64,000 nt of DNA from Reyranella soli (GTDB lineage Bacteria > Pseudomonadota > Alphaproteobacteria > Reyranellales > Reyranellaceae). This document shows positions 1 to 64,000 of the stretch, piece after piece (the first letter of the stretch is position 1; every line of letters starts with the position of its first letter). Position numbers and translations under genes: made by a program. The stretch spans positions 1-64,000 of the forward strand of contig NZ_BKAJ01000011.1 in the NCBI RefSeq assembly GCF_007992495.1. The letters run 5' to 3'. Under the pieces are notes generated by a model. It made no database searches. It saw only the letters and a program-made list of their open reading frames with translations, and had not been told where the DNA came from.

Positions 1-576
1 AATCAGGATGATCGCCCACGGCGAGGTCGGTTGTCCGACCGGACGGGTCGCCGGCGGCGGGGGAGGCGCGAGGCTGGCGCCCGTGGACGGTGCGAAGCCC
101 GCGCCAGCGCCGCCTGCGAAGCCGCTCGGCGCACTGGCGACCGGCCGCGGCGGCGCGGAGGGGGCGGGCATGCGCTGCGCCAGCATGATCTCAGCTGGCA
201 TGCGCTCTTCGAAGACGACGACGATGCGGTCACGACGGCGGCTGGTCGACAGGATGTTGACCGAGTATCCCTCGCTGGCGCGGCGGCCGAGGAAGATGCC
301 GACGGCATTCATGCGGCCGGGCTCGAACACGTCGGGCGCGGGGCTGCCGACGCGGCCCCACAGGCTGCGCCATTCGGCGACCGTGCCGGCGACGACCTGC
401 TCCGGCTGGCGGGTGATTGCCGTCGCACCTGCCCAGTGACGTCCCTCGATGGCCTGGGCGAAGCCATTGCCGATCGGCAGCAGCAGAGCACCGGCGCCGA
501 GGGCGCCATACGACAAGAGCCGCCGCCGCGGCAGGTGATCAACGGTAGAGGGAACTGTCTTCGCGTCTAATCGCAC
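1..576 (-). CDS. Exported PrcB-like protein, 3' end outside window
   Basis: About 192 codons are visible and the C-terminus lies beyond the window edge. No ATG is available near the 5' end. GTG at 576 is the best canonical start, with only a weak ribosome-binding site, so the start is uncertain. Residues 16-24 (PRRRLLSYG) are followed by a hydrophobic run ending in FAQA at about residue 42, which looks like a signal peptide, possibly twin-arginine. The segment VGIFLGRRASEGYSVNIL and then RIVVVFEERMP resemble the PrcB C-terminal domain (protease-complex subunit PrcB family), a beta-rich extracytoplasmic module. An Ala/Pro/Gly-rich tail follows. The domain call is by motif only and the biological role is unknown. 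Confidence 0.6.
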   Translation of the reverse strand, partial: MRLDAKTVPSTVDHLPRRRLLSYGALGAGALLLPIGNGFAQAIEGRHWAGATAITRQPEQVVAGTVAEWRSLWGRVGSPAPDVFEPGRMNAVGIFLGRRASEGYSVNILSTSRRRDRIVVVFEERMPAEIMLAQRMPAPSAPPRPVASAPSGFAGGAGAGFAPSTGASLAPPPPPATRPVGQPTSPWAIILI

Positions 577-732
577 AACAGATCTCGGGAACCCGGGCTG
601 AACCAAGTGAGTGTCCGAAATGACCACTACACTTTGGCTCAATTGAGGCTGGGCCAGCTATGGTTCGCGGTGCTGTCGTATCAATCATTGCAGCATGTGG
701 CTTTCGTGCAACACAGGCGGCGATCGTGGCCG

Positions 733-1497
733 TTACACGGGCTTTCCGTGGCGGCCGATGCCGGCCGCAAAGCGGCGCGCTCCGGCCTCGGTCTCGCCAG
801 TCGCGACCGTGGCGATGCCCAACCGGAATTCGTTCAGCGTTGCTGCGTCCCAGCCGAGGGACCATTGCTCGATGGCTGAACGGCGGTCGTTGCGCAGGGC
901 GGCCTGCGGGAGGCGTGCAAGTTCGTGCGCAAGGCGCAGCGATTCGGCAAGCGCCTGGCCGGGCTCGACCAGACGATTGGCGAGCCCGATCCGTTCGGCC
1001 TCTTCGCCCGAGACGCCGCGGCCGGTGAGGATCATGTCCATCGCCCGGCTCTGGCCGATCAGGATGGTGCCGAGATCCATCAGCGGCACGCCGAAGCGTC
1101 GGCAGTACACGCCGAACGTGGCGTCGCGCGCTGCCACCCGGAGATCGCACCACAGCGCGAGTTCCAGGCCGCCCGCGACGGCGTAACCTTCGACCGCGGC
1201 GATCACCGGCTTGCCGAGCGTGAGCCGTGTCGGTCCCATCGGGCCGTCGCCGCTTTCCTGGCGGTGGCCGCGATGGCCGGCCGCCGTCTGCTTCAGGTCG
1301 TAGCCGGCGCAGAAGGTGCCATCGGCACCGGTCAGGATCGCGACGTGCTGCGAGACATCGCTATCGAAGCGGCGAAAGGCTTCGGCGAGTGCGTTGGCCG
1401 TCGGCGGATTGACGGCGTTGCGTGCGGTCGGGCGGTTGATCGTGACGATCGTCACGGGGCCGTCGACTTGGCAGCAGACAGTGGGAAGGTCTGGCAT
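733..1497 (-). CDS. Enoyl-CoA hydratase/isomerase (crotonase) family protein
   Basis: This 254-aa crotonase-fold enzyme probably acts on an acyl-CoA thioester in the cytoplasm. ATG at 1497 is chosen because the sequence upstream in frame is basic and non-homologous. The oxyanion-hole segments are present: GADGTFCAGYDLK near residue 60 and GYAVAGGLELALWCD near residue 105. The first catalytic Glu of classical hydratases is kept (GGLEL). The second is not: the rat Glu164 position reads FGVPLMDLG, with Leu after Pro. That pattern defines a crotonase subgroup of unclear reaction, so hydratase activity should not be assumed. A divergent LysR-type gene starts 124 bp upstream and may regulate it. 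Confidence 0.88.
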   Translation of the reverse strand: MPDLPTVCCQVDGPVTIVTINRPTARNAVNPPTANALAEAFRRFDSDVSQHVAILTGADGTFCAGYDLKQTAAGHRGHRQESGDGPMGPTRLTLGKPVIAAVEGYAVAGGLELALWCDLRVAARDATFGVYCRRFGVPLMDLGTILIGQSRAMDMILTGRGVSGEEAERIGLANRLVEPGQALAESLRLAHELARLPQAALRNDRRSAIEQWSLGWDAATLNEFRLGIATVATGETEAGARRFAAGIGRHGKPV

Positions 1498-1621
1498 CGA
1501 GGGATGATCGTGTCTGTTGCCGGCGGTCGACAAATGAATTGGACGCGTCGATCGTTGAACCATCTTCATCGATGCACGCCATCGGAGTGACAGCCTGCGC
1601 GGCGGCGGGCACAATCCCGGG

Positions 1622-2578
1622 ATGGCTGCACGCTCCGCTGCCGTCTCGCCGCCGAAACTCCTGCGCGCGGCCGAGCCGATGCCCGCCGCGACACGGCTGC
1701 GGCCGGCTTTGCTGCTAGCGCTTCAGGCCTTCGATGCGGCGGTGCGGCTGGGCAGCTTCAAGGATGCGGCCGAAGCGCTGCACATCACGCCCTCCGCCAT
1801 CAGCCATCGCATCCGCAATCTCGAGAAGGCGATGGGCGACACGTTGTTCAGCCGGGCGCATCGCGTGGTCGAGGTGACGCCGACCGGCCGCCGCCTGGCG
1901 ATCGCGACCGGCCGCGCGTTCGGCGAGCTGATGCGGGCCACCACGCCGCTCGCCGGCAGCGAAGCCAGTCGCCGGCTGCGACTCAGCCTCTCGTCGACCT
2001 TCGTGTCGGCATGGCTGATCCCGCGCATCGCCGGCTTCATGGCAAGCCATCCCGAGATCGAGCTTTCGATCGAGAATTCGAATCGCGTGCTCGACCTCGA
2101 GAACGAACCGTTCGATGCCGGCGTGCGCGCGGGCGACGGCAACTGGCCGGGCCTCGTCGCCCAGCATCTCATGGACCTGCACGTCACGCCGGTGGCGACG
2201 CCGGCGCTCGTGCAGCAGCTCAAGCTGCGCCAGCCGGCGGACATCGCGCGGGCGCCGATGATCCATGTCGTGTCGTTCCCGCTCGCCTGGCCGATCTGGC
2301 TGCGCCAGGTCGGCGCTGGCACGGTCAAGGCGAAGCAGGCCGTCTGGGTCGACAGCTTCGAGACCGCATTGCAGCTCGCGGAAAGCGGGGCCGGCGTGGC
2401 CCTCGGCTTGGCGCCCCTGTTCGTCGAGCGCGAGCAGGTCGGCGCGGTCTGCCGGCTCTTTCCCATGAGCCATGCCACAGGCGGCTACTGGCTGGTGCAC
2501 CGACCTCAGGAAACGGCCAACCCCACCCTGCGCAGCTTCAAGCGCTGGTTGCGCGGCGAGCTCGCCAAGAAGGGCTGA
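1622..2578 (+). CDS. LysR-family transcriptional regulator (GcvA-like)
   Basis: A 318-aa LysR-type regulator. A winged helix-turn-helix lies at about residues 27-85 (LQAFDAAVRLGSFKDAAEAL, then ITPSAISHRIRNLEKAMG), followed by an effector-binding domain of periplasmic-binding-protein type that includes VRAGDGNWPGL, as in GcvA-like members. Translation could also begin at the ATG at 1679, which still keeps the whole HTH. It is divergent from the crotonase gene and upstream of the Rieske oxygenase gene, and either could be its target. Effector unknown. Confidence 0.9.
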   Translation: MAARSAAVSPPKLLRAAEPMPAATRLRPALLLALQAFDAAVRLGSFKDAAEALHITPSAISHRIRNLEKAMGDTLFSRAHRVVEVTPTGRRLAIATGRAFGELMRATTPLAGSEASRRLRLSLSSTFVSAWLIPRIAGFMASHPEIELSIENSNRVLDLENEPFDAGVRAGDGNWPGLVAQHLMDLHVTPVATPALVQQLKLRQPADIARAPMIHVVSFPLAWPIWLRQVGAGTVKAKQAVWVDSFETALQLAESGAGVALGLAPLFVEREQVGAVCRLFPMSHATGGYWLVHRPQETANPTLRSFKRWLRGELAKKG

Positions 2579-2645
2579 ACGGACGGTTGAACGCGGTTCA
2601 TCCCAGCAGGCCGCGGATTCTTCCGTCGCGCCCGGCCGCAGGCGT

Positions 2646-3797
2646 ATGCTCAGCAAAACACGGCAATGGATGGCTGGGATGAAAGCGGCAATGGACGACC
2701 GGTCGGTGGCGCAGCGCGTGCTCGACCATATCGCCAACGGCACGACCGATATCGGCGAGGAGGTCTGGCGCGAGCCGGTCGCCAACTATCAGTCGAAGGA
2801 GCGGCTCGCCGCGGAGATCGAGCGCGTGCTGCGGCGTTCACCGACGCCGTTCTGTCCGGCGGCGGCCCTGCCCGAGATCGGCTCCTACATCGCGCGCGAC
2901 GCGGCCGGCACGCCGACCGTCGTGGTGCGTGGCGTCGACGGCAAGGTGCGCGCTTTCCGCAATGCCTGCCGCCATCGCGGCATGCAGGTGGCGAGCGATT
3001 CGGGCTGCACGCGGGCCTTCGTCTGCCGCTATCACGGCTGGACCTACAATCTCGAAGGCCGCCTGCGCCACATCCCGCACGAGGAAGGCTTTCCCGGCTT
3101 CGACAAGGAGGCGCATCCGCTGGTGCCGATGACGGCGAGCGAGCGCTTCGGGCTGGTGTTCGTCACCCAGGACGAGCCGGCGCTGGGCGACGATTCGCTG
3201 GGCGGGCTCGACAAGCTGATCTCACCCGAGCAGCGCCTCTTCGCGACGGCCGAGCGCGAGTTCGAGGTCAACTGGAAGATCCTGCTGGAAGGCTTCATCG
3301 AGGGCTATCACATCAAGTCGACGCATCCCGAGAGCTTCCTGCCTTATGGCTTCGACAATCTGAACGTCATCGACCTGTTCGGCCGGCACAGCCGGGTCAC
3401 CTATCCGTTCCAGCGCATCAAGAAGCTCGCCAAGGTGCCGCCGGCCGAGCGCCGGGTCGACGGGCTCCTGACCTACGTCTATCACCTGTTTCCCAACGTG
3501 CTGATCACGGTGCTGTCGCGTCACACCAACGTGGTGATCCTGGAGCCGCTCGCGGTCGATCGCACGCGGCAGATCACCTACACGCTGACCAACGGCGGCG
3601 GCGACGATCCCGCCGCCCTGGCCGAGGCCAGGCGCGACGCCGACTTCGTCGGCAATACCGGTGCGCAGGAAGACCGCGCGGTAGTGCAGGCGATCCAGCG
3701 CGGCCTCGGCAGCCGTGCCAACGACGCCTTCATCTTCGGCCACTACGAAAGCGCCATCGTCCACTTCCACAAGACGCTGACGGCGGCGCTGGCTTGA
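2646..3797 (+). CDS. Rieske-type aromatic ring-hydroxylating oxygenase, alpha subunit
   Basis: A 383-aa Rieske non-haem iron oxygenase. The [2Fe-2S] ligands are Cys108/His110 (CRHRGMQV) and Cys127/His130 (CRYHGWTY). The mononuclear iron site is in the C-terminal catalytic domain around NWKILLEGFIEGYHIKSTH, which has an H-x4-H pair. The Asp of the usual bridging motif is not obvious there. Several in-frame ATGs (2646, 2670, 2679, 2691) compete as the start. The first is given, although 2679 is equally possible. No reductase or ferredoxin gene is adjacent, so electrons must come from elsewhere. The substrate cannot be told; related proteins include quaternary-ammonium oxygenases. Confidence 0.9.
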   Translation: MLSKTRQWMAGMKAAMDDRSVAQRVLDHIANGTTDIGEEVWREPVANYQSKERLAAEIERVLRRSPTPFCPAAALPEIGSYIARDAAGTPTVVVRGVDGKVRAFRNACRHRGMQVASDSGCTRAFVCRYHGWTYNLEGRLRHIPHEEGFPGFDKEAHPLVPMTASERFGLVFVTQDEPALGDDSLGGLDKLISPEQRLFATAEREFEVNWKILLEGFIEGYHIKSTHPESFLPYGFDNLNVIDLFGRHSRVTYPFQRIKKLAKVPPAERRVDGLLTYVYHLFPNVLITVLSRHTNVVILEPLAVDRTRQITYTLTNGGGDDPAALAEARRDADFVGNTGAQEDRAVVQAIQRGLGSRANDAFIFGHYESAIVHFHKTLTAALA

Positions 3798-3806
3798 TCT
3801 CTCTTA

Positions 3807-3943
3807 TCCTCTCCCGTCACACAGGGGAGGGTAGGGAGGGGGCAGGCGACAAACCGATCTTTGAAATTTCAGATCTGAAATCTGCGGGCGCTTTCACTGA
3901 GGCTCTCCCCCTCCCGTACCCTCCCCCGATGACGGGGGAGGGA
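3807..3943. repeat. Imperfect inverted repeat between convergent genes
   Basis: Two purine/pyrimidine-biased arms, about 3807-3845 and 3902-3943, are imperfect reverse complements (TCTCCCGTCACACAGGGGAG on the left, CCTCCCCCGATGACGGGGGA on the right). The spacer holds a smaller palindromic stretch around TTTCAGATCTGAAA. The element fills the gap between the convergent Rieske and SDR genes, so it could end transcription from both sides. Confidence 0.65.
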
Positions 3944-3955
3944 CTTGAGGAAGAG

Positions 3956-4834
3956 CTAACTCCGCTTCGCGCGATCCGTGGCGTTGGTCGACTGGATCTG
4001 CTCGCGGATGCGGCGCCAGTCGTCGTCGCTGTAGGCCATCATGCTGGAGAAGGTGCCGTTGCCCATGATGCCCATGGCGCCGTCGATGGCGATGACCTCG
4101 CCGTTGATGTACTCGACCTCGTCGCTCATCAGGAACGCCGCCATGTTGGCGAGTTCGCTGGGGCGGCCGACGCGGCCCAGCGGGTTGCGCGCCTTGTAGC
4201 GGTCGTCATCGCCCTCCTTCATCGGATTGAGCCGCGCCCACGCGCCTTCGGTCGGGAAGGGGCCGGGCGCGATGGCGTTCAGCCGGATGCCGTGGCGGCC
4301 CCATTCGACGGCCAGGCTCTGGGTCATCACCGCGACACCCGCCTTGGACATGGCCGAAGGCACGACGAACGGGCTGCCGGTCCACACCCAGGTCGTCAGG
4401 ATGCTGAGCACGCTCGCCTTGCGCTTCTCGGCGATCCAGCGCTTTCCGCAGGCGTTGGTCGTGTAGAACGTGCCGTGCAGGACGATGTTGGCGATGGCGT
4501 CGAAGGCCCGTGGGCTGAGGTCCTTGGTCTGGGAGATGAAATTTCCGGCAGCATTGTTGACCAATCCGTCCAGCGGCCCTGTTGCCCAGATGCGGTCGAC
4601 CATCTCCTCGACCGCCGTGGCGACCCTGATATCCACCGTATGGGTCTCGACCCGCCGGTCGGGATGCCTGGCCATGACCGCCTTCGCGGTCTCTTCCAGG
4701 ACGCCGCCGCGGCGGCCGCAGATGACGCAATCGGCGCCCAGCTCGACGAACTTCTCCATCATGATGCGGCCGAGGCCAGTGCCGCCGCCGGTGACGAGGA
4801 AACGCTTTCCCTTGAACAGATCGGTCCGAAACAT
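3956..4834 (-). CDS. SDR-family oxidoreductase, 2,4-dienoyl-CoA reductase type
   Basis: A 292-aa short-chain dehydrogenase/reductase. The cofactor-binding motif TGGGTGLG is near residue 17 and NNAAGNF near residue 93. The catalytic YxxxK is replaced by SAMSK, with Lys kept and no Tyr. The combination of NAAGNF with a missing Tyr is typical of the 2,4-dienoyl-CoA reductase/DECR branch, so NADPH-dependent reduction of unsaturated acyl-CoA is likely. ATG at 4834 has a strong GGGGGAG upstream. A TTG one codon earlier is ignored. The C-terminal LGRVGRPSELANMAAFLMSD is standard for the family. Confidence 0.88.
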   Translation of the reverse strand: MFRTDLFKGKRFLVTGGGTGLGRIMMEKFVELGADCVICGRRGGVLEETAKAVMARHPDRRVETHTVDIRVATAVEEMVDRIWATGPLDGLVNNAAGNFISQTKDLSPRAFDAIANIVLHGTFYTTNACGKRWIAEKRKASVLSILTTWVWTGSPFVVPSAMSKAGVAVMTQSLAVEWGRHGIRLNAIAPGPFPTEGAWARLNPMKEGDDDRYKARNPLGRVGRPSELANMAAFLMSDEVEYINGEVIAIDGAMGIMGNGTFSSMMAYSDDDWRRIREQIQSTNATDRAKRS

Positions 4835-4901
4835 CAAACGCTCCCCCAGATTGCAGTGCCACTGTCGTCTAGCTGGTCCGGAAAGTTCGTTACAAGAACT
4901 G

Positions 4902-4929
4902 TTGCACGGTCAGGTTTGAGTGATAGGAT
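4902..4929 (+). promoter_or_regulatory. Possible sigma-70 promoter for the cold-shock gene
   Basis: TTGCAC at 4902-4907 and TAGGAT at 4924-4929 are separated by 16 bp, 28 bp before the start codon of the cold-shock-domain gene. The match is moderate and only suggestive. Confidence 0.35.
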
Positions 4930-4957
4930 TTCCCAATAACAACATGGGATCGTTGAA

Positions 4958-5476
4958 ATGACGACCCAACAGGGAGAGACGGGCGGGGACGTCGGTACGG
5001 TTGAGCTGCGTGGTAAGGTCAAGTGGTTCAACGCCGTCAAGGGATATGGGTTCTTAGCCCTTGACGCCGATAACAGCGACGCGTTCCTGCATGTAACGAC
5101 ACTGCGCCAAGCCGGGCATGAAGATCTCAAGCCCGGAGCGACAGTGACTTGCGCCGGCGTGCGTGGCCCCAAAGGCTGGCAGGTCATGAAGGTGCTCGAC
5201 GTCGATTCGTCGACGGCGGTAGCGACGGCACCCAAGCCGCCGCCGGTGCCCGACGGCATCGCCATGGGCGATTACATCGCCGCCTTGGTCAAGTGGTACA
5301 ACAACGAGCGCGGCTACGGTTTCGTCACGCGCGAGGCGACCGAAGGCGACATCTTCGTGCATGCCGCGGTGCTGCGCCGCCACGGCATGGAATCGCTGGC
5401 GCCCGGCCAGAAGGTGATGATCCGCATCGCCGAAGGCCAGAAGGGACTGCAGGTCGTCGAGATACGGGCGGCTTAG
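4958..5476 (+). CDS. Tandem cold-shock-domain protein
   Basis: A 172-aa protein with two cold-shock domains, at about residues 17-80 (GKVKWFNAVKGYGFLALD) and 108-170 (ALVKWYNNERGYGFVTRE). Each carries an RNP1-like KGYGF/RGYGF and an RNP2-like FLHV/IFVHA. Between them is a Pro-rich linker (APKPPPVPDG). Such proteins bind single-stranded RNA or DNA in the cytoplasm. The double-domain form is characteristic of Alphaproteobacteria. No cold-specific regulatory leader can be recognised; the 5' untranslated region would be short if the proposed promoter is right. Confidence 0.93.
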   Translation: MTTQQGETGGDVGTVELRGKVKWFNAVKGYGFLALDADNSDAFLHVTTLRQAGHEDLKPGATVTCAGVRGPKGWQVMKVLDVDSSTAVATAPKPPPVPDGIAMGDYIAALVKWYNNERGYGFVTREATEGDIFVHAAVLRRHGMESLAPGQKVMIRIAEGQKGLQVVEIRAA

Positions 5477-5481
5477 TCAAC

Positions 5482-5557
5482 TCATGATCTTCCAGACCGC
5501 GCGCTTCCAGCGCGCTCATGATCATGAGCGCGCTGGAAGCGCACGGTCCGGAAGAAG
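5482..5557. repeat. Palindromic intergenic element (TCATGATCATGA core)
   Basis: A perfect 42-bp palindrome at 5501-5542, centred on CTCATGATCATGAG, is flanked by imperfect outer arms reading TCTTCCAGACCGC and CGGTCCGGAAGA. The same core or outer arms recur near 8660, 34100, 36905 and 45320. It lies between the convergent cold-shock and thiY genes and may end transcription. Confidence 0.75.
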
Positions 5558-5562
5558 AAGAC

Positions 5563-6516
5563 CTACTTGATCTCCCGCAAATAGCTGTCGAGCGCCGGCG
5601 CCTGCTTGATCAGGCCACGCTTCACCAGGAAGTCGGCGAAGGCCGTGTAGCGCGTGCGATCGAGCGCGCTCGGATCGGTCGCCAGCAGGGGCAGCGTGTC
5701 CTTCCAGGCAAGCTTGTTCAGCTCGCTGTCGAGCTCCTTGCCCGACTTCGAGAAGATGCCCCAGGCCTCGTCCGGATTGGCCCTAAGCCACGTCGTCGCC
5801 TCGGCGATGGCGGCCAAAAGCTTCTTGGTGCGCGGCACGTCGACGGTCTCGCGCTTGGTGACCAGGATCAGCTCGTCATAGGTCGGCACGCCGTTCTTCT
5901 CGACCTCCCACAGGCGGCCCTTGGCCTTGTGCAGGGCAAGGTCGTTCAGCTCGAAATTGCGGAAGGCGCCGATCACGCCGTCGACCTGCTTGCTCATCAG
6001 CGCGGTGGTCAGGGCGAAGTTGACGTTGATCAGGGTGACGTCCTTCAAGGTCAGCCCGGCCTTCTCGAGGATGGCGCCCAGGAGCGCCTCCTCGAAGCCC
6101 GCGATCGAATAGCCGATCTTGCGGCCCTTGAAGTCGGCGATCGATTTCACCGGCCCGTCTTCGAGCGCCACCAGCGAGTTGAGCGGCTGGGCGACCAGCA
6201 CGCCGACGCGCACCAGCGGCAGGCCTTCGGCCGCCAGCATCTGCAGGGTCGGCTGGTAGGACACGGCATATTCGGCCTGGCCCGCCGCCACCAGCTTGGG
6301 TGGCGCGTTGGGATCGGCCGGCGCGATCAGCTCCACGTCGAGTCCGTGCTTGGTGAAGATGCCGCGCTGCTTGGCGATCACCAATGAGGCGTGGTCGGGA
6401 TTGACGAACCAGTCGAGCAGCAGGCGGACCTTGTCCTGTGCCGCGGCGGGCAGCGCCCCACCAGCCATCAGGCTCACCAGCGCGAACGCCGCGAGCAGGC
6501 GGATCAGAATTCGCAT
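5563..6516 (-). CDS. thiY: Thiamine-precursor ABC transporter, substrate-binding protein (ThiY-like)
   Basis: A 317-aa NMT1/THI5-like periplasmic binding protein with a signal peptide ending near AAAQ (about residue 26), then VRLLLDWFVNPDHASLVIAK. That WF-NPDHA segment is typical of proteins that bind pyrimidine or formyl-aminopyrimidine thiamine precursors. ATG at 6516 is chosen because AAGGAGA lies at the right distance; the ATG two codons earlier is too close. It is the last gene of an operon headed by a TPP riboswitch, after the ATPase and permease genes, which strongly supports a thiamine-precursor role. The exact ligand is inferred. Confidence 0.88.
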   Translation of the reverse strand: MRILIRLLAAFALVSLMAGGALPAAAQDKVRLLLDWFVNPDHASLVIAKQRGIFTKHGLDVELIAPADPNAPPKLVAAGQAEYAVSYQPTLQMLAAEGLPLVRVGVLVAQPLNSLVALEDGPVKSIADFKGRKIGYSIAGFEEALLGAILEKAGLTLKDVTLINVNFALTTALMSKQVDGVIGAFRNFELNDLALHKAKGRLWEVEKNGVPTYDELILVTKRETVDVPRTKKLLAAIAEATTWLRANPDEAWGIFSKSGKELDSELNKLAWKDTLPLLATDPSALDRTRYTAFADFLVKRGLIKQAPALDSYLREIK

Positions 6517-6518
6517 CG

Positions 6519-7253
6519 TCATTCTCCTTGCGATTGCCAGGGTACCAACACGCGCGCCGCCCAGTCGGTCGCGTAGTAGAGCGCGAGGCCGAGCAGGCAG
6601 AGCACGACAAGGGCGGCGAAGGCGAGCGGGGTCTGCCCGCGCGCCAGGGACAGCGTCATGAGGTAGCCGAGGCCGGCGCTGGCGCCGACCCATTCGCCGA
6701 TCACCGCGCCGATCGGCGCCACCGCGGCGGCGATGCGCGCGCCGGACGCGAAGGCGGGCAGGGCGGCCGGCAGCCTGATCTGCAGTAGGACGGCGCGCGG
6801 GCTCGCATCCATGGTGCGGGCGAGGTCGAGCCAGCCCTCGTTGGTGCGTCGCAGCCCGTCGTAGAGGGTGCTGACAACGGGGAAGAAGATCACCAGGGCC
6901 GCCATCGCCACCTTGGAGGCCATGCCGTAGCCCAGCCACATCACCAGCAGCGGTGCGATGGCGATCACCGGGATTGCCTGCGAGACGATTACCAGCGGCA
7001 GCGCCCAGCGGCGCCAGCCGGCCGAAGCGGCGAAGACGATGGCAAGAGTGCCGCCCAGCACCAGGCCGAGCAGCAGGCCGACCACCATCTCGGTGGCGGT
7101 CCAGGCGGCCTCGGCGACCAGAAGATCGGACCGTTCGATCAGCACCGTCAGCACTCGTGACGGCGGTGGCAGGATGTAGGACGGCACGCCGGTGGCCCAG
7201 ACCAGCGCTTCCCAGCCGAGCAGCAAGCCGATGGCGGTGATCAGCGGTCTCAT
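6519..7253 (-). CDS. thiX: Thiamine-precursor ABC transporter, permease (ThiX-like)
   Basis: A 244-aa inner-membrane permease of the binding-protein-dependent type with about six hydrophobic segments. The cytoplasmic EAA-like loop is around RRTNEGWLDLARTMDASPRA, followed by LPAALPAFASGARIA. Its ATG overlaps the thiZ stop codon (ATGA), implying coupled translation. It ends two bases before the thiY ribosome-binding region. The family also includes taurine and nitrate permeases, so the assignment rests on the riboswitch and on ThiY. Confidence 0.87.
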   Translation of the reverse strand: MRPLITAIGLLLGWEALVWATGVPSYILPPPSRVLTVLIERSDLLVAEAAWTATEMVVGLLLGLVLGGTLAIVFAASAGWRRWALPLVIVSQAIPVIAIAPLLVMWLGYGMASKVAMAALVIFFPVVSTLYDGLRRTNEGWLDLARTMDASPRAVLLQIRLPAALPAFASGARIAAAVAPIGAVIGEWVGASAGLGYLMTLSLARGQTPLAFAALVVLCLLGLALYYATDWAARVLVPWQSQGE

Positions 7254-7972
7254 GGCGCAAGGCCGCGCAGCTCGGCGACGAGGCGCGCATGCAGGCCGAG
7301 CAGGGCGGGATCGGCCGGATCGCGCGGCACGACGCCGACCGGCTCGATCGCCGGACCGGCGATGAACGGCGAGCCAGACAGCACGCGGATCTGATGGCCG
7401 ACGCGCAGCGCTTCCAGTGGATCGTGCGTGACCAGCACGGCGGTGCGGCCGGCGAGCAGACGCGCGGCGAGATCCTGCAACTCCAGCCGCGTCACCGCAT
7501 CGAGATGGGCGAACGGCTCGTCCATCAGCACGACCGGCCGGTCCTCGCACAGCGTGCGGGCGAGCGCCGCGCGCTGGCGCATGCCACCCGACAGCTGAGC
7601 CGGACGGTCGTCGAGCCGGTCGGCCAGGCCGACTTCGGCGAGCAGGATGCGGGCGCGAGCCTCGGCGGCAGCGAGGGCTACGCGGTCGCCGCGCAGGCGG
7701 TAGCCCAGCAGGACATTGTCGAGGACCGACAGCCACGGCAGCAGCAGGTCGGACTGCGCCATGTAGGCGACGGGCTGCGCACGCGGGGCGTCCGGCAGCA
7801 GGCCGGCCAGCCAGCGCAACAGGGAGGTCTTGCCGACTCCCGAACGGCCGAGCAGGCAGGTGGTGCGTCCGGCTGGAAACTCGAGCGTCAGGTCGCGGGC
7901 AACCAGTCGCTCGCCGAAGGCGATGCGCGCATCGCGCACGAGAAGGGGAGGAGCAGCCGACAAGTACGTCAC
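7250..7972 (-). CDS. thiZ: Thiamine-precursor ABC transporter, ATP-binding protein (ThiZ-like)
   Basis: A 240-aa ABC ATPase with Walker A GRSGVGKTS (near residue 42), Q-loop AQSDLLLPW, signature LSGGMRQR, Walker B VVLMDEPF and switch His VTHD. It energises the ThiX permease. GTG at 7972 is the proposed start. The AGGGA just upstream is the 3' end of the TPP aptamer, and the GTG itself falls in the P1 helix. A TTG at 7963 is the alternative. First gene of a three-gene operon. Confidence 0.88.
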   Translation of the reverse strand: MTYLSAAPPLLVRDARIAFGERLVARDLTLEFPAGRTTCLLGRSGVGKTSLLRWLAGLLPDAPRAQPVAYMAQSDLLLPWLSVLDNVLLGYRLRGDRVALAAAEARARILLAEVGLADRLDDRPAQLSGGMRQRAALARTLCEDRPVVLMDEPFAHLDAVTRLELQDLAARLLAGRTAVLVTHDPLEALRVGHQIRVLSGSPFIAGPAIEPVGVVPRDPADPALLGLHARLVAELRGLAP

Positions 7973-8057
7973 CAGTCCCTACGCCGGTACTAACCGGATC
8001 AGGTTGCCGGGGTCGTCCTTGCGAACCTCTCAGCCCAGAATGGGCTCCCCCCGGTGA
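7969..8057 (-). promoter_or_regulatory. TPP (THI-box) riboswitch
   Basis: Read on the minus strand the conserved THI elements occur in order: GGGGGAGCCC, GGCTGAGAGG, ACCCC, AACCTGAT, GGTTAGTACC and GCGTAGGGA. P1 can form between TCACC (8057-8053) and GGTGA (7973-7969). The second strand contains the GTG start codon of thiZ, and AGGGA, the only ribosome-binding candidate, lies immediately inside P1. Thiamine pyrophosphate binding should therefore block initiation directly. No separate terminator or anti-terminator stem is apparent. Confidence 0.95.
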
Positions 8058-8135
8058 ACCCGGCCACTATGGAAAGGCCGGAACTGTCACGCAAGCGTCT
8101 TGAGTTTGACGAAATCGCCGGGCACCCGTTATTCC

Positions 8136-8645
8136 ATGGCCATGGCATCCCTTCGTTCCGGAACGCGGCTCGCCCAGCTCTCCTTGGGGCGCCGTCTGCT
8201 GCTTGCAGCGCCCGCTGTCTTGATGGCGGGCGGCGCGCTGGCGCAGAGCTCTGAGATCACCTTCAAGAAGTCGTCGCTGGTCGTGGTGACCGCCAGCCGC
8301 GAGATCAAGTTCGACGTCGAGCTGGCGCTGAACGACGCCGAGCGTGCGCGCGGGCTGATGTACCGCGAGAAGCTCGGGCCGTACGACGGCATGCTGTTCG
8401 ACTTCTACCAGGATGCGCCGGTCAGTTTCTGGATGAAGAACACGCTGATCCCGCTCGACATGGTGTTCATCGCCGGTGACGGCACGATCAAGCACGTCCA
8501 CGCCAACGCCACCCCGCTGTCGACCGACGCCATCCCCAGCCAGTTCCCGGTGCGCGCCGTGCTCGAGATCAATGGCGGCAGCGCACGCCTGCTCGGCATC
8601 AAGCCCGGCGACAAGGTCAGGCACCCGATCTTCGGCAACGCTTAA
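8136..8645 (+). CDS. DUF192 family exported protein
   Basis: A 169-aa protein. The N-terminal LGRRLLLAAPAVLMAGGALAQ is a signal peptide, possibly Tat because of the paired Arg. The mature part is a DUF192 domain: VELALNDAERARGLMYREKL, then FWMKNTLIPLDMVFI and HVHANATPLS. The family is widespread, small and beta-rich, without an agreed function. ATG at 8136 is used; ATG at 8142 is as good, and the upstream TTG at 8100 is unlikely. It is divergent from the thiamine transporter operon. Confidence 0.87.
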   Translation: MAMASLRSGTRLAQLSLGRRLLLAAPAVLMAGGALAQSSEITFKKSSLVVVTASREIKFDVELALNDAERARGLMYREKLGPYDGMLFDFYQDAPVSFWMKNTLIPLDMVFIAGDGTIKHVHANATPLSTDAIPSQFPVRAVLEINGGSARLLGIKPGDKVRHPIFGNA

Positions 8646-8655
8646 GAGAGCGCGT

Positions 8656-8703
8656 TCATACTCTTCCGGACCGCCGGCCTCTGGCCGGCTCATGATCATG
8701 AGC
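8656..8703. repeat. Palindromic intergenic element, half copy
   Basis: CTCTTCCGGACCG is followed by the hairpin CCGGCCTCTGGCCGG and then CTCATGATCATGAG. This is the left half of the element seen at 5482-5557; the right outer arm is missing. It separates convergent genes. Confidence 0.65.
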
Positions 8704-8707
8704 TCCC

Positions 8708-9367
8708 TTACCGCTTCAGCGCGCAGGTCATGCCGTCGCCGACCGCGAACAGCGTGAGGTCGACGCGTTCGTCTTTCCTGAGCTTGGCGTTGAGCGCTCG
8801 GATCGCCTCGGTGTCGGCATCCTTGTCGGCGAGGTTGGCGACCGAGCCGCCCCAGATGACGTTGTCGATCAGCACCAGCCCGCCGCGGCGCACCAGCTTC
8901 AGGCAGCGCTCGTAGTAGGCGTCGTAATTGGTCTTGTCGGCATCGATGAAGGCGAGGTCGATCTGGCCGGCGAGGCCCTGGGCCAGCAGCCAGTCGAGCG
9001 TCTTGAGGGCGGGAGCGACGGTGAGCTCGATGCGGCTCTCCAGTCCGGCCTCCTTCCAGTAGCGCTTGCCGATCTGGGTCCATTGCTCGCTGACATCGCA
9101 GCACCAGAGCTTGCCGTCCTCCGGCAGGGCCTCGGCGATGCAGAGTGCCGAATAGCCGGTGAAAGTGCCGACCTCGACCGCGCGCCGCGCCCCGACGGCG
9201 CGGGCCAGCAGGCCGATCTGCTGGCCCTGGTGGGCGGAGATCTGCATGCCGGCGCCCGGCATTTTCGCGGTTTCCTCGCGCAGGCGGCGCTTCAGCGGGC
9301 TGTCGCGCAGCCAGTTGCCGTCGACATAGTCGGCGAGCGCGCCGTCGATCTTTGGCCAACTCTTCAT
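8708..9367 (-). CDS. Class I SAM-dependent O-methyltransferase
   Basis: A 219-aa methyltransferase of the caffeoyl-CoA/catechol O-methyltransferase family (Methyltransf_3). SAM-binding motif I is EVGTFTGYSALCIAEALP near residue 66. The metal-binding segment is FIDADKTNYDAYYE, and IDNVIWGG follows. These members act on small ortho-diphenols or acyl-CoA catechols in the cytoplasm with Mg2+, but the substrate here is unknown. ATG at 9367 is preceded by GAGGTG; the longer TTG start is rejected. Confidence 0.88.
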   Translation of the reverse strand: MKSWPKIDGALADYVDGNWLRDSPLKRRLREETAKMPGAGMQISAHQGQQIGLLARAVGARRAVEVGTFTGYSALCIAEALPEDGKLWCCDVSEQWTQIGKRYWKEAGLESRIELTVAPALKTLDWLLAQGLAGQIDLAFIDADKTNYDAYYERCLKLVRRGGLVLIDNVIWGGSVANLADKDADTEAIRALNAKLRKDERVDLTLFAVGDGMTCALKR

Positions 9368-9430
9368 CGCCACACCTCGATTACCTTGCACATCATCGAC
9401 CCTGCCCGGGCATCACGCCATGTTCCGCCC

Positions 9431-9796
9431 ATGAGCGACATCCAGACCTTCGTCCAGGACTACATCGCCGTGTGGAACGAGCCCGACGCCGGCAAGCGCC
9501 GCCAGCTCATCCGCACACTTTGGCAGGAAGACGCCCATCATCTTGCCCGTACGCTCGAGGCCGTGGGCCACGCCGGCATCGAGAAGCGCGTAACCGACGC
9601 CTACGACAAGTGGGTGAAGGAGAAGGGCAACGTCTTTCGCCTGCAAGGCAGCGTCGACGGCCACCACGACACCGTCAAGCTGCGCTGGGAGATGTTGCCA
9701 GCGGCCGGCGGCGAGGTGATCTCGGTCGGCTTCGACTTCCTGGTGCTGGGCGACGACGGCCGCATCCGCACCGGCTACCAGTTCATTGAAGCCTGA
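9431..9796 (+). CDS. NTF2-like (SnoaL-type) small protein
   Basis: A 121-aa protein with the cone-shaped NTF2-like pattern: FVQDYIAVWNEPDAGKRRQL and TLWQEDAHH at the N-terminus, VGHAGIEKRV in the middle, and FDFLVLGDDGRIRTGYQF at the end. Members may be isomerases, polyketide cyclases or merely binding proteins, and nothing here identifies a substrate. The last 14 bp overlap the end of the convergent DUF2237 gene. Confidence 0.8.
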   Translation: MSDIQTFVQDYIAVWNEPDAGKRRQLIRTLWQEDAHHLARTLEAVGHAGIEKRVTDAYDKWVKEKGNVFRLQGSVDGHHDTVKLRWEMLPAAGGEVISVGFDFLVLGDDGRIRTGYQFIEA

Positions 9797-10190
9797 CGGC
9801 GTACTTCTTCAGCTCGTCGAGCGAGACGACGTGCAGGGTCACGGCGTGCGTGGCCTCGAGCACGACCTGCGGCGCGGCGCCGGCCTCCAGCGCCTCTTTC
9901 CAGCGGCTGGCGCACAGGCACCAGCGGTCGCCTGGCTTCAGCCCGGCGAAGCCGTACTGCGGCATCGGTGTCGAGAGGTCATTGCCCTGGGCCTTGGAGA
10001 AGGCCAGGAACGCGGCCGTCATCACGACACAGACCGTGTGCAGGCCGACATCCTCGCGGCCGGTATTGCAGCAGCCGTCGCGATAGAACCCGGTGACGGG
10101 GTCGATGGAGCAGGGCTGCAGGGCGCCGCCCAGGACGTTGATCGAGGGCGCACGGCCGGGGCGGCCCTGCTCGGGTGTCTGGTCGAACAT
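9783..10190 (-). CDS. DUF2237 family protein
   Basis: A 135-aa conserved protein with the DUF2237 signature: NVLGGALQPCS, GFYRDGCCNTG, DVGLHTVCVVMTAAFLAFSK and the C-terminal GDRWCLCASRWKEA. The many conserved Cys residues (CC, CLC) suggest metal or redox chemistry, but the family has no proven function. ATG at 10190 is chosen over an upstream GTG. Confidence 0.85.
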   Translation of the reverse strand: MFDQTPEQGRPGRAPSINVLGGALQPCSIDPVTGFYRDGCCNTGREDVGLHTVCVVMTAAFLAFSKAQGNDLSTPMPQYGFAGLKPGDRWCLCASRWKEALEAGAAPQVVLEATHAVTLHVVSLDELKKYAVRLQ

Positions 10191-10271
10191 GGCACAGGAT
10201 ACCACCCGGAAATTGCGCTTTCGAGCGGTCCCGGTCGCTGGTAGAAAACCGGCGCCTAAGGGTCATCGCGG

Positions 10272-10348
10272 CGGGGCGTAGCGCAGTCTGGTAGCGCGTC
10301 TGCCTTGGGCGCAGAAGGTCGTCGGTTCAAATCCGGCCGCCCCGACCA
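10272..10348 (+). tRNA. tRNA-Pro (TGG)
   Basis: A 77-nt cloverleaf with acceptor CGGGGCG/CGCCCCG, anticodon loop CTTGGGC giving TGG, T-loop GGTTCAAATCC and an encoded CCA. The C1-G72 pair is typical of tRNA-Pro. Confidence 0.96.
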
Positions 10349-10378
10349 CGCCGCCGCCGCAGGGGAGTATCGACGTTC

Positions 10379-10681
10379 ATGCAGGTTCGCATCTACAAGC
10401 CAGCCAAGACGGCGATGCAATCAGGCCAGCGCAACACCAAGGAATGGCTGCTCGAGAGCGAGCCCGCCCCCAAGGAGATCGATCCGCTGATGGGCTGGAC
10501 CAGCTCGCGCGACACCATGCAGCAGGTGAAGCTCTACTTCGCCACCCTGGAGGAGGCGACGGCCTACGCCAAAAAGGAAGGCTGGCGCTACACCGTCGAG
10601 CTGCCGCATGCACGGCACGTCAGGCCCAAGGCCTACGCCGACAATTTCGCCTACAACCGCGTCGGCCGCTGGACGCACTGA
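10379..10681 (+). CDS. NDUFS4-like ETC complex I subunit
   Basis: A 100-aa protein matching the ETC_C1_NDUFS4 family: VRIYKPAKTAMQSG, WLLESEP, PLMGWTSSRDTMQQVKLYF and the C-terminal ADNFAYNRVGRWTH. In Alphaproteobacteria and mitochondria this is an accessory subunit of NADH:quinone oxidoreductase, at the junction of the N- and Q-modules on the cytoplasmic side. Like most bacterial copies it lies outside the nuo cluster. It follows tRNA-Pro by 30 bp and has AGGGGAG upstream of the ATG. Confidence 0.93.
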   Translation: MQVRIYKPAKTAMQSGQRNTKEWLLESEPAPKEIDPLMGWTSSRDTMQQVKLYFATLEEATAYAKKEGWRYTVELPHARHVRPKAYADNFAYNRVGRWTH

Positions 10682-10685
10682 CCCG

Positions 10686-10740
10686 TGCGCTTTTCCGGTC
10701 AAATCGAACCGCTTGCGGTTCGACTTGACCGGAAAACGCA
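10686..10740. terminator. Long bidirectional hairpin terminator
   Basis: A near-perfect inverted repeat with arms TTTTCCGGTCAA...TCGAACCGC and the complement, a very short loop at 10713-10714, and A/T runs at the outer ends. It fills the gap between the convergent NDUFS4-like and HTH genes and abuts the stop codon of the latter. Confidence 0.8.
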
Positions 10741-10998
10741 TTATCGCCTGGCTGAGGCCCGCGCCACGGCGGCGTCGTAGGCGCTGACGATCTGCGGATC
10801 GAGGTCGGCGATCTTGAGATAGTGCAGGCGTGCAGCTTCCCGCAGCGCCTTCCATGAGTCCGCCGGCACGATGGCGCGGCCGGCGAGCCACTCGGCGATC
10901 GTGCCCGGCGACTGCTTCAAGGCCGCGGCCATCGGCTCCTGCCAGGCCGGACCCCAGATCGTCTGGCCGACCTTGGCCAGCAATGCCTGATCGCTCAT
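10741..10998 (-). CDS. Small helix-turn-helix-like hypothetical protein
   Basis: An 85-aa protein. The segment MAAALKQSPGTIAEWLAGRA (about residues 23-42) followed by IVPADSWKALREA resembles a short HTH of the kind found in small alphaproteobacterial proteins. DNA binding is inferred from the pattern and has not been shown. It begins only 7 bp after the stop codon of the methyltransferase gene on the same strand, so the two are probably cotranscribed. Confidence 0.65.
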   Translation of the reverse strand: MSDQALLAKVGQTIWGPAWQEPMAAALKQSPGTIAEWLAGRAIVPADSWKALREAARLHYLKIADLDPQIVSAYDAAVARASARR

Positions 10999-11005
10999 CT
11001 CAACC

Positions 11006-12073
11006 TCACTTTGGCCCCGCGAGCGGCTGCGGCACATCGGTCAAGGACAGCGGTGCCGCTGCGGCATCGGCTTGCCAGGAAACATCGATCTCGAAGGTGT
11101 ACCTGTCCGGTTCAGCGACTTCGGGCCGGGAAGGTTGCTCGAAGCGATGTACGAGCGACGACGGCTCGCCGCGCAAATCGATCCGCACGCTGCCGCGCGT
11201 CTTGCCCTCGGCGATGTCGTGGGAACCCACCGAAAAGCTTCGAAAGGTCACCAGATAATGCAGCGTCCCGCTGGTGACCTGGGCCGGCAGGCCGAGCGCG
11301 AACCCGGCCAGCGACGGTCCGCTTGCCGCGGCCTGTCCCCAGGATCTCGGCGCCTCCGAGATCGACAGGAACTGCGGCGATCTCAGCATGAGGAAAGTCG
11401 TCCTCGACGCCGAGGACCGGTCCGGATCGAAGGGTTTCGACGGATCGTAGGAAGCGATGCCGTCGCCCATCTCGATCCACCCGGGATTCTTGGCCAGGAA
11501 GTCGCGCGCGGCATGGAAGGGGCCGGACTGGTCGACGTTGTCGAGGATGACGATCCCGCCGGGCCGCAGTCGCCGGGCGGCCATCAGCAGATCGAACAGC
11601 GCGAACTCGTAGTCATGGTTGCCGTCGACCAGGGCGAGGTCGATCAGGAGTCCCCGCCGTTCCAGCTCGAGGAAGAACTCCATCGACATCAGCGGATGGA
11701 AGTGCACGATCTTCTGCAGCTCGGCCGGCCAGGCCGCGAAAATCGGCGGGCAGCGGTCGGCACCGAAAGGGTCGGTGGTGTGCACGACGCCGCTGCCATT
11801 GCGCCACAGCGCCCGAGCCAGGACCTCAGTCGTGCCGCCAAACAGGGTGCCGACTTCGACCACGACTTCGGGCCGCAGGCTGCGGATCAGCGAGTAGAGG
11901 ATCGCCCGCGATTCGTCGCTGATAAAGGAGCGGGCAGGGTAGTCCTTGAAGTAGCGCAGGACGTGCTTCGGGAAGGCGGTGTTGCCCCGCATCTTGGCGA
12001 GCAGAGCCAATGGCTTGTCGTCCGGATCTTCGCCGGGGATGGGCTGAAGGGGCCTAAAATTCGAGGCGAGCAT
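11006..12073 (-). CDS. Class I SAM-dependent methyltransferase with C-terminal extension
   Basis: A 355-aa protein. Residues about 60-215 form a Rossmann methyltransferase domain: VVVEVGTLFGGTTEVLARAL (SAM site), DLALVDGNHDYEFALFDLL and GGIVILDNVDQSG. This resembles the Methyltransf_24 type found in sugar- or cell-surface-modifying enzymes. The last 120 residues form an uncharacterised domain that reads as beta-rich. ATG at 12073 has AGGTAGG upstream. Substrate unknown. Confidence 0.8.
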   Translation of the reverse strand: MLASNFRPLQPIPGEDPDDKPLALLAKMRGNTAFPKHVLRYFKDYPARSFISDESRAILYSLIRSLRPEVVVEVGTLFGGTTEVLARALWRNGSGVVHTTDPFGADRCPPIFAAWPAELQKIVHFHPLMSMEFFLELERRGLLIDLALVDGNHDYEFALFDLLMAARRLRPGGIVILDNVDQSGPFHAARDFLAKNPGWIEMGDGIASYDPSKPFDPDRSSASRTTFLMLRSPQFLSISEAPRSWGQAAASGPSLAGFALGLPAQVTSGTLHYLVTFRSFSVGSHDIAEGKTRGSVRIDLRGEPSSLVHRFEQPSRPEVAEPDRYTFEIDVSWQADAAAAPLSLTDVPQPLAGPK

Positions 12074-12177
12074 CAAACCTACCTGAAAAACGCGACGATC
12101 TGCTATGGCCGGACCCAAGCGCGCGGTCAAATTGCCGGCCGTGATCCGTGTTATTGTCGTGTCGGCCCAATGGGTCT

Positions 12178-12254
12178 GCGCCCGTAGCTCAGGGGATTAG
12201 AGCAACCGCCTTCTAAGCGGTAGGTCGCTGGTTCGAATCCAGCCGGGCGCGCCA
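12178..12254 (+). tRNA. tRNA-Arg (TCT)
   Basis: A 77-nt cloverleaf with acceptor GCGCCCG/CGGGCGC, anticodon arm ACCGC-CTTCTAA-GCGGT giving TCT, T-arm GGTTCGAATCC and an encoded CCA. It lies immediately upstream of the iron-uptake operon. Confidence 0.96.
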
Positions 12255-12307
12255 ATTCTTCCCGTGGAGACTGCAGCAGGTGTGTATTTTTGCTTTGCAG
12301 TTCTAGT

Positions 12308-12353
12308 TGCAAATAATTCTCACTTCCCAATAAAGTCATGATAATGACTCGCA
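12308..12353 (+). promoter_or_regulatory. Two tandem Fur-box-like sites
   Basis: TGCAAATAATTCTCA (12308-12322) and TGATAATGACTCGCA (12339-12353) each match 11 of 14 arm positions of the 7-1-7 Fur consensus TGATAAT-N-ATTATCA. Their centres are 31 bp apart, about three helical turns. They lie 44-90 bp upstream of the TonB-dependent receptor start and suggest iron repression of the whole operon. Confidence 0.6.
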
Positions 12354-12396
12354 TTCGCTGATTTTCGTTCGACGAGTGCTCTGGGGAGAAGTTGAC

Positions 12397-14691
12397 GTGA
12401 CGCGTACCATTTCCGCGACGACTGCCATGGCTGGACTGCTGTTCGCTTCCGGGGCGATGGCGCAACAGCCGCCCGATCAGAACGCGCAGGGCCCGGCGCC
12501 GACGCCCCCACCGCCCGACCAGAATCCTGCCGCCCCGACCGCGGCGCCGGCCACCATGCAGCCCGTCACCGTGACCGGCTCGCGCCCCAGCGAGGATTTC
12601 CAAACCACGCGCGGGTCGATCTTCCGCATGGGCGCCGAGAATCTGATGGACGTGCCGCAGACGGTGATCGTCATCAACCGCGCGCTGATGAACTCGCAGG
12701 CGGCGACGACACTCGACCAGGCGGTGCGCAACGTGCCGGGCGTCACCATCGGCTCGGCCGAGGGCGGCACGATCGGCAACAACATCAACCTCAACGGCTT
12801 CTCGGCGCGCACCGACATCTACCTCGACGGCATGCGCGACCGCGCCCAGTACTATCGCGACACGTTTGCCCTAGAGGCGATCGAGGTCCTGATGGGCCCG
12901 TCCTCGATGCTGTTCGGCCGCGGCTCGACCGGTGGCGTCATCAACCAGGTGACCAAGAAGCCCGGGCTCAAGCAGGCGACCGAGCTCAGCGGGCAGGTGA
13001 CGACCAACGGCCTCATCCGCAGCACGGCCGACGTCAACACGCCGTTCGGCGAGAACAACGCGGCGCGCGTCAACGGCATGTTCCAGTGGGGCAAGGCCAC
13101 GACCATCGACAACACGAACGTCCTGGACTTCGGCCTGGCGCCGTCGGTCAAGCTCGGCATCGGTACGCCGACCGAGATCACGCTGGGCGCGATCCTGCAA
13201 CATCGCAAGGACCAGGTTAACTACGGCGTGCCACCGCTCAACGGCTTCCCGATCAACGTGCCGCGCAACGTCAACTACGGCCTGTCCGACGACTACACCG
13301 AGCAGGACGTCATCCAGCTCAACGCCACGGTCGAGCACAAGTTCAACCCGAACTTCAGGGCGCGCAACCAGTCGGAGTTCCTGTGGGTCAACACGTCGGT
13401 GCGCCAGACGTCCGGCGCCTTCGTCGGCACTCTCGGCTCCAACTTCGGCTTCGTCCAGGCCACCAACGGACCAGGCAATACGCCCTACAGCGGTGCGCCG
13501 CTGAACCAGCTCTACATTCGCCAGATCAGTCGCGACCGAAACATCAACGACATCACCTTCGAGAACCAGTCCGAGCTCGAGGCCAAGTTCAAGACCGGAG
13601 AGTTCGGCCATCTGCTGCTGATGGGCGTGGACCTCAACTACGAGTCCTATACGAACAAGACCTACACCCGTAACGGCTCCTGCAACGGCATCGCGCTGGT
13701 GGCGGGCTCGGTGGGCTGCACGCCCGCGGGCTATACCGTCGGGGGCGGAACTCCGGGCAACTCGCCGGAAATCCCCGGCAACTATGCTTCCTCGTCGGCC
13801 TGGGGATTCGGCGCCTACTTCAACGACACGATCGAGGTGACGCCCTGGCTGAAGCTGGTCGCCGGCTTGCGCTGGGACGTCTATGGGGCGCAGGTCGGCA
13901 ACTCGATCAATTCGGCAAACACCGTCGGCAACACCACGACGCCCTACCTGTTCCAGACCGACTTCTTCACCAGCAAGCGCGGCGGCGTCATCATCGAGCC
14001 GACGCGCCAGCAGTCGTACTACGTCTCCTACAGCACGTCGTTCAATCCCTCGCTCGAGCAGCTCACCTCGACGACCGGCACGCAGACGCTGCCGCCGGAG
14101 AACAACGAAGGCTTCGAGGCCGGCGCGAAGTACGAGTTCCTGAACGGCAACCTGTCGCTGAACGGCGCGATCTTCCAGATCACCAAGTACAATGCGCGCA
14201 CCCAGAACGCCGACGGCACCTTCACGCCGACAGGCACGGTGCAGGTACAGGGCGCGCGCGTCGGCGCCGCCGGCCGGATCACGCCGGAATGGCAGGTCTT
14301 CGGCGGCTACGCCTATCTCAACGCCCGCATCATCCAGGGCATCACGAACATCGGCGGCGTCGGCAATACGACCGGCAACGTGCCGCTCAACACGCCCAAG
14401 GACTCGGGCAACATCTGGACGACCTACACGATCAAGGACACCTATGAGATCGGCGGCGGCATGTTCTATGTCGGCCAGCGCTACGCCAACAACCAGAACA
14501 CCGTGCAGGTGCCGGAGTATTTCCGCTTCGACGCGACAGCGGCCTACAAGGCGCCGACCTGGGAGCTGCGCGCCAACGTCTTCAACGTCTTCAACACGAT
14601 GTACTACGACTCGTTGATGGCGTCGGACGGCGGCCGTGCCGTGCCGGGCACTGGCCTGACCGGCCTGCTCACCTTCACCTACCGCATGTGA
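12397..14691 (+). CDS. TonB-dependent siderophore receptor
   Basis: A 764-aa outer-membrane receptor. The GTG start at 12397 has GGGGAG 8 bp upstream. The signal peptide ends in GAMAQ (about residue 23), followed by a Pro-rich stretch and a TonB-box-like MQPVTVTGSR. The plug domain (NLMDVPQTVIVINRALMNSQ through GPSSMLFGRGSTGGVINQVT) leads into a 22-strand-type barrel that ends in the usual aromatic residue (LTGLLTFTYRM, near-terminal YRM). The plug motifs are of the ferrichrome/catecholate siderophore type. It heads an operon with PiuC, a PepSY protein and TonB-ExbBD, behind Fur-like boxes. The specific siderophore cannot be deduced. Confidence 0.95.
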   Translation: MTRTISATTAMAGLLFASGAMAQQPPDQNAQGPAPTPPPPDQNPAAPTAAPATMQPVTVTGSRPSEDFQTTRGSIFRMGAENLMDVPQTVIVINRALMNSQAATTLDQAVRNVPGVTIGSAEGGTIGNNINLNGFSARTDIYLDGMRDRAQYYRDTFALEAIEVLMGPSSMLFGRGSTGGVINQVTKKPGLKQATELSGQVTTNGLIRSTADVNTPFGENNAARVNGMFQWGKATTIDNTNVLDFGLAPSVKLGIGTPTEITLGAILQHRKDQVNYGVPPLNGFPINVPRNVNYGLSDDYTEQDVIQLNATVEHKFNPNFRARNQSEFLWVNTSVRQTSGAFVGTLGSNFGFVQATNGPGNTPYSGAPLNQLYIRQISRDRNINDITFENQSELEAKFKTGEFGHLLLMGVDLNYESYTNKTYTRNGSCNGIALVAGSVGCTPAGYTVGGGTPGNSPEIPGNYASSSAWGFGAYFNDTIEVTPWLKLVAGLRWDVYGAQVGNSINSANTVGNTTTPYLFQTDFFTSKRGGVIIEPTRQQSYYVSYSTSFNPSLEQLTSTTGTQTLPPENNEGFEAGAKYEFLNGNLSLNGAIFQITKYNARTQNADGTFTPTGTVQVQGARVGAAGRITPEWQVFGGYAYLNARIIQGITNIGGVGNTTGNVPLNTPKDSGNIWTTYTIKDTYEIGGGMFYVGQRYANNQNTVQVPEYFRFDATAAYKAPTWELRANVFNVFNTMYYDSLMASDGGRAVPGTGLTGLLTFTYRM

Positions 14692-14710
14692 GCGAGGCGG
14701 TTGGTCGATC

Positions 14711-15397
14711 ATGCTGGTCTGCATTCCCAACGTTCTCGACGCCGGGCAGCTCGTCAGCCTGCGCGCTCGGCTCGACGGGGCCAATGAAGCGTGGGTCGAC
14801 GGGCGCGTGACCGCGGGCTACCAGGGCGCGCCCGTCAAGTTCAACCAGCAGATCGACGAGGCGTCCGACGTGGCGCTGGCCTGCCAGCGCATCGTCGTCA
14901 ACGCGCTCGAGATCAATCCGCTGTTCATCAGCGCCGTTCTGCCCAACGTCATCTATCCGCCGATGTTCAATCGCTACGGCCAAGGCATGAAGTTCGGCGC
15001 CCATGTCGACGGCAGCGTGCGCATCCATCCGCACAACGGTGCCAAGCTGCGCACCGACGTGTCGGCGACGCTCTTCCTCACCAACCCTGACGAGTACGAC
15101 GGCGGCGAGCTCGAGGTCGAGGACACCTATGGCCGACACAGCGTGAAGCTGCCGGCCGGCAGCATGGTCGTCTATCCCGCGACCAGCCTGCACCAGGTGA
15201 CGCCGATCACGCGGGGCGTCCGCACCTCGTGCTTCTTCTGGGTGCAGAGCCTGATCCGCGATGAGACGCAGCGTGGCGTCCTTTATCAGATGGACGAGGC
15301 GATCCAGCGCCTCAACCAGACCAATGCCGACGAGCTCGCGCGACGATCGTTGATCGGCTGCTATCACAACCTCGTCAGGATATGGAGCGAGACCTGA
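14711..15397 (+). CDS. PKHD-type Fe(II)/2-oxoglutarate hydroxylase (PiuC/YbiX-like)
   Basis: A 228-aa dioxygenase, the usual length for this family. The iron ligands are HVD in FGAHVDGSVRIH and the distal His in ATSLHQVTP; the 2-oxoglutarate Arg is in TRGVRTSCFFW. PiuC/YbiX proteins are regularly encoded next to TonB-dependent siderophore receptors and are thought to modify the siderophore or receptor substrate, although the reaction is not settled. It begins 19 bp after the receptor gene and overlaps the next gene by TGATG. Confidence 0.93.
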   Translation: MLVCIPNVLDAGQLVSLRARLDGANEAWVDGRVTAGYQGAPVKFNQQIDEASDVALACQRIVVNALEINPLFISAVLPNVIYPPMFNRYGQGMKFGAHVDGSVRIHPHNGAKLRTDVSATLFLTNPDEYDGGELEVEDTYGRHSVKLPAGSMVVYPATSLHQVTPITRGVRTSCFFWVQSLIRDETQRGVLYQMDEAIQRLNQTNADELARRSLIGCYHNLVRIWSET

Positions 15398-16122
15398 TGG
15401 CTGAAGCCGCCGCCACAGCCCTGACGAGCAACCGGGTGAACCGAAGGCTGGCCTTCGTGCGCTGGGTGCGGCGCACCCATGGCTGGTTCGGCCTGTGGGG
15501 CGCGCTGCTCGGCCTGATGGCCGGCACCAGCGGCATCTGGCTCAACCATCGCAGCGTCATGAAGCTGGAACTGCCCGACCAGCAGCAGAGCAGCACGCAA
15601 ATCCCGTTGCCCGACCCGAGGCCGGAGACGGCCAACGCCATGGCAGCCTGGCTGCAGGGCGTTCTCAAGGCCGATCGTCCGGCAAACAACATACGGGTCG
15701 AGCGTTCGCGGCCTGTTCCCTGGGCGGAGCGAGGCGGCCCTGAGAGAAGTGGCTCCGAGCGGAGTGGCCCCGAGCGGAGTGGAGAGGGCAGGCCCGCCAT
15801 GCAGCCCGAGCGCTGGACCTTCGCTTTCGGCGGCCCCAACAAGGTGATGCAGGTCGAGTACTGGGTCGGCAACCGGTCGGCCAGCGTGCGCACCACGCAG
15901 AACGGGTTCATCGCCACGCTCACGAATCTTCACAAGGGCACGACCATGCCGGCGCCGTGGATCCTGCTGATCGACACGTTGGCCGGCGCCATGATCTTCT
16001 TGTCGATCAGCGGCACTATTCTATGGTGGGAGACCCATCGGCGACGACTTGCAGGGATCGTGATCTTTGGCATTTCTGTGATCGTGACGGCGGCCCTTGC
16101 GATGTCGCCGCTGCAATGGTGA
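15397..16122 (+). CDS. PepSY-associated membrane protein
   Basis: A 241-aa inner-membrane protein. The N-terminal TM (GLWGALLGLMAGTSGIWLNH, about residues 34-53) carries the family's WLNHR motif. Two C-terminal TMs follow (LLIDTLAGAMIFLSISGTIL, then IVIFGISVIVTAALAM), so the middle is periplasmic. This PepSY-TM-like type often accompanies siderophore receptors and may act as or with a periplasmic iron reductase. The start ATG overlaps the preceding stop. A three-copy 15-bp repeat at 15741-15785 adds PERSG/SERSG/PERSG to the periplasmic part, in frame. Confidence 0.85.
   Translation: MAEAAATALTSNRVNRRLAFVRWVRRTHGWFGLWGALLGLMAGTSGIWLNHRSVMKLELPDQQQSSTQIPLPDPRPETANAMAAWLQGVLKADRPANNIRVERSRPVPWAERGGPERSGSERSGPERSGEGRPAMQPERWTFAFGGPNKVMQVEYWVGNRSASVRTTQNGFIATLTNLHKGTTMPAPWILLIDTLAGAMIFLSISGTILWWETHRRRLAGIVIFGISVIVTAALAMSPLQW
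15741..15785 (+). repeat. 15-bp tandem repeat inside the PepSY gene
   Basis: Three head-to-tail copies of a 15-bp unit (TGAGAGAAGTGGCTC, CGAGCGGAGTGGCCC, CGAGCGGAGTGGAGA), encoding a PERSG-type pentapeptide repeat. The length is a multiple of three, so the frame is kept when copy number changes. Confidence 0.8.
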
Positions 16123-16131
16123 TAAGGCCTC

Positions 16132-16926
16132 GTGAGACCTGAACTTCCTCTCATGCCCCGCCTCGAGGCGCTCATCGGGGCTTCCAAGGAGCCGCTGACG
16201 CCGACGGTCAAGCGCGCGCTGCTGGCATTGGTCATCTTCTTCCATGTCGGTGGCGGCTGGGCGCTGACCCAGGTCGAGCCCGCGAAGCTGATCGTGGGCG
16301 ACATCGCGCCCATGGAAGTGCGCATGGTGCCGGCCGAGCAGGCGGCTGAACCGGAGATCGAGAACGCAGAACCGCCGCCGCCGGTCGAGATCAAGCAGTC
16401 TGACCTGGCCGCAATCGTCGAGCCGCCGCCGCCCGACCTGCCGCCGCCGGAATTCCCGATCGCCAAGGTCGACATCCCGCCGCCGGAGGAGCCGCCGCCA
16501 CCCGTTATCCCGCCGCTGCAGAAGAAGCCCGATCCCAAGCCCGAGCAACCCAAGCCGGTGCAGCGCAAGCCGCCGGCGCCGGTCCCGCAGGCGCCTGTCG
16601 ACAATCAGCCGCAGCAGGCGACGCCGCGCGCGGCCAGCGCGCCGAGGACGATATCGGCCTCGCAGCTCGGCTTCCTGGTGCCGCCCAACCCGATCTATCC
16701 CGCCCGCTCCCGCAAGGCCGGCGACCAGGGGACGGTCATGGTACGTGTGCTGATCGATGTCGCCGGCCGGCCGTCGCAAGTCTCGTTGCAAACCTCGTCG
16801 GGCCATCCGGCGCTCGACGAATCGGCGGTGAGCGCCGTTCGCGCCGCACAGTTCCGGCCCTACGCCGAAGGCGGCATGACGCAGGCGGTGTGGGTCTTGG
16901 TGCCGATCAATTTTGTGTTGAGGTAG
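16132..16926 (+). CDS. tonB: TonB family energy-transducing protein
   Basis: A 264-aa protein with the full TonB layout: a cytoplasmic start, a single TM (ALLALVIFFHVGGGWALTQ, about residues 29-47) with a His in the helix as in TonB, a long Pro/Glu/Lys-rich periplasmic spacer (about 79-155) and a C-terminal TonB_C domain from PNPIYPARSRKAGDQGTVMV to the end. It transfers proton-motive energy from ExbBD to the receptor. The GTG at 16132 with TAAGG upstream is used; ATG at 16153 is possible. Confidence 0.93.
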   Translation: MRPELPLMPRLEALIGASKEPLTPTVKRALLALVIFFHVGGGWALTQVEPAKLIVGDIAPMEVRMVPAEQAAEPEIENAEPPPPVEIKQSDLAAIVEPPPPDLPPPEFPIAKVDIPPPEEPPPPVIPPLQKKPDPKPEQPKPVQRKPPAPVPQAPVDNQPQQATPRAASAPRTISASQLGFLVPPNPIYPARSRKAGDQGTVMVRVLIDVAGRPSQVSLQTSSGHPALDESAVSAVRAAQFRPYAEGGMTQAVWVLVPINFVLR

Positions 16927-16936
16927 GAGTTAGGTC

Positions 16937-17680
16937 ATGGGTGACGCATCGTCACTGGGCTTCGGCCATTTCATCGCGCAGTCCGACATCGTCGCCAAGG
17001 TGTTGCTGGCGGTGCTGGCGATCATGTCGGCGATCTCCTGGTACCTGATCGTCTACAAGGGCATCAGCCAGGTCGTGCGCCAGAAGCGCAGCCAGAAATT
17101 CCTCACCTTCTTCTGGAGCGCGACGTCGCTCGAGCAGGTGCAGAACGAGCTCAGCGTTCACGGCGTGCACGAGCCGTTCGGCCATCTCACGGCACATTCG
17201 CTGCACGCCCAGGCCCATCACGCCAAGTTCGGCGCCGCCAAGCTCGAGGAGGCGGGATCGGAGCAGGAGTTCCTGACGCGCACCATCAAGAAGGTGCTCG
17301 ACGAGGAGACGACGGCGCTGGAGAACGGCCTCACCATGCTCGCGACCATCGGCGCCACCGCGCCGTTCGTCGGCCTGTTCGGCACGGTGTGGGGCGTCTA
17401 TCACGCGCTGGTGGCGATTGGCATGTCGGGCTCGGGCATGCTCGACAAGGTCGCGGGACCGGTGGGCGAGGCGTTGATCATGACGGGCATCGGCCTTGCC
17501 GTCGCTCTGCCCGCGGTCATGGGCTACAACTGGCTGACCCGCTCCAATCGCGTGCTGACCACCAAGCTCGACGCCTTCGCCTTCGAGCTGCTGAACTTCC
17601 TGCTGATCGGCCGCACCCTGCAGACGGCTGGCCGCGGCGGCCGGCCCGGCACCGTGCCGCTTGCCGCCGTGAACTACTAG
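16937..17680 (+). CDS. exbB: ExbB proton-channel protein
   Basis: A 247-aa MotA/TolQ/ExbB-family inner-membrane protein with three TM segments: around residues 18-40, 128-155 (ATIGATAPFVGLFGTVWGVY) and 170-195 (GEALIMTGIGLAVALPAVMG). The family motifs GLFGTVWG and the TM3 Thr/Gly face are intact. It forms the pentameric scaffold of the ExbBD motor that drives TonB. It is placed 10 bp after tonB and 15 bp before exbD. Confidence 0.95.
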   Translation: MGDASSLGFGHFIAQSDIVAKVLLAVLAIMSAISWYLIVYKGISQVVRQKRSQKFLTFFWSATSLEQVQNELSVHGVHEPFGHLTAHSLHAQAHHAKFGAAKLEEAGSEQEFLTRTIKKVLDEETTALENGLTMLATIGATAPFVGLFGTVWGVYHALVAIGMSGSGMLDKVAGPVGEALIMTGIGLAVALPAVMGYNWLTRSNRVLTTKLDAFAFELLNFLLIGRTLQTAGRGGRPGTVPLAAVNY

Positions 17681-17695
17681 GCGAGGAGGGGACCC

Positions 17696-18112
17696 ATGGC
17701 CTTCGGAAGCTTCGAACGCAAAACCTCCTCCCAGCCCATGGCCGAGATCAACATGGTGCCGTTGATCGACGTCGTGCTGGTGCTGCTGGTGATCTTCATC
17801 GTGACGGCGCCGCTCCTGACCAACGTGGTCAAGCTCGACCTGCCCAAGGCGACCTCGGCCAACGACATCCAGAAGCCGGAGAAGATCGAGTTCGCCATCG
17901 ACGCCAACGGCGCGCTCTATTGGAAGGGCGAGCGCCTCAGCCGCGAGGACGCGATCGCCAGGTTCGCCGAGGAGGGCCGCAAGCGGCCGCAGCCCGAGGT
18001 CTACCTGCGCGCCGATCAGAACGTGCCCTACCGCTACGTCGCCGAGACCCTGGCCGACGCCTCGAAGGGCGGCCTCTCGAAGGTCGCCTTCGTCAGCGAA
18101 CCGGCGCGGTAG
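17696..18112 (+). CDS. exbD: ExbD proton-motor protein
   Basis: A 138-aa ExbD/TolR-family protein. The single TM (MVPLIDVVLVLLVIFIVTAP) carries the essential Asp at residue 25, the same position as in E. coli ExbD. The periplasmic part ends in a typical DASKGGLSKVAFV. Last gene of the iron-uptake operon, followed by a strong hairpin. Confidence 0.95.
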   Translation: MAFGSFERKTSSQPMAEINMVPLIDVVLVLLVIFIVTAPLLTNVVKLDLPKATSANDIQKPEKIEFAIDANGALYWKGERLSREDAIARFAEEGRKRPQPEVYLRADQNVPYRYVAETLADASKGGLSKVAFVSEPAR

Positions 18113-18119
18113 TCTTGCG

Positions 18120-18153
18120 CTGGGGGCGCGCCACTCCAGTGGCGCGCCCCCAG
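18120..18153. terminator. GC-rich hairpin between exbD and the VOC gene
   Basis: A 16-bp perfect stem, CTGGGGGCGCGCCACT with its complement, around a central CC. It lies between convergent stop codons. There is no T-run, so it is not a textbook intrinsic terminator, but its position suggests it stops transcription or protects 3' ends on both strands. Confidence 0.7.
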
Positions 18154-18155
18154 CA

Positions 18156-18518
18156 CTAACGCGCTGTCCACACTGCGAGCTCGTATCCGTCCGGATCGGC
18201 GAAGTGGAAGCGGCGGCCGCCGGGAAAATCGTAGGCCGCTTTGACGACGCGCCCGCCCGCCGCCTCGACTCGGCGCTGGATCTCGGAAAGGTCGTTGGCA
18301 TAGAGGATGACCAGCGGACCGCCGGCGCCGCGCGCTTTGTCCGCTCCGGCGAAGCCGCCGGTCAGCCGGCCATCGCGGAACTCGCAATAGTCCGGGCCAT
18401 AGTCCTTGAACGTCCAGCCGAAGACGTCGCCATAGAACTTCCTGGCGCGCGCTACGTCGGTCACGTCGAACTCGACGTAGTCGATGCGGCGGTCGTTGTC
18501 GCTGTTGGTCGTGGCCAT
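18156..18518 (-). CDS. VOC (glyoxalase-like) family protein
   Basis: A 120-aa protein with the vicinal-oxygen-chelate pattern: IDYVEFDVTDVARARKFYGD and FGWTFKDYGPDYCEFRDG at the N-terminus, then FPGGRRFHFADPDGYELAVW at the C-terminus. The C-terminal Glu in GYELAVW is a usual metal ligand. Functions range from glyoxalase to dioxygenase to antibiotic binding, and none can be assigned. ATG at 18518 has GGAGGAG upstream. Confidence 0.87.
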   Translation of the reverse strand: MATTNSDNDRRIDYVEFDVTDVARARKFYGDVFGWTFKDYGPDYCEFRDGRLTGGFAGADKARGAGGPLVILYANDLSEIQRRVEAAGGRVVKAAYDFPGGRRFHFADPDGYELAVWTAR

Positions 18519-18607
18519 GATCGCTCCTCCTCGAAAGGAGAGCGATCCTGTCCGATATTCGTGCCGGCGTCTTGACCCGAGGCCGTGAACGGATGCCAGC
18601 AGTGCTG

Positions 18608-19813
<1,206 letters not shown>

Positions 19814-19892
19814 GGCGTGCCTCCTGATGCTGCGTGGGCATCGTTAAGGCGCTGCACCGCATCAGGAAATTGAATAGATTTCATGATATCTC

Positions 19893-20816
19893 ATGCACAT
19901 GATTAATCTGTCGCGCGTCGACCTCAATCTCCTGGTCGTCCTCGAGGCGATCGTCGCCGAAGGCGGCGTCAGCCGGGCGGCCGAGCGGCTCAACCTCACC
20001 CAGCCTGCGGTGAGCCATGCGCTCGCCCGGCTGCGCGAGCTGTTCGACGATCCATTGTTTGTGCGCGCGGGCCGCAACCTCGCACCGACGGCACTCACCA
20101 AGGGCTTGGTCGAGCCGCTGCGCCAGTCGCTGCAGGCCCTCGGCGCGCTGATCGAGAAGGGCGAGGGCTTCGACCCGGCACGGGCCAGGACCGTGTTCAC
20201 GGTGTCGATGCGCGATCCCATGGAAGTGCTCATCCTGCCGAAGCTGATGAAACGCCTGGCCCGCGAAGCGCCGGGGATTGACCTGCGCACGGTCCAGATG
20301 CGCCGGCGCAGTGTCGAGAACGGTCTGGCCGACGGCACGCTCGATGCCGCCTTCGATGTGGCCTTGCCCCTGTCGGAGCGCATCCATCGCCAGCGCATCA
20401 GCGCCGATCGCTTCGTGGTCGCGGCCCGCAAGGGCCATCCGCGGGTGCGGCCGGGTTTCACGCTGGCGACGTATCTTGCGGAGAAGCACGTCATGGTGAC
20501 GTCGCGCCGCCGCGGTCCGGGCGCGGAGGACATCGAGCTCGGCCAGCACGGCCAGCGCCGCCACGTCAGCCTGCGTTGCCGCAACTACCTCGCGGCCATC
20601 CAGGTCGTGGCGGGGAGCGACCTGGTGCTGACGATGACCGCGCGCTACGCGTCGCTGCTCGGTGCGGCATCGGGCGTGCGGGTATTGGCCATGCCGCTCA
20701 GGATGCCGACGCTCGATCTTTTCCTCTATTGGCACGACCGGGTCCACAACGACCCGGCCAATCGCTGGCTGCGCTTGCAGCTCGTCGAGGCCTTGGGCAA
20801 GACTGCGCGCCCCTGA
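19893..20816 (+). CDS. LysR-family transcriptional regulator
   Basis: A 307-aa LysR regulator of the NodD/LinR-like branch: VDLNLLVVLEAIVAEGGVSR, then LNLTQPAVSHALARLRELFD for the HTH (about residues 9-68), with an effector domain beyond residue 95. The 79-bp gap shared with the divergent acyl-CoA dehydrogenase gene holds a small dyad, ATGATATCTCAT (19883-19894), overlapping its own start. That is the expected layout for autoregulation and control of the dehydrogenase. Effector unknown. Confidence 0.92.
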   Translation: MHMINLSRVDLNLLVVLEAIVAEGGVSRAAERLNLTQPAVSHALARLRELFDDPLFVRAGRNLAPTALTKGLVEPLRQSLQALGALIEKGEGFDPARARTVFTVSMRDPMEVLILPKLMKRLAREAPGIDLRTVQMRRRSVENGLADGTLDAAFDVALPLSERIHRQRISADRFVVAARKGHPRVRPGFTLATYLAEKHVMVTSRRRGPGAEDIELGQHGQRRHVSLRCRNYLAAIQVVAGSDLVLTMTARYASLLGAASGVRVLAMPLRMPTLDLFLYWHDRVHNDPANRWLRLQLVEALGKTARP

Positions 20817-20834
20817 CAAGCGCCGGAGTTTCAC

Positions 20835-22907
20835 GTGTCCCTTGATGCCAAAGTCGATGCGAGGCCGACCGTCGATAAGCCCGATGACGATCCGTATCTC
20901 TGGCTCGAGGACATCGAGGGCGAACGCGCGCTTGCCTGGATCGAAGCCGAGAACGACCGCACATTGAAAACCTTCGGCGGCGCGCAGTTTGCCGCCGACC
21001 GCGACACCCTGGCGGCGATCCTCGACCGGCCCGACAAGATCCCCATGATCGGGCGGCGCGGGCCGTGGGTCTACAACTTCTGGCTCGATGCCAAAAACCC
21101 GCGCGGCTTGTGGCGTCGCTCCACGCTCGAAAGCTATCGCCTCGATCAGCCGGCCTGGGACGTCCTGCTCGACGTCGATGCCCTGGCCGCGGCCGAAGGC
21201 GAGGACTGGATCTGGGGCGGTGCGGCGACGCGGACCGGCACGCACGATCGCGCCATCGTCCGCCTGTCGCGCGGCGGCAGCGACGCCGTGGTGCTGCGCG
21301 AGTTCGACCTGACCAGCCGGGTCTTCGTGAAGGACGGCTTCGTGCTGCCGGAAGCCAAGGGCGGGGTGAGCTGGCTCGACCCCGACACGCTGCTGCTCAG
21401 CAGCGCCTGGGGCGGCGATGTCACGACGTCGGGTTACGCCCGCACGGTGCGACTGTGGCGACGCGGTACGGACGCAGCCCAGGCGCCGGTTCTCTTCGAA
21501 GTGCCGCGGCAGAGCATGTTGGCCGGCGCCGGAGTCGACCGCGAGCATGCCTCGAAGATCGTATGGTACGCCGAACAGATCGGTTTCTTCGACATCAATC
21601 TCTGGATGGCGGACGGCGAGGGCGCCAACGGGATCAAGCTCGACCTGCCGACCGACGTCGAATTGCAGACGCACTATGACTGGATGGCGATCAAGCCGCG
21701 CAAGGCCTGGGCGGTGGGAGGCAGGACCTGGCCTGCCGATACCCTGCTCGGCATCAGGCTCGACGCGTTCATGGCCGGCAGCCGGGATTTCGCCGTCCTG
21801 TTCGAACCGGCTAACCGGCGGGTACTCGAAGGCTTCTTCTGGAATACGGGCCGGCTGGTGCTGTCGATCCTCGACAACCTGCAGCCGGTGTTCGAGGTCG
21901 TCACGCCGTCCGACGCCGGATGGACGCGACACGGACTGGCCGGCCTGCCGGCGATCGGCGTGGTCAACATCTCGCCGCTGGACGTCGAGCCGTCGGAGAG
22001 CAACGGCGATCTGGTCGCGACCGTGCAGGACCCGCTGACGCCGCATTCCTTGATGCTGCTTGCCAAGGACAAGGGCCCGGTCCTGCTCAAGCGATCCTCG
22101 CCGGCCTTCTCGCCCGAAGGCCTGGTGGTGACGCGCCACGAGGCGATCTCGATCGACGGCGAGCGTATCCCCTATACCCAGACTGGCCCGGCCGGCGAGA
22201 CCGGCGATGCGCCGGTGCATCTCACCGGCTACGGCGGCTTCCGTATCGCGAGCATGCCCTACTACAACGCCAGCATCGGCAAGATGTGGCTGGAGCGCGG
22301 CGGCACCAGTGTCATTGCCAACATCAGGGGCGGCGGCGAGTTCGGCACGCCCTGGCACGAGGCCGGCCGCGGCGCGGGCAAGCGGCTGTCGCACGACGAC
22401 TTCGCCGCCGTCGCCGCCGACCTGGTACGCCGCGGCGTGACGCGGCCCGGCCGCATCGCTGCCGAGGGCGGATCGAACGGCGGCATTCTGATCACCAACA
22501 TGCTGACGCGCTATCCCGAGCGCTTCGGCGCCCTGTTCTGCACCATCCCGCTGATCGACATGCGCCGCTATTCCAAGCTTCTGGCCGGTGCGAGCTGGAT
22601 CGCCGAGTACGGCGATCCCGACAAGCCGGAGGAATGGGAGTGGCTAAAAACCTATTCGGCCTATCATCAGGCCGTGCCCGGTCAAGCCTATCCGCCGATC
22701 CTGATCGCCACGACGCGGCGCGACGATCGCGTGCATCCCGGCCATGCCCGCAAGATGACGGCCAAGCTCCACGCCATGGGCTACGACCAGGTCTATTTCT
22801 ATGAGCCCGCCGCCGGCGGCCACGGCTACGGCAAGGACAACAAGGAACGGGCTGCTTTCTCGGCGCTAGGCTACACGTTCCTCAGGCAGAAGATCGGCTG
22901 GTCGTGA
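20835..22907 (+). CDS. Prolyl oligopeptidase family (S9) serine peptidase
   Basis: A 690-aa S9A-like peptidase. It opens with DDPYLWLEDIEGERALAWI, the usual start of the beta-propeller part. The C-terminal alpha/beta-hydrolase domain has nucleophile Ser547 in GGSNGG, an Asp in TRRDDRVHPGHA and His in GGHGYG. ANIRGGGEFG is also characteristic. No signal peptide, so probably cytoplasmic. The GTG at 20835 is preceded by GGAG and follows the LysR gene by 18 bp. The 3' end overlaps the convergent GNAT gene by 26 bp. Confidence 0.93.
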   Translation: MSLDAKVDARPTVDKPDDDPYLWLEDIEGERALAWIEAENDRTLKTFGGAQFAADRDTLAAILDRPDKIPMIGRRGPWVYNFWLDAKNPRGLWRRSTLESYRLDQPAWDVLLDVDALAAAEGEDWIWGGAATRTGTHDRAIVRLSRGGSDAVVLREFDLTSRVFVKDGFVLPEAKGGVSWLDPDTLLLSSAWGGDVTTSGYARTVRLWRRGTDAAQAPVLFEVPRQSMLAGAGVDREHASKIVWYAEQIGFFDINLWMADGEGANGIKLDLPTDVELQTHYDWMAIKPRKAWAVGGRTWPADTLLGIRLDAFMAGSRDFAVLFEPANRRVLEGFFWNTGRLVLSILDNLQPVFEVVTPSDAGWTRHGLAGLPAIGVVNISPLDVEPSESNGDLVATVQDPLTPHSLMLLAKDKGPVLLKRSSPAFSPEGLVVTRHEAISIDGERIPYTQTGPAGETGDAPVHLTGYGGFRIASMPYYNASIGKMWLERGGTSVIANIRGGGEFGTPWHEAGRGAGKRLSHDDFAAVAADLVRRGVTRPGRIAAEGGSNGGILITNMLTRYPERFGALFCTIPLIDMRRYSKLLAGASWIAEYGDPDKPEEWEWLKTYSAYHQAVPGQAYPPILIATTRRDDRVHPGHARKMTAKLHAMGYDQVYFYEPAAGGHGYGKDNKERAAFSALGYTFLRQKIGWS

Positions 22908-23448
22908 GTCGCTTGGCCAGCATGATGTCCGGCCGGCCGGCGCCGTTCACATCAGGCAGCAGGCCGACGATCTTATAGCCGTGCCGGCGATAGAAGGTGA
23001 GGGCGTGCCCGCGCGCCGTCGCCTCGATCGTCGCGACGTGGTTGACCACATCGGGCCAGAGATTGCGGCCGAACAGGTTGGTGCCGCCGTAGTCGTCGTC
23101 GCTGCCGAGGAAGAGCGTCAGCACGCCTTCGCTGCGGGCGCGCGCCTCGAGGGCCGCCATCAGCGCCGAGCCGATGCCGCGGCGCTGGCAGTCCGGCGCC
23201 ACGACCAGGGGATGGATCTCCCAGCCGTGGCTGTAGGTGCGGATCGCGCCGATCCAGCCGACCAGCCGCTCGCCCTCCAGGGCGGCGTGGCCCAGCCAGC
23301 CTTCCTCGGCGCAGCGCAACGCCACCTCGGCCTCTGCTTCGCCGGGACCGTTGTAGGCCGACGGCACATGGGCCAAGGCGTCGCGCAGGATCGCGGCGGC
23401 ATCGGCACGCCGGGACGCCGCAAGCGTCCCGAAATCGACGATCTCCAT
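22882..23448 (-). CDS. GNAT family N-acetyltransferase (AAC(6')-like)
   Basis: A 188-aa GNAT protein. The acetyl-CoA loop is VVAPDCQRRGIGSALM near residue 83. The region LFLGSDDDYGGTNLFGRNLW and the ending GLLPDVNGAGRPDIMLAKRL resemble proteins annotated as aminoglycoside 6'-acetyltransferases, but drug modification is not implied by this alone. ATG at 23448 directly follows the LysE stop codon (TGAATG), so the two genes form an operon. Confidence 0.85.
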   Translation of the reverse strand: MEIVDFGTLAASRRADAAAILRDALAHVPSAYNGPGEAEAEVALRCAEEGWLGHAALEGERLVGWIGAIRTYSHGWEIHPLVVAPDCQRRGIGSALMAALEARARSEGVLTLFLGSDDDYGGTNLFGRNLWPDVVNHVATIEATARGHALTFYRRHGYKIVGLLPDVNGAGRPDIMLAKRLTTSRSSA

Positions 23449-24075
23449 TCAGCTCCTCGAGCCCGCGAAGGTGACGGTCGCTGCGCCGGCGCCGATCAGC
23501 AATCCGCCGCCCACCTTGTTGACCACGCCGATGGCGCGCGGGTTGGCGACGAAGCCGCGGGCGCGGGTGGCGACCAGCGCGTAGCCGAAGGCATTGGCGA
23601 AGGCCAGCAGCAGGAAGGTGGTCTCGAACACCAGCATCTGGGTGAGGAAGTCGGCCTGCGGATCGAGGAAGGCCGGCAGGAAGGCGACGAAGAAGGTGAT
23701 GCTCTTGGGGTTGAGCGCCGTTACCAGCCAGGCATGGCCCAGCATCCGCGCGGCCGAGACCGCGTCGGTGCGCGGCGCCGCTTCGAGCGTACCGCCGGCG
23801 CGCCAGAGCTTTATGCCGAGATAGACGAGGTAGGCCGCGCCCACCCACTTCAGGATGGTGAACAGCGTGGCCGAGGCGGCGAGCAGGGCGCCCAGGCCCA
23901 GCATGGAAAGCGTCATGGCGGTGAAGTCGCCCAGCGCCACGCCCACCGTCATGGGCAGCACGGTGCGCCAGCCCTGACCCAGGGCGTAGGAGACGACCAG
24001 CAGCACGGTCGGCCCCGGGATGATCAGCAGCGCCGCCGAGGCGGCAGTGAAGGCGGCCCAGCTTTCGAACGTCAT
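23449..24075 (-). CDS. LysE family exporter
   Basis: A 208-aa inner-membrane exporter of the LysE/RhtB superfamily with about six TMs. The N-terminal signature is AALLIIPGPTVLLVVSYALG, and LVTALNPKSITFFVAFLPAF follows mid-protein. These proteins export amino acids or small analogues by proton antiport. ATG at 24075 has GGAGG upstream. It is coupled to the GNAT gene; an exporter next to an acetyltransferase suggests disposal of a common amine-containing compound (inference). Confidence 0.92.
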   Translation of the reverse strand: MTFESWAAFTAASAALLIIPGPTVLLVVSYALGQGWRTVLPMTVGVALGDFTAMTLSMLGLGALLAASATLFTILKWVGAAYLVYLGIKLWRAGGTLEAAPRTDAVSAARMLGHAWLVTALNPKSITFFVAFLPAFLDPQADFLTQMLVFETTFLLLAFANAFGYALVATRARGFVANPRAIGVVNKVGGGLLIGAGAATVTFAGSRS

Positions 24076-24125
24076 GCAATCCTCCGGTTGCTTCCGGAGG
24101 ATCAAGCCACAGGCTTTCGCAGAGG

Positions 24126-25064
24126 TCAGCCGGCTTTTGCCGTCTTGCCGCCGTCGATCACGATCTGCGCACCGGTCATGAAGGGATGCTCGTCGGAGGC
24201 GAGGGTGAGCGCCAACGCGGCGACTTCCTCCGCGGTGGCGAGACGCCCGATCCCGGGTACGTTGTTCTTGACCCATTGGTTCAGGCCGACCCGCCACACG
24301 GCGTCCGGCACGCTCTCCATGCCAGCGGCCCGGCGCAGGAACGGCGTATCGGTCGTGCCGGGGATCAGCGTGTTCACGCGAATGCCCTGCTGGGCGTAGT
24401 CGAGCGCCGCGCCCTGAACGAGGCCGACCAGCGCCCGCTTGCTCGCGGTATAGGCCGTGCGCTTGGCCTGGGTGGAAATGGCGTTGGACGAGGCGGTGAC
24501 GACGATCGTGCCGCCGCCCGCCTTCAGCATGTGCGGGATCTCGTACTTCATGGCGAGGAAGACGCCGCGCAGGTTGGTGTTGTTGACGCGGTCCCATTCC
24601 TCGGCGCTGTACTCGTGCAGCGTCTTCTCGATGGTGATGCCCGCGTTGTTGAAGGCGACGTCAAGCCGGCCGTAGGCGGCGATCGTGGCGTCGATGAAGG
24701 TGCGGACTTCGTCCTCGACCAGGACGTCGGCCTTCACATAGACGGCCTCGCCGCCGGCCGCCTTGATCTCGCGTTCGACCTCCTGGCCGAGCGCTGTCCG
24801 GCGGCCGCAGAACGCGACCTTGCCGCCTTCCGCTGCAAAGGCGAGGGCGGCGGCCCGGCCGATGCCCGACGTGGCGCCGGTGATGGCGACGACCTTGCCG
24901 TCGAAGCGACGGCGGCCGGGCTGCGGCGGTATGGGGGGCGATTTGGCTGGCAGTGCGAGGGCGACGCCTGCCGCTAAGCCGGTGATGAGGCCGGCGGCAG
25001 CGCCAAGGGTGGTCGAACCGAGGATACGGCGGCGATTGGGCGGGCTGGGGGTGTCGAGCGACAT
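24126..25064 (-). CDS. Tat-signal SDR family oxidoreductase
   Basis: A 312-aa protein. Residues 11-41 form a twin-arginine-like signal: NRRRILGSTTLGAAAGLITG, hydrophobic, then ALPA. A complete classical SDR follows: TGATSGIG near residue 63, NNAG, catalytic Ser in VTASSNAIS and YTASK with Tyr and Lys, and the terminal FMTGAQIVIDGGKTA. A nucleotide-dependent enzyme with an export or membrane-anchor signal is unusual; it may be a folded-cofactor Tat substrate. Divergent TetR gene with two operators in between. Confidence 0.88.
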   Translation of the reverse strand: MSLDTPSPPNRRRILGSTTLGAAAGLITGLAAGVALALPAKSPPIPPQPGRRRFDGKVVAITGATSGIGRAAALAFAAEGGKVAFCGRRTALGQEVEREIKAAGGEAVYVKADVLVEDEVRTFIDATIAAYGRLDVAFNNAGITIEKTLHEYSAEEWDRVNNTNLRGVFLAMKYEIPHMLKAGGGTIVVTASSNAISTQAKRTAYTASKRALVGLVQGAALDYAQQGIRVNTLIPGTTDTPFLRRAAGMESVPDAVWRVGLNQWVKNNVPGIGRLATAEEVAALALTLASDEHPFMTGAQIVIDGGKTAKAG

Positions 25065-25077
25065 GGCAACCTCAAAT

Positions 25078-25124
25078 CTTGTCAATGACAAGATAAATTA
25101 CCTTCCAATCTTTACAATGACAAG
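25078..25124. promoter_or_regulatory. Paired TetR operators
   Basis: CTTGTCAATGACAAG (25078-25092) is a perfect 7-1-7 palindrome. CTTTACAATGACAAG (25110-25124) is the same site with one changed arm position. Centres are 32 bp apart. The first sits just upstream of the SDR start codon and both lie in the SDR/TetR divergent promoter region. Confidence 0.8.
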
Positions 25125-25182
25125 TCGCGAAAGTCTCGGCTTGGTCGCTTGACACCCCGCATGACGCATGAGGGGATGGCTC

Positions 25183-25806
25183 ATGGCGCGGGCGAAGACG
25201 GCAAAACCCTATCACCACGGCGAGTTGCGCGAGGCGTTGGTCTCGGCCGGCCGCAAGCTGATGGAAGAACGGGGCTTGCGTGGCTTCACCCTGCGGGAGT
25301 GCGCCCGGCGAGCAGCGGTTTCCCACGCTGCCCCGGCCCACCACTTCGCCTCGATCGACGACCTGCTGGCCGAGATCGCGACCCGCGGCTACCACGAGCT
25401 CACCGCGGCGATGTCGGCCGAGGCGCGGCGGTCGGGCAATGACGCGGCCGCCCGGCTGGTCGGCCAGGGCGTGGGCTACATGGCCTTCGCCGCTGCCAAT
25501 CCGGTGCTGTTCCAGCTCATGTTCAGCCGCGAGGCCAACCGCTTCGAGACGCCCGAGCTCGCCGAGGCCGCCAAGTCGGCCTATCACCTGCACCGCGAGG
25601 CGGTCGAAGCCGTCATCCCCCAGGCCTCCGGCGAAGTGAAGGAGCGCATGGTCGACTTCGCCTGGGCTTCCGTGCACGGCTTCATCACCCTGGTCCTGGA
25701 AGGCCAGCTCGGCGAGAAGGATTCGTCGCGCGCGCTCAAGGCGCGTGGCCTGGCGGCGCTATCGGCAATGGTCGAGGCGGTCGTCCGCGCCGGCGGTGAG
25801 CCCTAG
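25183..25806 (+). CDS. TetR/AcrR family transcriptional regulator
   Basis: A 207-aa regulator. The N-terminal HTH is RGFTLRECARRAAVSHAAPA, then HHFASIDDLLAEIATRGY, within residues 10-62. A C-terminal TetR_C ligand domain follows (GVGYMAFAAANPVLFQLMFS). ATG at 25183 has AGGGG upstream. It almost certainly binds the two palindromes in its own promoter and represses itself and the divergent Tat-SDR gene. Ligand unknown. Confidence 0.92.
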   Translation: MARAKTAKPYHHGELREALVSAGRKLMEERGLRGFTLRECARRAAVSHAAPAHHFASIDDLLAEIATRGYHELTAAMSAEARRSGNDAAARLVGQGVGYMAFAAANPVLFQLMFSREANRFETPELAEAAKSAYHLHREAVEAVIPQASGEVKERMVDFAWASVHGFITLVLEGQLGEKDSSRALKARGLAALSAMVEAVVRAGGEP

Positions 25807-25840
25807 GCCTTGTAATCACAAGCGCCTGAAACGCGCCCAC

Positions 25841-25910
25841 TGTCATCCCGAGCGCAGCGAGGGACCTTTCCTGGGGCCTCAAAGGCCCCTCGCTTCGCTC
25901 GGGGTGACAG
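25841..25910. repeat. TCATCCCGAGCG inverted repeat
   Basis: TGTCATCCCGAGCGCAGCGA and CGCTTCGCTCGGGGTGACAG are inverted arms around CCTTTCCTGGGGCCTCAAAG. Related copies are at 27168, 31336 and 34178. This is a dispersed extragenic palindrome. Confidence 0.8.
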
Positions 25911-25939
25911 CTGCGACTTACCTTCAGCGATAATCGGTA

Positions 25940-26356
25940 CTAGGCGACGTCGATGCGCCACAGCAGCGCCTCGACATCGCCATAGGCCGGGTCTTTGTGA
26001 AACCGCTTCACGAACACACCGCCGTTGTTGGTGATGACCTTCTGCGACGGCACGTTATCGAGATCGGTGGTGAGCTCGACGTACTTCAGCCCCTCCTTGC
26101 GTGCTTCCGGCAGCAGCAGCGCCAGCGCCCGCGTGGCGTAGCCGCGGCCGCGCTTCCATGGCACCACGGCGTAGCCGATATGGCCGAGGCAGTGCGGCGG
26201 CAGCGCTTCCGTGCCGGGCTGCCAGCGAATGCCGATCGAGCCGCAGAAGCCGTCGTCCCATATCCAGCGGCGATAGCCGGGCAGGCGCGGCACCCGTGAG
26301 CCGTCGGGCAGGGTGATGGGCCCGGCCTTGGCGTCGCGGTCGTCGAGCGAGGCCAC
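25940..26356 (-). CDS. GNAT family N-acetyltransferase, start uncertain
   Basis: 138 aa from the only canonical start, GTG at 26356. The visible GNAT core is HIGYAVVPWKRGRGYATRAL (acetyl-CoA loop) and NVPSQKVITNNGG near the end. The frame stays open upstream to a TAG at 26522, and the extra 53 codons read like the true N-terminus of this family (SLAQLDAYTDALKRDWSPDN, then AAAEELARIDAD). No ATG, GTG or TTG is found in that extension. The gene may start at ATT (26515) or CTG, or may have lost its start codon. Product function unknown. Confidence 0.7.
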   Translation of the reverse strand: MASLDDRDAKAGPITLPDGSRVPRLPGYRRWIWDDGFCGSIGIRWQPGTEALPPHCLGHIGYAVVPWKRGRGYATRALALLLPEARKEGLKYVELTTDLDNVPSQKVITNNGGVFVKRFHKDPAYGDVEALLWRIDVA

Positions 26357-26541
26357 GAAGCCAGCGGTGTCGGCGTCGATCCTTGCCAGTTCCTCCGCCG
26401 CGGCCGCTCCCAGCCGGATATTGTCCGGCGACCAGTCGCGCTTCAGGGCGTCGGTGTAGGCGTCGAGCTGCGCCAGGGACGGGACAAGGAGCTGCGACGG
26501 ACTATCCTCGGCAATGGCCGGCTACTGTAGCATGCCGGCCC

Positions 26542-27159
26542 ATGAGTTCCAGCCCCGTCCTCGTTCTCGATATCGACGGCGTCGTCTCGCTCGCCCAGCC
26601 GGGCTCGCCGTCGCCCTGGTACGCCACCCTGCAGGATGACTGGGGCTTCGATCACGAAGAGATGGCGCGCGATTTCTTCCGCCGCGACTTCATGGAGGTG
26701 CTGCGCGGCCGGATCGATCTCCATGTCGCCCTGCACGAGTGGCTGGAAACCAAGGGCATGGCCGATCGGCTGGAGGAGTTCATGGCCTACTGGTTCGCCA
26801 AGGACGCTGTGATCGACCGCGAGGTCCTGGCCATGGCCGACGCCTGGCGGCAGCGCACCGGCGGCCGCTGCTTCACTGCTTCCAACCAGGAGCATCATCG
26901 CATCGCCTATCTGCGCGACCAGGCGGGCCTGGGGCCGCACTTCGACGAGATCATCTATTCGGCGGCGCTTGGTGTCTGCAAACCCGACCGCGTGTTCTTC
27001 ACCAACGCCCAGGCGCGCATGGGCGTGACGGTGGCGCAATCGATCCTGTTCGTCGACGATGTCGCCGCCAACGTTGACGGCGCCCGCGCCTGCGGCTGGC
27101 GCGCAATGCTCTATCGCGGACCGGAGAGCCTCAAGCAGGCGCTGGAGAAGTGGGGTTAA
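26542..27159 (+). CDS. HAD family hydrolase
   Basis: A 205-aa haloacid-dehalogenase-superfamily protein. Motif I is VLDIDGVV (nucleophile Asp and acid Asp, residues about 10-12), motif II is FTASNQ, the conserved Lys is in GVCKPDRVFF and motif III is ILFVDDVAANVDGA. The helical cap is inserted after motif I, giving the HAD-IA type that often acts as a small phosphatase or dehalogenase. Substrate unknown. It is divergent from the GNAT gene and has no clear ribosome-binding site before its ATG. Confidence 0.88.
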   Translation: MSSSPVLVLDIDGVVSLAQPGSPSPWYATLQDDWGFDHEEMARDFFRRDFMEVLRGRIDLHVALHEWLETKGMADRLEEFMAYWFAKDAVIDREVLAMADAWRQRTGGRCFTASNQEHHRIAYLRDQAGLGPHFDEIIYSAALGVCKPDRVFFTNAQARMGVTVAQSILFVDDVAANVDGARACGWRAMLYRGPESLKQALEKWG

Positions 27160-27167
27160 ATAATCGC

Positions 27168-27237
27168 TGTCATCCCGAGCGTAGCGAGGGACCTTTGCTG
27201 TTGCCTGAAAGGCCCCTCGCTTCGCTCGGGGTGACAG
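27168..27237. repeat. TCATCCCGAGCG inverted repeat
   Basis: A second copy of the element at 25841: TGTCATCCCGAGCGTAGCGA and CGCTTCGCTCGGGGTGACAG. It sits directly against the stop codon of the convergent membrane-protein gene. Confidence 0.8.
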
Positions 27238-27906
27238 TTAGGTCCGTCTCAACTTCGCCCAGATGATCGCGTGCATGACCATCCACATCGGCACCAGCAC
27301 CGTGGGCACGAAGGACAGCGGCAGGTGCGTCATCGCCTCGGAGCCCGGATCGGGGAAGACCTGCAGCAGCGAGCCCGGCGCCGACATGACGCCGAGCACG
27401 ATCGCCGCCACTAGGTCGAGCATGCCAAAGGCGTTCCAGAGATGCAGCACGGCCTTGTTCCTCGCCGGCTCGCGGGCGAGCCAGATCAGCGGCAGCGCTA
27501 AAACGCCGCTGATGATGTCGCCCCAGCCGGCCGAGTGAGGGAACGGGCCGGACATCCGGCCCTCGGCCGCCACCAGCAGGAACAGCACGGCGAAGACGCG
27601 CCCGACATTCATGCCGACCAAGAGCGGCAGCGGCAGGCCGAGCAATGCGGCGCGCGCCCTCGGCCACGCCGTGGCGATGACGGCAGCGGTGAGCGGTGCC
27701 GCCACGAAGAGCCCCATGACGGGGAAAGGCCTGGCAATCGCGGCCCAACCTGCGGCGCTGGCAGCCGTGGCGATGCCGACCCAGAGTCCGAGCAGCGCCG
27801 CCATGACGAGCTTGGTCTGGCGCGATACGTCGAGGAAAGCGAGCAGGGTGCTGATGATGAAGATGGTCAGCGCAACGGTGGCGATCGTTCCCAGGAAGTC
27901 GAGCAT
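27238..27906 (-). CDS. Multi-pass membrane protein of unknown function
   Basis: 222 aa, strongly hydrophobic, with about six TM segments: TIATVALTIFIISTLLAFL, LVMAALLGLWVGIATAASAA, a third around MGLFVAAPLTAAVIATA, NVGRVFAVLFLLVAAEG, DIISGVLALPLIWLA and the C-terminal LVPMWMVMHAIIWAKL. I recognise no family with a known role. ATG at 27906 has GGAGG upstream. The divergent TetR gene 73 bp away probably controls it through the palindrome at 27952. Confidence 0.82.
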   Translation of the reverse strand: MLDFLGTIATVALTIFIISTLLAFLDVSRQTKLVMAALLGLWVGIATAASAAGWAAIARPFPVMGLFVAAPLTAAVIATAWPRARAALLGLPLPLLVGMNVGRVFAVLFLLVAAEGRMSGPFPHSAGWGDIISGVLALPLIWLAREPARNKAVLHLWNAFGMLDLVAAIVLGVMSAPGSLLQVFPDPGSEAMTHLPLSFVPTVLVPMWMVMHAIIWAKLRRT

Positions 27907-27951
27907 GCGAAGTCCTCCGGTCGGGTTGCCGAAGGGTCGTGTCCCGCTAAA

Positions 27952-27964
27952 GATGTTCAACATC
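27952..27964. promoter_or_regulatory. Probable TetR operator
   Basis: GATGTTCAACATC is a perfect 6-1-6 palindrome in the 72-bp divergent promoter region between the membrane-protein gene and the TetR gene. Confidence 0.6.
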
Positions 27965-27978
27965 ATCTTATGGAGGGC

Positions 27979-28563
27979 GCCATGCCCTATACGGCAACGC
28001 ACAAGCTGCAGACGCGCCAACGCATCCTCGAAAGCGCGCGCCGCCTGTTCAACACCAAGGGCTTCGACGCCGTCTCGATCGGCGAGATCATGGAGAATGC
28101 GGGCCTGACGCACGGCGGCTTCTATCGGCATTTCAAGGACAAGGATGAGCTCTACGCCGAGGCCGTGCGCTGGTTCCTGTGCGAGGAGGCGCCCAAGCTG
28201 TGGCGGCGGCCTCGGCGCAATGCGCACAAGCGGCGCGCAGAGCGGATCGTCGACGCCTATTTCTCGCTCGACCATTTCGACGATCGCGAGAGCTGCTGCC
28301 CGCTGATCGCGTTGCCGTCTGACGCCGCGCGCAGCGGCGACGGCGTGAAGGCAGCCTACCAGGATGTGCTGCAGAAGCTGCTCGCTCTGTTCCAGGCCGA
28401 TCTGCCGGGGCCGGCCGCGCGCGAGCGCGCCCTGGCGCTGGCGGCCCTCTGCATCGGCGGGCTGGCCGCGGCGCGCGGCGTGACCGATCCCGCCCTGGCG
28501 CAGGAGCTGCGGCAAGCCGCCTACCGGCAGGCGCAAACTATGCTAAAAGCCCGGCCATGCTGA
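27979..28563 (+). CDS. TetR/AcrR family transcriptional regulator
   Basis: A 194-aa regulator with the canonical TetR_N HTH at residues 10-55 (ILESARRLFNTKGFDAVSIG, then AGLTHGGFYRHFKDKDELYA) and a helical C-terminal domain of the LmrA/YxaF-like type (ESCCPLIALPSDAARSG). ATG at 27979 has GGAGGG upstream. It overlaps the next gene (cupin) by 7 bp, so it is both divergent from a membrane protein and first in a downstream operon. Confidence 0.9.
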   Translation, partial: AMPYTATHKLQTRQRILESARRLFNTKGFDAVSIGEIMENAGLTHGGFYRHFKDKDELYAEAVRWFLCEEAPKLWRRPRRNAHKRRAERIVDAYFSLDHFDDRESCCPLIALPSDAARSGDGVKAAYQDVLQKLLALFQADLPGPAARERALALAALCIGGLAAARGVTDPALAQELRQAAYRQAQTMLKARPC

Positions 28564-28886
28564 TGTTCGACATACCGTTTGGAACGACCGACTGGGAAGG
28601 CGTGGAGCGCACCGAGCATGCCGGCGAGACCGGCAAGGCCTACTGGCGCACGCGCACTTTCAACAACATTCGGGTACGCATGGTGGAATACACCCCGGGC
28701 TATCTCGCCGATCACTGGTGCCAGAAGGGCCATGTACTGCTGGTGCTGGACGGCGAATTGCACACCGAGCTGGCCGACGGCCGCACCGTGGTCCTGAAGA
28801 AGGGCCAGAGCTACCAGGTCGCCGACGGCGACCTCGCCCATCGTTCGAGCACCGAACACGGCGCCAAACTCTTCATCGTGGACTGA
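28557..28886 (+). CDS. DHCW-motif cupin fold protein
   Basis: A 109-aa single-domain cupin. DHWCQKGHVLLVLDGELHTEL (start of motif 1) and the SYQVADGDLAHRSS stretch (motif 2) match small cupins named for their DHCW motif. His, Glu and the second-motif His could bind a metal, but no reaction is known. Translation overlaps the TetR stop codon, and the dehydrogenase gene starts 1 bp after this one ends. Confidence 0.88.
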   Translation: MLMFDIPFGTTDWEGVERTEHAGETGKAYWRTRTFNNIRVRMVEYTPGYLADHWCQKGHVLLVLDGELHTELADGRTVVLKKGQSYQVADGDLAHRSSTEHGAKLFIVD

Positions 28887-28887
28887 C

Positions 28888-29775
28888 ATGGCAGACAAGA
28901 TCGGATTTATAGGCGTCGGCACCATGGGCGAGCCGATGTGCAGAAATCTCGCCCGCAAGAGCGGGCTGGCAGTCCTGGCCGCCGACCGCGATGAGGCGCC
29001 TCTGAAGCGCCTGGCCGCCGACGGCGTCAAAAGCGCCTCGATCGACGAGATCGCCACCGAATGCCGGATCATCATGCTCTCCCTGCCGGGCGGCAAGGAA
29101 GTCGAGCAGGTCTGCCTGGGCGAGGGTGGCCTGGTCTCCAAGGCCAAGCTCGGCTGGACGGTGATCGATCTCAGCACCTCGCCGACAAGCCTGGCGCGCC
29201 GGCTCTATGCCGAGTTCGAGGGCTGCGCCTCGGCTTTCGCCGATGCGCCGGTGGCGCGCACGCGCCAGGCGGCGATCGACGGCACGCTGTCGATCATGGT
29301 CGGCGGCACCAGGGAGTGCTTCACCCGCATCGAGCCGTTGCTGCGCTGCATGGCGAGCGAGGTGACCTACTGCGGCGAGGCAGGCAGCGGGCAGGCGGTC
29401 AAGATCCTGAACAACATGATCCTGTTCCAGACCGGCGTGGCGCTCGCCGAGGCGCTGGCCATCGCGCGCGCCCACGGCGTCGACGGCACGGTGCTGTTCG
29501 ATACTTTGACCAAGGGCTCAGCCGATTCCTTCGCCCTGCGCAACCACGGCATGAAGGCGATGCTGCCGGGCGTCTTCCCCGAACGCGCCTTCTCGGTGGA
29601 GTACGCGCTGAAGGACCTGTCCTACGCCATCCAGATGGCCGAGGAGCGCGGCGTGCCGGCGCTAGGCGCCGACGTCGTCCGCGAGCTGATGGAACGCGCC
29701 GCCGAGCTCGGCCACGGCAAGGAATACTGGCCGGTCATCCTGAAGGCGGTCGAGGACGCGACGGCGAAGAAGTAG
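28888..29775 (+). CDS. NAD(P)-dependent beta-hydroxyacid dehydrogenase
   Basis: A 295-aa member of the 3-hydroxyisobutyrate/6-phosphogluconate dehydrogenase family. The N-terminal Rossmann motif is IGFIGVGTMGEPMCRNLA. The substrate-binding DAPVARTRQAAIDGTL follows (the usual GG is changed), and the catalytic Lys is in GSGQAVKILNNMI, about residue 172. Related enzymes oxidise 3-hydroxyisobutyrate, tartronate semialdehyde or similar; the substrate is not defined. It is packed between the cupin and M81 genes in one operon. Confidence 0.9.
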   Translation: MADKIGFIGVGTMGEPMCRNLARKSGLAVLAADRDEAPLKRLAADGVKSASIDEIATECRIIMLSLPGGKEVEQVCLGEGGLVSKAKLGWTVIDLSTSPTSLARRLYAEFEGCASAFADAPVARTRQAAIDGTLSIMVGGTRECFTRIEPLLRCMASEVTYCGEAGSGQAVKILNNMILFQTGVALAEALAIARAHGVDGTVLFDTLTKGSADSFALRNHGMKAMLPGVFPERAFSVEYALKDLSYAIQMAEERGVPALGADVVRELMERAAELGHGKEYWPVILKAVEDATAKK

Positions 29776-29810
29776 CGGTCCACAACACGACAAAACGGGA
29801 GAACGAGTTC

Positions 29811-31334
29811 ATGGCGCGAATCGCTGTGGGTGGATTCCAGCACGAGACCAATACCTTCGCGCCGCAGCAGGCGACCTGGGAAGAATTCGTGCGCGCCGAC
29901 GCCTGGCCGCCGCTGCTGCGCGGCCCGGAGATGATCGCGGGCGTCGAAGGCTTCAACATCCCCATTTCCGGCGCCGTGAAGCGACTGGCCGAGCTCGGCC
30001 ATGAGGTCGTGCCGCTTGCCTGGGCGGCGGCGGCGCCCGCCTCCTACGTCACCGCGGATGCCTACGAGAAGATGTGGGCGCTGTTCGACGAGGACATCGG
30101 CAAGCTCGGGCCGTTCGACGCCATCTACCTCGACCTGCACGGCGCCATGGTGGCGGAGAACACCGAGGACGGCGAAGGCGAGCTCTTGAAGCGCATTCGC
30201 ACCATCGTCGGCGGCGCGATGCCGATCGTGGCGAGCCTCGACTATCACGCCAACCTCACGCCCGAGATGGCGAGCCTGGCCACCGCCCTGGTCGGCTACC
30301 GCACCTACCCGCACATCGACATGGCTGCGACCGGCAAGCGCGCCGCCGAGCTTCTAGACCGCCTGCTCAAGGAGAAGCGGCCCGTCTACCGCGCCTACCG
30401 CCAACTCGATTTCCTCATCCCGCTGGTCTGGCAGTGCACCTTCATCGAGCCGGCCAAGAGCATCTTCGATCTGGTGGGCGAGCTCGAGGCCGGCGAGAAG
30501 AGCCACAACCAGGGCATCGTCAGCGTCACCCACACACCAGGCTTCCCGCCGGCCGACATCGCCCAATGTGGCCCGGCGCTGGTGGTCTACGGCCACGACA
30601 AGGAAGCCGTCGAAGCGGCGGCCGACAAGCTTGCCCAGACGGTGAAGGCGCAGGAGCGGGCTTTCGCTGGCGAGCTTCTGGACCCCGACGCCGCAGCGCT
30701 ACGCGCCATCGAGCTTTCCAGGAATGCGAAGAAGCCGATCGTGCTGGCTGACGTGCAGGACAATCCCGGCGCCGGCGGCACCTCGGACACCGTCGGCCTG
30801 CTGGCCGCCTTGATGCGGCACAAGGCCAAGGGCGCGGTGATCGGCATGATCGTCGACGAGGAAGCCGCGAAAGAGGCCGTCGCCACGGGCGAGGGCAAGA
30901 TCATGCATCGCGGCATCGGCGCTGTCGTGGGCTATGCCGGCGAGAAGCCGGTCGTGGCCGACTGGCGCGTCGTCAAGGTGGGCGACGGCAAGTTCATGGG
31001 CACCGGGCCGTTCTACGGCGGCGCCAAGTTCCAGATCGGGCCAATGGCGCTGGTCACCGACGAGGCGAGCGGCGTGTCGGCTGTCCTCGCAAGCAAGCGC
31101 ATCCAGGCCGCCGACCAGGAGATGTTCCGCCATGTCGGCGTCGAGCCTGCGAAGGTGCCGATCCTCGGCCTGAAATCGACGGTGCACTTCCGCGCCGACT
31201 TCCAGCCCATCGCCGAGACCATCCTGGTGGTGCAGTCGCCGGGTGCGCACATCACCGACCCGATGGAAATGCCCTACAAGCACCTGCGCAAGGGCATCAA
31301 GCTGAAGCCGATGGGACCGGTGTGGAACGGATGA
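29811..31334 (+). CDS. M81 family metallopeptidase (MlrC-like)
   Basis: A 507-aa M81-family protein, the length typical of MlrC. Conserved segments are IAVGGFQHETNTFAP at the start, IYLDLHGAMVAE, VASLDYHANLTPEM and VGYRTYPHIDM, then DVQDNPGAGGTSDT in the C-terminal MlrC_C domain. The Asp/His in DLHGA, DYHAN and YPHID are the probable zinc ligands. MlrC degrades linearised microcystin fragments, but most homologues are of unknown substrate and may act on small amides. Third gene in the cupin/dehydrogenase operon. Confidence 0.92.
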   Translation: MARIAVGGFQHETNTFAPQQATWEEFVRADAWPPLLRGPEMIAGVEGFNIPISGAVKRLAELGHEVVPLAWAAAAPASYVTADAYEKMWALFDEDIGKLGPFDAIYLDLHGAMVAENTEDGEGELLKRIRTIVGGAMPIVASLDYHANLTPEMASLATALVGYRTYPHIDMAATGKRAAELLDRLLKEKRPVYRAYRQLDFLIPLVWQCTFIEPAKSIFDLVGELEAGEKSHNQGIVSVTHTPGFPPADIAQCGPALVVYGHDKEAVEAAADKLAQTVKAQERAFAGELLDPDAAALRAIELSRNAKKPIVLADVQDNPGAGGTSDTVGLLAALMRHKAKGAVIGMIVDEEAAKEAVATGEGKIMHRGIGAVVGYAGEKPVVADWRVVKVGDGKFMGTGPFYGGAKFQIGPMALVTDEASGVSAVLASKRIQAADQEMFRHVGVEPAKVPILGLKSTVHFRADFQPIAETILVVQSPGAHITDPMEMPYKHLRKGIKLKPMGPVWNG

Positions 31335-31335
31335 T

Positions 31336-31410
31336 GTCGTCCTGAGCGTAAGCGAAGGACCTCATCGCCGCTTGCAACCGGCATGAGATCCTTCGCTACG
31401 CTCAGGATGA
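31336..31410. repeat. TCATCCTGAGCG inverted repeat
   Basis: A diverged copy of the 25841 element: GTCCTGAGCGTAAGCGAAGG and CCTTCGCTACGCTCAGGATG. Its right arm contains the last codons and the stop codon of the convergent MFS gene. Confidence 0.75.
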
Positions 31411-32583
31411 CGGTTGTCGGAACGCCGGCCTCAGAGCCCACACCATCGGCACCGTGGTGAGCGCGATGCAGGCCACGATGCTGAGTGCGATCGGCAGGCC
31501 CACGGCGTCACCGACGAAACCCGAGATCAGCGGCCCGGTCGCGCCGGCCACCGAGCCGCCGGTATAGAAGATCGCGAACGCGTGCGTGCGCTTCTCGGGG
31601 CTGACGAACTCCGGCACCGTGCCGTAGAGCACCGACGACGTGCCGTTCAGCATCAGGCCGACCGCCGGCAGCAGCACCAGCGCGAACGGCAACGGCAGCG
31701 GCAGCAGCAGAAGGATCAATACCGTCGTCGCCACCTCGGTCAGGATCACCGAAGGCACGACGCCGAGCTTCTCACCGACCCAGCCCATGACCAGCTTGCC
31801 GGCCGCGCCGCCGGCAAACAGCAGCGACAGGCCGAGGCCGATCGTCGGGATGTCGGCGCCTTTGTTGCGCAACAGGAAGGGCAAGAAGATCAGGAAGCCG
31901 GTGCGGACCAGGTCGTCGGCGATGTGGATGGCGAACAGGAGCCAATAGGCCCACGGCCGGTCCTGTCCGGCGTCCGCCGCCTTGGCCTCGTCGCCCTTGT
32001 TGTGCAGCGGCACCGGCTTCAGCGAGCCGAGGATGACGCCAGCCCCCACGACGGCGATCGCGGCGATGACGATCAGCCCCTGCTGCCAGCCGATCGACGC
32101 GACGATCAGGGCGAAGAAGGCCGGCAGCAGCACCTTGCCGACATCGCCCGTGAAATTGTAGGTGCCGAGCGCCGTGCGCGAGCGCAGGCCAGAGAAGGCC
32201 GCCGACACCAGGCTCGAGCCGATCGGATGCTGCGTGCTGCCGCCCAGCCCCGCCAGCAGCAGGCCTGCAATGACGCCGTACAACGAGCCGGTCAGGCCCG
32301 CGAGGCCGTAGCCCACCGCCACCATCACCGTGCCGATTGCCAGCACCCGCACGCCACCGAAGCGGACGGCGAGCCTGCCCGACGGGATCTGGCCGATCGC
32401 CATGCCGCCGGAATAGACGGTCTTCAGCGCGCCGACGGCGGCATAGCTCAAGCCGAATTGGGCCTGCAGCAGAGGATAGAGCACGTTCAGAAGATCGGTG
32501 AAGCCGTCATGCAGCGCATGCGCCCCACCGCAAACTGTCAGCGTCCGACGGGGAGTAACGGAAGGGGCGACGGTGACTGTCAT
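31402..32583 (-). CDS. MFS transporter (fosmidomycin-resistance-protein-like)
   Basis: A 393-aa major facilitator with about 12 TMs. Near the N-terminus HALHDGFTDLLNVLYPLLQ is close to the Fsr-type signature (HGVNDSYQNFLPPLLP-like arrangement of H, D and L/P), and the inter-TM2-3 loop reads GRLAVRFGGVRVL. Such exporters use proton motive force, but the substrate is not known. The C-terminal residues PSS and the stop codon come from the intergenic repeat overlapping its end. No cotranscribed partner is evident. Confidence 0.88.
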   Translation of the reverse strand: MTVTVAPSVTPRRTLTVCGGAHALHDGFTDLLNVLYPLLQAQFGLSYAAVGALKTVYSGGMAIGQIPSGRLAVRFGGVRVLAIGTVMVAVGYGLAGLTGSLYGVIAGLLLAGLGGSTQHPIGSSLVSAAFSGLRSRTALGTYNFTGDVGKVLLPAFFALIVASIGWQQGLIVIAAIAVVGAGVILGSLKPVPLHNKGDEAKAADAGQDRPWAYWLLFAIHIADDLVRTGFLIFLPFLLRNKGADIPTIGLGLSLLFAGGAAGKLVMGWVGEKLGVVPSVILTEVATTVLILLLLPLPLPFALVLLPAVGLMLNGTSSVLYGTVPEFVSPEKRTHAFAIFYTGGSVAGATGPLISGFVGDAVGLPIALSIVACIALTTVPMVWALRPAFRQPSS

Positions 32584-32598
32584 CTCACCGTCACAATA

Positions 32599-33099
32599 CT
32601 ACCGTCCCGGCATTGCCCTGAACCAAAAAGCGATCTGCTGCTGGAAATCGTTTTCGGCGAAGGTCGTATCGGTGATCACCGACGGCTTGCCGTCGCGCGG
32701 ATAGCGCACGCTTGCAAGCCGTGTGAACTTGGTATCGCTGAGATGCAGCAGCAGCACGTCGCCCTGGCGGCGCATGAAGACCAGGTCGTGGATCTTGCGG
32801 ATGTTGGTGAGGCTGACCACGAAGCGGTCACTGCCGTCCTGCTGCGCGATCTGGCGCACCGGGATGTCGCGGCCCTCGTTGGTGATACCCATCAGCGCCA
32901 GCGCCTCGGGCGCCAGCATGTTGTCCTTGCCGCTCTTCTGGATCCACAGCACCAGCCGGTCGCCGCGCGGCGAGAGCGTGTAGCGGGGCTGGCTTTGGTT
33001 TTGTCCGAACAGGCCCGAGGTCGTGCAGGCACCGGCGGGCAGGGTGAGAGCGGCGAGGAGGAGGGAGCGCCGCGCGGAGACGTTCTTGTTCTGATTCAA
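32599..33099 (-). CDS. Putative lipoprotein, conserved hypothetical
   Basis: A 166-aa protein. The N-terminal RRSLLLAALTLPAGACTTSG is a signal peptide with a plausible but non-ideal lipobox (AGAC). The mature part is soluble, with no family I recognise (PRYTLSPRGDRLVLWIQKSG and DLVFMRRQGDVLLLHLSDTK). Its start overlaps the hisI stop codon by ATGA, so it is translationally coupled to a histidine biosynthesis gene. Confidence 0.72.
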   Translation of the reverse strand: MNQNKNVSARRSLLLAALTLPAGACTTSGLFGQNQSQPRYTLSPRGDRLVLWIQKSGKDNMLAPEALALMGITNEGRDIPVRQIAQQDGSDRFVVSLTNIRKIHDLVFMRRQGDVLLLHLSDTKFTRLASVRYPRDGKPSVITDTTFAENDFQQQIAFWFRAMPGR

Positions 33100-33533
33100 C
33101 CTTGGTCCTTCCCGAGTTTATCCATGTCCACCATCACCGGAGCGATGGTCTCGAGCGCGCCGTCTCGGATGGCGCGGAAGAAGCAGTTGTGACGCCCGGT
33201 ATGGCAGGCGACGCCCGTCTGGTCGACCAGGACCAGCAGCGTGTCTCCGTCGCAGTCGATGCGGAGATCGACCAGGGTCTGGATGTGGCCCGACGTGTCG
33301 CCCTTGCGCCACGGCGCCTTGCGCGAGCGCGACCAGTAGCAGACACGGCCAGTGCGCATTGTCTCGGCGACGGCGTCGCGATCCATCCAGGCCATCATCA
33401 GTATCTCGCCCGAATCGTGCTGCTGGGCGATGGCCGGTACCAGGCCCTGGGCGTCGAACTGGATCGCGGCGATCGCCTGATCGATGGCGGCCGGTGGATA
33501 TGTCGTCGGAACAACGTTGGCGGTGCTGGGCAT
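33096..33533 (-). CDS. hisI: Phosphoribosyl-AMP cyclohydrolase
   Basis: A 145-aa HisI enzyme that opens the adenine ring of phosphoribosyl-AMP, the third step of histidine synthesis, in the cytoplasm. Motifs seen are GEILMMAWMDRDAVAETM, VCYWSRSRKAPWRKGDTSGH, the metal-binding LRIDCDGDTLLVLVDQTG and ACHTGRHNCFFR, whose Cys residues ligate zinc. It is the stand-alone form without the HisE domain. ATG at 33533 lacks a clear ribosome-binding site. Divergent from the zur-like gene. Confidence 0.95.
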   Translation of the reverse strand: MPSTANVVPTTYPPAAIDQAIAAIQFDAQGLVPAIAQQHDSGEILMMAWMDRDAVAETMRTGRVCYWSRSRKAPWRKGDTSGHIQTLVDLRIDCDGDTLLVLVDQTGVACHTGRHNCFFRAIRDGALETIAPVMVDMDKLGKDQG

Positions 33534-33546
33534 GGGGGAGCGAGCC

Positions 33547-33576
33547 TTGGCCTGCGAACGGAACGGGGCGTATAAT
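33547..33576 (+). promoter_or_regulatory. Sigma-70-like promoter of the zur-like gene
   Basis: TTGGCC at 33547-33552 and a perfect TATAAT at 33571-33576 with an 18-bp spacer, 33 bp upstream of the GTG start at 33610. No clear Zur palindrome is visible around it. Confidence 0.6.
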
Positions 33577-33609
33577 CGCCCGACACCAGCTTGGCAAATC
33601 GGGAACCGC

Positions 33610-34092
33610 GTGAAGAAGACCGCCAAAGCCTCGGCGCACGGCCACGACCACAAGCATTGCATCGAGGACGCCCTGGCGGCGGCCGAGAAGCTGTGTTCCG
33701 AAAAGGACCTGCGCTTCACGCCCTTGCGCCGCCGCGTGCTCGAGCTCGTCTGGTCGAGCCACAAGCCGGTCGGTGCCTATGCCCTGCTCGACGAGCTACG
33801 CAACGAGGAGCTGGGCTCAGCCCCGCCCACGGTCTATCGCGCGCTCGATTTCCTGATCGACAACGGCCTGATCCATCGCATCGAGCGCATGAACGCCTTC
33901 GTCGGCTGCAGCCATCCCGGCGAGGCGCATCGCGGCTTCTTCCTGATTTGCGGCGACTGCGGCAATGCCGAGGAACTGCACAGCGACGGGCTTGCCGAGT
34001 CGATCTCGGCCAGCGCCAACCGCCGCGGCTTCGCCGCGCGCGACATGACCCTGGAAGTCATGGGCACCTGCGCCGACTGCCGCAAGGCTTAG
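33610..34092 (+). CDS. zur: Fur-family transcriptional regulator, Zur-like
   Basis: A 160-aa Fur-family repressor. The N-terminus is His-rich (HGHDHKHC). The winged-helix domain contains LRFTPLRRRVLELVWSSHKP and SAPPTVYRALDFLIDNGLIH. The C-terminal domain has two CxxC pairs (ICGDCG and CADC) forming the structural zinc site. The RFTPLRRRVLELVWSSHKPV segment fits alphaproteobacterial Zur best, so zinc-responsive repression is likely; Irr and Mur are less likely because of the Cys4 site and motif. GTG at 33610 gives the natural N-terminus. Confidence 0.88.
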   Translation: MKKTAKASAHGHDHKHCIEDALAAAEKLCSEKDLRFTPLRRRVLELVWSSHKPVGAYALLDELRNEELGSAPPTVYRALDFLIDNGLIHRIERMNAFVGCSHPGEAHRGFFLICGDCGNAEELHSDGLAESISASANRRGFAARDMTLEVMGTCADCRKA

Positions 34093-34093
34093 C

Positions 34094-34278
34094 TCATGGT
34101 CGTCCGGACCGCGAGCCCCTGCCTTCGCCGAAGCGAAGCCGCTTCGGCTTCGCGCAGGCAGGTCCGGCTCGGACCTCTGTCATCCCGAGCGTAGCGAGGG
34201 ATCTTTCCTGCGGCTTAAAGGTCCCTCGCTATGCTCGGGATGACAGAACAGGAGGCTGGCGGTCCGGAAGACCATGAC
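34094..34278. repeat. Nested composite repeat
   Basis: Outer arms TCATGGTCGTCCGGACCGC (34094-34112) and GCGGTCCGGAAGACCATGA (34260-34278) are inverted. Inside are a 51-bp hairpin segment (34115-34165), identical to the reverse complement of 37012-37062, and a complete TCATCCCGAGCG element (34178-34246). The right arm ends one base before the DUF952 start codon. Confidence 0.85.
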
Positions 34279-34623
34279 ATGACGACAGTTTACAAAATCA
34301 TCGCCGCCGATCTGTGGCAGGCAGCCGAAGACAACGGCGTTTTCGCCGGCGCCGGGATAGACCTGAACGATGGCTTCATCGATCTGTCCACGGGAGCGCA
34401 GGCGAGGCGGACGGCCCAGCTGTACTTTGCAGGTCAGGACAATCTCGTCCTTGTGGCGGCTGACGGCGCGCGCCTTGGAGACGCGCTGAAGTATGAGCCT
34501 TCGCGCGACGGCGATCTGTTTCCGCACCTCTATGGACCGCTGCCATTGGCGGCGGTCCTGTCGGTGCGACGGCTGCCTCTTGGTAGAGACGGTAATCACA
34601 TCTTCCCGGATGATGTGACCTGA
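34279..34623 (+). CDS. DUF952 family protein
   Basis: A 114-aa protein matching DUF952: VYKIIAADLWQAAEDNGVFA, then GAGIDLNDGFIDLSTGAQAR, LVLVAADGARLGDALKYEPS and FPHLYGPLPLAAVLSVRRLP. The family is related in fold to RNA 2'-phosphotransferase/ART-like proteins but has no demonstrated activity. Its start lies directly against a palindromic repeat that also supplies the GGAAG upstream of the ATG, so expression may depend on the repeat. Confidence 0.87.
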   Translation: MTTVYKIIAADLWQAAEDNGVFAGAGIDLNDGFIDLSTGAQARRTAQLYFAGQDNLVLVAADGARLGDALKYEPSRDGDLFPHLYGPLPLAAVLSVRRLPLGRDGNHIFPDDVT

Positions 34624-34752
34624 CGGCAATTCCGGCCGACGGACGGGCGACCCAGCGACCATCGGTATGCATGTTGCGACGTGCCAGCGCGACTCCTAGA
34701 GTCGCGTGGGGGTCAAAGGCTGCACGCAGCCAAATAATAAAGGGAGCCTGTC

Positions 34753-35817
34753 ATGGAGATCAGCCGTTTGCGTCGTCGTCACGTCGTCTCATTGCTCGGA
34801 GGCGCCGCCGCCGTTGGCGTGTCGGGCCGGGCTTTCGCCCAGGCCGAGCCGCCCAAGCCGGCCCAGATCGTGGTCAATCATTCCGGCGGGTCGATGGGCA
34901 GTGCCATGCGCAAGGCCTTCTTCAACGGCTTCGAGAAGAAGTACGGCATCCGGGTCGTCGAGACGAGCCCGGTCGACTTCGGCAAGCTGCGCGCCATGGT
35001 CGACTCGGGGAATGTCGAATGGGACCTGACCGAGATCGGCGGTCAGGACGCCATCCGCGCCGGCAAGGCCAACCTGCTCGACAAGGTCGATCCGAAGGTC
35101 GTCGATCGTTCGAAGTACCCGGAGACGGCGCAGAACCCCTATGTCTTCGCCTCGTCGGTCTACACCACGATCATCGGCTACCGCACCGATGTCTTCAAGA
35201 ACGGCAGCCAGCCCAAGAGCTGGGCCGACTGGTGGGACGTCAAGAAGTTCCCCGGCGCGCGCTCGATGCGCAACCATCCGACCGACAATCTCGAGTTCGC
35301 GCTGATCGCCGACGGTGTGCCGAAGGACAAGGTCTATCCGATCGATTTCGACCGTGCCTTCAAGAAGCTCGACCAGATCAAGCCGCACGTCACCGCCTGG
35401 TGGTCGACCGGTCAGCAGCCGGCGCAGCTCCTGCTCGACAAGGAGGTCGTGCTGGCGACGGGCTGGAACGGCCGCTTCTACGACATCATCAAGAAGGGCG
35501 CGCCGGTCGAGATCGAGTGGAATGAGGGCGCTCTGAAGCAGGGCAGCTTCGCCATTCCGCGCGGCGCGAAGAACCCGTACTGGGCCAACAAGATGCTGGC
35601 CGAGCTCGCGATCCCGCAACAGCAGGCGGTCTACGCCTCCGAGCTCGGTTATCCCGGCCTCAACCTCGAATCGCTGAACTTCGTCGACGCCAAGGTGAAG
35701 CCCTATCTGCCGACGGCATATCTCGAAAAGCAGTTCTGGATCAGTGACGAATGGTATGCCGAGCACGGCACCAAGGCGGCCGAGCTGTGGAACGCCTGGA
35801 TGCTGAAGAAAGCGTGA
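34753..35817 (+). CDS. Polyamine-type ABC transporter, substrate-binding protein
   Basis: A 354-aa extracytoplasmic binding protein of the spermidine/putrescine (PotD-like, SBP_bac_8) type. The N-terminal RRRHVVSLLGGAAAVGVSGR is a Tat-like signal ending in AFAQA. The mature part holds GSMGSAMRKAFFNGFEKKYG, EWDLTEIGGQDAI and GYRTDVFKNGSQPKSWADWW. Ligand is inferred from the neighbouring ATPase, permeases and amine oxidase. First gene of the operon. Confidence 0.9.
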   Translation: MEISRLRRRHVVSLLGGAAAVGVSGRAFAQAEPPKPAQIVVNHSGGSMGSAMRKAFFNGFEKKYGIRVVETSPVDFGKLRAMVDSGNVEWDLTEIGGQDAIRAGKANLLDKVDPKVVDRSKYPETAQNPYVFASSVYTTIIGYRTDVFKNGSQPKSWADWWDVKKFPGARSMRNHPTDNLEFALIADGVPKDKVYPIDFDRAFKKLDQIKPHVTAWWSTGQQPAQLLLDKEVVLATGWNGRFYDIIKKGAPVEIEWNEGALKQGSFAIPRGAKNPYWANKMLAELAIPQQQAVYASELGYPGLNLESLNFVDAKVKPYLPTAYLEKQFWISDEWYAEHGTKAAELWNAWMLKKA

Positions 35818-35842
35818 GCGGCCCCCTGGTGAGCAGCAGGTA

Positions 35843-36886
35843 GTGAGCAACAGGGGATCGGCCGACCTCCTGATCGAGGGGGTCGGCAAGCGCTTCGGCG
35901 AGGTCATGGCGCTGAACGGTGTCTCGCTGCAGGTGGCGCAAGGTGAGCTTCTGACCATCCTGGGCCCCAGCGGCTCAGGCAAGACCACGCTGCTGAAGGT
36001 CGTCGCCGGCTTCGAGACGCCTGACGGTGGAACGGTGACGGTGGGCGGGGAGGAGATCACCGCCCTGCCGCCGGCCAAGCGCGACATCGGCATGGTGTTT
36101 CAGAACTATGCGCTGTTCCCTCATCTGACGGTGCAGGGCAACGTTTCGTTCCCGCTCGAGATGCGCAACGTGGCTCGGGCGGAAATCGACCGGCGCGTTG
36201 CCGAGGCCATCGCGATGGTCGAGCTCAAGGGCTACGAACGGCGCCTGCCGCGCCAGCTCTCCGGCGGCCAGCAGCAGCGCGTCGCGCTGGCCCGTGCCAT
36301 CGTCTTCAATCCGCGCCTTCTCCTGCTCGACGAGCCGTTCGGTGCACTCGACCGCAAGCTGCGTGAGACCATGCAGCTCGAGGTCCGGCGCCTGCAGCGC
36401 AAGCTCGGCCTGACCACGATCTTCATCGCCCACGACCAGGAAGAGGCGCTGGTCCTGTCGGACCGCATCGCCGTGATGAACCACGGTACGATCCAGCAGG
36501 TCGCAACGACGACCGAGATCTATGAACGGCCGGCCAACGATTTCGTCGCCGACTTCGTGGGCGAGAGCAACATCTTCCACGGCACGGTGAGCGCGCCGGG
36601 CACGGTCGCGCTGGACAACGGCCGCACACTCAAAGTCGCCAGTAGCCTGCCGGCCGGCCGCAAGGTCGGCGTGCTGATGCGGCCGGAACGCTTCTCGCCC
36701 GGCGGCGCCAACGCGTTCGTCGGAGAGGTGCTGGAGGCGGTCTATCTCGGCACGTCCTTCAAGCTGCGTCTCGCCTGCGAAGGCGGCATGGAACTGCTCA
36801 TCCGCCAGCCGGCGAAGGGTTCGCTGCCGGGAACCGGCGCGCGCATCGAGGTCGGCATCGAGCCGGACGCCATCCATGTGTTCTGA
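35843..36886 (+). CDS. Polyamine-type ABC transporter, ATP-binding protein (PotA-like)
   Basis: A 347-aa ATPase: Walker A GPSGSGKTT, Q-loop QNYALFPHLT, signature LSGGQQQR, Walker B LLLLDEPFGALD and AHDQ switch, followed by a TOBE domain from about residue 270. Length and TOBE fit PotA/FbpC-type importers. GTG at 35843 is used. A near-duplicate GTGAGCAGCAGG lies 14 bp upstream, so the start is slightly uncertain. The downstream permease gene is separated by a 186-bp repeat block. Confidence 0.92.
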   Translation: MSNRGSADLLIEGVGKRFGEVMALNGVSLQVAQGELLTILGPSGSGKTTLLKVVAGFETPDGGTVTVGGEEITALPPAKRDIGMVFQNYALFPHLTVQGNVSFPLEMRNVARAEIDRRVAEAIAMVELKGYERRLPRQLSGGQQQRVALARAIVFNPRLLLLDEPFGALDRKLRETMQLEVRRLQRKLGLTTIFIAHDQEEALVLSDRIAVMNHGTIQQVATTTEIYERPANDFVADFVGESNIFHGTVSAPGTVALDNGRTLKVASSLPAGRKVGVLMRPERFSPGGANAFVGEVLEAVYLGTSFKLRLACEGGMELLIRQPAKGSLPGTGARIEVGIEPDAIHVF

Positions 36887-36900
36887 TCATGCGGATCCGC

Positions 36901-37062
36901 TCATGCTCTTCCGGACCGCGCGCTGGGTCGCGTCTGACGCGACCTTCCTCGCGCGCCTCATGAGCGCGCGAGGACGCGCGCGGTCCGGAAGACGAAGACA
37001 TGAGCGGGCCTGGACCTGCCTGCGCGAAGCCGAAGCGGCTTCGCTTCGGCGAAGGCAGGGGC
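36901..37062. repeat. Composite palindromic repeat inside the ABC operon
   Basis: Outer arms TCATGCTCTTCCGGACCGCG (from 36901) and CGCGCGGTCCGGAAGACGAA (to about 36995), with an inner CTCGCGCGC-CTCATGA-GCGCGCGAG stem. A second module at 37012-37062 is the 51-bp hairpin that also occurs, inverted, at 34115-34165. The block separates the ATPase and permease genes of one transporter. Confidence 0.85.
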
Positions 37063-37072
37063 CCGCAGTCCG

Positions 37073-37882
37073 ATGACCGGCCGTGCCGCCTGGCCGGCGC
37101 TACCGGCGCTGATCCTGCTGTTCGTGTTCTTCCTCTTCCCGGTCGTGCGCATGCTGGGCTTCAGCCTCGAGGGGGGCACGCTCGAGTGGTATGCAAAGGC
37201 GCTGGGCGAGGGCCTGTATTTGCGAGTGATGTGGAACACCTTCGAGATCGCCCTGCTGGTCTCGCTGCTTTGTCTGTTGCTGGGCTATCCCCTGGGCTTC
37301 CTGATCGCCACGACGACGCCGGGCTGGGCGACGATGGGCTTCATCTTCGTGCTGCTGCCGCTCTGGACGTCGGTGCTGGTGCGCACCTACGCCTGGATGG
37401 TGTTGCTCGGCCGCAACGGCGTGTTCAATCGCCTGCTGATGGATGCCGGCATCACCAGCGATCCCATCCCGATGCTGCACAACTTCACCGGCGTGCTGAT
37501 CGGCATGGTCCATGTCCTGCTGCCCTACATGGTCCTGCCGATCTACGGCGCGGTGCGGCGGGTCGATCCGGCGGTGGTCGCGGCGGCGGCAGGGCTGGGC
37601 GCCTCGAACTGGCGCATCTTCTGGCGCATCTACATTCCGCTCACGCTGAACGGCATCTTCGCCGGCTGCGTGCTGGTCTTCGTGCTGTCGCTGGGCTTTT
37701 TCATCACGCCGGCGCTGCTGGGTGGCGGCCGGGTCATCATGATCGCCGTGCTGATCGAGCAGCAGGTGCGTGAGGCGCTGAACTGGCCGTTCGCCGCCGC
37801 CCTGTCGGCCGTCCTGCTCGTGGCGACCTTCGCTGTCTATGCGCTTGCGCAGCGCTTCACCCAGCCGGAAGCCAGGACATGA
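37073..37882 (+). CDS. Polyamine-type ABC transporter, permease 1 (PotB-like)
   Basis: A 269-aa inner-membrane permease with six hydrophobic segments. The typical VRTYAWMVLLGRNGVFNRLL and the EAA loop AAAAGLGASNWRIFWRIYIP (about residues 168-187) are seen. It pairs with the next gene to form the channel. The start ATG immediately follows the repeat block and has no good ribosome-binding site, so its expression relative to the ATPase gene may be altered. Confidence 0.92.
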   Translation: MTGRAAWPALPALILLFVFFLFPVVRMLGFSLEGGTLEWYAKALGEGLYLRVMWNTFEIALLVSLLCLLLGYPLGFLIATTTPGWATMGFIFVLLPLWTSVLVRTYAWMVLLGRNGVFNRLLMDAGITSDPIPMLHNFTGVLIGMVHVLLPYMVLPIYGAVRRVDPAVVAAAAGLGASNWRIFWRIYIPLTLNGIFAGCVLVFVLSLGFFITPALLGGGRVIMIAVLIEQQVREALNWPFAAALSAVLLVATFAVYALAQRFTQPEART

Positions 37883-37892
37883 GGGGCGGGGT

Positions 37893-38687
37893 ATGAAGGG
37901 CAAGCCGCTCAGCCGCCGCCTGCTGATCGTCGCCGGGGCGCTGATCTACCTCTTCCTGATGCTGCCGATCCTGGTGGTGTTCCCGATCTCGCTGAGCTCG
38001 GCGCCGTATCTGCAGTTCCCGCCGCCCGGCCTGTCGTGGCAGTGGTACGAGCGCTACCTCGACGACCCGCAATGGATCGATGCCACCTGGCGTTCGCTCT
38101 ACATCGGCGGCGCCACGGCCGTCCTGGCCCTGCTGCTGGGGGTGCCGCTCGCCTTCAGCCTGGTGCGCGGCCGGTACTTCGGCCGTGTTCTGGTCGATCG
38201 CCTTGCGCTGGCGCCCATCATCGTGCCGACCATCATCCTGTCGGTCGCGGTTTATGGCGTGTTCGCCAAGCTCAAGCTGATCGGGGCGTGGTACGGCTTG
38301 GTGCTGGCCCACACCGTGCTGGCGCTGCCGTTCGTCGTCCTGGTGATGACGGCGGGCCTGCGTGACTTCGACCGCTCGCTCGAGCAGGCCGCCGAAGGCC
38401 TCGGCGCCAGCCGCTGGCGGACGCTCAGCCGCGTGACCCTGCCGCTGCTGCGGCCGAGCCTGGTGTCGGCGGGCCTGCTCGCCTTCATCTCCTCATTCGA
38501 CGAAGTCGTCGTGGCGCTGTTCCTGGCCGGCGCCAACATGACGTTGCCCAAGAAGATGTTCGACAACATCCTGATGGAGATCGATCCGACCATTGCGTCG
38601 GTGTCGGTGATCCAGATCCTGCTGGTCACGGTCGTCATGGTGCTGATCGGCCGGTTCGGCCGCGGCCTCCGGGACAGCGCGCGTTAG
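37893..38687 (+). CDS. Polyamine-type ABC transporter, permease 2 (PotC-like)
   Basis: A 264-aa permease with six TMs. LIYLFLMLPILVVFPISLSS lies at the N-terminus and the EAA loop EQAAEGLGASRWRTLSRVTL near residue 165. The loop is followed by LLAFISSFDEVVVALFLAGA, characteristic of the PotC/AfuB side. GGGGCGGGG precedes the ATG at 37893, 10 bp after permease 1. Confidence 0.92.
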   Translation: MKGKPLSRRLLIVAGALIYLFLMLPILVVFPISLSSAPYLQFPPPGLSWQWYERYLDDPQWIDATWRSLYIGGATAVLALLLGVPLAFSLVRGRYFGRVLVDRLALAPIIVPTIILSVAVYGVFAKLKLIGAWYGLVLAHTVLALPFVVLVMTAGLRDFDRSLEQAAEGLGASRWRTLSRVTLPLLRPSLVSAGLLAFISSFDEVVVALFLAGANMTLPKKMFDNILMEIDPTIASVSVIQILLVTVVMVLIGRFGRGLRDSAR

Positions 38688-38696
38688 GAGTACAGC

Positions 38697-40025
38697 ATGG
38701 CCGATTCCGTCTTCCACAAGGACTTCAAGTCGATGCCGTGGTGGTGGGAATGGTGGCATCCCAACACCGAGCTGTCTCAGGACCCGCCGCGCAAGACTGA
38801 CGTGCTGGTGGTCGGGGCGGGCTACGGTGGCCTGTCGACGGCGCTGGAGCTGGCGCGTTCGGGCGTCGAGGTGACGGTGCTGGAGCGCGGCGCCTTCGGC
38901 GACGGCGCCAGCACACGCAACGGCGGCGGCGTCAGCGGCGGCACGACGCTGGGCAAGGGCTTCTCCGGCAAGGGCGTGCGCAGCGATCCCGAGGAATGGA
39001 AGAAGGTGATGTCGCGCATGCTGAGCGATGCCGCCGATTCGCTGAGCCAGGTCGAGACCGTCATCCAGCGCGAGGGCATCGAGTGCTACTGGCGCATGAA
39101 CGGACGTTTCAGCGGTGCCTTCACGCCCAAGCATTACAACGAGCAGGCGGCCAAGGTCGGCACCTACAACAGCAATGCCGGTCTGGGCACCTACATGGTG
39201 CCGCGCGAGCAGCAGCGCGAGGAGATCGCGTCGGACTACTACTACGGCGGCATGGTCGTGGAACGCACCGGGCAGCTTCATCCGGCGCTGTACTACGGCG
39301 GGCTGCTGAAGGCGACGCACAAGGCTGGCGCCAGGCTGTGTGCGCAGTGCGACGCGGAGAAGATCGAACGTCGGACCGGCGGATTTACCGTCCTCACCAA
39401 CAAGGGGCCGATCGAGGCGCGCGAGGTGGTGATTGCGACCAACGGCTACACGGGCGACGTGACGCCGACGCTCAAGCGCCGGCTGGTCCCGGTCGCGAGC
39501 CACATCATCGCGACCGAAGAGCTGCCCGAGGACCTGATCAAGAGCCTGATCCCGAAGGGCCGCGTCGTCAGCGATACCAAGCGCGTCCTCTGCTACTACC
39601 GACGTTCGCCCGACGACAAGCGGGTGATCTTCGGTGGCCGCGCACGCTTTACCCAGGTCACGCCCGAGGTGAGCGCACCGGTGCTGCATCGCTACATGCT
39701 GGAGCGCTGGCCGCAGCTCAAGGGAACCAAGGTCACGCACGCCTGGACGGGCAACGTGGCCTTCGCCTTCGACTTCCTGCCGCACATGGGCCAGGAGCAG
39801 GGCATGCACTACCTCATGGCCTGCAATGGGTCGGGCGTCGCCATGATGTCCTACCTCGGCTACCAGACGGCACGGAAGATCGCCGGCGGCTCGAACGCGC
39901 CAGTCAATGCCTTCGACGGACAGGATTTCCCGACGATGCCGTTCTACAGCGGCAATCCCTGGTTCCTGCCGATGGTCGGCGCCTGGTACCGTACGCGCGA
40001 CTGGTGGGACCGGTTGACGGCCTAG
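38697..40025 (+). CDS. FAD-dependent amine oxidase (PuuB-like)
   Basis: A 442-aa DAO-family flavoprotein. The N-terminal FAD motif is VLVVGAGYGGLSTALELARS, and ASTRNGGGVSGG resembles the STRNGG of gamma-glutamylputrescine oxidase PuuB. The C-terminal FLPHMGQEQGMHYLMACNGS and GVAMMSYLG complete the fold. PuuB-type enzymes oxidise amine groups of polyamine derivatives and release H2O2. Lying 9 bp after the transporter, it probably starts catabolism of the imported substrate. Confidence 0.9.
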   Translation: MADSVFHKDFKSMPWWWEWWHPNTELSQDPPRKTDVLVVGAGYGGLSTALELARSGVEVTVLERGAFGDGASTRNGGGVSGGTTLGKGFSGKGVRSDPEEWKKVMSRMLSDAADSLSQVETVIQREGIECYWRMNGRFSGAFTPKHYNEQAAKVGTYNSNAGLGTYMVPREQQREEIASDYYYGGMVVERTGQLHPALYYGGLLKATHKAGARLCAQCDAEKIERRTGGFTVLTNKGPIEAREVVIATNGYTGDVTPTLKRRLVPVASHIIATEELPEDLIKSLIPKGRVVSDTKRVLCYYRRSPDDKRVIFGGRARFTQVTPEVSAPVLHRYMLERWPQLKGTKVTHAWTGNVAFAFDFLPHMGQEQGMHYLMACNGSGVAMMSYLGYQTARKIAGGSNAPVNAFDGQDFPTMPFYSGNPWFLPMVGAWYRTRDWWDRLTA

Positions 40026-40756
40026 CCGGTCAACCAACGAAATGCGTGTGCTATGAATGCCCGGCCATCCTTGCGGACCGGCGTTCCGTGAGCCATCAGC
40101 ACCTTTTCCGCGGGCCATGAAAGAACGTGCTTGATCGAGGCGCGCGCGGCGCTCCGGTTGGTGAATGCCAGACGGAACTTTCTGGGCACTGATGGTTCAG
40201 GGACAACCATTAGGTCCCACTTCGCGACAAGCGATCGCCAGCCGGTGAACCGGTTGGCTGGAAACTGCTGCAGGAGATCGGTAAAGAGCACTGTTCCGCT
40301 CTTGGCGTGAAAAAACACGACCTCGGTGGTGATGAGATTCCCCAGCATGAGGACCTGATCGATCTCGCCGGCCCAATACGGCATCGGCGCGTTTGCGAGT
40401 TCACCATCAAAGTCGAGGTCCTTGCGCTTTTCCCGCAAGCCAGGTGGGGCATGGAGATACGCATTTGGGTAGGCGCGCTTCCAATCTGCAATGAACACAT
40501 GATGCAGTGAATTGGGCGCGACCAGATGGCGGACCTTTCCGAGGGAATCCACTTCTGCGCGAAGTCCATCGGTCAGCGCGATCGGCGACCAGATGAAGAG
40601 GTCGCCACAGGCCAGTCTTATGACAGCCATGCGAGTGGGGTAGTCAAATCCCAACGCTGCCACTACGTCGGTTCCGTCCGCGGTCCAGATCTCGGAGCCA
40701 AATTCTTTCAGCATGTCGGTCAAAACCTTCGTGTAGCGGTACGAGTAGATCGTCAT
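40022..40756 (-). CDS. DUF4336 domain-containing protein
   Basis: A 244-aa protein with the DUF4336 pattern: GSEIWTADGTDVVAALGFDY, RMAVIRLACGDLFIWSPIAL, HLVAPNSLHHVFIADWKRAY and VLFTDLLQQFPA. It resembles a degenerate metallo-beta-lactamase fold (HH plus terminal LMAHGTPV). Function unknown. ATG at 40756 or 40714 could start it. Base composition is visibly lower in GC than neighbouring genes, and it overlaps the oxidase stop codon by 4 bp. Confidence 0.82.
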   Translation of the reverse strand: MTIYSYRYTKVLTDMLKEFGSEIWTADGTDVVAALGFDYPTRMAVIRLACGDLFIWSPIALTDGLRAEVDSLGKVRHLVAPNSLHHVFIADWKRAYPNAYLHAPPGLREKRKDLDFDGELANAPMPYWAGEIDQVLMLGNLITTEVVFFHAKSGTVLFTDLLQQFPANRFTGWRSLVAKWDLMVVPEPSVPRKFRLAFTNRSAARASIKHVLSWPAEKVLMAHGTPVRKDGRAFIAHAFRWLTG

Positions 40757-41092
40757 TGGTTTTTTTTGACGAGGCTGCGCAGGGCCGACGAGATTGCCAG
40801 CACTGCTGGCACAATTTTGCGCTGTTTAGCCCCTTATGGAGCGCAAAAAATAGAACTGAAGTGACTCTATGGAGCACTTTGGTTATAATGGGCAGGTGCT
40901 CGCTCTTGGCGGCTCTGCTCTATGCATCGTTCATCCGATACCATCGCGCCCGGCAGCTACCGGGCCGGCCTGTCCAGCTGAGCGAAAACCACCAGCGAAA
41001 CTATCGGAATTCGCCGACCAGCCCCACCGCTAGTGGGTGGACTCCCGAGGCACCGCTACGATCTCTGTCGGAAATGCCGGGAACGCCGCAAA
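40757..41092. other. 336-bp intergenic stretch without a convincing gene
   Basis: AT-richer than the surroundings, with a T8 run near 40760. A promoter-like pair, GTGACT (40861-40866) and TATAAT (40884-40889), with 17-bp spacing, points right, but no credible ORF follows. The right end (41010-41090) has no recognisable homology. It may be the scar of a lost or laterally acquired gene. Confidence 0.4.
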
Positions 41093-42163
41093 CTAGGTCA
41101 TGCCGAAGGCGGGAACGCGCTCGGCCTCGCCGGGCGCGAAGGCGAGCGCGGTCCAGAAGCCCGATACCTCGAGCAGCGGCCTCAGGATCTGGCGGTCGCC
41201 GTACGGCAGCTCGGCGAACATCTGCTTCAGCCACAGCCAGCAGCGCGCGACCTCCGGGCGGCCGAAGCCGGTGATCCGTACGCCCTCGACCTCGTAGCTG
41301 GCGGGCTGCTGGTTGCGGGCCACGGCGTCGCTTACGCCGACCATCATCGGCAGCAGCGTGCGGCCGGCGAGCATGACCAGGGCGCGCACCGTCTCGTTGA
41401 CGGCGGCGACCGACCAGGTGCCTTCGTGGCCCGACAGATCGTCGACGTATTGCGTCCACTGGAACAGCCGAACGGCCCGCTCGCGCAGGATCCGCGACGG
41501 CGTGGGATCGATCACGAACTGCGAGAGCATGCCGTAGAGGCCGAAGTCGGCGATCGACGGCCGCTCGCCGAACAGGAAGAGCTGTCGTGACAGGCCCGCT
41601 TCCAGTACGTCGAGCACCGCCGCGTAGTGGTCGATGAACATCGGCATGACCGCGGGATTGCTGGCGCCGACGATGGTGCGCAGCTTCTGCTGGCGCTCGG
41701 TGAAGCGCGCCATGCCGGCCGAAAGCTCGTCCTCGCCGACGGCGCCGAGCCAACCGTGCATCTGCCGGCGGGCGCAGAAGGCGATGTCTTCCTCGGGCGT
41801 CCAGCGGAAGGCGAGCAAGGGCAGGGGCAGCCACTCGTCGGCGAAGTCCTCGATCAGTCGCGCCAGGAAGCGCGTCGCCGGCGTCAGTGGCAGCACCGAG
41901 CGGCTGTCCGGATGGCGCTTCTCCAGCTCATGGATAATCGGCGTCGAATCGGTCCACGGCGTGCCGTCGGGGAACTGCACGATCGGCAGCATCTGCTTGC
42001 CGAAGCGCCGCAGCTTGTCGGTCTGGCCGGTCCCATCCCAGCCGCCCAGCATGATCACCCAGTCATGCGGGATGCGCCGGTAGCGCATCACCGCCCGCAT
42101 CTTGTGGGAGTAGGGCGAGCCCGGGCCGCCGAAGATCCGGTAGCGGTCGCGGGGCTCGTTCAT
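41093..42163 (-). CDS. Glutathione S-transferase family protein
   Basis: A 356-aa protein, longer than the usual 200-230 aa GST. The N-terminal thioredoxin-like domain is YRIFGGPGSPYSHKMRAVMR, then QMLPIVQFPDGTPWTDSTPI (cis-Pro and the glutathione-contacting Asp-Ser). A helical C-terminal domain contains FGERPSIADFGLYGML, and about 90 residues follow that are not standard. The enzymatic role is unproven. It starts 7 bp after the metC-like stop codon, in the same operon. Confidence 0.85.
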   Translation of the reverse strand: MNEPRDRYRIFGGPGSPYSHKMRAVMRYRRIPHDWVIMLGGWDGTGQTDKLRRFGKQMLPIVQFPDGTPWTDSTPIIHELEKRHPDSRSVLPLTPATRFLARLIEDFADEWLPLPLLAFRWTPEEDIAFCARRQMHGWLGAVGEDELSAGMARFTERQQKLRTIVGASNPAVMPMFIDHYAAVLDVLEAGLSRQLFLFGERPSIADFGLYGMLSQFVIDPTPSRILRERAVRLFQWTQYVDDLSGHEGTWSVAAVNETVRALVMLAGRTLLPMMVGVSDAVARNQQPASYEVEGVRITGFGRPEVARCWLWLKQMFAELPYGDRQILRPLLEVSGFWTALAFAPGEAERVPAFGMT

Positions 42164-42170
42164 GCCGCGA

Positions 42171-43364
42171 TCAGGCGTTGTGCGCCCGGTTCAGCCGGTC
42201 GAAGCCTTCGGCGAGGTCGGTCTTGAGATCCTCGACGTCTTCCAGGCCGATATGGACGCGCAGGATTTGCTTGTTCTTGGGCCACGGCACGGCGGTGCGG
42301 TAGTTGTCCGGATGGGCCGGGATCATCAGGCTCTCGTAGCCGCCCCAGCTCGCGCCCATGCCGAAGATGTCCATACCGTCGAGCATGGCGGCGAGCGCGT
42401 TGCGGCTGTAGCCGTCGCGCAAGGTGAACGAGAACAGGCCGGACGAACCCTTGAACTGGCGCTTCCAGTTGTCGTGGCCGGGGCAGTCGGGCAGGGCGGG
42501 GTGCAGCACTTTGTCGACCTCGGGGCGGCCCTTCAGCCAGTGGGCGATCTCGACGCCGCTTTTCTCGTGATGGCGCAGCCGCACGGCCATGGTGCGCAGG
42601 CCACGCAGCGCCAGGTAGCAATCGTCGGGCGCGGCATGGAAGCCGAAGCTCTGGCACGCCGTCTTGGCGGTCTCGAACATCTGGCGCGTGGCGCAGCCGA
42701 TGATGCCCATCATCGCGTCGGAGTGGCCGACGATGTACTTGGTGCCGGCGTGGATCGACAGATCGCAGCCATGGTCGAACGGCTTGAAGTAGAGCGGGGT
42801 GGCCCAGGTGTTGTCGATCATCACCGTGGCGCCGTGCTTCTTGGCGACGGTGGCGATGGCGTCGACGTCCTGGACTTCGAAGGTCTGCGAGCCCGGCGCC
42901 TCGAGATAAACGACCTTGGTGTTGGGCTGGATCAGCTTCTCGATGTCCTTGCCGATCATCGGGTCGAAGAATGTCGTCTCGACGCCGAAATTCTTGAGCG
43001 TGGTGTTGGCGAAGCGGCGCGCCGGACCGTAGGCGTTGTCGGTCAGCAGCATGTGGTCGCCGGTCTTCAGGAAGCCCACGATCGCGCCGGTGACGGCGGC
43101 GAGGCCCGACTGCACGGCGATCGAGCGGTGCGCGCCTTCGATGGCGGCGACGGCGTCCTCGAGCGCCTTCTGGGTCGGCGTGCCGTTGCGGCCGTAGCCG
43201 AAACCCTCGAACGGCACGCGGTTCTCGAACTTCTCCATGGTCGGGGAGAGGATCGTCGAGGCGTGATAGACGGGCGGATTGACGATGCCGAAGTTGTTGG
43301 CGGGATCGCGGCCGGCGACGGCCAGAACGGTGTCGGGTCTGGTATAAGTTTTCTTAGAGGTCAT
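42171..43364 (-). CDS. metC: Cystathionine beta-lyase
   Basis: A 397-aa PLP-dependent Cys/Met metabolism enzyme. GFGYGRNGTPTQKALEDAVA is the phosphate/substrate loop, MIDNTWATPLYFKPFDHGCD holds the PLP-pyridine Asp, and the Schiff-base Lys is in SIHAGTKYIVGHSDAMMG. The alphaproteobacterial MetC type is favoured by its sequence and length over cystathionine gamma-synthase. It cleaves cystathionine to homocysteine, pyruvate and ammonia. ATG at 43364 follows GAGG. Confidence 0.9.
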   Translation of the reverse strand: MTSKKTYTRPDTVLAVAGRDPANNFGIVNPPVYHASTILSPTMEKFENRVPFEGFGYGRNGTPTQKALEDAVAAIEGAHRSIAVQSGLAAVTGAIVGFLKTGDHMLLTDNAYGPARRFANTTLKNFGVETTFFDPMIGKDIEKLIQPNTKVVYLEAPGSQTFEVQDVDAIATVAKKHGATVMIDNTWATPLYFKPFDHGCDLSIHAGTKYIVGHSDAMMGIIGCATRQMFETAKTACQSFGFHAAPDDCYLALRGLRTMAVRLRHHEKSGVEIAHWLKGRPEVDKVLHPALPDCPGHDNWKRQFKGSSGLFSFTLRDGYSRNALAAMLDGMDIFGMGASWGGYESLMIPAHPDNYRTAVPWPKNKQILRVHIGLEDVEDLKTDLAEGFDRLNRAHNA

Positions 43365-43386
43365 GAACCTCACTATGGCACAGCCC

Positions 43387-43980
43387 TTACTTCGGCGGCC
43401 AGCGATAGACCTCCGGCCACAGTACACGCGGATCGCGTAATTCCTTGCTTTCGCTGCGCACCGGGCGAAACCCTGCCTTGCGATAGGTGTCGAGCGCCTT
43501 GGGATGGTCGAGCGTGTTGGTGTTGAGATCGATCCGGGTGACGCCGCGGGCGAAGATCCGCTCGATGGCGCGGTCGAGCAGCCACGGGCCTATGCGCCGG
43601 CCGATGTAGGGCAGGGTGAGGCCGAAGAAGACGAGCTCGTCGCCGCCCAGTTCGAAGTATCCGACCAGGTCGCCGTCGTGGCGGGCGACATGCAACTCGT
43701 GATCCGGCTGGTCGAGCAGCATCTGCAGGGCGGTATCGCTCAGCAGGCGGCGCTCGTACCACAGCCAGGGCCGGCCGACGCGATCGTAGAGCTCGCGATA
43801 GAACGCAGCGGTCGGCGCGACGACATGCTCGATCTGCACGGCGACGTCGGGTGCACGGCCGCGCTCGGTCCAGTCGGCGCGCACCATCTCCAGATGCGTG
43901 ATGGTGATCGGCAGCCGCCCGTCGGCGCGTGGCGGCGGCTGGTGGGCGAAGAGGTCGGGGGCTAATGGCGATCCGTGCAT
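43387..43980 (-). CDS. GNAT family N-acetyltransferase
   Basis: A 197-aa protein with GNAT features: VARHDGDLVGYFELGGDELV, LTLPYIGRRIGPWLLDRAIE (acetyl-CoA loop, degenerate) and NTLDHPKALDTYRKAGFRPV. The substrate is unknown. ATG at 43980 is taken; the longer frame upstream runs over the terminator of the next gene. It lies 22 bp before the metC-like gene on the same strand. Confidence 0.83.
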   Translation of the reverse strand: MHGSPLAPDLFAHQPPPRADGRLPITITHLEMVRADWTERGRAPDVAVQIEHVVAPTAAFYRELYDRVGRPWLWYERRLLSDTALQMLLDQPDHELHVARHDGDLVGYFELGGDELVFFGLTLPYIGRRIGPWLLDRAIERIFARGVTRIDLNTNTLDHPKALDTYRKAGFRPVRSESKELRDPRVLWPEVYRWPPK

Positions 43981-44027
43981 CGCCCTGTGTGTACCAGGAA
44001 ATCGTGCAGCAGATGCTGCCGGGGCAA

Positions 44028-44050
44028 TAAAAAAGGCGGCTCTCGCCGCC
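44028..44050 (-). terminator. Rho-independent terminator
   Basis: On the minus strand the stem GGCGGC-GAGA-GCCGCC is followed by TTTTTTAT. It ends transcription of the small secreted-protein gene at 44077 and lies just before the GNAT start. Confidence 0.9.
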
Positions 44051-44076
44051 ACGTACCTTACGAATGTTTGCCTGCT

Positions 44077-44370
44077 TCAGTTACGCGGCACGATTTCAAA
44101 CCGACGTATCTGCCGCACCACGAACGTCTTGTGGTCGGCGCAGGTGATCTCGACGCTGCTCAGCAACGGGCTGAGATCGCGGATCAGCGCATGTGCCGGC
44201 ATCTGGCAAGGCACGTCGCTATTCTCGACGAGCGCCTTCCAATCGGGCGGCACGATGTGCATGTAAAAGTCCATGATCGGCATCTCGTCGATCATGCGAC
44301 TCCCGTCGTCGGCATGCGCCGGCACGAGTGCCGCCGCCACCACGAGGCTGGCTACAGTCAAATGCTTCAT
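44077..44370 (-). CDS. Small secreted protein of unknown function
   Basis: 97 aa with a clear signal peptide (MKHLTVASLVVAAALVPAHA, cleavage after AHA at about residue 20). The mature 77 residues contain two Cys (VPCQMPAH and ITCADHK) that could form a disulfide in the periplasm. I recognise no family. It has its own terminator, so it is probably a single-gene unit. Confidence 0.7.
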   Translation of the reverse strand: MKHLTVASLVVAAALVPAHADDGSRMIDEMPIMDFYMHIVPPDWKALVENSDVPCQMPAHALIRDLSPLLSSVEITCADHKTFVVRQIRRFEIVPRN

Positions 44371-44425
44371 CTAATCCTCTTTGCTATACCCACCGGAAGT
44401 GGTGGGCGCATCGAGGATACACCCT

Positions 44426-45283
44426 TCAGGCGCCCGTGACGATGGGGGTGTCGGCACGGCCGCCCCATTCGGTCCACGAGCCATCATAGACGGCCGTTTC
44501 GGGCGCGCCGGTCAAGTAAAGGCCGAGAGCCACGACACAGGCCGTGACGCCCGAGCCGCAGCTCGCCGTAACCTTCTTCGACGGATCGATACCCGAGGCG
44601 GCAATGCGGGCCGCGAGCTTGTCGGCGGGCAGCATGGTGCCCGTCTTGGGATCAAGCAGCTCATTGTAGGGGAGGTTGTAGGCGCCCGGCATGTGGCCGA
44701 CACGCAGGCCGGCGCGCGGCTCCGGGACCTCGCCGCGGAAGCGGTTGGCGGCGCGCGCATCGACGATCTGCTCGCGCTTGCTGTCGATCAGGCCGAACAC
44801 GTCGTCGACCGAACGCACCAGCGTGTTGTTCAGCCGCGCGGTGAAGTGCCGGTCGCGCGGCGGCGTCGGATCGTCGGTGACCGGCCGGCCTTCGCTCATC
44901 CATTTGGGCAAGCCGCCATCCAGCACCGCGACGTCCTTGTGGCCCATCGTGCGGAACATCCACCACACGCGGCAGGCACCCGTCATCGGCGTGGTGTCGT
45001 AGACGACGATCTTGCTGCCGTCGCCCAGCCCGAGCTTGCGCACGCGCGAGGAGAATTTTTCCGGCGAGGGCAGCATGTGGGGAAGCGGGCTCGACGTGTC
45101 GGCGATCTCGTCGATGTCGAAGAACACCGCGCCCGGAATGTGGTGGTTGACGTACTCGGTCTTGGGATCGCGCTTGGCCGCCGGCAGGTAGAACGAGCCG
45201 TCGACGACACGGATGTCCGGCGCATCGAGGCGGGCGGCGAGCCAGTCGGTCGAGACCAGTGCGTCAGGTCTTGCGTATTCCAT
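44426..45283 (-). CDS. sseA: 3-mercaptopyruvate sulfurtransferase
   Basis: A 285-aa two-domain rhodanese-type enzyme. The first, inactive domain has RVVDGSFYLPAAKRDPKTEY and HIPGAVFFDIDEIAD. The second carries the catalytic Cys in ASCGSGVTACVVALGLYLTG; a CGSGVTA loop is characteristic of mercaptopyruvate rather than thiosulfate sulfurtransferases. It transfers sulfur from 3-mercaptopyruvate to thiols or cyanide. Single-gene unit flanked by a strong palindrome. Confidence 0.93.
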   Translation of the reverse strand: MEYARPDALVSTDWLAARLDAPDIRVVDGSFYLPAAKRDPKTEYVNHHIPGAVFFDIDEIADTSSPLPHMLPSPEKFSSRVRKLGLGDGSKIVVYDTTPMTGACRVWWMFRTMGHKDVAVLDGGLPKWMSEGRPVTDDPTPPRDRHFTARLNNTLVRSVDDVFGLIDSKREQIVDARAANRFRGEVPEPRAGLRVGHMPGAYNLPYNELLDPKTGTMLPADKLAARIAASGIDPSKKVTASCGSGVTACVVALGLYLTGAPETAVYDGSWTEWGGRADTPIVTGA

Positions 45284-45303
45284 TATCAGTTTCCTCTTTC
45301 AGT

Positions 45304-45354
45304 GGAGCGCGGGCCTCTGGCCCGCTCATGATGCGGGCCAGAGGCCCGCGCTCC
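45304..45354. repeat. Perfect hairpin with TCATGAT loop
   Basis: Two 22-bp perfect inverted arms (start GGAGCGCGGGCCTCTGGCCC) around the 7-nt loop TCATGAT. The stem contains CCTCTGGCC, as in the half copy at 8656-8703. It lies between the alaX-like gene (stop at 45357) and sseA, both on the minus strand. Confidence 0.85.
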
Positions 45355-45356
45355 CG

Positions 45357-46058
45357 TTACGGCAACGAGATGACGAACCGCCGGTTCATCTTCCCCTTGT
45401 TCTCGATCTTGGTGCATTCGACGCGGCCGATCTCGGCGGTGCGCGCCACGTGCGTGCCGCCGCACGCCTGCAGGTCGACGCCTTCGATCGCCAGCAGCCG
45501 CACGCGACCTGCGCCCATCGGCGGGCGCACGCTCATGGTCTTGACCAGCTCGGGCCGCGACGTGAGCTCCTCGTCGGTCACCCACTGCGGCGTCACCGGG
45601 CGGTCGACGGCGAGGATCTTGTTGATCTCCTCGGTCACCCATTCCTTGGTCGGCACGTCGCCGTCCAGGTTGAAGTCGAGCCGGCTCTTGTCGGCATTGA
45701 CCTGGCCGCCTGTGACGTTGCCCTTGATCACCGCCGACATGACATGCAGCGCAGTGTGCATGCGCATGTGGCGATAGCGGCGATCCCAGTCGAGGCTTGC
45801 CTGCACCTTGGCGCCGACGGCCGGCCGCGGCGCGTCGGGCGCGAGCACATGCAGCACGTCGCCGCCGTCGGCCTTGACCGAGTCGACGATCTTGGCCTCG
45901 CCGCCGTCCCAGCGCAGCACGCCGCTGTCGCCGGGCTGACCGCCGCCGGTCGGATAGAAGATGGTGCGGTCCAGCCGCACGCCGCGTTCCTCCACGGCGG
46001 TGACCGTGGCGTCAGCGTTCTTGAGATAAGCGTCCTGACGGAAGAGTTCTTCGACCAT
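45357..46058 (-). CDS. alaX: Alanyl-tRNA editing protein (AlaX-like)
   Basis: A 233-aa stand-alone editing domain related to AlaRS: RTIFYPTGGGQPGDSGVLRW, MRMHTALHVMSAVI with the HxxxH zinc ligands, and VDLQACGGTHVARTAEIG with the Cys/His pair. It hydrolyses Ser- or Gly-mischarged tRNA-Ala in the cytoplasm. ATG at 46058 is used; the upstream extension reads as non-coding. Confidence 0.92.
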   Translation of the reverse strand: MVEELFRQDAYLKNADATVTAVEERGVRLDRTIFYPTGGGQPGDSGVLRWDGGEAKIVDSVKADGGDVLHVLAPDAPRPAVGAKVQASLDWDRRYRHMRMHTALHVMSAVIKGNVTGGQVNADKSRLDFNLDGDVPTKEWVTEEINKILAVDRPVTPQWVTDEELTSRPELVKTMSVRPPMGAGRVRLLAIEGVDLQACGGTHVARTAEIGRVECTKIENKGKMNRRFVISLP

Positions 46059-46284
46059 GACAGGGGATTTAGGGCCTTGGCCGGCAGGGCTCAAGGCTTG
46101 ATCTCGCGGCGCCTTCGCGGAGCGGCGGCCGGCGCCTTTGTGGCCGGCCAGTGGCACCACCCGAAATGGTATGCGCATTTGCAGAGTAGCAGTGTGGGCT
46201 AACGCACATTCTGCCCAGGCCACGCGTGCAATAGTTGGCTGGCAGACACGCCCCTGCGGCTGCCATTCCGGAAGGAGATTTCCA

Positions 46285-46329
46285 GTGGCAATCCCCGAGG
46301 TACGCATTCATCCGGACGGACATTCGTGA
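46285..46329 (+). CDS. 14-residue mini-ORF coupled to a flavoprotein gene
   Basis: GTG at 46285 opens a 14-codon frame reading MAIPEVRIHPDGHS, preceded by GGAAGGAGA at optimal spacing, one of the strongest ribosome-binding sites in the window. Its TGA (46327-46329) overlaps the GTG start of the flavoprotein gene (46326), so termination and re-initiation are coupled. It could be a leader peptide that only drives translation of the next gene, a precursor for a peptide-modifying flavoenzyme, or the remnant of a longer substrate protein. That it is translated is inferred from the ribosome-binding site and overlap. Confidence 0.45.
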   Translation: MAIPEVRIHPDGHS

Positions 46330-47405
46330 CTGCGGCGGGCAGGGTCGACGTCGCGGTCATCGGCAGCGGGCCCGCGGGCGCAGTCACCGCTTTCCTGCTG
46401 GCCCGCGCCGGCCGCGACGTCGCGCTGTACGAGCAGCCACGGAACGACGCGCTGCGGCTCGGCGAGACCCTGCCGCCGTCGGTCGACCCGGTGCTTCGCA
46501 AGCTCGGCCTATATGACCGCTTCCAGGCGCTCCAGACGACGCCGTGTCCCATCGACCGGGGGCATTTCAACGCCATGCTGGTCGATGCAGCCGAGCAGGC
46601 GGGAGCGCGCGTGCTGCGCGGCGCACGGGTCGCCAGGGTCTGTCGGTCCCACAATGGCCTGCAGGTCGAGGCCGGCGAGGCAGCCCTGGCCACGACCGTC
46701 GTCGATGCGACCGGACGCACGGCGCGGGTCGCGAGGGCGCTCGGCGCCAACCGCGTGCAACTGGACGGGCTGGTGTGCGCGGCGCGTGTTTTCGAAAGCG
46801 GCTCCGAACCGCTCGGCGACATCTTCATCGAAGCGGCCCCGGACGGCTGGTGGTACGCATCCCCCTTGCCGGATCAACGCCTCATCATCGCCCTGTTCAC
46901 CGACGCGCACGAAGCTGTTCGGTCACGGCTGGCGACCGTGAATGGCTGGACCGACGCGCTGGCCCGCACCGAAGACGTCCGCGACCTCGCCGGCGGCGCA
47001 CCGTGCGGCAAGATCCGCATGATGATCAGCTCCAGCCATGAGCTCGAGCCGCCGGTCGGCGACGATTGGATCGCGGTCGGCGAAGCAGCCCTTGCCGTCG
47101 ATCCGCTGCCGTCAAGCGGCGTCGACTTCGCCTTGCGCAGTGCGACGGCCGCGGCCGAGGTGCTGTTGGGAGGCGATCGGTGCGCCTATCGCAGGCTGAT
47201 CGCCGAGGAGGCCAGCGAATACCGTCGGCAGTGGGCGGAGATCTACGGCTTGGAACATCGCTTCGCCGATTCCGCGTTCTGGAGCGCACGCCGGCTGCTG
47301 GTCGATCAGCCTCTCGCCAGTCGCGCCGAGACTTCCCGCGCCGTCGGCATCGACGGGGCGGCGCCCAGCCGTTCGACCGAACAGGACGCGGCCGCGCTGG
47401 CATAG
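46326..47405 (+). CDS. FAD-dependent oxidoreductase, LodB/QhpG/halogenase-like
   Basis: A 359-aa flavoprotein. The Rossmann FAD motif is VAVIGSGPAGAVTAFLLARA, followed by LGETLPPSVDPVLRKLGL. Mid-protein DGWWYASPLPDQRLIIALFT is at the place of the GWxWxIP motif of flavin-dependent halogenases, and DDWIAVGEAALAVDPLPSSG binds FAD. This combination is typical of the LodB/GoxB/QhpG group, which oxidises Trp residues in partner peptides or proteins, but also of other monooxygenases. No LodA- or Qhp-like partner gene is nearby. The C-terminal 35 residues overlap the convergent kinase gene by 100 bp. Confidence 0.8.
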   Translation: MTAAGRVDVAVIGSGPAGAVTAFLLARAGRDVALYEQPRNDALRLGETLPPSVDPVLRKLGLYDRFQALQTTPCPIDRGHFNAMLVDAAEQAGARVLRGARVARVCRSHNGLQVEAGEAALATTVVDATGRTARVARALGANRVQLDGLVCAARVFESGSEPLGDIFIEAAPDGWWYASPLPDQRLIIALFTDAHEAVRSRLATVNGWTDALARTEDVRDLAGGAPCGKIRMMISSSHELEPPVGDDWIAVGEAALAVDPLPSSGVDFALRSATAAAEVLLGGDRCAYRRLIAEEASEYRRQWAEIYGLEHRFADSAFWSARRLLVDQPLASRAETSRAVGIDGAAPSRSTEQDAAALA

Positions 47406-48220
47406 CGGGCGGCGTCGACGGGTGTTGCGCCCTTGGCCATGCAGGCGGCGAGGGCGCCGACGAAGCAGTCGCCGGCACCCGTCGTGTCCACGACCTTGGC
47501 CTTGAATGCCGGCACGCTGGCGGCGCCGTCGGCCGTGACGACCACGGCGCCGCTCGCGCCCAAGGTCGCGACCACGGTGCGGGCGCCCTTGGCGCGGACT
47601 TTCTGGCAGGCCGCCACGACCTGACGCAGCGCGCTCGTGCTGCGCAGAGCGGCGCGCGTAGCCTGTGCGAGCTCGATCTCGTTCAGGACGGCGACGTCGA
47701 CCTGCTTCAGCAGATTGTCGGGGAAGGCGAGGAAGGGCGCGAGGTTCAGCACCGTGCGCGCTCCGGCGGTCCGCGCTCGCCGCAGGATCGCCTGGGTCTC
47801 GGCGAGCGGCGTCTCGAACTGGGCGACCCAGACCTCGTCCGCCTGCGGCTCCTGCCGCACCATGCGCCGGCTGAAATGAAGATTGGCGCCCGAGGCGACC
47901 GTGATGGCGTTGTCCTTGGCGGCGACCTGGATGATCGCAACGCCGGTCGCCGGCCCGTCGATCTCGCGCACGCCGGAGCTGTCGATATCGCTGTCGGCCA
48001 GGAAACCGCGCAGGCTGTTGGCGAAGGCGTCGTTGCCCACGGCGCCGATCATCGCCGTGGGAACGCCGAGGCGGGCGGCGGCGACCGCCTGGTTGAGGCC
48101 CTTGCCGCCGGGCAGGAACGAGACCGTGGCGCCCAGAAGGGTCTCGCCGGTCGCCGGCCGCCGCGCGCTCTGCACGACGACGTCCATGTTCAGGCTGCCG
48201 CAGACGACGACTCTGCTCAT
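47306..48220 (-). CDS. PfkB family carbohydrate kinase (ribokinase-like)
   Basis: A 304-aa ribokinase-family enzyme. The N-terminal VVVCGSLNMDVVVQSARRPA and FLPGGKGLNQAVAAARLG are ribokinase signature 1. The C-terminal VVDTTGAGDCFVGALAACMA has the anion hole and catalytic Asp, and CSVERLGAAPSMPTAREV is a usual ending. Ribokinase is the best match, but related kinases share these motifs. ATG at 48220 overlaps the kynU stop codon (ATGA). Gene order suggests a role linked to that operon, unexplained by sugar metabolism. Confidence 0.88.
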   Translation of the reverse strand: MSRVVVCGSLNMDVVVQSARRPATGETLLGATVSFLPGGKGLNQAVAAARLGVPTAMIGAVGNDAFANSLRGFLADSDIDSSGVREIDGPATGVAIIQVAAKDNAITVASGANLHFSRRMVRQEPQADEVWVAQFETPLAETQAILRRARTAGARTVLNLAPFLAFPDNLLKQVDVAVLNEIELAQATRAALRSTSALRQVVAACQKVRAKGARTVVATLGASGAVVVTADGAASVPAFKAKVVDTTGAGDCFVGALAACMAKGATPVDAARYASAAASCSVERLGAAPSMPTAREVSARLARG

Positions 48221-49452
48221 GTGACCAATGCCTTGGCGGAGAATTTCGAATCGCGCCATGCGCCGCTTGCCAGCACGTCGCGCAATGCGTCGACTGCGTC
48301 CGCGACCTCGCGGAAGCTGAGATAGAGTGGCGCGAAGCCAAACCGCATGATGTCGGGTGCGCGGAAGTCGCCGATGATGCCGCGCGCGATCAGCGCCTGG
48401 ATCACGGGATAGGCCTGCTCGTGGGCGATCGCCACCTGGCTGCCACGACCATCGCCTCGTGGTGTGATGATGCGGGCGCCGAACTCGCGGCAGAGCGGAT
48501 CGACCAGCTCCATGAAGAACCTGGTCAGCGCGAGGCTCTTGGCGCGGATGTCCGCGATATCGACGCCTTCCAGCGCATCAAGGGCGGCCTTCAGGGCGCG
48601 CAGCGACAGGATGGGCTGGGTGCCGCACAGCAGCCGGCGGATGCCGGCCGCCGGGCGGTAGCCACTCTCCATGGCGAAGGGAGCGGCGTGCGCCCACCAG
48701 CCCGACAGCGGTTGGACGAGGCCGTCATGGTGACGGCGGTTGGCGTAGATGAAGGCCGGCGCCCCGGGTCCGCCATTCAGGTACTTGTAGGTACAGCCGA
48801 TGGCGAAATCGACGCCGATAGTGTCGAGCTCGATCGGTACGACGCCGGCACTGTGACAGAGGTCCCAGACGACGAGGGCGCCGGCCTGATGCGCGCGGCG
48901 CGTCAGGTCTGCCATGTCGCGCAGCGCGCCGGTGCGATAGCTGACGTGGTTGATCAGCATGACGGCCGTTCGCTCGTCGACCATTGTGCCGAGGTCGGCG
49001 CCGTCGGCTGCGAGGCGCAGTTCGGTGCCCGGGCGCGACGCGGCCACTCCTTCGGCGATGTAGAGATCGGTGGGGAAGCTGTCACGCTCGGCCAGGATGA
49101 CGCGGCGCTCCGGCCGCAGCGCGAGGGCGGCGTGCAGCGCCTTGAAGACGTTGATGGAGGTCGTGTCCGTCACCACCGTCTCGCCGGCCTGAGCACCGAT
49201 CAGACGCCCGACGCGATCGCCCAGGGTGTCGGTGAGCGACCACCATCCGGCCTCGTTCCAGCTCCTGATCAGGCCTTCGCCCCATTCGCGCCGAGCAGCC
49301 TGCTCGAGTTCGGCGAAGGCGGCCTTGGGCGGCGGCCCCAGTGAATTGCCGTCGAGATAGATGATGCCGGCCGGCAGCTCGAACAGGTCGCGTTTGCTGC
49401 TGAGCGGATCGGCGAGATCGAGTGAGGCGGCCTTGCTCGCCACAGCCGACAT
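48217..49452 (-). CDS. kynU: Kynureninase
   Basis: A 411-aa PLP enzyme cleaving kynurenine to anthranilate and alanine. It opens with FELPAGIIYLDGNSLGPPPK and has WGEGLIRSWNEAGWW. VVWDLCHSAGVVPIEL holds the PLP-binding Asp and the Schiff-base Lys is in IGCTYKYLNGGPGAPAF, which is kynureninase-specific. Tryptophan dioxygenase and kynurenine formamidase genes are not in the window. It starts 6 bp after the upstream cysteine synthase gene ends. Confidence 0.95.
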   Translation of the reverse strand: MSAVASKAASLDLADPLSSKRDLFELPAGIIYLDGNSLGPPPKAAFAELEQAARREWGEGLIRSWNEAGWWSLTDTLGDRVGRLIGAQAGETVVTDTTSINVFKALHAALALRPERRVILAERDSFPTDLYIAEGVAASRPGTELRLAADGADLGTMVDERTAVMLINHVSYRTGALRDMADLTRRAHQAGALVVWDLCHSAGVVPIELDTIGVDFAIGCTYKYLNGGPGAPAFIYANRRHHDGLVQPLSGWWAHAAPFAMESGYRPAAGIRRLLCGTQPILSLRALKAALDALEGVDIADIRAKSLALTRFFMELVDPLCREFGARIITPRGDGRGSQVAIAHEQAYPVIQALIARGIIGDFRAPDIMRFGFAPLYLSFREVADAVDALRDVLASGAWRDSKFSAKALVT

Positions 49453-49458
49453 CGCCGC

Positions 49459-50460
49459 CTACTTCATCCAGGGCGGCAGCGGCAGGTTCTTCTCGCGCAG
49501 GAAGGCCGGATTGAAGAGCTTGGACTGATAGCGCTGGCCGCCGTCGGCCAGGATGGTGACGACGGTCTTGCCTGGGCCGAGATCGCGCGCGAGCCGCATG
49601 GCGCCGACGATGTTGATGGCGGTCGAGCCGCCCAGCACCAGTCCTTCGTGCTCGATCAGGTCGTAGAGGATGGGGAAGGCTTCCTCGTCGGTGATCTGGT
49701 AGGCCATGTCGAGCGGCGTGCCGTCGAGATTGGCGGTGACCCGGCCCTGGCCGATGCCTTCGGTGATCGAGTTGCCCTCGGCCTTGAGCTCGCCCTTGGC
49801 GTACCAGTTGTAGAGCGCCGAGCCCATCGGATCGCTGAGCGCGATCTTGACGTTGGGATTGCGCTCCTTGAGCGCGCGCGCCACGCCGCCCAGCGTGCCG
49901 CCGCTGCCGACCGAGCAGGTGAAGCCGTCGACTTTGCCGTCGGTCTGGTCCCAGATCTCGGGACCGGTGGTGCGATAGTGGCCGTCGCGGTTGGCGACAT
50001 TGTCGAACTGGTTGGCCCAGATCGCGCCGTTGGGCTCGGTCTTGGCCATCTCCTCGGCGAGCGTGCCGGAATAGCGGACGTAGTTGCCGGGATTGGCGTA
50101 GGGCAGCGCCGGCACCAGGCGCAGGTCGGCGCCGCACAGCCGCAGCATGTCCTTCTTTTCCTGGCTCTGCGTCTCGGGCATCACGATCACCGAGCGATAG
50201 CCGCGCGCATTGGCGACCAGGGCGATGCCGATGCCGGTGTTGCCCGCGGTGCCCTCGACGATCACGCCGCCGGGCCTGAGCTTCCCCTTCTTCTCGGCGT
50301 CCTCGATGATGGCCAGCGCCGCGCGATCCTTGACCGATCCGCCTGGATTGAGGAACTCCGCCTTGCCGTAGATGTTGCAGCCCGTCGCTTCGGACGCGGC
50401 GATCAGCTTGATCAACGGCGTGTTGCCGATGCTATCGATGAAACCCGACCGGACGTCCAT
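49459..50460 (-). CDS. cysK: Cysteine synthase A
   Basis: A 333-aa PLP enzyme of the O-acetylserine sulfhydrylase family. IDSIGNTPLIKL is at the N-terminus, the PLP Lys in FLNPGGSVKDRAAL (about residue 45), EGTAGNTGIGIAL binds substrate, and CSVGSGGTLGGVAR holds the PLP phosphate. It makes cysteine from O-acetylserine and sulfide. The longer C-terminal part with TEGIGQGRVTANL is a variant seen in several Alphaproteobacteria. ATG at 50460; probably first gene of cysK-kynU-kinase. Confidence 0.9.
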   Translation of the reverse strand: MDVRSGFIDSIGNTPLIKLIAASEATGCNIYGKAEFLNPGGSVKDRAALAIIEDAEKKGKLRPGGVIVEGTAGNTGIGIALVANARGYRSVIVMPETQSQEKKDMLRLCGADLRLVPALPYANPGNYVRYSGTLAEEMAKTEPNGAIWANQFDNVANRDGHYRTTGPEIWDQTDGKVDGFTCSVGSGGTLGGVARALKERNPNVKIALSDPMGSALYNWYAKGELKAEGNSITEGIGQGRVTANLDGTPLDMAYQITDEEAFPILYDLIEHEGLVLGGSTAINIVGAMRLARDLGPGKTVVTILADGGQRYQSKLFNPAFLREKNLPLPPWMK

Positions 50461-50519
50461 GGCGTGCTCGCTCTTTCGACCCTTCGCTTCCCTGGCCGGA
50501 CCGTATCGCGACCCTCGCG

Positions 50520-51134
50520 CTAACGCCAGCGCGCGCGCACCTCGTCGCGATGCAGCGCCAGCCACTGCAGGGCGATCACGGCGATGGCGTTGTCGATCTC
50601 GCCGTGCTCCAGCATGGTGCGCACTTCAGCGAAGGGCAGGGCCTTCACCAGGATGTTCTCGCCTTCGGATTCCAAGCCGAACACGCCGCCCGCATTCGTC
50701 GAGTCGACGTGGCCGACAAGGATCACGCAGCATTCCGAGCAGGCGCCGGGACTGAGGATGACGTCATGGATGGGGATCGTTTCGCGGATCTCGAGCGAAG
50801 CTTCCTCGACCGCCTCGCGGCGCGCCAGCTCCTCCGCCGATTCGCCTTCCTCGATGATGCCGGCGACGATCTCCCAAGTGAACGGGTGCCGACCGGCGAC
50901 ATAGGAGCCGGCGCGAAACTGGCGGATCAGCACGACCTCGTCGCGCCGCGGATCGTAGGGCAGAACGGCGGCGGCGGTGCCGCGCTCGAACACCTCGCGC
51001 TTCAGGACGGCGCTCTGGCCGCCTTGGTAGAGGCCGTGGCGGAGCTGGTAGCGACTGATGCGGAAGCGGCCCTGGTAAGCCACGACATGGTCGACCAGCT
51101 CGACTGTTTCATTGGGCAGGGCGCGCGGCGGCAT
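50520..51134 (-). CDS. nudF: ADP-ribose pyrophosphatase, Nudix family (NudF-like)
   Basis: A 204-aa Nudix hydrolase. The Nudix box is GIIEEGESAEELARREAVEE, with its Glu residues for Mg2+, followed by ASLEI. The N-terminal YDPRRDEVVLIRQFRAGSYV and HPFTWEIVAG match ADP-ribose diphosphatases, which hydrolyse ADP-ribose to AMP and ribose-5-phosphate. It sits 59 bp upstream of cysK and may share its transcript. Confidence 0.9.
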   Translation of the reverse strand: MPPRALPNETVELVDHVVAYQGRFRISRYQLRHGLYQGGQSAVLKREVFERGTAAAVLPYDPRRDEVVLIRQFRAGSYVAGRHPFTWEIVAGIIEEGESAEELARREAVEEASLEIRETIPIHDVILSPGACSECCVILVGHVDSTNAGGVFGLESEGENILVKALPFAEVRTMLEHGEIDNAIAVIALQWLALHRDEVRARWR

Positions 51135-51187
51135 ATCGGCTCCGGATGCAAAAAGGGCCGCCCTCAGTAACGAGAGCGGCCCAGAAT

Positions 51188-51262
51188 TGGCTCCGGGGGC
51201 CGGATTCGAACCGGCGACCGATCGGTTAACAGCCGATTGCTCTACCGCTGAGCTACCCCGGA
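51188..51262 (-). tRNA. tRNA-Asn (GTT)
   Basis: 75 nt on the minus strand: acceptor TCCGGGG paired with CCCCGGA, anticodon arm ATCGG-CTGTTAA-CCGAT giving GTT, T-arm GGTTCGAATCC, and an encoded CCA. About 180 bp from tRNA-Cys on the same strand. Confidence 0.97.
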
Positions 51263-51443
51263 TCAAGAACCTCACGTCGGCGCGGCACGCCGGACGGAAG
51301 GCGCGGTGTTGTGGCAGAGCGTCCCGAGGCATGCAAGGCCCGAAAGAAGGCCTGGGTCACTCAAAACCCAATGGTCGCTCCCTTCCTTGGGCTTAGCCTA
51401 TGTTGGAGAAAGCCTGAAAAACAAGGAGTGGATCGGTGCGATG

Positions 51444-51517
51444 TGGAGGCCTGGGCCGGAATCGAACCGGCATACGCGGATTTGCAGTCCGCTGCATCAC
51501 CACTCTGCCACCAGGCC
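51444..51517 (-). tRNA. tRNA-Cys (GCA)
   Basis: 74 nt on the minus strand: acceptor GGCCTGG/CCAGGCC, anticodon loop CTGCAAA giving GCA, T-arm GGTTCGATTCC, and an encoded CCA. Confidence 0.97.
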
Positions 51518-51639
51518 GCACGAGGAGCGGCGCTGCTATACCCACGCCGTGCACCAAGGGCAAGCGCCCGCGACCAGAGCGCCTTTGCGCTATCGTGTGC
51601 CACCGCTTATAAAATGTCGCGATATCTAGAGGGCAGGGG

Positions 51640-52299
51640 ATGACCGACTTCACGCTCGCGCGCCGCAACATGGTAGAGGGCCAGCTCCGGCCCAACCGTG
51701 TGACCAACAGCCAGCTTCTGGCCGTGATCGGCGCGTTGCCGCGTGAAAAATTCCTGCCCGACGGGCTACGCTCGGTGGCCTATTCCGACGACGACGTGCC
51801 GTTAGGCGGTGGCCGCTTCCTGATGGAGCCCATGGTGCTGGCGCGACTTATCCAGACCCTGCAACCGCGCGAGACCGACCGCGCGCTGGTGGTGGCATCC
51901 GGTCGCGGCTATGGCGCGGCCCTATTGGCACGGCTCGTGAAATCCGTCGTCGCCGTCGAAAGCGACGCCGCCCTGGCTGCCGCCGCGGAGCGCACGGCGC
52001 AGGAACTGGGCCTCACCGGCATCGAGCAGAAGGTCGGACCGCTGGAGGCGGGCGCTGCCGCCGCGGGGCCGTACGACGTCATCCTGATCGAAGGCGCCGT
52101 GCGCCAGGTCCCGTCGGCGATCCTCGACCAGCTTGTGGATGGCGGCCGGATGGGGACGATCGTCGCCGGCCCGCCGGGCGCACTGGGCAGCGCCCAGCTT
52201 TTCGTCAAAGAGGGCGGTGTGGCCTCCGGACGCCCGCTTTTCGATGCCGGAACGCCCGCGTTGCCGGGTTTCGCGCCGCCGCCACGCTTCACCTTCTGA
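51640..52299 (+). CDS. Protein-L-isoaspartate O-methyltransferase family protein
   Basis: A 219-aa PCMT-family methyltransferase. ARRNMVEGQLRPNRVTNSQL and ALPREKFLPDGLRSVAYSDD are the usual start for the shortened form found next to tolC in Alphaproteobacteria. The SAM region RALVVASGRGYGAALLARLV has Ala-Ser-Gly where EIGTGSGY is normal, and the VGPLEAGAAAAGPYDVILIE segment follows. Repair of isoaspartate is therefore uncertain. It is placed 81 bp upstream of tolC. Confidence 0.88.
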   Translation: MTDFTLARRNMVEGQLRPNRVTNSQLLAVIGALPREKFLPDGLRSVAYSDDDVPLGGGRFLMEPMVLARLIQTLQPRETDRALVVASGRGYGAALLARLVKSVVAVESDAALAAAAERTAQELGLTGIEQKVGPLEAGAAAAGPYDVILIEGAVRQVPSAILDQLVDGGRMGTIVAGPPGALGSAQLFVKEGGVASGRPLFDAGTPALPGFAPPPRFTF

Positions 52300-52380
52300 T
52301 CTTTGCTGCGGGTCAGTTCTAACACTAGGAAATCGAAACTGACCAATGTTAGGCTATCGACCACAAATGAGGGTTCTTGA

Positions 52381-53829
52381 ATGCGTATCCGGCCCAGCTT
52401 GAGGCTCGCGCGCGCGACAGCAGTGTGCGCCCTCGCGGTCGGGTTGGGGGCCGCTTCGAATGCTTGGTCGCAGAGCCTGATCGAGGCGCTGTCGACCACG
52501 TACAACAGCAATCCCGACCTGCTGGCGAGCCGCGCGCTGCTGCGCCAGACCGATGAATCGCTGGCCCAGGCAGTCGCCAACTGGCGGCCCAGGATCACGC
52601 TGTCGCTCGAGTACAACAAGCTCGAGCAGGACTCCTATTCAATCAGGACGACGCCGACCTTCTTCTTCCTGAACGGCCGGTTCACGACACTGCAGCTGGT
52701 CCAGCCGATCTTCCGCGGCGGCAAGACCGTCTCGGAGACCAAGACGGCCCAGGCCAACATCCAGGCGCAGCGTGCCGCGCTCGCTGACACCGAGCAGAAC
52801 GTGCTGCTGGCGGCAACGACGTCCTATGCCGACCTGGTGCAGAACATCGCCATCGCCGATGCCCGCCGCAACAACGTGCGCGTGCTGATCCAGCAGTTGG
52901 ACGCCACGCGCGAGCGCTTCCGCGTCGGCGAATTGACGATTACCGACGTGTCGCAGGCCGAGGCGCGCCTCGAAGGCGCGCGCGCCGACCTGGTGCAGGC
53001 CGAGGCGCAAGTGCGGATCTCCGAGGCTGGGTTCCAGCGCACCATCGGCCAGAAGCCGGGTCGGCTGGGCGAGATGCCCCTGATCGGCGGCCTGCCGGTG
53101 AGCGAGGAGGAGGCAATCTCGCTCGCCATGGACATGGGCCCGCGCGCCGTGACGGCCCAGTACCGCATCTCGGCCGCCTCCTACAGCGTCAATACCGCCG
53201 TCGGCGACCTGCTGCCCCAGGTCAACCTGGTCGGCGTCATCCAGCAGCAGTTCGACCTGCAGGTCCCGACCGACCGCTACTACACCTACGGCGTGCGCCT
53301 GCAGGCAACGGTGCCGATCTACCAGAACGGCAGCGAATGGTCGCGCATCCGCCAGGCCAAGGAGCTGGTGGCGCAGCGCCGCAACGAGCTCGACAGCGCG
53401 CGCCGCACGCAGGCCGAGAACGTGATCCGCGCCTGGCGCCAGCTCGATGCGGCGCGCTCGCGCGTCACCTCGTTCGAGGCGCAGGTGCGCGCCAACGAAG
53501 TGGCGTTGAACGGCGTGCGCCAGGAAGCACTGGTCGGCTCGCGCACCACGCTGGACGTGTTGAACGCGGAACAGGAATTGCTGAACTCCCAGGTCAACCT
53601 GGTGCAGGCGCGGCGCGACACGCAGGTCGCGTACTACGGCGTGCTGGCCGGCATCGGCCGGCTCACTGCGCGCAGCATGGCTTTGCCCGTCGAGTATTAC
53701 GACGAAGAGCGCTATTATAACGAGGTGGGCTCCCGCTGGATCGGCTGGGGGACCGCCGGTGAGACGCAGGGCCCGCCGCCGGCGCCAGCCCCGACGACCA
53801 CGACCAGCGGTGGCTTCGGGAGCAAGTGA
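52381..53829 (+). CDS. tolC: TolC family outer-membrane efflux protein
   Basis: A 482-aa outer-membrane channel. The signal peptide ends in NAWSQ (about residue 31). Two repeated coiled-coil/beta halves follow, with LLRQTDESLAQAVANWRPRI and VNTAVGDLLPQVNLVGVIQQ as paired entries. The GELTITDVSQAEARLEGARA and VGSRTTLDVLNAEQELLNSQ helices carry the TolC signatures. It serves type I secretion and RND/ABC efflux. A Pro/Thr/Ser-rich tail ends the protein. The stop overlaps the next start as TGATG. Confidence 0.95.
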   Translation: MRIRPSLRLARATAVCALAVGLGAASNAWSQSLIEALSTTYNSNPDLLASRALLRQTDESLAQAVANWRPRITLSLEYNKLEQDSYSIRTTPTFFFLNGRFTTLQLVQPIFRGGKTVSETKTAQANIQAQRAALADTEQNVLLAATTSYADLVQNIAIADARRNNVRVLIQQLDATRERFRVGELTITDVSQAEARLEGARADLVQAEAQVRISEAGFQRTIGQKPGRLGEMPLIGGLPVSEEEAISLAMDMGPRAVTAQYRISAASYSVNTAVGDLLPQVNLVGVIQQQFDLQVPTDRYYTYGVRLQATVPIYQNGSEWSRIRQAKELVAQRRNELDSARRTQAENVIRAWRQLDAARSRVTSFEAQVRANEVALNGVRQEALVGSRTTLDVLNAEQELLNSQVNLVQARRDTQVAYYGVLAGIGRLTARSMALPVEYYDEERYYNEVGSRWIGWGTAGETQGPPPAPAPTTTTSGGFGSK

Positions 53830-54416
53830 TGGCTGACGCCAAGAGCGCCAACGACCCGTCGATGGATGACATCCTGGCATCCATCCGGAAGATCATTTCC
53901 GACGACGAGGCGCGCGCTCAGGTCAGCAATCAGCAGCATGCCGCTCAGCCGAGCGGCCGGCCAGCCGTGACACCGCCGCGTATCGGACCTGAGGGCGAGC
54001 CCAAGCTTCACGGCGTCGGCCGCGACGACGTGCTGCTGCTCACCGACCTCATCGAAGAGCCCAAGTCGGCCGTCGTGCCGCCGCCGATTCCCTTGCCGCG
54101 CATCGATCCGGTGCGCGCCGCCGAGATGCCGCAGCCCTCGATCGAGCTCGCTCGGCCCGCCGATTCGTCGCTGGTCGGCGGTGGCGCCGCCGGCAGCACG
54201 GCCTCGGCCTTCGCCCGCCTCAACCAGGCTGTCCAGGACAGCGTGCCGCCGCCGGCCGCCGCCAATCCCGGTCCAGCGCTCGCCAGCGGCAAGACGGTCG
54301 AGGAGCTGGTCAAGGAGACGCTGCGGCCGATGCTGAAGGAATGGCTCGACCAGAACCTGCCGCAGCTCGTCGAACGCTATGTCGAACGGGAGATCGTCCG
54401 GCTGACCCGCCGCTAA
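53829..54416 (+). CDS. popZ: PopZ/DUF2497 family cell-pole organising protein
   Basis: A 195-aa protein of DUF2497/PopZ type. The N-terminal PSMDDILASIRKIISDDEAR is the client-binding helix. A long Pro-rich linker follows, and the C-terminal EELVKETLRPMLKEWLDQNL then LPQLVERYVEREIVRLTRR is the oligomerisation helix. In Caulobacter, PopZ forms a polar matrix that anchors ParB and regulators. Location between tolC and valS is the common alphaproteobacterial order. Naming by family; localisation is inferred. Confidence 0.9.
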   Translation: MADAKSANDPSMDDILASIRKIISDDEARAQVSNQQHAAQPSGRPAVTPPRIGPEGEPKLHGVGRDDVLLLTDLIEEPKSAVVPPPIPLPRIDPVRAAEMPQPSIELARPADSSLVGGGAAGSTASAFARLNQAVQDSVPPPAAANPGPALASGKTVEELVKETLRPMLKEWLDQNLPQLVERYVEREIVRLTRR

Positions 54417-54483
54417 CCCCCAGGCACCGAGGAATCCAACGCCACGGCGCCACCCGTGGCGTTTTTCGTTATAAGGCTCAGAA

Positions 54484-57165
54484 ATGCTCGACAAGACCTA
54501 CGACCCCAAGGAGATCGAAGCCCGCCTGTACCCGGAATGGGAGCAGGGCGGCGCCTTCCGCGCGCATCCGGAATCGCCCAAGGCGCCCTTTTGCATCGTC
54601 ATCCCGCCGCCCAACGTCACGGGCAGCCTGCATATGGGCCATGCGCTCGACAACACCCTGCAGGACGTGCTGATCCGCTGGCGGCGCATGAAGGGCGACG
54701 ACGTGCTGTGGCAGCCCGGCACCGACCATGCCGGCATCGCGACCCAGATGGTCGTGGTGCGCAACCTCGAGCAGGAAGGCATGGGCCTGGCCGTCGAGGG
54801 CGCCGAGAGCCGCAACGACGCCAACAAGAAGCTGCTCACCCGCGAGGAATTCTTGGCCAAGGTCTGGGAATGGAAGGCCTACTCGGGCGGCACCATCACC
54901 GGCCAGCTGCGCCGGCTCGGCGCCTCGTGCGACTGGAGCCGCGAGCGCTTCACCATGGACGAGGGCCTGTCGGCCGCCGTGCTCAAGGTGTTCGTCGACC
55001 TCTACAAGGCGGGCCTGATCTACAAGGACCTCCGCCTGGTCAACTGGGATCCCAAGATGCTGACCGCGATCTCCGACCTCGAGGTCGAATCGCGCGAGGC
55101 GAAGGGCCATCTCTGGTACTTCAGGTACCCGATCGAGGGCAGCGACGAGCACATCATCGTCGCCACGACGCGGCCCGAGACCATGCTGGGCGACACCGGC
55201 GTCGCGGTGCATCCCGACGATCCCAAGTGGAAGCATCTGATCGGCAAGCATGCCGTCCTGCCGCTGGTCGGCCGGCGAATCCCGATCGTGGCCGATGAGT
55301 ATTCCGACCCGGAGAAGGGGTCGGGCGCGGTCAAGATCACGCCGGCCCATGACTTCAACGACTTCGAGGTCGGCCGCCGCCATAAGCTCGAGGCGATCAG
55401 CATCTTCGACAAGTTCGCGCGCCTGAACGACAAGGCGCCGGAGACGTATCGCGGCATGGATCGCTTCGATGCGCGCAAGAAGGTGGTGGCCGACATGGAG
55501 GCGCTGGGCCTCGTCGAGAAGATCGAGCCGCATACCCACACCGTGCCCTACGGCGATCGCGGCGGCGTGCCGGTCGAGCCGTTCCTGACCGAGCAGTGGT
55601 ACGCCGACGCCAAGAAGCTCGCGCAGGGGCCGATCGCGGCCGCGCGCGACGGCCGCGTGACCTTCGTGCCCGAGCGCGGCCGCGAGGAGTTCTTCCGCTG
55701 GATGGAGAACATCCAGCCCTGGACGATTTCGCGCCAGCTGTGGTGGGGGCATCAGATCCCGGCGTGGTACGGCCCGGACAAGAAGATCTTCGTGGCGATG
55801 TCGGAAGCCGACGCCAAGGCCGAGGCGCGCGCGCACTACGGCAAGGACGTGGCCCTCGAGCGCGATCCCGACGTGCTCGACACCTGGTTCAGCTCGGCCC
55901 TGTGGCCGTTCTCGACGCTCGGCTGGCCCGACGGGACCGAGGCGCTCGCGAAGTACTACCCGACCAACGTGTTGGTGACCGGCTGGGACATCCTGTTCTT
56001 CTGGGTCGCCCGCATGATGATGATGGGCATGTACTTCATGAAGGACGTGCCCTTCCGCACCGTCTACCTGCACGGCCTGGTGACGGACGAGAAGGGACAG
56101 AAGATGTCCAAGTCCAAGGGCAACGCCATGGATCCCTTGGAGCTCATAGACAAGTACGGCGCCGATGCGCTGCGCTTCACCATGACGTCGCTGGCCGCCA
56201 ACAATGCCGGCCGGCTGCGCCTCGCGCCGGCGCGCGTCGAAGGCTCGCGCAACTTCGCCACCAAGTTCTGGAACGCCACGCGCTTTGCCGAGATGAACGG
56301 CGCGGCGCTGCCGAAGGCGTTCGATCCCTCGTCGGTCAAGCTCACCATCAACAAGTGGGTGCTGGGCGAGCTCGCCCGCGCCAACGCCGCGATCGACGGC
56401 GCCATCGCCGACTTCCGGCTGAACGAGGCGGCGAGCGCGCTCTATGAGTTCATCTGGGGCATCGTCTGCGACTGGTACGTCGAGCTCTCAAAGCCCGTGC
56501 TGCAGGGCGAGGACGGTCCGGCCAAGGATGAAACGCGGGCCGTCACCGCCTTCGTGATCCGCGAGACGGCCAAGCTCCTGCATCCCGTGATGCCCTTCAT
56601 CACCGAAGAGCTGTGGGACAAGCTCGGCCATCGCGCCGAGCACGGCATGCTGATCGGCCAGCCCTGGCCGCAACAAGCGCCGACCGATGCCGACGCCGAC
56701 GCCGAGATCGGCTGGCTGGTGAAGCTCATCTCCGACATCCGCTCGGCCCGCTCCGAGCTGAACGTGCCTGGCGGCGCCAAGCTGAAACTGCTGGTCGTCG
56801 GCGCCAACGACACGACGAAGCAGCGCATCGAGACCCATCGCTCCGCCATCGAGTGGCTGGCGCGCATCGAAGGCATCGAGGCCGCGACATCGACGCCGAA
56901 GGCCGCGCTGCAGATCGTGGTCGGCGAGGCGACCTATGCCCTGCCGGTCGGCGAGGTCATCGATCTCAAGGCCGAGAGCGCGCGCCTGCAGAAGGAGATC
57001 AAGAAGCTGGGCGACGAGATCGCCAAGATCGACGCCAAGCTCGGCAACGCCGCCTTCGTCTCGCGCGCCCCCGAGGAGGTCGTCGAGGAGCAGCGCGAAC
57101 GCCGCCAGCAGGCCGAGCAGACCCGCGTCCGCCTCAGCGCGGCGCTGAAGCGGTTAGGGGAGTGA
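54484..57165 (+). CDS. valS: Valyl-tRNA synthetase
   Basis: An 893-aa class I synthetase that charges tRNA-Val. The HIGH-type motif is PPPNVTGSLHMGHALDN, KMSKSKGN carries the KMSKS, and TTRPETMLGDTGVAVHPDD begins the editing (CP1) domain that clears Thr mischarges. The C-terminal part holds the anticodon-binding domain and a coiled coil of the VKLISDIRSARSELNVPGGA and SARLQKEIKKLGDEIAKID type. Length fits the family. The upstream hairpin CCACGGCGCCACCCGTGG lies at 54441-54458. Confidence 0.97.
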   Translation: MLDKTYDPKEIEARLYPEWEQGGAFRAHPESPKAPFCIVIPPPNVTGSLHMGHALDNTLQDVLIRWRRMKGDDVLWQPGTDHAGIATQMVVVRNLEQEGMGLAVEGAESRNDANKKLLTREEFLAKVWEWKAYSGGTITGQLRRLGASCDWSRERFTMDEGLSAAVLKVFVDLYKAGLIYKDLRLVNWDPKMLTAISDLEVESREAKGHLWYFRYPIEGSDEHIIVATTRPETMLGDTGVAVHPDDPKWKHLIGKHAVLPLVGRRIPIVADEYSDPEKGSGAVKITPAHDFNDFEVGRRHKLEAISIFDKFARLNDKAPETYRGMDRFDARKKVVADMEALGLVEKIEPHTHTVPYGDRGGVPVEPFLTEQWYADAKKLAQGPIAAARDGRVTFVPERGREEFFRWMENIQPWTISRQLWWGHQIPAWYGPDKKIFVAMSEADAKAEARAHYGKDVALERDPDVLDTWFSSALWPFSTLGWPDGTEALAKYYPTNVLVTGWDILFFWVARMMMMGMYFMKDVPFRTVYLHGLVTDEKGQKMSKSKGNAMDPLELIDKYGADALRFTMTSLAANNAGRLRLAPARVEGSRNFATKFWNATRFAEMNGAALPKAFDPSSVKLTINKWVLGELARANAAIDGAIADFRLNEAASALYEFIWGIVCDWYVELSKPVLQGEDGPAKDETRAVTAFVIRETAKLLHPVMPFITEELWDKLGHRAEHGMLIGQPWPQQAPTDADADAEIGWLVKLISDIRSARSELNVPGGAKLKLLVVGANDTTKQRIETHRSAIEWLARIEGIEAATSTPKAALQIVVGEATYALPVGEVIDLKAESARLQKEIKKLGDEIAKIDAKLGNAAFVSRAPEEVVEEQRERRQQAEQTRVRLSAALKRLGE

Positions 57166-57185
57166 GCGCCCGCGCACGCCGGCCG

Positions 57186-57659
57186 TCAGCGTAGCGGCTT
57201 GGTCCACCAGTTCGAGGCGATGGTGAGGTCCGAACGGCGCAGCATCTCGGTCTTGGCGAGATCACGGTCGGCCGAGACCACGACGACCTGCACGCCGCCA
57301 TGCTCGTGGATCAGGGTCGTCGCATGGGACAGCAGCGCCTCGCCGATGCTGAGCCAGAGGCGGGGCTCGGCCACGCAGAAATCGTCGATCAGCCAGGTGT
57401 CGCCACCCGGATCGAAGACCGGAGAGCTGGGGAATTTGCGGGCGATCAGGAAGCCTTCCAGCCGGCTGCCCTCGACGGCGACCAGGAAGTACGTGTCGGG
57501 ATCGGTCAGCAGCCTGCCGAAGAACGTCTCCGTTGCCGCCGCCGACTTCTCCGCCTTGCGCCAGAAGGTCGGCTGGAATTTCTGGAACTGCCGGCGGCTT
57601 CGCTCCATCAGCTCGACGGCTGTCTCGATATCCGTGGTCTCGGCCTTACGGACGTCCAC
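57186..57659 (-). CDS. GNAT-like acetyltransferase family protein
   Basis: A 157-aa protein with GNAT shape: MDVRKAETTDIETAVELMER at the N-terminus, LVAVEGSRLEGFLIARKFPS, LIDDFCVAEPRLWLSIGEAL at the acetyl-CoA loop (motif weak, Gly pattern degraded) and AKTEMLRRSDLTIASNWWTK. Catalytic competence is unclear. The start is GTG at 57659, with a weak ribosome-binding site. It lies 15 bp downstream of the PhyH gene on the same strand. Confidence 0.72.
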   Translation of the reverse strand: MDVRKAETTDIETAVELMERSRRQFQKFQPTFWRKAEKSAAATETFFGRLLTDPDTYFLVAVEGSRLEGFLIARKFPSSPVFDPGGDTWLIDDFCVAEPRLWLSIGEALLSHATTLIHEHGGVQVVVVSADRDLAKTEMLRRSDLTIASNWWTKPLR

Positions 57660-57674
57660 GGGCAGCCACCGAGC

Positions 57675-58508
57675 CTATGACGCCTTGCGCAGGTCCGGCA
57701 CGTAGGGCCGGCTGGCGAAGTGCTCCTGGTTGTCGCCACTCGCGAAGCGCAGGCCGGCGCGGCGCAGGGCGTCGTCGTCGACCGCGTCGAGCGGCACGAA
57801 AAAGCGATCGTCGCTCTTGATGATCGTGTCGTTGTCGACGCGGTTGTAGCAGATCAGCAAGGTCCAGCGCCGGTTGGCCGAGCGGTTGGCGTCGGAGCGA
57901 TGGATGGCGTTGCAGTGGAAGATCAGCGCATCGCCCTTGTCAAGCTCGCAATACTCGATCGGGCACTTCTCCAGGATGTGCGGCATGCGCTTGGGATCGA
58001 CCTCGTTCTGGGTCGGCGACAGCGGCGTGTGGTCGATGCGCCCCAGCCGGTGCGAGCCCGTCGCGATCTGCAGGCAGCCGTTCTCGCGCGTCGTCTTGTC
58101 GAGGGCGATCATCACCGAGAGCAGGTCAGGCCTGAGGCAGCCGTTGTAGTACCAGTAGCCGTAATCCTGGTGCCATTCCCAGGCGCCGCCGACCTCGGGC
58201 TCCTTGGCCGTGAGCTTGGACTGGTAGTGATAAACCGGTCCGCCCAGCAGCGCGGCCGAGGTGTCGACCATGCGTCGGGAGCGCGCGGCCAGCCCGTAGA
58301 CGCTGTCGCCGGCGCGATTCCACAGCGCAATGCGTGTCGAACGGCCTTCGCCGTCGCGCCGGTCGAGGATGCTGCCGCGCACGGCGGGATCCTCCTCCAT
58401 GGCGCGCGTCAGAAGGTCGATCTCATCGGGTGCGAACAGGCCGCGGGCGTAAGTAAAACCCTTTTCGTTGAACTCGGCCGTCTGTGCAGCCGTCAGCATG
58501 TTGGGCAT
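57675..58508 (-). CDS. Phytanoyl-CoA dioxygenase (PhyH) family protein
   Basis: A 277-aa Fe(II)/2-oxoglutarate oxygenase. The iron ligands are the His/Asp of EWHQDYGYWYYNG and the later His of HCNAIHRSDANRSANRR, whose Arg holds 2-oxoglutarate. CLQIATGSHRLGRIDH is a typical loop between them. Substrates in the family range from acyl-CoA to ectoine and small hydroxylated acids. ATG at 58508 has GAGG upstream. It lies 13 bp after the thiolase-like gene in one operon. Confidence 0.9.
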   Translation of the reverse strand: MPNMLTAAQTAEFNEKGFTYARGLFAPDEIDLLTRAMEEDPAVRGSILDRRDGEGRSTRIALWNRAGDSVYGLAARSRRMVDTSAALLGGPVYHYQSKLTAKEPEVGGAWEWHQDYGYWYYNGCLRPDLLSVMIALDKTTRENGCLQIATGSHRLGRIDHTPLSPTQNEVDPKRMPHILEKCPIEYCELDKGDALIFHCNAIHRSDANRSANRRWTLLICYNRVDNDTIIKSDDRFFVPLDAVDDDALRRAGLRFASGDNQEHFASRPYVPDLRKAS

Positions 58509-58521
58509 GATTTCCTCGAAC

Positions 58522-60066
58522 CTAGACAGGGCGGAAAATGTTGCGGCCATCCTTCTCGCCGACCGCTACTTTACGCCCAAGCTGCTCCTTCGTCAGCATG
58601 TCGGCCAGCAGCGCCGGATCGTCGGCCGCCATGGCCACAAATCTCTCGCCCGAGCTGTCGAGGCGGCCGTAGATGTAGCCTTTTTCCGGCGCGGACTTGC
58701 CGAAGGTGACGCAATAGGTCTCGATCGTGCCGGTGCCGCTGGGCCTGGTGTTGACCCGTTGCTTCGACCCCGCATCGAGCTCGGCCTGCAGCTTCTTGGG
58801 ATCCTCGCGCCGCCATGGCCCCTTGGTCGGCTCGGTCGAGTAAAGGCCGGCGGAATGCTTGGTGAGGTAGTTGCCGTTGGCCGTCACCATGCCGAACGAC
58901 CCGGGCGCCTTGCGCACCACGTTCATCATCTCGGCGATCGAGTGCGTGACGTAGTTGTTGCCCGGCCCGCCGAAGAAGGGGAGACCGCCGGTGACGCTGA
59001 TCGGGCGCCGATCGTCGTCGGCGATGCCGATCTCCTTCATCGCCACCTCGACCGCCGAGGGGAAGCAGCTGTAGAGGTCGAAGGCCGCCACATCGGCCGC
59101 CGTCTTGCCCGCCATGTCGAAGGCCACGCGCGCGCAGCCGCGGATCGCCGGCGAGGCATCGAGCCGCTCGCGCTCGGACACGACCCAGGTGTCGGTGCCG
59201 TCGGCGCAGCCGTGCAGGAACACCCAGCGGTCCTGCGGGATGCCCCATTCGCGCGCCTTCTCGACCGACGTCATCAGCACGGCGGAAGCCTGATCGATGA
59301 TGGCGTTGGAATTCATCAGGCGCGGGTAGGGGAAGCAGATCCAGCGATTATCGTTGGAGATCGTCGCCAGGCGCTCGGCACTGTAGCCCTCCCGGCGCGT
59401 CGCCAGCGGATTGGCCTTGGCGACCGCAGCCAGTCGCTCGAACAGCCGGCCCATCGCGGTCATGTGGCTCGCTACGTCGCGCTTCAGCCCGCCGCGGATG
59501 GCGTTCTCCAGCAGGGGATAGAAGTGGATCGCGGCCCGAAGGTCGTGCCGTGCCTCCTCGTCGGAGAAGCCGAAGCGCTTGTCGCCGATGCGCGTCGGCT
59601 CGCCACCCGGATCCTCGTTGTGGTCGATCTTGAGCCCAGCCTTCCGGGCATTCTGGGTCGAGCGCAGCAGTTCGGCGCCGCAGATCAAGGCCAGCCCGGT
59701 CTCGCCGTTCGCGATCTCCTCGGCGAAGCGGTTGACGAGGTACTGGGGCGTGTTGCCGCCCTGATGAGTGTAGATCGACTGGCGCGGCGTGGCGCCGAGG
59801 CGGTTGGCGACACTCTTGGGCGGATTGGTGCAACGGCCGAACGGCGAGGCGAAGCGCGGGCTGACGTCGGGAAAGAATTCCAGGACCGCCACCGCATCGA
59901 GCTTGCGGCCAAGCGCCTCCGCGCCGATCGCGGCGCCGGTGTCGGCGAGCGCCAGCCGCGCGGCTTCCGCGGCGAAGGCGACATTGGAATGCTCGCTCGA
60001 CGGCAGGCTGGTGGTGTCGGTGATCTGGCCGCAGCCGACCAGGATGGGCGTCCGTGGATCGATCAC
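58522..60066 (-). CDS. Thiolase-like acetyl-CoA acetyltransferase
   Basis: A 514-aa thiolase-superfamily protein. It opens IDPRTPILVGCGQITDTTSL and shows QGGNTPQYLVNRFAEEIANG. LYSCFPSAVEVAMKEIGI carries the possible catalytic Cys, and VTGGLPFFGGPGNNYVTHSI follows. The C-terminal RLDSSGERFVAMAADDPALL segment matches the extra C-terminal domain of thiolase-like protein type 1. The reaction is uncertain. The GTG at 60066 overlaps the CaiB stop (GTGA), indicating coupling. Confidence 0.88.
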   Translation of the reverse strand: MIDPRTPILVGCGQITDTTSLPSSEHSNVAFAAEAARLALADTGAAIGAEALGRKLDAVAVLEFFPDVSPRFASPFGRCTNPPKSVANRLGATPRQSIYTHQGGNTPQYLVNRFAEEIANGETGLALICGAELLRSTQNARKAGLKIDHNEDPGGEPTRIGDKRFGFSDEEARHDLRAAIHFYPLLENAIRGGLKRDVASHMTAMGRLFERLAAVAKANPLATRREGYSAERLATISNDNRWICFPYPRLMNSNAIIDQASAVLMTSVEKAREWGIPQDRWVFLHGCADGTDTWVVSERERLDASPAIRGCARVAFDMAGKTAADVAAFDLYSCFPSAVEVAMKEIGIADDDRRPISVTGGLPFFGGPGNNYVTHSIAEMMNVVRKAPGSFGMVTANGNYLTKHSAGLYSTEPTKGPWRREDPKKLQAELDAGSKQRVNTRPSGTGTIETYCVTFGKSAPEKGYIYGRLDSSGERFVAMAADDPALLADMLTKEQLGRKVAVGEKDGRNIFRPV

Positions 60067-61226
60067 TTCACGAGCGCCTTGATCTCGGCCTCGTCGAGGC
60101 CGGCTTCCTGCAGGACCTTCTTCGTATGCTCGCCAAGGTCGGCGACCTTGGGCCCGCTCTGCACCGGCGAACCGGAGAAGCGGAACGGCGGCGCCGGCGA
60201 CTTGTAGCTGCCGCCACTGTCCTCGATGGTGCAGAGCGAGCCGCGATGCTCGACCTGCGCATCCTGCAGGGCCTCGGTGACGGTGAGATAGGGCGAGCAG
60301 GGCACGCCGTGCTTCTCCAGCGCGGCCACGCACTCCCTGACTGTAAGCGTCCTCGACCACGCCTCGAATTCGTCGACGAACTGGTCCCAGTTCATGCGCC
60401 GGTCGGCGTATTTCTCGAAGCGCGGATCGGTCAGCCAGTCACGCCGGCCGGCGGCCGTGGCCATGTCCTGGAAGGTGCGCTCGCTCGCCGTCGCCAGCAT
60501 GACGAAGCCGTCCTTCGCCTCGACCGGCCCGTACATCGGCCGCGACGGCATGTCGAAGTCGAACTGTGCGCGGTTGACCTCACCCAGAAGCATGCCGACC
60601 AGGGCCTCGAACATCGACACATCGACCATCTGGCCCTTGCCGGTGACGTGGCGCTGGTGCAGCGCGGCCAGAATGCCGCCCAGCGCATAGGCGCCGCTGG
60701 CATAGTCGGCGACGAAGATGCCGCAATTGTCCGGCCGCTGGCGACCCTGCTGGTAGACGAGATGCGCCATGTCGTAGCCGGTCGAAGCATGGATCACGGG
60801 CGCATAGGCCGGCCGGCCGGCGGCGGGGCCGGTCTGGCCGTAGCCCGAGATGGCGCCGTAGATGATCTTGGGATTGATCTTGGCGAGCTCGGGATAGTCG
60901 AGGCCGAGCCGTTTCATGACGCCGGGCCGGTAATTCTCGACCACGATATCGACCGTCTTCACCAGAGCCTTCACCGCCGCGATCGCCTCGGGTTTCTTGA
61001 GGTCGAGCACGATGCAGCGCTTGCCGGCATTGAGTTGGCCGAACATGGTGCCGGCGCCGTTGCGCTGCACCGGACGGCTGCGCATCAGGTCGCCCTCGGG
61101 CGATTCGATCTTGATCACGTCGGCGCCCATGTCAGCCAAGAGGCGCGTGCAGTGCGGCCCGGCGATGGTGGTCGAGAAGTCGAGCACGCGCACGCCGTGT
61201 AGCGGTCTGTTGTTCGCGTCGGTCAT
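60063..61226 (-). CDS. CaiB/BaiF family III CoA-transferase
   Basis: A 387-aa CoA-transferase. GVRVLDFSTTIAGPHCTRLL is at the N-terminus and GADVIKIESPEGD near residue 40. The nucleophile Asp is in CGIFVADYASGAYALGGILA, and the C-terminal HTKKVLQEAGLDEAEIKALV is standard. It moves CoA between acyl groups without ATP. ATG at 61226 is used; GTG at 61235 overlapping the EamA stop is possible. With the thiolase-like gene it suggests catabolism of an organic acid. Confidence 0.93.
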   Translation of the reverse strand: MTDANNRPLHGVRVLDFSTTIAGPHCTRLLADMGADVIKIESPEGDLMRSRPVQRNGAGTMFGQLNAGKRCIVLDLKKPEAIAAVKALVKTVDIVVENYRPGVMKRLGLDYPELAKINPKIIYGAISGYGQTGPAAGRPAYAPVIHASTGYDMAHLVYQQGRQRPDNCGIFVADYASGAYALGGILAALHQRHVTGKGQMVDVSMFEALVGMLLGEVNRAQFDFDMPSRPMYGPVEAKDGFVMLATASERTFQDMATAAGRRDWLTDPRFEKYADRRMNWDQFVDEFEAWSRTLTVRECVAALEKHGVPCSPYLTVTEALQDAQVEHRGSLCTIEDSGGSYKSPAPPFRFSGSPVQSGPKVADLGEHTKKVLQEAGLDEAEIKALVK

Positions 61227-61231
61227 TTCAA

Positions 61232-62137
61232 TCACCGGCCAATGAGGATGAGCACGACGCCTCCGATCACCAGGATACTGCCCAGCCATTCGCCGGCCGA
61301 CGGCCGCTCCTTGAGCACCAGATGCGAGGCGATGAAGGTGAAGACAAGCTCTATCTGGCCGACGGCGCGCACCAGCGCGGCATTCTCCAAGGTCATGGCG
61401 AGCGCCCAGCCGGCCGAGCCGAGCACGCTGAAAATGCCGACCCAGATCGACGACCGCCAGTTGACCCAGACCTTGCCGAGCTGCGGGCGGTCGCGCCGCG
61501 ACAGGTAAAGGCCCATCAACACGACCTGGATAGTGTTCATGCAGGCCAGCACGGTGATGCCGCGCACCCAGAAGTCGCCATCGGGAATGAGCTTGGAGGC
61601 TTCGCGGATGGTGCCGGCGGCGATCGCGAAGATCGCCCCCGAGAGCATGCCGTAGAGCGCGCCCTTGTGCGTGAGGTCGGCCAGCACGCTGCGCACATTG
61701 GCGAACGAGCCGCGCACGCTCAGGATCGCCACGCCGCCCAGGCAGACCATGATCCCCATCCACGCCAGCAGGTGCAGAGGCTCATGGGAGATGTAGGTGG
61801 CGAACAGTGCCACCCACACCGTCTCGGTCTTGGAATAGACCGTGCCGACCGCGTAGTTGCGCAGCGAGAAGGCGTGGATCATCAGCGACGTCGCCACGAT
61901 CTGGGCGACGCCTGCGATGGTGACCAGGCCGAGGAAGGCAAGCGTGATATGCGGCACCTGCCGGCCGGTGCCGAATACCAGGAAGGCCAGCGCCCCCAGG
62001 GCCAGCGGTGCGCCATAAAGATATCGGACGAAGTTGGCGCCATCGACGCTCAGCACGCCACGTATTTTCTGCTGCATCGTCGTGCGGATGTTCTGACACA
62101 GCGCAGCGAAGATGGTGATCGGTATCCAGAGCGGCAC
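61232..62137 (-). CDS. EamA/DMT family transporter
   Basis: A 301-aa drug/metabolite-superfamily protein with about ten TM helices in two EamA repeats (MPLWIPITIFAALCQNIRTT start, GWALAMTLENAALVRAVGQI and FTFIASHLVLKERPSAGEWL in the second repeat). GTG at 62137 follows GGGAGGAAAC. Direction and substrate are unknown; placement upstream of CaiB and thiolase genes fits transport of their substrate or product. Confidence 0.9.
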   Translation of the reverse strand: MPLWIPITIFAALCQNIRTTMQQKIRGVLSVDGANFVRYLYGAPLALGALAFLVFGTGRQVPHITLAFLGLVTIAGVAQIVATSLMIHAFSLRNYAVGTVYSKTETVWVALFATYISHEPLHLLAWMGIMVCLGGVAILSVRGSFANVRSVLADLTHKGALYGMLSGAIFAIAAGTIREASKLIPDGDFWVRGITVLACMNTIQVVLMGLYLSRRDRPQLGKVWVNWRSSIWVGIFSVLGSAGWALAMTLENAALVRAVGQIELVFTFIASHLVLKERPSAGEWLGSILVIGGVVLILIGR

Positions 62138-62188
62138 GTTTCCTCCCGGTCGCCAGTCTAAGGAATTGGCAGGTGTACGTCTGCGGCG

Positions 62189-62704
62189 TCAATTCCGCGG
62201 GTCGAGAGCGACGGCCATGAGAACTTCGTCGTAGTAGCGGCCGTTCTGCTTCAGGGCGTGGACTTCATGTCCGTAGGCGACGAATCCGCAACTGCGATAG
62301 AGCCGCTGTGCCGTTTCGTTTTCGGCGACGACGCTCAGTTGCACCAGTTCAACGCGCTCGCGCGCATGAGCGAGAACGGCTTCGACGAGGGGTTTGGCGG
62401 CGCCCGTGCCGCGTGCGCTGGGGCGAACGTACATGCCCCACAGGAAGCCCTTGTGGGCCCGCTTGTCTCCGGCCTGCGTGCGGTAGCCGGCCATGCCGAG
62501 AAGATCGCTTCCACGGAAGGCCCCGAATACATCCGCCTTCGCCAAAACCTCTTCGAATTGGGCCAGCGATTGCGAGCACTCCTGCTCGAAGGTGCTGCCG
62601 AACGCCTCCGGGGCCTGTTGAAGCGCTTCCAGCCGGATCTCCCTGAACAGGGAGGCGTCGGATGGAAGCAGTCGGCGGATCTGGATCTGGGACCTGTCTG
62701 TCAT
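62189..62704 (-). CDS. GNAT family N-acetyltransferase
   Basis: A 171-aa GNAT protein with all landmarks: IRRLLPSDASLFREIRLEAL, FLWGMYVRPSARGTGAAKPL (acetyl-CoA loop RGTGAA), LVQLSVVAENETAQRLYRSC and GFVAYGHEVHALKQNGRYYD. The terminal Tyr-Tyr-Asp-Glu pattern resembles RimI/PhnO-like small-molecule acetyltransferases. Substrate unknown. ATG at 62704. Divergent from the Bug receptor gene. Confidence 0.9.
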   Translation of the reverse strand: MTDRSQIQIRRLLPSDASLFREIRLEALQQAPEAFGSTFEQECSQSLAQFEEVLAKADVFGAFRGSDLLGMAGYRTQAGDKRAHKGFLWGMYVRPSARGTGAAKPLVEAVLAHARERVELVQLSVVAENETAQRLYRSCGFVAYGHEVHALKQNGRYYDEVLMAVALDPRN

Positions 62705-62797
62705 TCCAAACTCTATGAATCGGCAGCGACCCTGAGTAAAGTCCGGGCCGTTTTCACAGCAAGTGACCTGGCAGCGAACGCAGGGAGGAAACGAACA

Positions 62798-63784
62798 ATG
62801 TCGCGAAGAGCGATAGCACGTCGAAGGGTCGTCACGGCGGCGCTCGCGGCACCATTGCTCTCGTCGGCCGGCTGGGCGCAGGGCGCTTGGCCGACCAAGC
62901 CCATCCGCATCGTCGTGCCGTTCAACCCAGGCGGCGCGATCGACGCCCTGGTGCGCGTCATCGCCGACGGTCTGACGGCCAAGCTCGGCCAGCAGGTGCT
63001 GGTCGATCCCAAGCCCGGCGCCAATACCATCGTCGGCTCCGAGATCGTCGCCAAGGCTCCGCCCGACGGCTACACCTTCCTGATCACCACCAACTCCACC
63101 CACACCAACAACCCGTCGCTCTACGCCAAGCTGCCGTTCGATCCCGCCAAGGACCTGATGCCGGTGTCGCTGGTCTCGCTCGGCACCATTCTGGTCCTGG
63201 TCAAGGCCGACGCGCCGTTCAGCGACCTGCGCGGCATGGCCAAGTGGGTGAAGGACCTGGGACGGCCCGCCACCTACGGCAGCTGGGGAATCGGCTCGAG
63301 CGGCCATCTCTACGGCTTGATGTTCGAGCAGGCGCTGGGCGGCCACTACAGCCATGTGCCTTATCGCGGCGACGTGCCGGCCATCCAGGACGTGTCGAAC
63401 GGCACGCTCGACATCACTTGGGCCAGCCCGACCAGCGCCAAGCCGCAGATCGACGCCGGCCGCGTCAAGCCGCTCGCCGTGGCGGGGTCGAAGCGCTCGG
63501 CCTCCGTGCCCCAGCTGTCGACCTTCGCCGAGCAGCTCGTTGCCGGCTTCGACCTCAGCCTGTTCGTCGCGGCCTATGCGCCCGCCGGCACGCCGGCCGA
63601 GATCGTCGACCGCATGTCGCGCGAGATCAAAGACGTGATCAGAGAGCCTGCGGTCGCCGAGAAGCTGATCGCCCAGGGCCAGACGCCGGTCGGCTCGACA
63701 CCCAAGGAGCTCAGCGACATGCTGGCGCGCGAGACCCCGATCTGGGCCGAGCTGATCCGCCAGTCCGGCGCCAAAGTGGAGTAA
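62798..63784 (+). CDS. Tripartite tricarboxylate transporter (Bug) substrate-binding protein
   Basis: A 328-aa Bug-family periplasmic receptor. Residues 1-28 are a signal (ARRRVVTAALAAPLLSSAGW then AQG). The mature domain contains WPTKPIRIVVPFNPGGAIDA, VLVDPKPGANTIVGSEIVAK and HVPYRGDVPAIQDVSNGTLD. No TctA/TctB membrane genes are adjacent, as is common for Bug proteins. GGGAGGAAAC precedes the ATG. It is followed 2 bp later by the Rieske oxygenase gene, suggesting uptake of that enzyme's substrate. Confidence 0.93.
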   Translation: MSRRAIARRRVVTAALAAPLLSSAGWAQGAWPTKPIRIVVPFNPGGAIDALVRVIADGLTAKLGQQVLVDPKPGANTIVGSEIVAKAPPDGYTFLITTNSTHTNNPSLYAKLPFDPAKDLMPVSLVSLGTILVLVKADAPFSDLRGMAKWVKDLGRPATYGSWGIGSSGHLYGLMFEQALGGHYSHVPYRGDVPAIQDVSNGTLDITWASPTSAKPQIDAGRVKPLAVAGSKRSASVPQLSTFAEQLVAGFDLSLFVAAYAPAGTPAEIVDRMSREIKDVIREPAVAEKLIAQGQTPVGSTPKELSDMLARETPIWAELIRQSGAKVE

Positions 63785-63786
63785 CC

Positions 63787-64000
63787 ATGAGTGTCACTGA
63801 CTTCGGCTCGGCCTATGCGCGCAAGCCGCCCAACTACAACGCCAAGCTGACCGAGGTTGGCCGCGGCACGCCGATGGGCGAGCTCCTGCGCCGCTATTGG
63901 CACCCCGCGGGCATCGCCGCCGATGCCGGCGCCACGCCGCGCCCGGTGAAGGTTTTAGGCGAGGAGCTGATCCTGTTCCGCGACGGGCAGGGGCGGGCGG
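63787..64000 (+). CDS. Rieske ring-hydroxylating oxygenase, N-terminal fragment
   Basis: 71 codons are visible before the window ends. The start MSVTDFGSAYARKPPNYNAK and GTPMGELLRRYWHPAGIAAD fit the N-terminus of phthalate-4,5-dioxygenase-type Rieske proteins; the iron-sulfur motif lies beyond the edge. Two bases separate it from the Bug gene. The family call rests on the LLRRYWHP block only. Confidence 0.75.
   Translation, partial: MSVTDFGSAYARKPPNYNAKLTEVGRGTPMGELLRRYWHPAGIAADAGATPRPVKVLGEELILFRDGQGRA

Follow-up and report, generated by a model that had tools for sequence, protein, structure and literature searches.

A 45-bp hairpin module inside REP-type units and unrelated repeats of Reyranella soli and other alphaproteobacterial genomes

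The window (64,000 nucleotides of Reyranella soli, contig NZ_BKAJ01000011.1, positions 1 to 64,000) carries two inverted copies of a short hairpin in the vicinity of an ABC transporter operon. The first copy lies in a REP-type unit between a fur-like gene and a DUF952 gene, and the second lies in the spacer between the ATPase and permease genes of the operon. The features of this region are as follows:

34094..34117, + strand: REP-type unit, left half with head TCGTCCGGACCGC and a stem arm that ends in GAGCC, from the sequence; similar units occur genome-wide
34118..34162, + strand: 45-bp hairpin module, copy A; exact pattern match, DNA fold of -17.9 kcal/mol, z of -3.94
34163..34171, + strand: interrupted REP-type unit, loop TCC with right stem arm, from the sequence
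34176..34247, no strand: second palindromic repeat of the GTCATCCCGAGCGTAGCGAGGGATC type in the same spacer as copy A; inverted repeat with many genomic copies
34254..34277, - strand: closing inverted half-unit (GGCTGGCGGTCCGGAAGACCATGA); inverted repeat
34753..35817, + strand: ABC transporter solute-binding protein gene (SBP_bac_8), Pfam
35843..36886, + strand: ABC transporter ATPase gene (ABC_tran, TOBE_2), Pfam
36876..37076, + strand: 66-aa bridging ORF; opens at an ATG within the end of the ATPase gene, crosses the repeat spacer, and closes with a TGA that overlaps the start of the permease
36899..37003, no strand: two REP-type units head to head; inverted repeats, fold z of -10.55
37004..37014, + strand: host REP-type unit, left stem arm (GCGGGCC) with loop (TGGA), from the sequence; stem of 7
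37015..37059, - strand: 45-bp hairpin module, copy B; exact pattern match
37060..37072, + strand: host unit, right stem arm with inverted head (GGCCCGCAGTCCG), from the sequence; adjoins the permease ATG
37073..37882, + strand: ABC transporter permease gene (BPD_transp_1), Pfam

The gene order of relatives varies at the 34093-34281 spacer: in one genome (G004, locus L105), the fur-like gene directly precedes the binding-protein gene, and in another (G013, L103), DUF952 overlaps a different upstream gene. At 36926-36944, the first of the two head-to-head REP-type units encloses a small hairpin (GGTCGCGTC-TGA-CGCGACC) in its stem-loop; this hairpin may be another nested module.

An earlier note on this DNA described a 51-bp segment at 37012-37062 as identical to the reverse complement of 34115-34165, both copies adjoining the same outer arms. 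The base-for-base inverted identity was borne out, and both copies indeed lie inside units with CGGACCGC/CGGACTGC-type arms. In a repeat search of the window, the inverted identity extends to arms of 61 nt (34105-34165 and 37012-37072) that are 97% complementary, and a 20-bp piece of the 51-mer, allowing up to 3 mismatches, has just these two occurrences in the window, where 0.04 would be expected. The match is far beyond chance. The extent and the uniqueness of the pair did not hold up as described. Comparison of copies reduces the shared unit to a 45-bp quasi-palindrome, CCTGCCTTCGCCGAAGCGAAGCCGCTTCGGCTTCGCGCAGGCAGG, which lies forward at 34118-34162 and reverse at 37015-37059, whereas the 3 bp beyond either end of it (GCC and TCC) are stem and loop of the interrupted host repeat; moreover, the genome contains 20 copies (≤3 mismatches).

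As single-stranded DNA, the module folds with about -18 kcal/mol (z of about -4). Like a MITE, it ends in terminal inverted repeats (CCTGCCT/AGGCAGG). Its length corresponds to 15 codons, and none of its six frames contains a stop. The region 33900-37300 gave no Rfam match at the gathering threshold.

The module is a dispersed, multi-copy element. The earlier note had named a lack of further copies in the genome as evidence against its reading, and this does not apply: besides the pair, there are 18 more at up to 3 mismatches, the reversed control pattern giving 0. Of all 20 copies, 14 show no mismatch to the pattern, in which one position was left free. Among 60 sampled congeneric genomes, six hold 2, 3, 5, 13, 13, and 19 copies and 54 hold none (≤3 mismatches), so that 7 of the 61 genus genomes carry the module, the window's own included; the reversed control was 0 in all 61. 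Absence here means the lack of close copies, and diverged copies past the mismatch limit turn up in non-carriers (e.g. G009 and G041). In a sample of the class, 3 of 385 genomes match, again counting the window's own.

The same sequence is found across several genera. The exact 45-mer (two positions free) occurs in 53 stretches from 19 assemblies, six of them congeneric and 13 from outside the genus (G141 and G443-G454, none of the latter twelve being in the 65-genome genus list). All 13 are labeled as MAGs; the names of 12 are alphaproteobacterial, including two Pelagibius as well as Xanthobacteraceae, Hyphomicrobiales, and Rhizobium, while the thirteenth is named just Proteobacteria. A search of plasmids, phages, and viral contigs returned zero matches, and carriage of the module by a plasmid or phage was rejected. 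The mismatch-free copies and the presence of the same 45-mer in records of other genera support the recent copying that had been proposed for the pair, in the form of dispersal of a multicopy element; gene conversion between the two window copies, proposed as its alternative, is superfluous to account for their identity.

Both window copies interrupt REP-type units, the main hosts in this genome, which consist of a head (CTTCCGGACCGC or similar), a variable self-complementary stem with the loop TCC or TCCA (TGGA on the other strand), and the tail TCATGA. When the sequences flanking the module at 34.1 kb are joined, the resulting 20-mer is found empty in 10 contexts (≤2 mismatches). Other copies interrupt unrelated repeats, for example, with the module at the caret, GCTGCGC^TCGGGATGAC, ACGCCGA^CGGAGGGG, GTCTCGA^AGGATG, CGCCCGCCGA^AGCGGGC, and GAGGAACGA^AGTGACGAAG. 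In the main families, the junctions are seamless: the joined flanks restore an intact host repeat, and, at variance with a MITE, there is no target-site duplication.

We analyzed 99 distinct copies, after merging those whose flanks are identical over 20 bp on the left and 30 bp on the right; because copies have host families in common, the counts are not independent. Most insertions lie 3' of GA: the dinucleotide directly precedes the module on one strand in 83 of the 99 copies, compared with 12.5% of 19,800 random positions, and is lacking in 16. The joined 20-mer (≤2 mismatches) was found empty elsewhere in the fetched loci for 66 of the 99 copies and for 37 of 200 random 20-mers drawn from the same repeat-rich loci, so that seamless junctions stand beside empty copies of the host repeat. 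A preference for palindromes as such, scored as base pairs across the site, failed to set copies (67 of 99) apart from random positions (71%) and was replaced by a test for a stem around the GA. A perfect stem of at least 7 bp surrounds the site in 29 of the 83 GA copies (0.9% of 3,642 random GA sites), and one of at least 5 bp in 40 (7.1% of the same sites). These enclosed sites lie mostly at the boundary of loop and 3' stem of REP units, from which the stem excess mostly derives, and for 43 of the 83 GA copies, no stem of at least 5 bp surrounds the site. Low fold energy is also commoner at module sites (63 of 99; 36% at random).

Within each main host family, the module has one orientation. 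Seven host groups, whose patterns were composed after the data had been seen, took in 85 copies, of which 84 have the majority orientation relative to the host; 14 copies were unassigned. The exception among assigned copies is L172, and the unassigned L178 looks reversed with respect to the CTCGA^AGGATG group. Two orthologous places were found with the unit and without the module, one at the permease start of G054, whose edge is similar to 37060..37072, and one at the C74 site in G063; independent acquisition of the unit at these places is possible. Right after the stop codon of another conserved gene, the congeners examined (L295-L310) again show differing repeats or other sequence.

Not all forms of the module are 45 bp long. 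Two genomes of different groups contain a 42-bp form with a different center (L282 and L290; position 301, - strand), and three 75-bp forms have a longer center (L279, L281, and L283; position 301). L279 and L283 have related central sequence at seemingly orthologous places in two genomes, and L281 has another center. Symmetric forms of 51 bp (L277, 301-351) and 40 bp (L278, 301-340) lie inside near-symmetric host units and look like the outcome of template-switch correction of quasi-palindromes. These variants come from a search of 12 genomes for half-modules, in which 18 fetched places yielded 45-bp copies, variant short modules, and truncated or unrelated matches, a search that diverged autonomous relatives could escape. 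Among these 18 places, no larger element with the module's ends was found and no variant encloses a gene.

REP-type units of the same kind as the hosts flank RAYT genes. The window's genome contains two Y1 transposase genes (PF01797) that are flanked by inverted REP-type units and whose closest NCBIfam model is NF047646 (RAYT), with a score below the cut-off; the model scores above the cut-off in 6 of 21 genomes. Among 18 congeneric RAYT loci, 16 gave an ORF and two none; 12 were displayed with both flanks, and four were useful on the 3' side alone. REP-type units lie on both sides of all 12 genes with two displayed flanks, often with an identical stem, a count that takes in the 3' unit of L235 from a separate view and one partly degenerate unit each in L222 and L242. 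The host units lack a GTAG tag at the foot of the stem and read CTTCCGGACCGC-stem-TCATGA.

RAYT genes are present in all seven congeneric carriers of the module and in just two of 14 other carriers; they were not found in the remaining 12 carriers outside the genus, where MAGs can miss genes. RAYT as an obligatory mobilizer of the module is therefore unsupported outside the genus, and RAYT is unlikely to be its general mobilizer. The IS110-type domain PF02371 occurs in 13 of 21 carriers and in 8 of 14 non-carrier congeners; its distribution does not follow that of the module, and co-occurrence was rejected as an argument for the IS110 family as mobilizer. In one carrier from outside the genus (G449), a RAYT-like gene (L229) has an unrelated flanking repeat, in which TTTCGGGGACGCCTTA occurs.

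The spacer that harbors copy B varies widely between species, relatives having different repeats or none. Of 43 junction loci tried, five were dropped, as their contig did not include the permease or the end of the ATPase, leaving 38 genomes. In 15 of these, the start codon of the permease is an ATG within the ATPase end (usually cATGTxTTC); 23 have a spacer of 2-228 nt between the two genes. In eight of the 23, a permease-frame start further upstream is possible, and the start at or nearest to residue 1 of the window's permease was used. In 22 of the 23, the frame from the ATG inside the ATPase end is open through the spacer, and its stop overlaps the permease start, by a 4-nt NTGA in 18 genomes and by 1, 8, 8, and 11 nt in the other four. 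In the exception, G057, the bridging frame stops 19 nt early.

These frames suggest translational coupling of ATPase and permease through the repeats. Selection may have kept translation of the permease coupled to that of the ATPase, or may have avoided untranslated mRNA within the operon. The open frame could instead be a chance by-product of GC-rich, stop-poor repeats, an explanation that we consider doubtful, albeit worth keeping. It gains from the fact that a single spacer is fairly often open in a given frame by chance (0.2-0.96 in shuffles), but 20 of the 21 spacers of at least 30 nt are open in the same frame, which holds one stop compared with 24 and 16 in the other two (two shorter spacers were omitted from this count). 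Furthermore, the spacer length is a multiple of 3 in 13 of 15 sequence clusters. The product of the open-frame probabilities over these 15 clusters is 7 × 10⁻⁵, an indicative value, as it includes the cluster of G057, which is actually closed. Chance is also at odds with the other repeat-bearing same-strand spacers of this genome, just one of 13 of which shows a bridging ORF. Repeats by themselves hence do not give a bridge, and a bridging ORF as a general trait of repeat spacers was rejected.

Taken as a whole, the pair is best read as two insertions of one mobile 45-bp hairpin into REP-type units by an enzyme supplied in trans, with a coupled bridge at 37 kb, a reading to which we assign a probability of roughly 0.6. 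The enzyme would be strand-specific and would act on hairpin, probably single-stranded, DNA, cutting after GA and pasting the module with no duplication of the target. Our first guess for this enzyme, at somewhat less than even odds, would be a Y1/HUH transposase of the RAYT or IS200 kind, followed at longer odds by an IS110-like recombinase. At 37 kb, the spacer frame would begin at the old permease start and end on the new one, so that permease translation would stay coupled to the ATPase; the hairpin-filled spacer would be tolerated because it is open in this bridging frame.

For the module, the strongest competitor supposes one or a few entries into each host family, after which composites of REP and module would have been amplified by the REP machinery or by gene conversion. 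The constant orientation within each main host family and the similar flanks within a family are what such a spread of composites would leave behind. However, the REP hosts surround the same module with different self-complementary stems (GAGCC, GGACC, GGGCC, CGGCC, GCCAC, and GCGCA), most of them with empty counterparts, and other genera add many unrelated host families. We regard this history as distinctly the less probable one. Much less probable still is a conserved functional element, such as a protein- or RNA-binding hairpin, a terminator, or an mRNA stabilizer, held identical by selection and not by recent movement. Whereas the occurrence of one 45-mer in several genera and its strong fold would suit such an element, its patchy distribution (seven of the 61 genus genomes, 3 of 385 in the class sample), surroundings that are not conserved among relatives at the two sites compared, and the lack of an Rfam match argue against it. 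A two-copy inverted repeat that arose by gene conversion and inverts the 34.1-37.1 kb segment, as the earlier note had envisaged from the perfect inverted identity, is highly improbable given 20 copies genome-wide and an ATPase and permease in the same relative orientation in all 38 genomes that have both on one contig.

An inversion switch was rejected on these two grounds; the 38 genomes are colinear as assemblies, and a rare inverted subpopulation would be compatible with such data. The pair as such is ordinary, but it gives a glimpse of a hairpin element that is nested, spans genera, and follows a target rule, and copy B lies in an apparently translated bridge.

The reading as insertions of a mobile hairpin could be extended, although we think it improbable in this full form, to an independent, gene-less mobile unit of alphaproteobacteria. 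Such a unit would cross orders and target GA in loops or junctions of any resident palindromic repeats, strand-specifically and without duplication, through an undescribed enzyme acting in trans. Its length of 15 codons and its lack of stops in every frame would allow it to enter translated DNA, and nested repeats at some operon junctions would be kept as translated bridges that couple the neighboring genes.

The spacers of many bacteria are filled by short palindromic repeats, among them kinds that have no dedicated transposase with which to spread. One module nested in many unrelated repeat families provides sites before and after insertion from which a target rule and an enzyme can be deduced. 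In addition, the bridging frame offers a directly testable reason why one operon junction would tolerate hairpin-rich DNA.

Several known systems resemble parts of this picture. The small dispersed repeats of cyanobacteria (Elhai et al. 2008) are reportedly very small mobile hairpins inside other repeats; they belong to a different lineage, and we liken them to the module by description, not by sequence. Rickettsia palindromic elements are palindromes compatible with reading frames and are located inside protein genes, whereas the module copies examined lie mostly in other palindromic repeats. The host units are close to the REP/RAYT systems and REPINs (Di Nocera et al. 2013, PMC3733652; Bertels and Rainey 2011, PMC3116915; Nunvar et al. 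2010, PMC2817692), being short hairpins, often in head-to-head pairs, that flank Y1 transposase genes with NF047646 as best NCBIfam model. They differ in their layout, CCGGACCGC-stem-TCATGA, without a GTAG tag. The 45-bp module departs further, as it was not seen flanking RAYT in the displayed genes and is present where no RAYT was found. For CGTC repeats, Di Nocera et al. find no associated transposase (PMC3733652).

Insertion sequences that target REPs, such as ISPa11, ISPpu9, ISRm22, and others, do so at a fixed REP position (Tobes and Pareja 2006, PMC1525189). ISPa11 is described as having no direct repeats and broken REPs on one strand, and some REP-targeting insertion sequences insert at the symmetry axis (PMC1525189). 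The module shares with them the fixed position in REPs and, with ISPa11, the lack of direct repeats and the restriction to one strand. In contrast to these elements, which carry a transposase, it consists of 45 bp without a gene and is thus no insertion sequence. The 45-mer itself is not described in any title or abstract opening among the papers listed by the literature searches. A further parallel is offered by REPs inside other palindromes, namely GTAG-23 in T. roseum, GTAG-15 in A. variabilis, and CGTC-1 in H. neapolitanus (PMC3733652), where, as with the module, a small palindromic repeat lies inside another palindrome. Here, however, a single module occupies many unrelated families of host palindromes in different genera and follows the rule of a junction after GA. 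REPs in palindromes (PMC3733652) and insertion sequences targeted to REPs (PMC1525189) are known; one module in many host families is the new part, within the literature searched.
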